From the NCBI GenBank assembly GCA_934230965.1, contig CAKQFW010000037.1, positions 1 to 13,388 on the forward strand: a stretch of 13,388 nucleotides of DNA, written 5' to 3'. The translations under genes were made by a program, and so were the position numbers. The stretch comes from an uncultured Prevotella sp. (GTDB lineage: Bacteria; Bacteroidota; Bacteroidia; Bacteroidales; Bacteroidaceae). Below are positions 1 through 13,388 of the stretch, one piece after another. The notes below the pieces were generated by a model, which ran no database searches, had not been told where the DNA came from, and worked only from the letters and a program-made list of their open reading frames with translations. Within the stretch, counting starts at the first letter, position 1. The number at the start of each line of letters is the position of its first letter.

Positions 1-45
1 CATCAAGAAAACCCAATAATAAGAACCCATAAAAGAAAAAGCAAT

Positions 46-210
46 ATGAAAAAGACATATATCGCCCCCAAAACGCTGTCAGTAAAGGTAGAAACCTTGA
101 ACCCCATCGCCGCATCAGTACAGTCCGTCAAGATTGACACCACAGGCGAATACAATGGCGAGTTCTACTCGAAGAAGCACTACGACGTGTGGGCCGACGA
201 CGAAGAGTAA
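46..210 (+). CDS. Small hypothetical protein, 54 aa
   Basis: A short open frame starts at ATG 46 and ends at TAA 208-210, encoding 54 residues. It begins MKKTYIAPKTLSVKVETL, passes through a small hydrophobic stretch (NPIAAS) and ends in an acidic tail (VWADDEE). I do not recognise a function. The pattern of KKxYxxP start, middle Ala/Ser segment and acidic Trp-containing end resembles many tiny uncharacterised ORFs in Prevotella and Bacteroides genomes, which is recollection and not a search result. There is no clear signal peptide or transmembrane helix. It lies 25 bp upstream of the GH32 start on the same strand, so co-transcription is likely. The codons look natural and the stop-to-start spacing is tight, which supports it being real. 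The A-rich leader ahead of the ATG (31-45) is typical of Bacteroidota starts. It might be a small exported or modified peptide; this is unproven. Confidence 0.6.
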   Translation: MKKTYIAPKTLSVKVETLNPIAASVQSVKIDTTGEYNGEFYSKKHYDVWADDEE

Positions 211-235
211 ATCATTAAAAACAACATCACTAACA

Positions 236-1996
236 ATGCATAACAAAACCCTCTGTATGCTGGCCATGTCCAGCCTTATGCTGACCGCTCCCGCCACCTT
301 ACAGGCACAACAGGCAGCAGCCAACGTCACAGCAATGACAGCCGACAAGCTGTTTCTCAGTAGCAACCATTGCGTCTATCGCATTACCCCGGGCAAGCAC
401 TTCTTGATGCTGCCTGTGCAAGAGAGCGCCGAGATGTGCAACGTGAAGCTGGTGGCCGATAACGAACAGGTGCGCGCCTTCAACATACGTCTGGCCGTAA
501 ACCACATCGACTATCTCGTGCCCCTCGATCTCTCTGCCTATCAAAACGGCGAGCAGCTGGCACTTGATATTCATGTAAACGGCAGCTACCGCAACGATGG
601 CGACTTGCGCGCCTTCACGTGCTGGAAGAACATGACCTATACCGACACCCCCGACCTGACTAACACCGAGCACTACCGCCCCACCTATCACCACACGCCT
701 GCCTACGGCTGGATGAACGACCCCAACGGTATGTTCTACAAAGATGGTGAGTGGCACCTCTACTTCCAGCACAACCCCTTCGGGTCGCAATGGGAGAACA
801 TGACATGGGGACACTCGGTATCATCTGACCTCATGCACTGGACCTACGAGGGCGATGCCATCCTGCCCGACGCATGGGGCACCGTGTTCTCAGGTTCGGC
901 CGTGGTAGATAAGAACAATACAGCGGGTTTTGGCGCTGGCGCCATCGTGGCCATGTATACATCGGCTGGCGAGAACCAGACACAGAGCTTGGCCTACAGC
1001 ACCGACAACGGCAAGACGTTTAAGATATATGAGGGCAACCCCATTATCACAAGCAACGTGCCTGACTTCCGCGACCCCCACATGTTCTGGAACGAGCAGC
1101 TGGGCAAGTGGAGCCTCATCTTGGCTGCCGGACAAGAGATGCAAATCTACTCATCGGCCGACCTCAAGACATGGCAGTATGAAAGTTCGTTTGGTCAGGG
1201 ATATGGCAGCCACGCTGGTGTATGGGAGTGCCCCGACCTGATGAAGCTGCCCGTGCGCGGCACCGACAAAGAAAAGTGGCTGCTGATATGCAACATCAAC
1301 CCTGGCGGCCCCTTCGGCGGCTCGGCCACACAATACTTTGTAGGCGACTTTGACGGATGCAAGTTTACCTGTGAGAGCAAGCCCGAGGTTACAAAATGGA
1401 TGGACTATGGCAAAGACCACTACGCCACCGTAACCTTTGACAACGCCCCCGACGGCCGACACGTGGCCATGGCATGGATGAGCAACTGGCAGTATGCTAA
1501 CCAGGTGCCCACACTGCAGTATCGCTCGGCTAACAGCATTGCCCGCGACCTCGACCTGTACGAATATGAGGGCGAGACCTACTGCGGTGCAACACCTTCG
1601 CCCGAGGTTACTGCCGCCCGCGCTAAGAAGGGCAGCAAAACACTGAGCAAGGCCTGCGAGATGGTGGTAACACTGAAGGGCAGCACCACACTGACACTGA
1701 GCAACGACAAGGGCGAGCAGGTGGTGATGACCTACGACGAAAAGGCCAAGACCTTTAGCATGGATCGCACAAAGAGCGGACGCACCGACTTCAGCACCGA
1801 GTTTGCTGCCGTTACCACAGCACCCGTTCATGGCAAGCTGTCGCAGCTGCGCCTGTTTATCGACAGCAGCAGCATCGAAGCCATCGACGCCGAGGGCCGC
1901 ATGGCCATGACCAACCTGGTGTTCCCCACCACACCTTATAATAAGGTTACGGTGAAGGGTCGCGCAAAATATATTGTTTATAACCTAACGAAATAA
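236..1996 (+). CDS. Secreted GH32 fructan beta-fructosidase (levanase/inulinase type)
   Basis: This 586-residue enzyme should hydrolyse beta-2,6 or beta-2,1 fructosyl bonds in fructan oligosaccharides, releasing fructose by the retaining GH32 mechanism. A signal peptide covers residues 1-24, with cleavage predicted after LQA; there is no lipobox, so it is probably periplasmic. Residues about 30-140 form an extra N-terminal beta domain of the kind found before GH32 modules in Bacteroidota (probably DUF4980). The five-bladed propeller follows, with WMNDPNG at 159-165 (nucleophile Asp162), FSGSAV at 218-223, FRDP at 278-281 (stabilising Asp280) and WECPD at 330-334 (acid/base Glu331). A beta-sandwich GH32 C-terminal domain spans about 470-580. 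I chose ATG 236 because it gives a clean signal peptide; the longer in-frame start at 134 lies inside the upstream small ORF and adds a non-signal-like leader. The permease follows 42 bp downstream. Exo- versus endo-action and linkage preference cannot be read from sequence. Confidence 0.95.
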   Translation: MHNKTLCMLAMSSLMLTAPATLQAQQAAANVTAMTADKLFLSSNHCVYRITPGKHFLMLPVQESAEMCNVKLVADNEQVRAFNIRLAVNHIDYLVPLDLSAYQNGEQLALDIHVNGSYRNDGDLRAFTCWKNMTYTDTPDLTNTEHYRPTYHHTPAYGWMNDPNGMFYKDGEWHLYFQHNPFGSQWENMTWGHSVSSDLMHWTYEGDAILPDAWGTVFSGSAVVDKNNTAGFGAGAIVAMYTSAGENQTQSLAYSTDNGKTFKIYEGNPIITSNVPDFRDPHMFWNEQLGKWSLILAAGQEMQIYSSADLKTWQYESSFGQGYGSHAGVWECPDLMKLPVRGTDKEKWLLICNINPGGPFGGSATQYFVGDFDGCKFTCESKPEVTKWMDYGKDHYATVTFDNAPDGRHVAMAWMSNWQYANQVPTLQYRSANSIARDLDLYEYEGETYCGATPSPEVTAARAKKGSKTLSKACEMVVTLKGSTTLTLSNDKGEQVVMTYDEKAKTFSMDRTKSGRTDFSTEFAAVTTAPVHGKLSQLRLFIDSSSIEAIDAEGRMAMTNLVFPTTPYNKVTVKGRAKYIVYNLTK

Positions 1997-2001
1997 AATG
2001 A

Positions 2002-2019
2002 AGAACTGTTGTAAGTTCT
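2002..2019. repeat. Short inverted repeat between GH32 and permease genes
   Basis: AGAACT at 2002-2007 and AGTTCT at 2014-2019 form a perfect 6-bp stem with a 6-nt loop, in the 42-bp gap between the GH32 stop and the permease start. It could be a small mRNA hairpin or chance. It lacks a T-tract, so a terminator is unlikely. Confidence 0.25.
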
Positions 2020-2038
2020 GTAAAATACAAAAGAGATA

Positions 2039-3250
2039 ATGAATAATTCAAGCAACTCGAAAAAGACGCTCATCCCCGTGATGATAGCATTCTTCACCAT
2101 GGGCTTTGTCGACCTCGTCGGCTCAGTGTCAAACAATATGCAGGAAGACTTCGGACTATCTGACTCGGCCGCCAACTTCTTCCCTTCGCTCGTGTTCTTT
2201 TGGTTCCTCATCTTCTCTGTGCCCACGGGCATGCTCATGAACAAGATAGGACGTAAGAAAACGGTGCTCATCTCTATCATCATCACCACGCTGGCAGTGT
2301 TTCTGCCCCTGTTTGATGGCTTCATGCCTACCAAGGAGAGCCAACTGTGGCTGATGTATATCTCGTTCTCGCTGCTGGGTATAGGCAACGCCGTGATGCA
2401 AACCAGCATCAACCCTCTGGTAACGATGATTGTGAAGGGACACTTGGCCTCAACACTTACCTTCGGACAGTTTGTAAAGGCTATCGCCTCGTTCATAGCT
2501 CCGCTTATCGCATCATGGGGCGCCACCACCACAGCACCGCTGCTGGGCCTGAGCTGGCGCATCTTGTTCTTGCTGTTCTTTGTGGTGGGCATGATTGCTA
2601 CGCTGTCGCTGGCCTTCACACGCATTGAAGAAGAGCCCATCGAGGGCAAGGCATCGGGCTTTGCCGACTGCCTGAAGATGCTGGGCTCACCCCTCATCCT
2701 GCTCTCGTTCATCGGCATCATGTGCCACGTGGGCATCGATGTGGGCACCAACGCTGTGGCTCCGAAAATTCTGTTCGAACGCTTGGGCACTGACGGCGAC
2801 ACGCTGAGTAAGTTTGAATATGCCACCTCGCTCTATTTTGCCTTCCGTACCTTGGGATGCTTCACAGGCTCTATCATCATGCGCAAACTGAACATTCGCA
2901 CCTTCTTCGCTATCATCGTGGTAATGATGGGTCTGGCTATGGTGGGCTTTGTCTTCGGCACCGAGCAGTGGGAGCTGTGGGCTGCCATCGCGCTGGTGGG
3001 CTACGGCAACTCAAACGTGTTCTCTATCGTCTTCTCACAGGCTATGCTGTCAGAACCCGAGAAGAAGAACGAGGTGAGCGGACTGATGATTATGGGCCTC
3101 TTCGGTGGCACCGTCTTCCCCTTGCTCATGGGCTTTGCCAGCGATGCCGCTAAGGCTGCCGGTGCCATGCACCCACAGGTGTGGGCCGCCGTGGTGATGA
3201 GCGCAGGCGTAGTGTATCTGCTTAGCTATATTACTAAGGTTAAGCAATAG
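2039..3250 (+). CDS. MFS sugar permease (FHS-like, probable fructose/H+ symporter)
   Basis: A 403-residue inner-membrane transporter with about twelve predicted hydrophobic helices (roughly residues 11-33, 46-66, 75-95, 104-128, 135-160, 167-190, 215-235, 262-280, 287-307, 311-335, 345-365, 377-398) and a hydrophilic central loop near 190-212. The segment MGFVDLVGS in helix 1 resembles the fucose/glucose-galactose (FHS) branch of the major facilitator superfamily. The loop after helix 2, GMLMNKIGRKK (64-74), matches the MFS signature motif between helices 2 and 3. The B. thetaiotaomicron levan locus has a comparable permease (BT1758) assigned to fructose uptake, so fructose or short fructan products are the likely substrates. 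The gene sits 42 bp after the GH32 gene and upstream of a fructokinase, fitting the steps release, uptake and phosphorylation. The start at 2039 has no Shine-Dalgarno sequence, as is normal for the phylum. Confidence 0.9.
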   Translation: MNNSSNSKKTLIPVMIAFFTMGFVDLVGSVSNNMQEDFGLSDSAANFFPSLVFFWFLIFSVPTGMLMNKIGRKKTVLISIIITTLAVFLPLFDGFMPTKESQLWLMYISFSLLGIGNAVMQTSINPLVTMIVKGHLASTLTFGQFVKAIASFIAPLIASWGATTTAPLLGLSWRILFLLFFVVGMIATLSLAFTRIEEEPIEGKASGFADCLKMLGSPLILLSFIGIMCHVGIDVGTNAVAPKILFERLGTDGDTLSKFEYATSLYFAFRTLGCFTGSIIMRKLNIRTFFAIIVVMMGLAMVGFVFGTEQWELWAAIALVGYGNSNVFSIVFSQAMLSEPEKKNEVSGLMIMGLFGGTVFPLLMGFASDAAKAAGAMHPQVWAAVVMSAGVVYLLSYITKVKQ

Positions 3251-3307
3251 AAGCCCCACCCCCGCGCCGCGCTCGCGCGGCTTCCCCCTCCCCTTATGGA
3301 GGGGAGT
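3251..3307 (-). repeat. REP-like palindromic repeat, copy A (inverted)
   Basis: This copy starts at the base after the permease stop codon, in inverted orientation relative to the three others. Its core is a perfect 7-bp stem, GCCGCGC (3266-3272) and GCGCGGC (3275-3281), with a 2-nt loop. It is flanked by a C-rich arm and by the CCCCT/AGGGG-type segment ending in GGAGGGGAGT. The position suggests it could form a stable hairpin at the 3' end of the permease message. Confidence 0.7.
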
Positions 3308-3431
3308 AAAATGCCTTGAGGGGCGGGGCGCTTATTTTGGGAAGGGGATTAAGGGCACCTAAAAAGAAATAGATAATAACAAATAATAAACAATAACTAA
3401 CAAATTAAAACAGCGCTTTGCCCAGCATATC

Positions 3432-3486
3432 ACTCCCCTCTCCAACGGGGAGGGGGAAGCCGCTTTAGCGGCGCGGGGGAGGGGCT
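3432..3486 (+). repeat. REP-like palindromic repeat, copy B
   Basis: This copy begins ACTCCCCTC and ends in GGGGGAGGGGCT. Its core hairpin is GCCGCT (3459-3464) and AGCGGC (3467-3472) around a TT loop. The same overall plan of C-rich arm, GGGG arm, GC palindrome and G-rich tail is shared with copies A, C and D. Confidence 0.75.
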
Positions 3487-3522
3487 GTAAACTAATTAAA
3501 ACAGCACCTTGCCCAGCATATC

Positions 3523-3578
3523 ACTCCCCTCCATAAGGGGAGGGGTGAGCCGCGTTAGCGGCGAGGGGGTGGGGCTTT
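3523..3578 (+). repeat. REP-like palindromic repeat, copy C
   Basis: This copy begins ACTCCCCTCCATAAGGGG, where CCCCT and AGGGG can pair around CCATA. Its GC core is GCCGC (3549-3553) and GCGGC (3558-3562), and it ends GGGGGTGGGGCTTT. It is followed directly by copy D. Confidence 0.75.
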
Positions 3579-3632
3579 CCTCTCCATAAGGGGAGGGGAA
3601 AGCCGCGCTTCGCGCGGCTGGGGTGGGGCTTT
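3578..3632 (+). repeat. REP-like palindromic repeat, copy D
   Basis: This copy has the longest core stem: AGCCGCGC (3601-3608) and GCGCGGCT (3612-3619) with a 3-nt loop. It ends GGGGTGGGGCTTT only about 8 bp before the fructokinase ATG. A hairpin this close to a start codon could affect ribosome access or transcription into the kinase gene, which is inference. Confidence 0.75.
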
Positions 3633-3640
3633 AATATATT

Positions 3641-4525
3641 ATGAATTACGTAGTAGGTCTGGGCGAGGCACTATGGGATGTGCTGCCCGAAGGAAAAAAG
3701 TTGGGTGGAGCACCCGCCAACTTCGCGTTTCATGCCGGACAATTTGGTCTTAACTCGATAGCCGTAAGCGCCTTGGGCGAAGACAAGCTGGCCGAAGAAA
3801 CCATTCAGCAGTTGGAAGAAAAGAAGTTGCAGTATTGCATGCCACGTGTGCCCTACCCCACAGGCACCGTGCAGGTAGAACTTGATGGCGAGGGTATTCC
3901 TACCTACGACATTAAAGAAAACGTGGCGTGGGACAACATTCCGTTTACCGACGAGGTGAAGGCCGTGGCCGAGAACACACGCGCCGTGTGCTGGGGCTCG
4001 CTGGCACAGCGCAACGTGGTGAGCCGCGAGAGCATATACAAGTTTCTCGACGCTACGCCCGAGGGCTGCATGAAGATTTTCGACATCAACCTGCGCCAAA
4101 ACTTCTACACCAAAGAGGTGATATGCGAGAGCATGAAGCGCTGCAACGTGTTGAAGATTAACGACGAAGAGTTGGTGCTCATTGGCCGCATGTTTGGCTA
4201 TCCTGGCCTTGATATGGAGAACAAGTGCTGGCTTATCTTGGGCAAGTATAACCTCGACATGCTGGTGCTGACCTGTGGCACCAACGGCAGCTATGTGTTT
4301 ACGCCAGGCGAGATGTCGTTCCAGCCCACACCTAAGGTAGAGGTAGCCGACACCGTAGGCGCTGGCGACTCGTTTACAGGCACCTTCTGCGCCTCTATTC
4401 TGGGCGGCATGTCCGTGGCCGATGCTCACCGCCTGGCCGTACAGGTAAGCGCATACGTGTGCACACAGAACGGCGCTATGCCCGTGCTGCCCAGCGCTGT
4501 AAAGAGCGGCAAGTGGGCTAAGTAA
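3641..4525 (+). CDS. PfkB-family fructokinase
   Basis: A 294-residue cytoplasmic sugar kinase of the ribokinase/PfkB family, expected to phosphorylate fructose with ATP, feeding glycolysis. Visible signatures are GGAPANFA at 22-29 (N-terminal PfkB sugar-binding motif), DINLRQ at 148-153, KINDEE at 172-177, and the C-terminal PfkB signature DTVGAGDSFTG at 237-247 with catalytic base Asp243 in the GAGD anion hole. Length is normal for bacterial fructokinases and close to the B. thetaiotaomicron levan-locus kinase BT1757. Start ATG 3641 gives MNYVVGLGEALWD, the usual family beginning. It is on the same strand as the permease and GH32 genes, but a 390-bp array of palindromic repeats intervenes, so it may have its own promoter or be expressed at a different level. 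Other PfkB sugar kinases are possible by family alone; the locus makes fructose the best substrate. Confidence 0.93.
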   Translation: MNYVVGLGEALWDVLPEGKKLGGAPANFAFHAGQFGLNSIAVSALGEDKLAEETIQQLEEKKLQYCMPRVPYPTGTVQVELDGEGIPTYDIKENVAWDNIPFTDEVKAVAENTRAVCWGSLAQRNVVSRESIYKFLDATPEGCMKIFDINLRQNFYTKEVICESMKRCNVLKINDEELVLIGRMFGYPGLDMENKCWLILGKYNLDMLVLTCGTNGSYVFTPGEMSFQPTPKVEVADTVGAGDSFTGTFCASILGGMSVADAHRLAVQVSAYVCTQNGAMPVLPSAVKSGKWAK

Positions 4526-4632
4526 AGACGAAGATTGTTTAAAAAGAGAGAGATAAGTGTCGGTGCTATACGTATATAGGTCTATACTTGTATAGCTCTT
4601 GTACCTGTGTAAAGAAAGACACGACAACACAG

Positions 4633-4717
4633 AACAACAAAAGGACAACAAGAACAACATTGTTTTCTCACTTAATATAAGTATGACAATGTTGTTCTGT
4701 GTTGTCCTTTTGTTGTT
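4633..4717. terminator. Near-perfect 31-bp hairpin, possible bidirectional terminator
   Basis: Bases 4633-4663 pair with 4686-4717, giving 31 base pairs interrupted only by an unpaired G at 4699. The left arm is almost only A and C, the right arm almost only G and T. The 22-nt loop itself contains a 5-bp inverted repeat (ACTTA 4670-4674, TAAGT 4678-4682). It lies 107 bp past the fructokinase stop. There is no clean T-tract after either arm, so a classical intrinsic terminator is not certain; an RNA-stability element or remnant of a small mobile element is also possible. Confidence 0.6.
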
Positions 4718-4802
4718 ATATATTGTCTGTTGTGGTTCTTGCTGTTCTTTATTGTTATATATTGTGTCTTATTGCTCTATATAGTGGATTAGCGGATTTT
4801 CT

Positions 4803-4857
4803 ATTAAGTAGGTGTTCAAAAATTAATCGTATGTCTATTTTTAAACACCTACTTAAT
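4803..4857. terminator. Long hairpin near the GH32 3' end, probable convergent terminator
   Basis: ATTAAGTAGGTGTT (4803-4816) is perfectly complementary to AACACCTACTTAAT (4844-4857). After one mismatch the pairing continues for six more bases (AAAAAT 4818-4823, ATTTTT 4837-4842). It ends 15 bp beyond the minus-strand GH32 stop codon and can form on RNA from either strand. No strong T-run follows either arm, so the terminator call rests on position and stem strength. Confidence 0.55.
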
Positions 4858-4872
4858 GAGCAATACTTTATC

Positions 4873-7341
4873 TTATTTTACAACCACCTTAAACACTTGA
4901 ACGTGGCCCGTGGCCGTATCAGTGAGGCGCACAATATTCAAGCCACAGGTGTCAAGATTTACCTGTCCTTTACCGCTCACGGCCTTCAACGTTTTGAGAC
5001 AACGACCAGTAGTGTCATATACCTGTATGTGCGCGGTAGAGCCTGCTGTGTCGTAGCTGATGGCCTGCTGGCCACCCTCTACCTTCCACGCTGCCAGAGC
5101 CTCTGCACCAGTGATGGAGGCCGAGATATTAGGATTTAGCACATAGGCTTTCAGCATACGCATATTGACAGGACCATCGCTAAACATAGAAGCTTTCACA
5201 CCATTAACATCGGTAGGAAAGACGCGCACCGAAGCAGCATAAGAGTCGTTTACAAAGATGTCGATAAACGAGTGGTCAACATACACAGTGAGCTTTGCCG
5301 TTTGTCCCTCATTTAGCTTCTTTGGTAATTGTGCGGTGTATACGCCACCAAATGTTCCGTCTTGCACAATGCGGTCAATATTACTAAGGTCGAGGTCAAT
5401 GGAATTGGCCGATGGCGAATAGGTAATGCGTACCTTGCGATTGCCGTTGCCTAAAACGGTAAAGCCCACAGCACTCTTACCCACGGTAAACTCGGCACGC
5501 AGTTCTAATGCACGACCTTCAACAGGCGACAAATCTTCTTCGCCATTCAGCGTAAAGGCATCACGAGTAACAGCCGTTGACGAGCGCATGCCTACCAAGC
5601 CACTGAATGGTTTTTGAAGTAACGTGCCATTTGCCGAAAGGCTTATCTCGCGCGGCAAACTAAAGGCGTGCGAATAGCCCAATTTATAGGTTTCGTTCAT
5701 GCCCAACTTATCGGGCACCACGCCCAGCATAAGGGTCTTACCATCGTGTTCAAAGATAGTGGGCGACAAGAGACCGTATCCATCGCGCGAGAAGCCATCA
5801 AACTCTATCGTCTTAGGTGCGATATTGTCGGGTGTGAACGTGCCATCGGCATTAATAGAACCTATCCAGTAAAGGGTGCGTGTGCCCTTGTCGGTAGAAA
5901 GCGGTGTGCAGGTAAACATCCACTTGTTGCCAAAGCGGGTAACGTTAGGCATCTCCCAGTAGTTGCCATCGCGCCCAGCCACCTGCCCCTGGAAGAACAG
6001 CTTGCCATCGTTTGACCATGTGCGCGAACCCTTGTCGTAGACGTGCAACGTAGCGCAGCCCACACCATTTTTGGTGCAACCCACAATCATATAATAATTG
6101 TCGTTGTTTTTGAACACGAAACAATCGCGGAAGTCGCCACCCATACCCGACGGACAGCCATTGATAACGGGATTGTTATTAACCTTGTTCCATGAGCGCA
6201 ATTGGTCATCGGCAGGTACAGCCTGTGATATCATGGCATGGCCATAGTCTACTCCGGTATAGAAAATATTGGGCTTGCCACCCGTGAGCACATCGTCGGT
6301 GAAGACACAGCCCGACCAGCAACCCTTCTGGTCATACCACGTAACATCATCGCCAGGGCTGATGGCCGTAGGCATTTCTTTCCAGTCGTACAGATTATCG
6401 CTCACAATATGTCCCCAATGCATATGGGTGAGTTGTAAGCCATTAGGATTCTTTTGGAAAAACACGTGATACTGGCCATTATAGTAAACGGCTCCGTGCG
6501 ACTCGTTGGTCCAGTTGCCCGAAGGCATGCCATGAAAAGCTGGGCGGCAGATGTCGGCAGCATAGCGGCTGGCCGAATAGAAGAGGTTAGGAGCGTCGTT
6601 GCACGTTTCGTTTACCACATCTGTGCGCACACCCTCGTAAACATCAAAGTCGTCGATAAGGCCATTAAAGGTATTGAGATGGCACATATCGTCTTTCAAC
6701 AGAACATACGATTTACCTACAAACAGCTCGTTAGCGGTAGAGGTAAACGAGTTGCCACACTTCACCGAACCCATCTCTACGCCGTTGTTATACAGAGTAG
6801 CCCGTTTGGTCTGTCCGTCAATGACAGCTACAAGGTGGTTCCACTGATAACGTTTCAGCTTTTCAGTCGCCTTGATATTAAGCTGAAAGCCATTGCTAAA
6901 ACAGGTAAACTGATAAGAGCCACGCGAGCCAAGCTGAAAGGCAAAGCCTTTTCCATTGGTGTTATCGGGCTGGTTATTGTCGTTAATGCGCATCGACCCT
7001 ACCATGGTGGTAAACCACTCGCCATTTTCGTCAAGGCGCATGAGGGGATAACTCTCTGGTGCCACCCACAGCGAGAAGGTGAGCTGATTTTTTCCGTTAA
7101 GCGTAGACAGATTGATTAACCCGTTGGCATACGACGAATAGCCATCAAGGCGCCAAGCCTCTCCTTTCACTCCAGCCACGTTATAAGGCGAGAGTGCTGT
7201 GTTTACAGCAAGCGTGCGTCCTGAAACAGTTTCTTTCAGCGAGCCATTACTTGGTGTCATTGGTAAACTTACCATTTGCGCTGATAGGGTCATTGGAACA
7301 ATCAGTGCAAGTGTAGAAAGAAATGATTTAAAATGTAACAT
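4873..7341 (-). CDS. LamG-GH32 protein with T9SS C-terminal sorting domain; altered nucleophile
   Basis: An 822-residue secreted protein. Residues 1-21 are a signal peptide (cleavage after LSA) with no lipobox. Residues about 30-240 form a LamG/concanavalin-like carbohydrate-binding domain. A GH32 propeller spans about 265-585, followed by a GH32-type beta-sandwich (about 590-735, with SFIDIFVND). Residues about 740-822 resemble a T9SS type A sorting tail (VYDTTGRCLKTL, then LNIVRLTD, ending FKVVVK), suggesting export through the outer membrane and surface attachment or release. The catalytic motifs are divergent: WTNESHG at 277-283 replaces WMNDPNG, putting Glu280 at the nucleophile position; FRDC at 404-407 replaces FRDP but keeps Asp406; YWEMPN at 461-466 replaces WECPD but keeps Glu463. 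It could be a fructan hydrolase with shifted geometry, a different specificity, or a binding protein. An intrinsic terminator separates it from the upstream DUF4960 gene, so it probably has its own promoter in 7342-7450. Confidence 0.9.
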   Translation of the reverse strand: MLHFKSFLSTLALIVPMTLSAQMVSLPMTPSNGSLKETVSGRTLAVNTALSPYNVAGVKGEAWRLDGYSSYANGLINLSTLNGKNQLTFSLWVAPESYPLMRLDENGEWFTTMVGSMRINDNNQPDNTNGKGFAFQLGSRGSYQFTCFSNGFQLNIKATEKLKRYQWNHLVAVIDGQTKRATLYNNGVEMGSVKCGNSFTSTANELFVGKSYVLLKDDMCHLNTFNGLIDDFDVYEGVRTDVVNETCNDAPNLFYSASRYAADICRPAFHGMPSGNWTNESHGAVYYNGQYHVFFQKNPNGLQLTHMHWGHIVSDNLYDWKEMPTAISPGDDVTWYDQKGCWSGCVFTDDVLTGGKPNIFYTGVDYGHAMISQAVPADDQLRSWNKVNNNPVINGCPSGMGGDFRDCFVFKNNDNYYMIVGCTKNGVGCATLHVYDKGSRTWSNDGKLFFQGQVAGRDGNYWEMPNVTRFGNKWMFTCTPLSTDKGTRTLYWIGSINADGTFTPDNIAPKTIEFDGFSRDGYGLLSPTIFEHDGKTLMLGVVPDKLGMNETYKLGYSHAFSLPREISLSANGTLLQKPFSGLVGMRSSTAVTRDAFTLNGEEDLSPVEGRALELRAEFTVGKSAVGFTVLGNGNRKVRITYSPSANSIDLDLSNIDRIVQDGTFGGVYTAQLPKKLNEGQTAKLTVYVDHSFIDIFVNDSYAASVRVFPTDVNGVKASMFSDGPVNMRMLKAYVLNPNISASITGAEALAAWKVEGGQQAISYDTAGSTAHIQVYDTTGRCLKTLKAVSGKGQVNLDTCGLNIVRLTDTATGHVQVFKVVVK

Positions 7342-7376
7342 GAATATAAAATCTGTATTATATATAAACCAAAAAG

Positions 7377-7431
7377 AGGAAAATGTTCTTTTTCTGAGTT
7401 TCTATATACAGAGAACGCAAAACATTTTCCT
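7377..7431. promoter_or_regulatory. Inverted repeat in the leader of the LamG-GH32 gene
   Basis: AGGAAAATGTT (7377-7387) and AACATTTTCCT (7421-7431) are perfect 11-bp inverted repeats separated by 33 bp, located 36-90 bp upstream of the minus-strand start at 7341. This is where the promoter and 5' leader should be, given the terminator just upstream. It could be a two-site operator or a leader hairpin. I do not see a clear TAnnTTTG/TTG promoter pair, so the regulatory role is inference. Confidence 0.4.
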
Positions 7432-7451
7432 TTATTGCATTGTTATGGATT

Positions 7452-7490
7452 GAATAAAAGCAACCGTAAGGAAACGATCCTTACAGTTGC
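7452..7490 (-). terminator. Intrinsic terminator of the SusC-SusD-DUF4960 operon
   Basis: Read on the minus strand, GCAAC (7490-7486), a mismatch, GTAAGGA (7484-7478), a 5-nt loop, TCCTTAC (7472-7466), a mismatch and GTTGC (7464-7460) form a 12-bp stem with one mismatch, followed at once by TTTTATTC. This is a standard Rho-independent layout, 38 bp past the DUF4960 stop codon. It implies that the downstream LamG-GH32 gene is transcribed separately or by partial read-through. Confidence 0.8.
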
Positions 7491-7527
7491 CATTATCATC
7501 TTGTTACAAGTGAAGTGACGAAACGCA

Positions 7528-8724
7528 TTAATAGTCGGTCTGTGCAGCAAGATAGTCGATACTATTCTTGGTCAACAGCTCGATATTCGACTGATACTGG
7601 TTGGTGGCAGAGTTCTGGTTAAACTCGTAAGCGCTCAAGCCAATGCACAGCACACTACCTTTGAAGGTGTCGGTGGGTTTAAACTCGATAATGCCACCAC
7701 AACAATAGTCGGTTACATGTCCCCAGGTAGAAAGCACTGTTGACGAAGTCTTTGCCTCAAAAGCAGCAACTACGTTGGGGCCATCAGCGGGGCGGAAGCC
7801 ATACGAGTTGAGGTCCCACATACAGTTGTGGTCTTCGCGCATACCAGGACCTTCAAGCGGGAACGACTCGTGGTCGTAACCATTCACAGGATCGTTAGCA
7901 GGCAGCACTTCAAGACCCGCAAAAATGGCATGTGAACGATGGTCATACTTTGGGTCGCAGTTTGAACCTATAATGGCATTGGTGGTCCAGATATCGGTGC
8001 CCATGCCACCCTCGCCTGATGAAAAGAGGCCAGGAGCATACTTGCTCTCAATACGACCCAGAGCGGTGATAAGCTGCGTAGCGTGCTTGGTGAGCAACAG
8101 GTTGCCACCAGCCTTAACATAGGTTGTAATTTTCTCAACCACATCTGAGGCAATAACTGCTGAAGGCAAGTTTCTTACACCAGCGTTGATGCCTACGCGG
8201 TCAATCTGTATCCACAGTGCTGCATACTTCTTAATATCGAGAGCGGGAAGTGTTGACGGGGTAAACACGTCGCCATCAGCGCCATAGGTAGAGACGAACC
8301 AAGTTTTAGCGGCCAACTCGTCGTCATCAAGCTCGCTATCATTCTCTGAAGGCAACAGCATAGCCACCTTTAATCCTGCCAGCGGACCTACCTTTGCCGA
8401 CTCGCCCTCTGACACGTTTCCGTTTTCATAAAGGGCCTTTACGGTGTACATAAGGTCGGTGTTAGCAGGCTGGCGCTTAGCCACAAAGCTGCTTTCAAGG
8501 CCCAACTGCTCAAGCAGAATGTTGTTACGATAAATGTTTACACCCGCAAGCCCTGTGGCTGTGGGCATGGTCCAATTAAGAGTTACGGTGCGGCCGTCGA
8601 CTGAAGCACTGAGATTGCTCACCTTGGCCGACTGTACAGCCTGAGGAATGTCAACGTCTGAACAAGCAGCGAGACCCAGCAAAGCCACCGCGCCCATCAT
8701 CAGATTGAATATATACTTTTTCAT
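7528..8724 (-). CDS. DUF4960-family surface lipoprotein (SusE-position fructan-binding protein)
   Basis: A 398-residue predicted lipoprotein. The N-terminus MKKYIFNLMMGAVALLGLAAC has a lipobox with acylated Cys21, followed by SDVD; acidic residues soon after the Cys are typical of Bacteroidota surface lipoproteins. Residues about 30-113 look like a fibronectin type III/Ig-like domain (VSNLSASVDG, LNWTMP, GVNIYRNN). Residues about 114-398 match the DUF4960 type, a flavodoxin/glutamine-amidotransferase-like fold (LKVAMLLP, AGGNLLLTKHATQL), with no catalytic triad that I can identify. It lies 14 bp after the SusD-like gene and before a terminator, the position held by BT1761, the surface glycan-binding protein of the B. 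thetaiotaomicron levan locus. The likely role is holding levan or inulin at the cell surface for SusCD. Assignment to the family is from remembered similarity; ligand specificity is inferred from context. Confidence 0.82.
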   Translation of the reverse strand: MKKYIFNLMMGAVALLGLAACSDVDIPQAVQSAKVSNLSASVDGRTVTLNWTMPTATGLAGVNIYRNNILLEQLGLESSFVAKRQPANTDLMYTVKALYENGNVSEGESAKVGPLAGLKVAMLLPSENDSELDDDELAAKTWFVSTYGADGDVFTPSTLPALDIKKYAALWIQIDRVGINAGVRNLPSAVIASDVVEKITTYVKAGGNLLLTKHATQLITALGRIESKYAPGLFSSGEGGMGTDIWTTNAIIGSNCDPKYDHRSHAIFAGLEVLPANDPVNGYDHESFPLEGPGMREDHNCMWDLNSYGFRPADGPNVVAAFEAKTSSTVLSTWGHVTDYCCGGIIEFKPTDTFKGSVLCIGLSAYEFNQNSATNQYQSNIELLTKNSIDYLAAQTDY

Positions 8725-8738
8725 TGTTTACAGTTTAT

Positions 8739-10405
8739 TTATTTGTAAAGACCATTTGAATTGTTTACCTCCTGATACGGCACAGGAAGGAAGATTTCGT
8801 CTTCAGTAATTGAGTTGCCAGCATAATAGCTGTGATAACGTTGCTCGCTCTGCATATAGGCGTTGACCGTGGGTACCACCGTGTTCCAGCGTACGAGGTC
8901 GAACCAGCGGTTACCCTCCATAGCCAACTCTAAGCGACGCTCCATGCGCACAGCCTTGCGGGCATACTCTTGTGTCCAGCCAGCAGCAGGATATAAGCCC
9001 ACATTATAGTTAGCATTAAAGGGGTCGAGATCTTGCGGTGTATAGTCGCCATCAATGCTGCGCTGTGCCTTTGTGCGCACCTTGTTAATAAGGTTGCGTG
9101 CCTCGTCAAGTTGTTGGTTCTGCTCAATAAGAGCCTCGGCCTTCAGCAACACGATGTCAGCGTAACGAATAAGGCAGAAGTTAAGCGCCGAAGCACCCCA
9201 AGGCCAATCTTTTACCATTTCGGGCGATGAGGGGTCGATAAGACCTTTCTTTCCTGAATACTCGCCATACACATCAATAGCACGACACCACTTTTCGTTA
9301 TAGGTATGACCACGGAAAGGCATGCCAAGACGACCTACGGTAAAGTCGAGACGTGGATCAACATTGCCCTCATAGTTTCCATTACCACTCACCGTAGTTT
9401 TCACATAGTGTTCAGAACCATCAAGATAAGGCAGTCCGTTCTCGTCGGTAGCAAAGGCATCAACCAGGTTTTGGCTACCCAGGAAGAAGTCGTCGCCTGT
9501 GCCATAGTAGGCACCATCTGAATAAGTAGTGTTCAGCAGGTTCGACCAGTTGATGTGTGCATTGTTGTTAGCGGTAGAAAACTGAATAGCCATGATTGAC
9601 TCTTTCTGGTTATTAAACGCTATCTTCGACATGTCGCCATAATTGTTATAGAAGTCGTACTTGTGCGAATTAATAACATAGTCGGCATAGGTCACTACGT
9701 CGGCCCAGTCAGAGGTAAAGGCACACACCTTTGCCATCAATGCCGCAGCAACATACTTGCCGAAGCGTCCCACCTGTGCCTGTTCTTCAGGCAGCACAGC
9801 ATAGGCATCGGTGAGGTCGGCCTTTATAAACTGGAAAATCTGGTCACGCGAATACTCGTCGCAGCGTTTGCCATTAGGGTCTTCGTTCTCAGTAAAGTAA
9901 GGTATCTGCTTGAAGATACGAATGAGGTCGAAGTAGAAGTAAGCACGCAGCAGCTTCAGCTCGCCCAGATAGGTGTTTTATTGCCAATGTTGCTGTTTTC
10001 AATAGCGTTCATAGCTTTGTGCACACGCGAGATAGCATAATAGTTGTTACGCCACTTGTTTAACGCCACCTCGTTATCGCTTGTTACGTTCGACACCTCT
10101 AACTGGTGAATGTATTGTTCCATGGTAATGTCGCCACCACCCTTCAAGGCATCGTCAGAACGAACATCAAACACCCAGTTAGTGATAGGGCCAGCAAACG
10201 ACTCGTTATTGCCGAAGAAGTGAGCCTCAAGACCAGCATAAGCCGATGACATCAGGCCCTCGATAGAAGAGTCGTCAAGTTGCTCTTCTGTGAAGGTGCC
10301 CGTGGGCTTCAGGTCAAGGAAGTCGTTGCACGAGGTCATGGCCATTGTAGAGGCAGCCATAACGGTGGCAACTGCTATATGTTTGAAATTGATATATGTT
10401 TTCAT
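8739..10405 (-). pseudogene. SusD-like glycan-binding lipoprotein, frameshifted
   Basis: The SusD/RagB-family outer-membrane lipoprotein that caps the SusC-like channel and binds incoming glycan. The N-terminal part (start 10405) has a lipoprotein signal ending MTSC at Cys26 and the typical CNDFLDLKPTG. After Lys143 the frame runs into a TGA at 9956-9958. The next frame continues exactly where a SusD should (YLGELKLLRAYFYFDLIRIF) and goes on to TAA at 8739-8741. It includes RYADIVLLKAEALIE in a TPR-like helix, ERRLELAMEGNRWFDLVRW and the C-terminal LPVPYQEV motif. One extra A in the minus-strand A-run (T-run 9976-9979 on plus) would restore a 555-residue protein reading NKNTYLGEL. The downstream part has internal ATGs (for example 9797), but a protein starting there would lack the lipid anchor. 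This is either a true disruption or a one-base sequencing or assembly error. It sits 30 bp after the SusC stop and 14 bp before the DUF4960 gene. Confidence 0.9.
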
Positions 10406-10435
10406 TTCTTTGTCTTTAATTATAGTTGTGATAAA

Positions 10436-13388
10436 TCAGAACGTCAGGTTCACGCCCAGCGTAAAGGTGTGTGAACGTGGATAAGGGCCGCCATCATAAC
10501 GTGCGCCATAGGCGCCGAGAGGCAATTCGGGGTCGAGACCCGAATAGTCGGTAATGGTAAAGACGTTCTCCATCTGTCCGTAAACGTTCAGGGCCGAGGC
10601 ACCAATACTCTTGAGCCACTTGGTGGGCACATCGTAAGAAAGCTTGATAAACTTCATCTTCATATACGAGCCATCCTCAACAAAGTAGGTCGACATGCGT
10701 GTTTCGTTGTTGTTGTCGGCCAACGTCAGTGCGGGTATTGATGATGAGGTGTTGGTAGGTGTCCAAGCGTTCAGCACGCTCTTGCCACGGTTGGTAGAGT
10801 TTCCGCCATACGACATAAAGTCGAGCTGACGCTTTGTGCCATTATAGATATCGAAACCAAACTCGCCAGCAAAGAAGGTACTCAGGGTGAGACGTTTCCA
10901 TGTAACGCTCAGGTTCAAGCCCATTGAGAAGTCGGGGTTAGGATCACCAATGATGCACTGGTCTTTCTCGTTGACAATGCCATTGCCATCAAGGTCGCGA
11001 TATTTAAGGCGTCCTACGCCCTTACCCTGCTGGGTAGCATGGTTGGCCACCTCGGTTTCGTTCTGGAAGATGCCGTCGACGACATATCCATAATAAACAC
11101 CCATAGGCTGGCCCTTCATAAGACGCACGTCGCCACCTTCAGAGTTTACAAAGTCGTTCAGTTTCACTACCTTGTTCTTATATTGAGAGAGGTTCAGGTT
11201 TCCGTTCCATGACCAGTCGCCATAGCGAGGCGAGTTGTAATTGATGGTAACTTCCCAACCCGTGTTCTTCATGTCGCCAGTGTTCATCCATTTTGAGGCG
11301 TTCTCACCAGCCACAGACAGCACGGGGGGCACGGTAAGCATGTCTTTGGTCTTCTTCCAATAATAGTCGAAGCTAACGCTCAGCGAGTTACTAAGCATAA
11401 AGAGGTCGAAACCAAGGTTGGTCTGAGTGGTGGTTTCCCACTTCAGGTTTCGGTTTCCAGTGCTACCCACCTTAATACCACTCACAATGCCCGTATTGGT
11501 ACCATTGAGGTCGTACGAGCCATTGCCTGTGTCATACACATAGGTAGAATAAGAAGCATAGTTAGACAGCATCTGCGAGGCACCGTTCTGTCCCCAGGCT
11601 GCACGTATCTTTAGGTCGCTCACCACAGGGTTCTTTTTCCAGAATTTCTCTTCAGAGAGGCGCCATGCAGCAGAGAAAGCAGGGAATACGCCCGAGTTTT
11701 GGTCATTGGCCAAACGTGAGGTAGCATCGCGACGCAAGGTTGCCGAGAAGAGGTAGCGGTCGGCATAGTTGTAGTCGAGTTTGCCAAAGAGCGAGAACAA
11801 GGCCCACTCTTGGGTGCCGCCACCATTGGTCTGCGTGCCTTCGCCCGACCCTATCTGCATATAATTTTTGTCCTCGAAAGCATAGTTATTGCGCCATGCT
11901 GAGATGTCTTGAAATTTATACTTGATAGCCTCAGAACCAGCCAGCACGTTAAAGTGGTGCGAGGCAAGATCAAGCTGATAGTTGGCAGTGTTGGTCCACG
12001 TCCAGGTTTCGCCCTGTCCGTAAGCCCGGCTCATTGAGGTAACATTTGATGCCACCAACTTGCGGTTCAACGCCTTATTAAAATACTGTGTATGGTCAAG
12101 ACCAAAGTTTGATTTCAGGGTCAGGCCCTTAACAGGCTTAACCTCTAAATAAGCGTTACCAAAGATACGAAGGCTCTCGTTCGAATTGTCGCGAGCGTTA
12201 TAAAGGCTCTGCACGGGGTTTGCAATATCCGACTTCAGCACATCAACTGGGTTTGTAAACGTGCCATCCTCATTACGCACGGTAAGGCCAGGGTGCTGGC
12301 GCATGGCGGTGTAAGGAATACCACGGTCGTTCTGTGCATCGCAACCACGATTGAACCATTTGGCCACCATCAGGTTTTCGCCCACACTCACATACTTTGA
12401 AATGTCGTAGGTAGAATTAAGACGAGCAGAGTAACGACGATAGAATGTATAGTCGACCAATCCGTCCTGGTCAATATAGTTGGCCGAGAAGAGCATAGAG
12501 CCACGTTTGCCGCTGTTTGCCACACTTGCTGTAAGGTTCTGTGTCCATGCCGAACTATACACCTCGTCTTGCCAGTCGGTATTAGGCAAGCCACTTACCA
12601 TTTGTGGAGTGTCGCCATTGCCATAGAAGGGATGCGAGGGCTTAACACCAGCGTTCTTGGCGGCGGTCCAGTAAGCCTGTCCCCACTCGGCGGTGTTTAA
12701 CATATCAAACGTCTTGGCCACCGTTTGCAAGCTGGCGGCATAGTTTATGTTTACAGTAAGTTTCTCGCCCTTGCCACGCTTAGTGGTAACAATAATAACA
12801 CCATTGGCAGCACGCGAACCATATATTGAGGCCGAAGAGGCATCTTTCAGCACCTGTATCGACTCGATATCAGCGGGGTTGATAGAGTTCATATTCTCTG
12901 TCGTAGCAATACCGTCGACAATAAGCAGCGGCGCGGTGCCATTGACAGAACTCATACCACGCACACGAATAGAAGCACCGTCGCCACCAGGAGCAGCATC
13001 GGTCACCACCTGCACGCCAGCCAGCTTACCTTGCATAGAGTTAAGGATGTTGGCATCCGATTGTGATACAGGTTCCTTCATGTTCATCACGCTAACAGCG
13101 CCCGTAAGGTCGGCCTTACGCTGCACTTGGTAACCTGTTACAACAACCTCATTCAACATTTCTGAACTATCTTCAAGCACCACCTTTATATGCTGTCCAG
13201 CCTTTACCTCTTTGTTTTTACATCCGATGTAAGAGATAACGAGAGTTTCGCCTGGTTTTGCCTTGAGGGCAAAATTGCCATCAATGTCGGTCACTGTGCC
13301 CGTTGTAGCCGACCCTTTCACCTTTACCGTGGCACCAATAATTGGTTCGCCATGATTGTCAGTGACGGTACCGCCTATGCCGTTAGTC
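10436..13388 (-). CDS. SusC-like TonB-dependent outer-membrane transporter (5' end beyond window)
   Basis: At least 983 residues of a SusC/RagA-family transporter that imports oligosaccharides, here probably fructans, using TonB energy. The frame stays open to the right edge, so the start and signal peptide are missing; GTG 13321 is an internal Val and not the start. Residues about 4-80 are the carboxypeptidase-regulatory-like N-terminal extension (IGGTVTDNHGEPIIGATVKV). The SusC-type linker NEVVVTGYQ follows at about 79-87, which may act as the TonB-interacting segment. The plug domain spans about 93-205, with LAGVQVV, IRVRGMSS, PLLIVDGI, LKDASSASIYGSRAANGVIIVTTK. The remainder is the 22-strand barrel, ending in the aromatic LGVNLTF. 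It is the first visible gene of the SusC-SusD-DUF4960 operon, and its promoter lies outside the window. No frameshift is seen. The fructan substrate is inferred from neighbours. Confidence 0.95.
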   Translation of the reverse strand, partial: TNGIGGTVTDNHGEPIIGATVKVKGSATTGTVTDIDGNFALKAKPGETLVISYIGCKNKEVKAGQHIKVVLEDSSEMLNEVVVTGYQVQRKADLTGAVSVMNMKEPVSQSDANILNSMQGKLAGVQVVTDAAPGGDGASIRVRGMSSVNGTAPLLIVDGIATTENMNSINPADIESIQVLKDASSASIYGSRAANGVIIVTTKRGKGEKLTVNINYAASLQTVAKTFDMLNTAEWGQAYWTAAKNAGVKPSHPFYGNGDTPQMVSGLPNTDWQDEVYSSAWTQNLTASVANSGKRGSMLFSANYIDQDGLVDYTFYRRYSARLNSTYDISKYVSVGENLMVAKWFNRGCDAQNDRGIPYTAMRQHPGLTVRNEDGTFTNPVDVLKSDIANPVQSLYNARDNSNESLRIFGNAYLEVKPVKGLTLKSNFGLDHTQYFNKALNRKLVASNVTSMSRAYGQGETWTWTNTANYQLDLASHHFNVLAGSEAIKYKFQDISAWRNNYAFEDKNYMQIGSGEGTQTNGGGTQEWALFSLFGKLDYNYADRYLFSATLRRDATSRLANDQNSGVFPAFSAAWRLSEEKFWKKNPVVSDLKIRAAWGQNGASQMLSNYASYSTYVYDTGNGSYDLNGTNTGIVSGIKVGSTGNRNLKWETTTQTNLGFDLFMLSNSLSVSFDYYWKKTKDMLTVPPVLSVAGENASKWMNTGDMKNTGWEVTINYNSPRYGDWSWNGNLNLSQYKNKVVKLNDFVNSEGGDVRLMKGQPMGVYYGYVVDGIFQNETEVANHATQQGKGVGRLKYRDLDGNGIVNEKDQCIIGDPNPDFSMGLNLSVTWKRLTLSTFFAGEFGFDIYNGTKRQLDFMSYGGNSTNRGKSVLNAWTPTNTSSSIPALTLADNNNETRMSTYFVEDGSYMKMKFIKLSYDVPTKWLKSIGASALNVYGQMENVFTITDYSGLDPELPLGAYGARYDGGPYPRSHTFTLGVNLTF

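Follow-up and report, generated by a model that had tools for sequence, protein, structure and literature searches.

We describe a LamG-GH32 protein (P0001), encoded in the 13,388-nt window, as we call the whole stretch of DNA analysed here, that carries glutamate in place of the canonical aspartate nucleophile and is very probably an active enzyme of one kind or another. With a probability of about one half, P0001 is an active, secreted, endo-acting fructanase with a Glu nucleophile and a preference for beta-2,1 linkages. What is new is the bacterial and archaeal Glu-type variant of GH32, whereas a Glu nucleophile was already known in the family from the fungal endo-inulinase INU2.

Domain organization

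Pfam GH32N and GH32C matches as well as the predicted fold give P0001 the propeller and beta-sandwich of GH32 (Table 1). The stabiliser Asp406 and the acid/base Glu463 are retained, as the initial annotation had stated, with the codon of Glu463 falling outside the range of that annotation and with differing flanking residues (RDC, EM). At the position of the nucleophile Asp in WMNDPNG, P0001 has Glu280; because INU2, an accepted GH32 member, also carries Glu, an Asp nucleophile does not define the family. Within the Glu clade, 12 of the 42 A2 members match the Pfam family Por_Secre_tail (PF18962) at E <= 0.01. Rfam gave no match at the gathering threshold, and the matches in a viral structure library were viral GH32 and LamG proteins, none of them informative.

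Table 1. Features of the window and of the P0001 gene
Feature	Position	Strand	Basis or remark
GH32 with DUF4980, canonical	134..1996	+	WMNDPNG, RDP, WECP
MFS transporter	2039..3250	+	domain match
PfkB-family fructokinase-like kinase	3641..4525	+	domain match
LamG-GH32 protein with Glu nucleophile (P0001)	4873..7341	-	one intact ORF, 822 aa + stop
T9SS-like C-terminal tail, residues 763-822	4876..5055	-	TIGR04183 14.6 bits, below curated cut-off 23
GH32 C-terminal beta-sandwich (GH32C), residues 598-723	5173..5550	-	PF08244, E 7.7e-16
GH32 five-bladed propeller (GH32N), residues 270-578	5608..6534	-	PF00251, E 9.8e-51, and structure model
Val541 in place of the G-W-M motif Trp of Asp-type GH32s	5719..5721	-	alignment
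Glu463, acid/base, and Met464 (canonical Cys)	5950..5955	-	E463 codon 5953-5955
Asp406, transition-state stabiliser	6124..6126	-	alignment
Leu304 in place of loop-1 Trp (AtcwINV1 W47)	6430..6432	-	alignment columns
Lys297, after Gln296 (canonical Tyr/His/Trp)	6451..6453	-	Lys/Arg in 299/299 Glu rows of the 359-sequence set
Motif W277-T-N-E280-S-H282-G283	6493-6513	-	E280 codon 6502-6504
LamG domain, residues 78-240	6622..7110	-	PF13385, E 5.8e-18
Putative signal peptide, residues 1-21	7279..7341	-	by eye from sequence; lipobox Cys not seen by eye
DUF4960 surface glycan-binding protein, BT1761-like	7528..8724	-	PF16324 72.4 bits; DUF4960 chains 8aa2/8a9y E 4e-8
SusD homologue	8739..10435	-	open in two overlapping frames, 8739-9977 and 9956-10435
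SusC homologue, cut by the end of the window	10436..13387	-	TIGR04056; top PDB sequence 5t3r, also in the levan-utilisome entry 8a9y

The Asp-to-Glu substitution and its companion residues

Five HMMER alignments set Glu280, free of gaps, on the Asp of W-x-N-D-P-N-G, which bears out the substitution reported by the initial annotation. The motifs WTNE[S/T]HG, RDC and WEMP are present in 121 of 121 proteins (P0001-P0121), namely P0001 and the 120 listed of 1305 matches from a search of 5.8 billion proteins. Among 359 aligned GH32 sequences, comprising GTDB loci and further proteins with identical ORFs counted once, column 280 is Glu in 299, Asp in 52 and a gap in eight; all these sets were collected by similarity, and the counts describe the clade rather than a random sample. 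The two counts rule out sequencing error or chance as the origin of Glu280, the former having been disfavoured from the outset, and the earlier suggestion of a distinct subfamily is upheld. The substitution is real, old and common to hundreds of relatives. The accompanying change of RDP to RDC is fixed in the 121 close proteins but does not extend to the clade as a whole, the more distant Glu-type loci having mostly RDP or RDQ. That another Asp takes the place of the nucleophile could be rejected, as the 46 Glu and 24 Asp rows sampled contain no acidic column special to the Glu rows.

Several other sites separate the two types in the 359-sequence set. All 299 Glu rows have Lys or Arg at column 297 together with His or Tyr at column 282, and Met occupies column 464 in all 298 Glu-type sequences with letters there; neither Lys/Arg at 297 nor Met at 464 occurs in Asp rows with letters at these columns. 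Column 304 is Leu, Met, Lys or Gln in the 299 Glu rows and Trp in 49 of the 52 Asp rows (three gapped), and column 541 is Ile (287), Val (10), Met (1) or a gap (1) in Glu rows versus Trp (46) or a gap (6) in Asp rows.

The catalytic partners of the nucleophile bear on whether the protein is an enzyme at all. Binding does not require an active GH32, because the D42A variant of the endo-levanase BT1760 is described as inactive yet binding levan in the utilisome (PMC7618045). Nevertheless, the glycan-binding-only reading allowed for by the initial annotation appears unlikely, since the stabiliser Asp is conserved in 298 of 298 Glu-type sequences with letters at that column and the acid/base Glu in 297 of 298, the remaining one having Asp. 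Both residues are kept not only across Bacteroidota but also in all 120 proteins listed for Paenibacillus and haloarchaea, and INU2, an endo-inulinase of solved structure, has a Glu nucleophile; a GH32 fold that has lost catalysis and only binds fructan is thus highly improbable.

His replaces the Arg of RDP in 22 Glu-type proteins (P0156, P0158, P0198-P0200, P0203-P0211, P0217, P0218, P0223, P0227, P0230, P0233, P0236 and P0240); changes of this Arg in the exo-inulinase KcINU1 are reported to render activity undetectable (PMC7545266). One Glu-type paralogue (L090:1450-3588, minus strand) reads WDMP, with Asp for the acid/base Glu, and a WEMP paralogue (L085) resides in the same genome (G507).

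Relationship to INU2 and independent origins

The general statement of the initial annotation that GH32 nucleophiles are Asp did not hold. In Aspergillus ficuum INU2 (PDB 3RWK/3SC7), the nucleophile is Glu43 within YWMNEPNG, and EVPDM surrounds the proton donor (PMC5245892); WMNEPNG is confirmed in the 3RWK sequence, and Mardo et al. word the GH32 nucleophile as aspartate ‘in the most cases’ (PMC5245892). A Glu nucleophile is therefore not unprecedented in GH32, and surprise at it would be misplaced. The annotation had further named an NES motif in a characterised fructanase as evidence that would overturn its reading; INU2 comes close to this with its Glu but reads NEP, not NES. P0001 and INU2 have in common Glu in W-x-N-E, a hydrophobic residue for the Cys after the acid/base and Val for Trp at column 541, so that the INU2-type combination of Glu nucleophile, hydrophobic 464 and hydrophobic 541 is complete in P0001. 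Unlike P0001, INU2 is fungal, keeps NEPNG and the loop-1 Trp, and has no N-terminal LamG, its GH32 part beginning at about residue 29 in the PDB chain. Within CC-licensed full text, we found no description of a Glu-type bacterial GH32 clade, no paper joining GH32 with pseudoenzyme, none combining inulinase, haloarchaea and GH32, and nothing relevant on natural Asp-to-Glu nucleophile variants.

Trees were built from the GH32 part only, with one representative per identity cluster, by quick searches with SH-aLRT; the motif columns 276-284, 294-306, 403-408 and 461-467 were masked, and columns 480 and 541 were left unmasked. The Bacteroidota Glu rows form one side of a branch (29 rows, SH-aLRT 98), as do all 46 Glu rows when those from Paenibacillus and haloarchaea are included (support 92, not starred), in a tree built after random removal of 10 Asp rows and omission of the BT1760-like rows. 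A 75-row tree adds INU2 and four Asp-type PDB chains as HMMER-aligned parts, with AtcwINV1 and 1uyp flagged as long branches. Here, INU2 groups with 21 Asp rows (support 100), and a tree constrained to join it with the Glu rows is worse by 97 log-likelihood units (p-AU 7.5e-5, quick tree), which speaks against common descent of P0001 with INU2. Because INU2 sits among Asp enzymes and its grouping with the Glu rows is rejected, the Glu nucleophile arose at least twice in GH32. In both origins, the Cys after the acid/base gave way to Val, Met or Leu, and the Trp of column 541 to a hydrophobic aliphatic residue. Glu and Asp rows are told apart by 15 columns; INU2 agrees with the Glu rows in four of them (280, 464, 480 and 541), with the Asp rows in six and with neither in five, and it has the Glu state in all of the three most clear-cut columns (280, 464 and 541). 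Convergence at these three sites is suggested, although not proven, by the one fungal sequence.

Distribution of Glu-type GH32

In sampled censuses, Glu-type genes were present in 13 of 399 genomes of one family (E <= 1e-80) and in two of 296 genomes of the phylum (E <= 1e-60), one of the latter being the centre genome itself; the other two matches in the phylum census were Asp-type. Outside Bacteroidota, NE was found in two proteins from Catenovulum plasmids and in three from haloarchaea (two from Haloterrigena, one from Natrinema), whereas proteins of Natronorubrum, Haloarcula and Priestia and one Streptomyces protein fetched with them have ND.

One haloarchaeal protein has 1579 relatives, of which 120 were listed, many named Paenibacillus. 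All 120 resemble P0001 in NE, His282 and a hydrophobic residue at 464, retain RD, and have Ile at 541, where P0001 has the likewise aliphatic Val; the LamG-GH32 architecture is also shared. They differ from P0001 in having Leu464 rather than Met, mostly His after Gln296 (109 of the 120 listed, against one with Arg) and Phe (85) or Trp (35) at site 304. Hence the notion that all pocket sites changed together had to be narrowed, this branch being without Lys297 and with an aromatic 304. As the set shows no consistent Lys/Arg297 or loss of the aromatic 304, the core of the change comprises Glu280, His/Tyr282, hydrophobic 464 and hydrophobic 541, while Lys/Arg297 and the aromatic loss at 304 mark the Bacteroidota-containing branch. 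We saw no characterised member among these Paenibacillus/haloarchaeal proteins.

Three unusual records merit mention. A bacterial-looking Glu-type GH32 (P0237) stands in an insect record, that of the caddisfly Micropterna sequax, and may reflect gene transfer or contamination; in a survey of animal GH32, 93.4% of sequences are reported to have Asp at the nucleophile site (PMC11311677). A Haloterrigena turkmenica plasmid (L152:13407-17621) encodes a 1404-aa protein with both WMNEPHG and WMNDPNG, that is, Glu-type and Asp-type domains together. Finally, a metagenome protein of 1143 aa (P0010) has DUF4960 inserted within the LamG of a Glu-type GH32, either a domain insertion or a chimera.

Genomic context

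P0001, part of a gene cluster for fructan digestion in a gut-type bacterium, lies beside DUF4960 in a SusCD operon, in the slot occupied elsewhere by BT1760-like endo-levanases. The outer-membrane levan set of B. thetaiotaomicron is described as SusC, SusD, the surface glycan-binding protein BT1761 and the endo-levanase BT1760, the last a surface lipoprotein (PMC7618045), whereas no lipobox was seen by eye in P0001. The inulin enzymes of B. ovatus are given in reviews as BACOVA_04502/04503 (PMC10688802, PMC8002723). The SusD homologue is frame-broken in this sequence, which may be real or an assembly error.

The association with DUF4960 is recurrent: in 33 of 41 loci (L001-L041) a DUF4960 homologue is directly upstream of the Glu-type gene, in five one Asp-type GH32 intervenes and in three the contig ends. 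The 399 genomes contain 94 DUF4960 matches, a number that takes in fragments and double domains. The gene that follows each on its own strand, at a distance of up to 2.5 kb, was BT1760-like in 62 cases, Glu-type in 10 (seven genomes), neither in 22 and both in none. Because DUF4960 Pfam scores are 21-71 bits beside Glu-type genes and 75-369 beside BT1760-like ones, with the window's own at 72, the binding partner of Glu-type genes appears to have diverged too. There may accordingly be two DUF4960 classes, a high-scoring one with BT1760-like genes and a low-scoring one with Glu-type GH32, possibly of different fructan specificity.

The same context lends weight to another reading, namely that P0001 is an active Glu-nucleophile endo-levanase that cuts beta-2,6 linkages and takes BT1760's role in this locus. 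Besides the shared slot, the window SusC is nearest in the PDB to the levan SusC 5t3r (669 bits, versus 552 bits for the next distinct SusC, 8aa4), and a DUF4960 domain whose closest similarity is to Prevotella proteins is reported to bind levan with an apparent affinity of 10-20 nM, about tenfold more tightly than inulin (PMC10076258), so that levan stays a possible substrate. These three points count against a beta-2,1 preference. The reading favoured at the outset is further weakened by a more distant Glu-clade branch of six loci (L085-L090), in which SusD and not DUF4960 is directly upstream. Moreover, the loop-1 Trp is missing from both groups: none of 30 BT1760-like proteins has Trp aligned at 304. 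However, the same proteins keep Cys464 (30/30), Trp541 (30/30) and Asp (29/30 aligned, the remaining one, BT_L136, being misaligned or broken at this site), so that the Glu set of changes is not needed for endo-levan cutting. BT1760-like proteins also have a C-terminal domain from another Pfam family, PF16346, for which P0001 has no match at E <= 1 and the 42 A2 members of the Glu clade one weak match (E 9e-4). Six of the 399 genomes carry both gene types at separate places, which suggests different substrates; G385, listed as a seventh, has instead a weak PF16346 match (E 4e-4, below the cut-off) lying within its own Glu-type gene. Taken together, an endo-levanase is possible, but we regard it as rather doubtful.

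Pocket sites and proposed linkage preference

In a beta-2,1-linked fructan, the fructose at subsite -1 bears the chain on O1, and in a beta-2,6-linked one on O6. Given these attachment points, we infer that endo-inulinases would profit from changes next to the nucleophile, and endo-levanases from loss of Trp304. The 30 BT1760-like proteins, with Cys464 and Trp541 intact but no Trp aligned at 304, agree with this expectation. The bottom of the BT1760 pocket is described as Asp41, Thr104 and Cys222 (PMC6560043), of which Asp41 corresponds to column 280 and Cys222 to column 464. In docked AtcwINV1-sucrose, the fructose O1' and the nucleophile are 2.7 A apart, and W47, at column 304, is bound by O6' (PMC3360783). 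The KcINU1 variants W79L (the W47 equivalent, column 304) and C239A (column 464) are reported to be without detectable activity (PMC7545266); thus an Asp enzyme does not readily tolerate changes at columns 304 and 464, a point against the beta-2,1 endo reading. KcINU1 W334 was considered as the counterpart of column 541 and rejected, for it is part of the WQ(Y) motif, which lies slightly further along the chain.

In the favoured reading, that of a beta-2,1-preferring endo-fructanase, P0001 would be secreted, probably to the cell surface, beside the SusC-SusD-DUF4960 fructan-uptake complex, and would act by retaining catalysis with Glu280 as nucleophile, Asp406 as stabiliser and Glu463 as acid/base. 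Internal cuts would release pieces that the complex could import and pass to the canonical GH32 and the fructokinase-like kinase. On the floor of the -1 pocket, two residues at the BT1760 sites change together (Asp to Glu and Cys464 to Met), and Trp541, presumably also near the pocket, is the third to change. The same three sites changed independently in the endo-inulinase INU2. These replacements may make room for a -1 fructose with a beta-2,1 chain on O1; loss of the O6-contacting loop-1 Trp would be expected to confer tolerance of O6 substitution. The parallel has its limits, INU2 having lost neither the loop-1 Trp nor the Asn of NEPNG and showing the Glu state in only the four columns named above. 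P0001 might also be active without being a plain endo-hydrolase, for example by releasing inulobiose or inulotriose from chain ends or by fructosyl transfer, but this seems improbable: the position in an outer-membrane uptake operon fits depolymerisation before import, and nothing specifically indicates transfer.

As a tentative extension, GH32 could possess a two-switch linkage code, one switch opening the O1 side and the other the O6 side, with both thrown in the Bacteroidota Glu clade. Switch 1 might be the replacement of Asp, Cys464 and Trp541 in the -1 fructose site by Glu, [Met,Leu,Val] and [Ile,Val], evolved at least twice and conceivably making endo-inulinases, and switch 2 would perhaps be the loss of the loop-1 Trp304, as in endo-levanases. 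Enzymes of the Bacteroidota Glu clade could then, somewhat speculatively, act as endo-fructanases on branched beta-2,1/2,6 fructans, and Glu would serve them as a fully competent nucleophile.

Implications

Proteins with the Glu change number in the hundreds across Bacteroidota, Paenibacillus and haloarchaea; databases name them beta-fructofuranosidases or sucrose-6-phosphate hydrolases, and a naive residue check would label them inactive. A repeated Asp-to-Glu switch would make one kind of endo-acting GH32 easy to recognise from its residues. If endo-acting, these proteins would supply a missing chain-cutting step in the use of inulin or branched fructans, including that by gut Prevotella-like bacteria.
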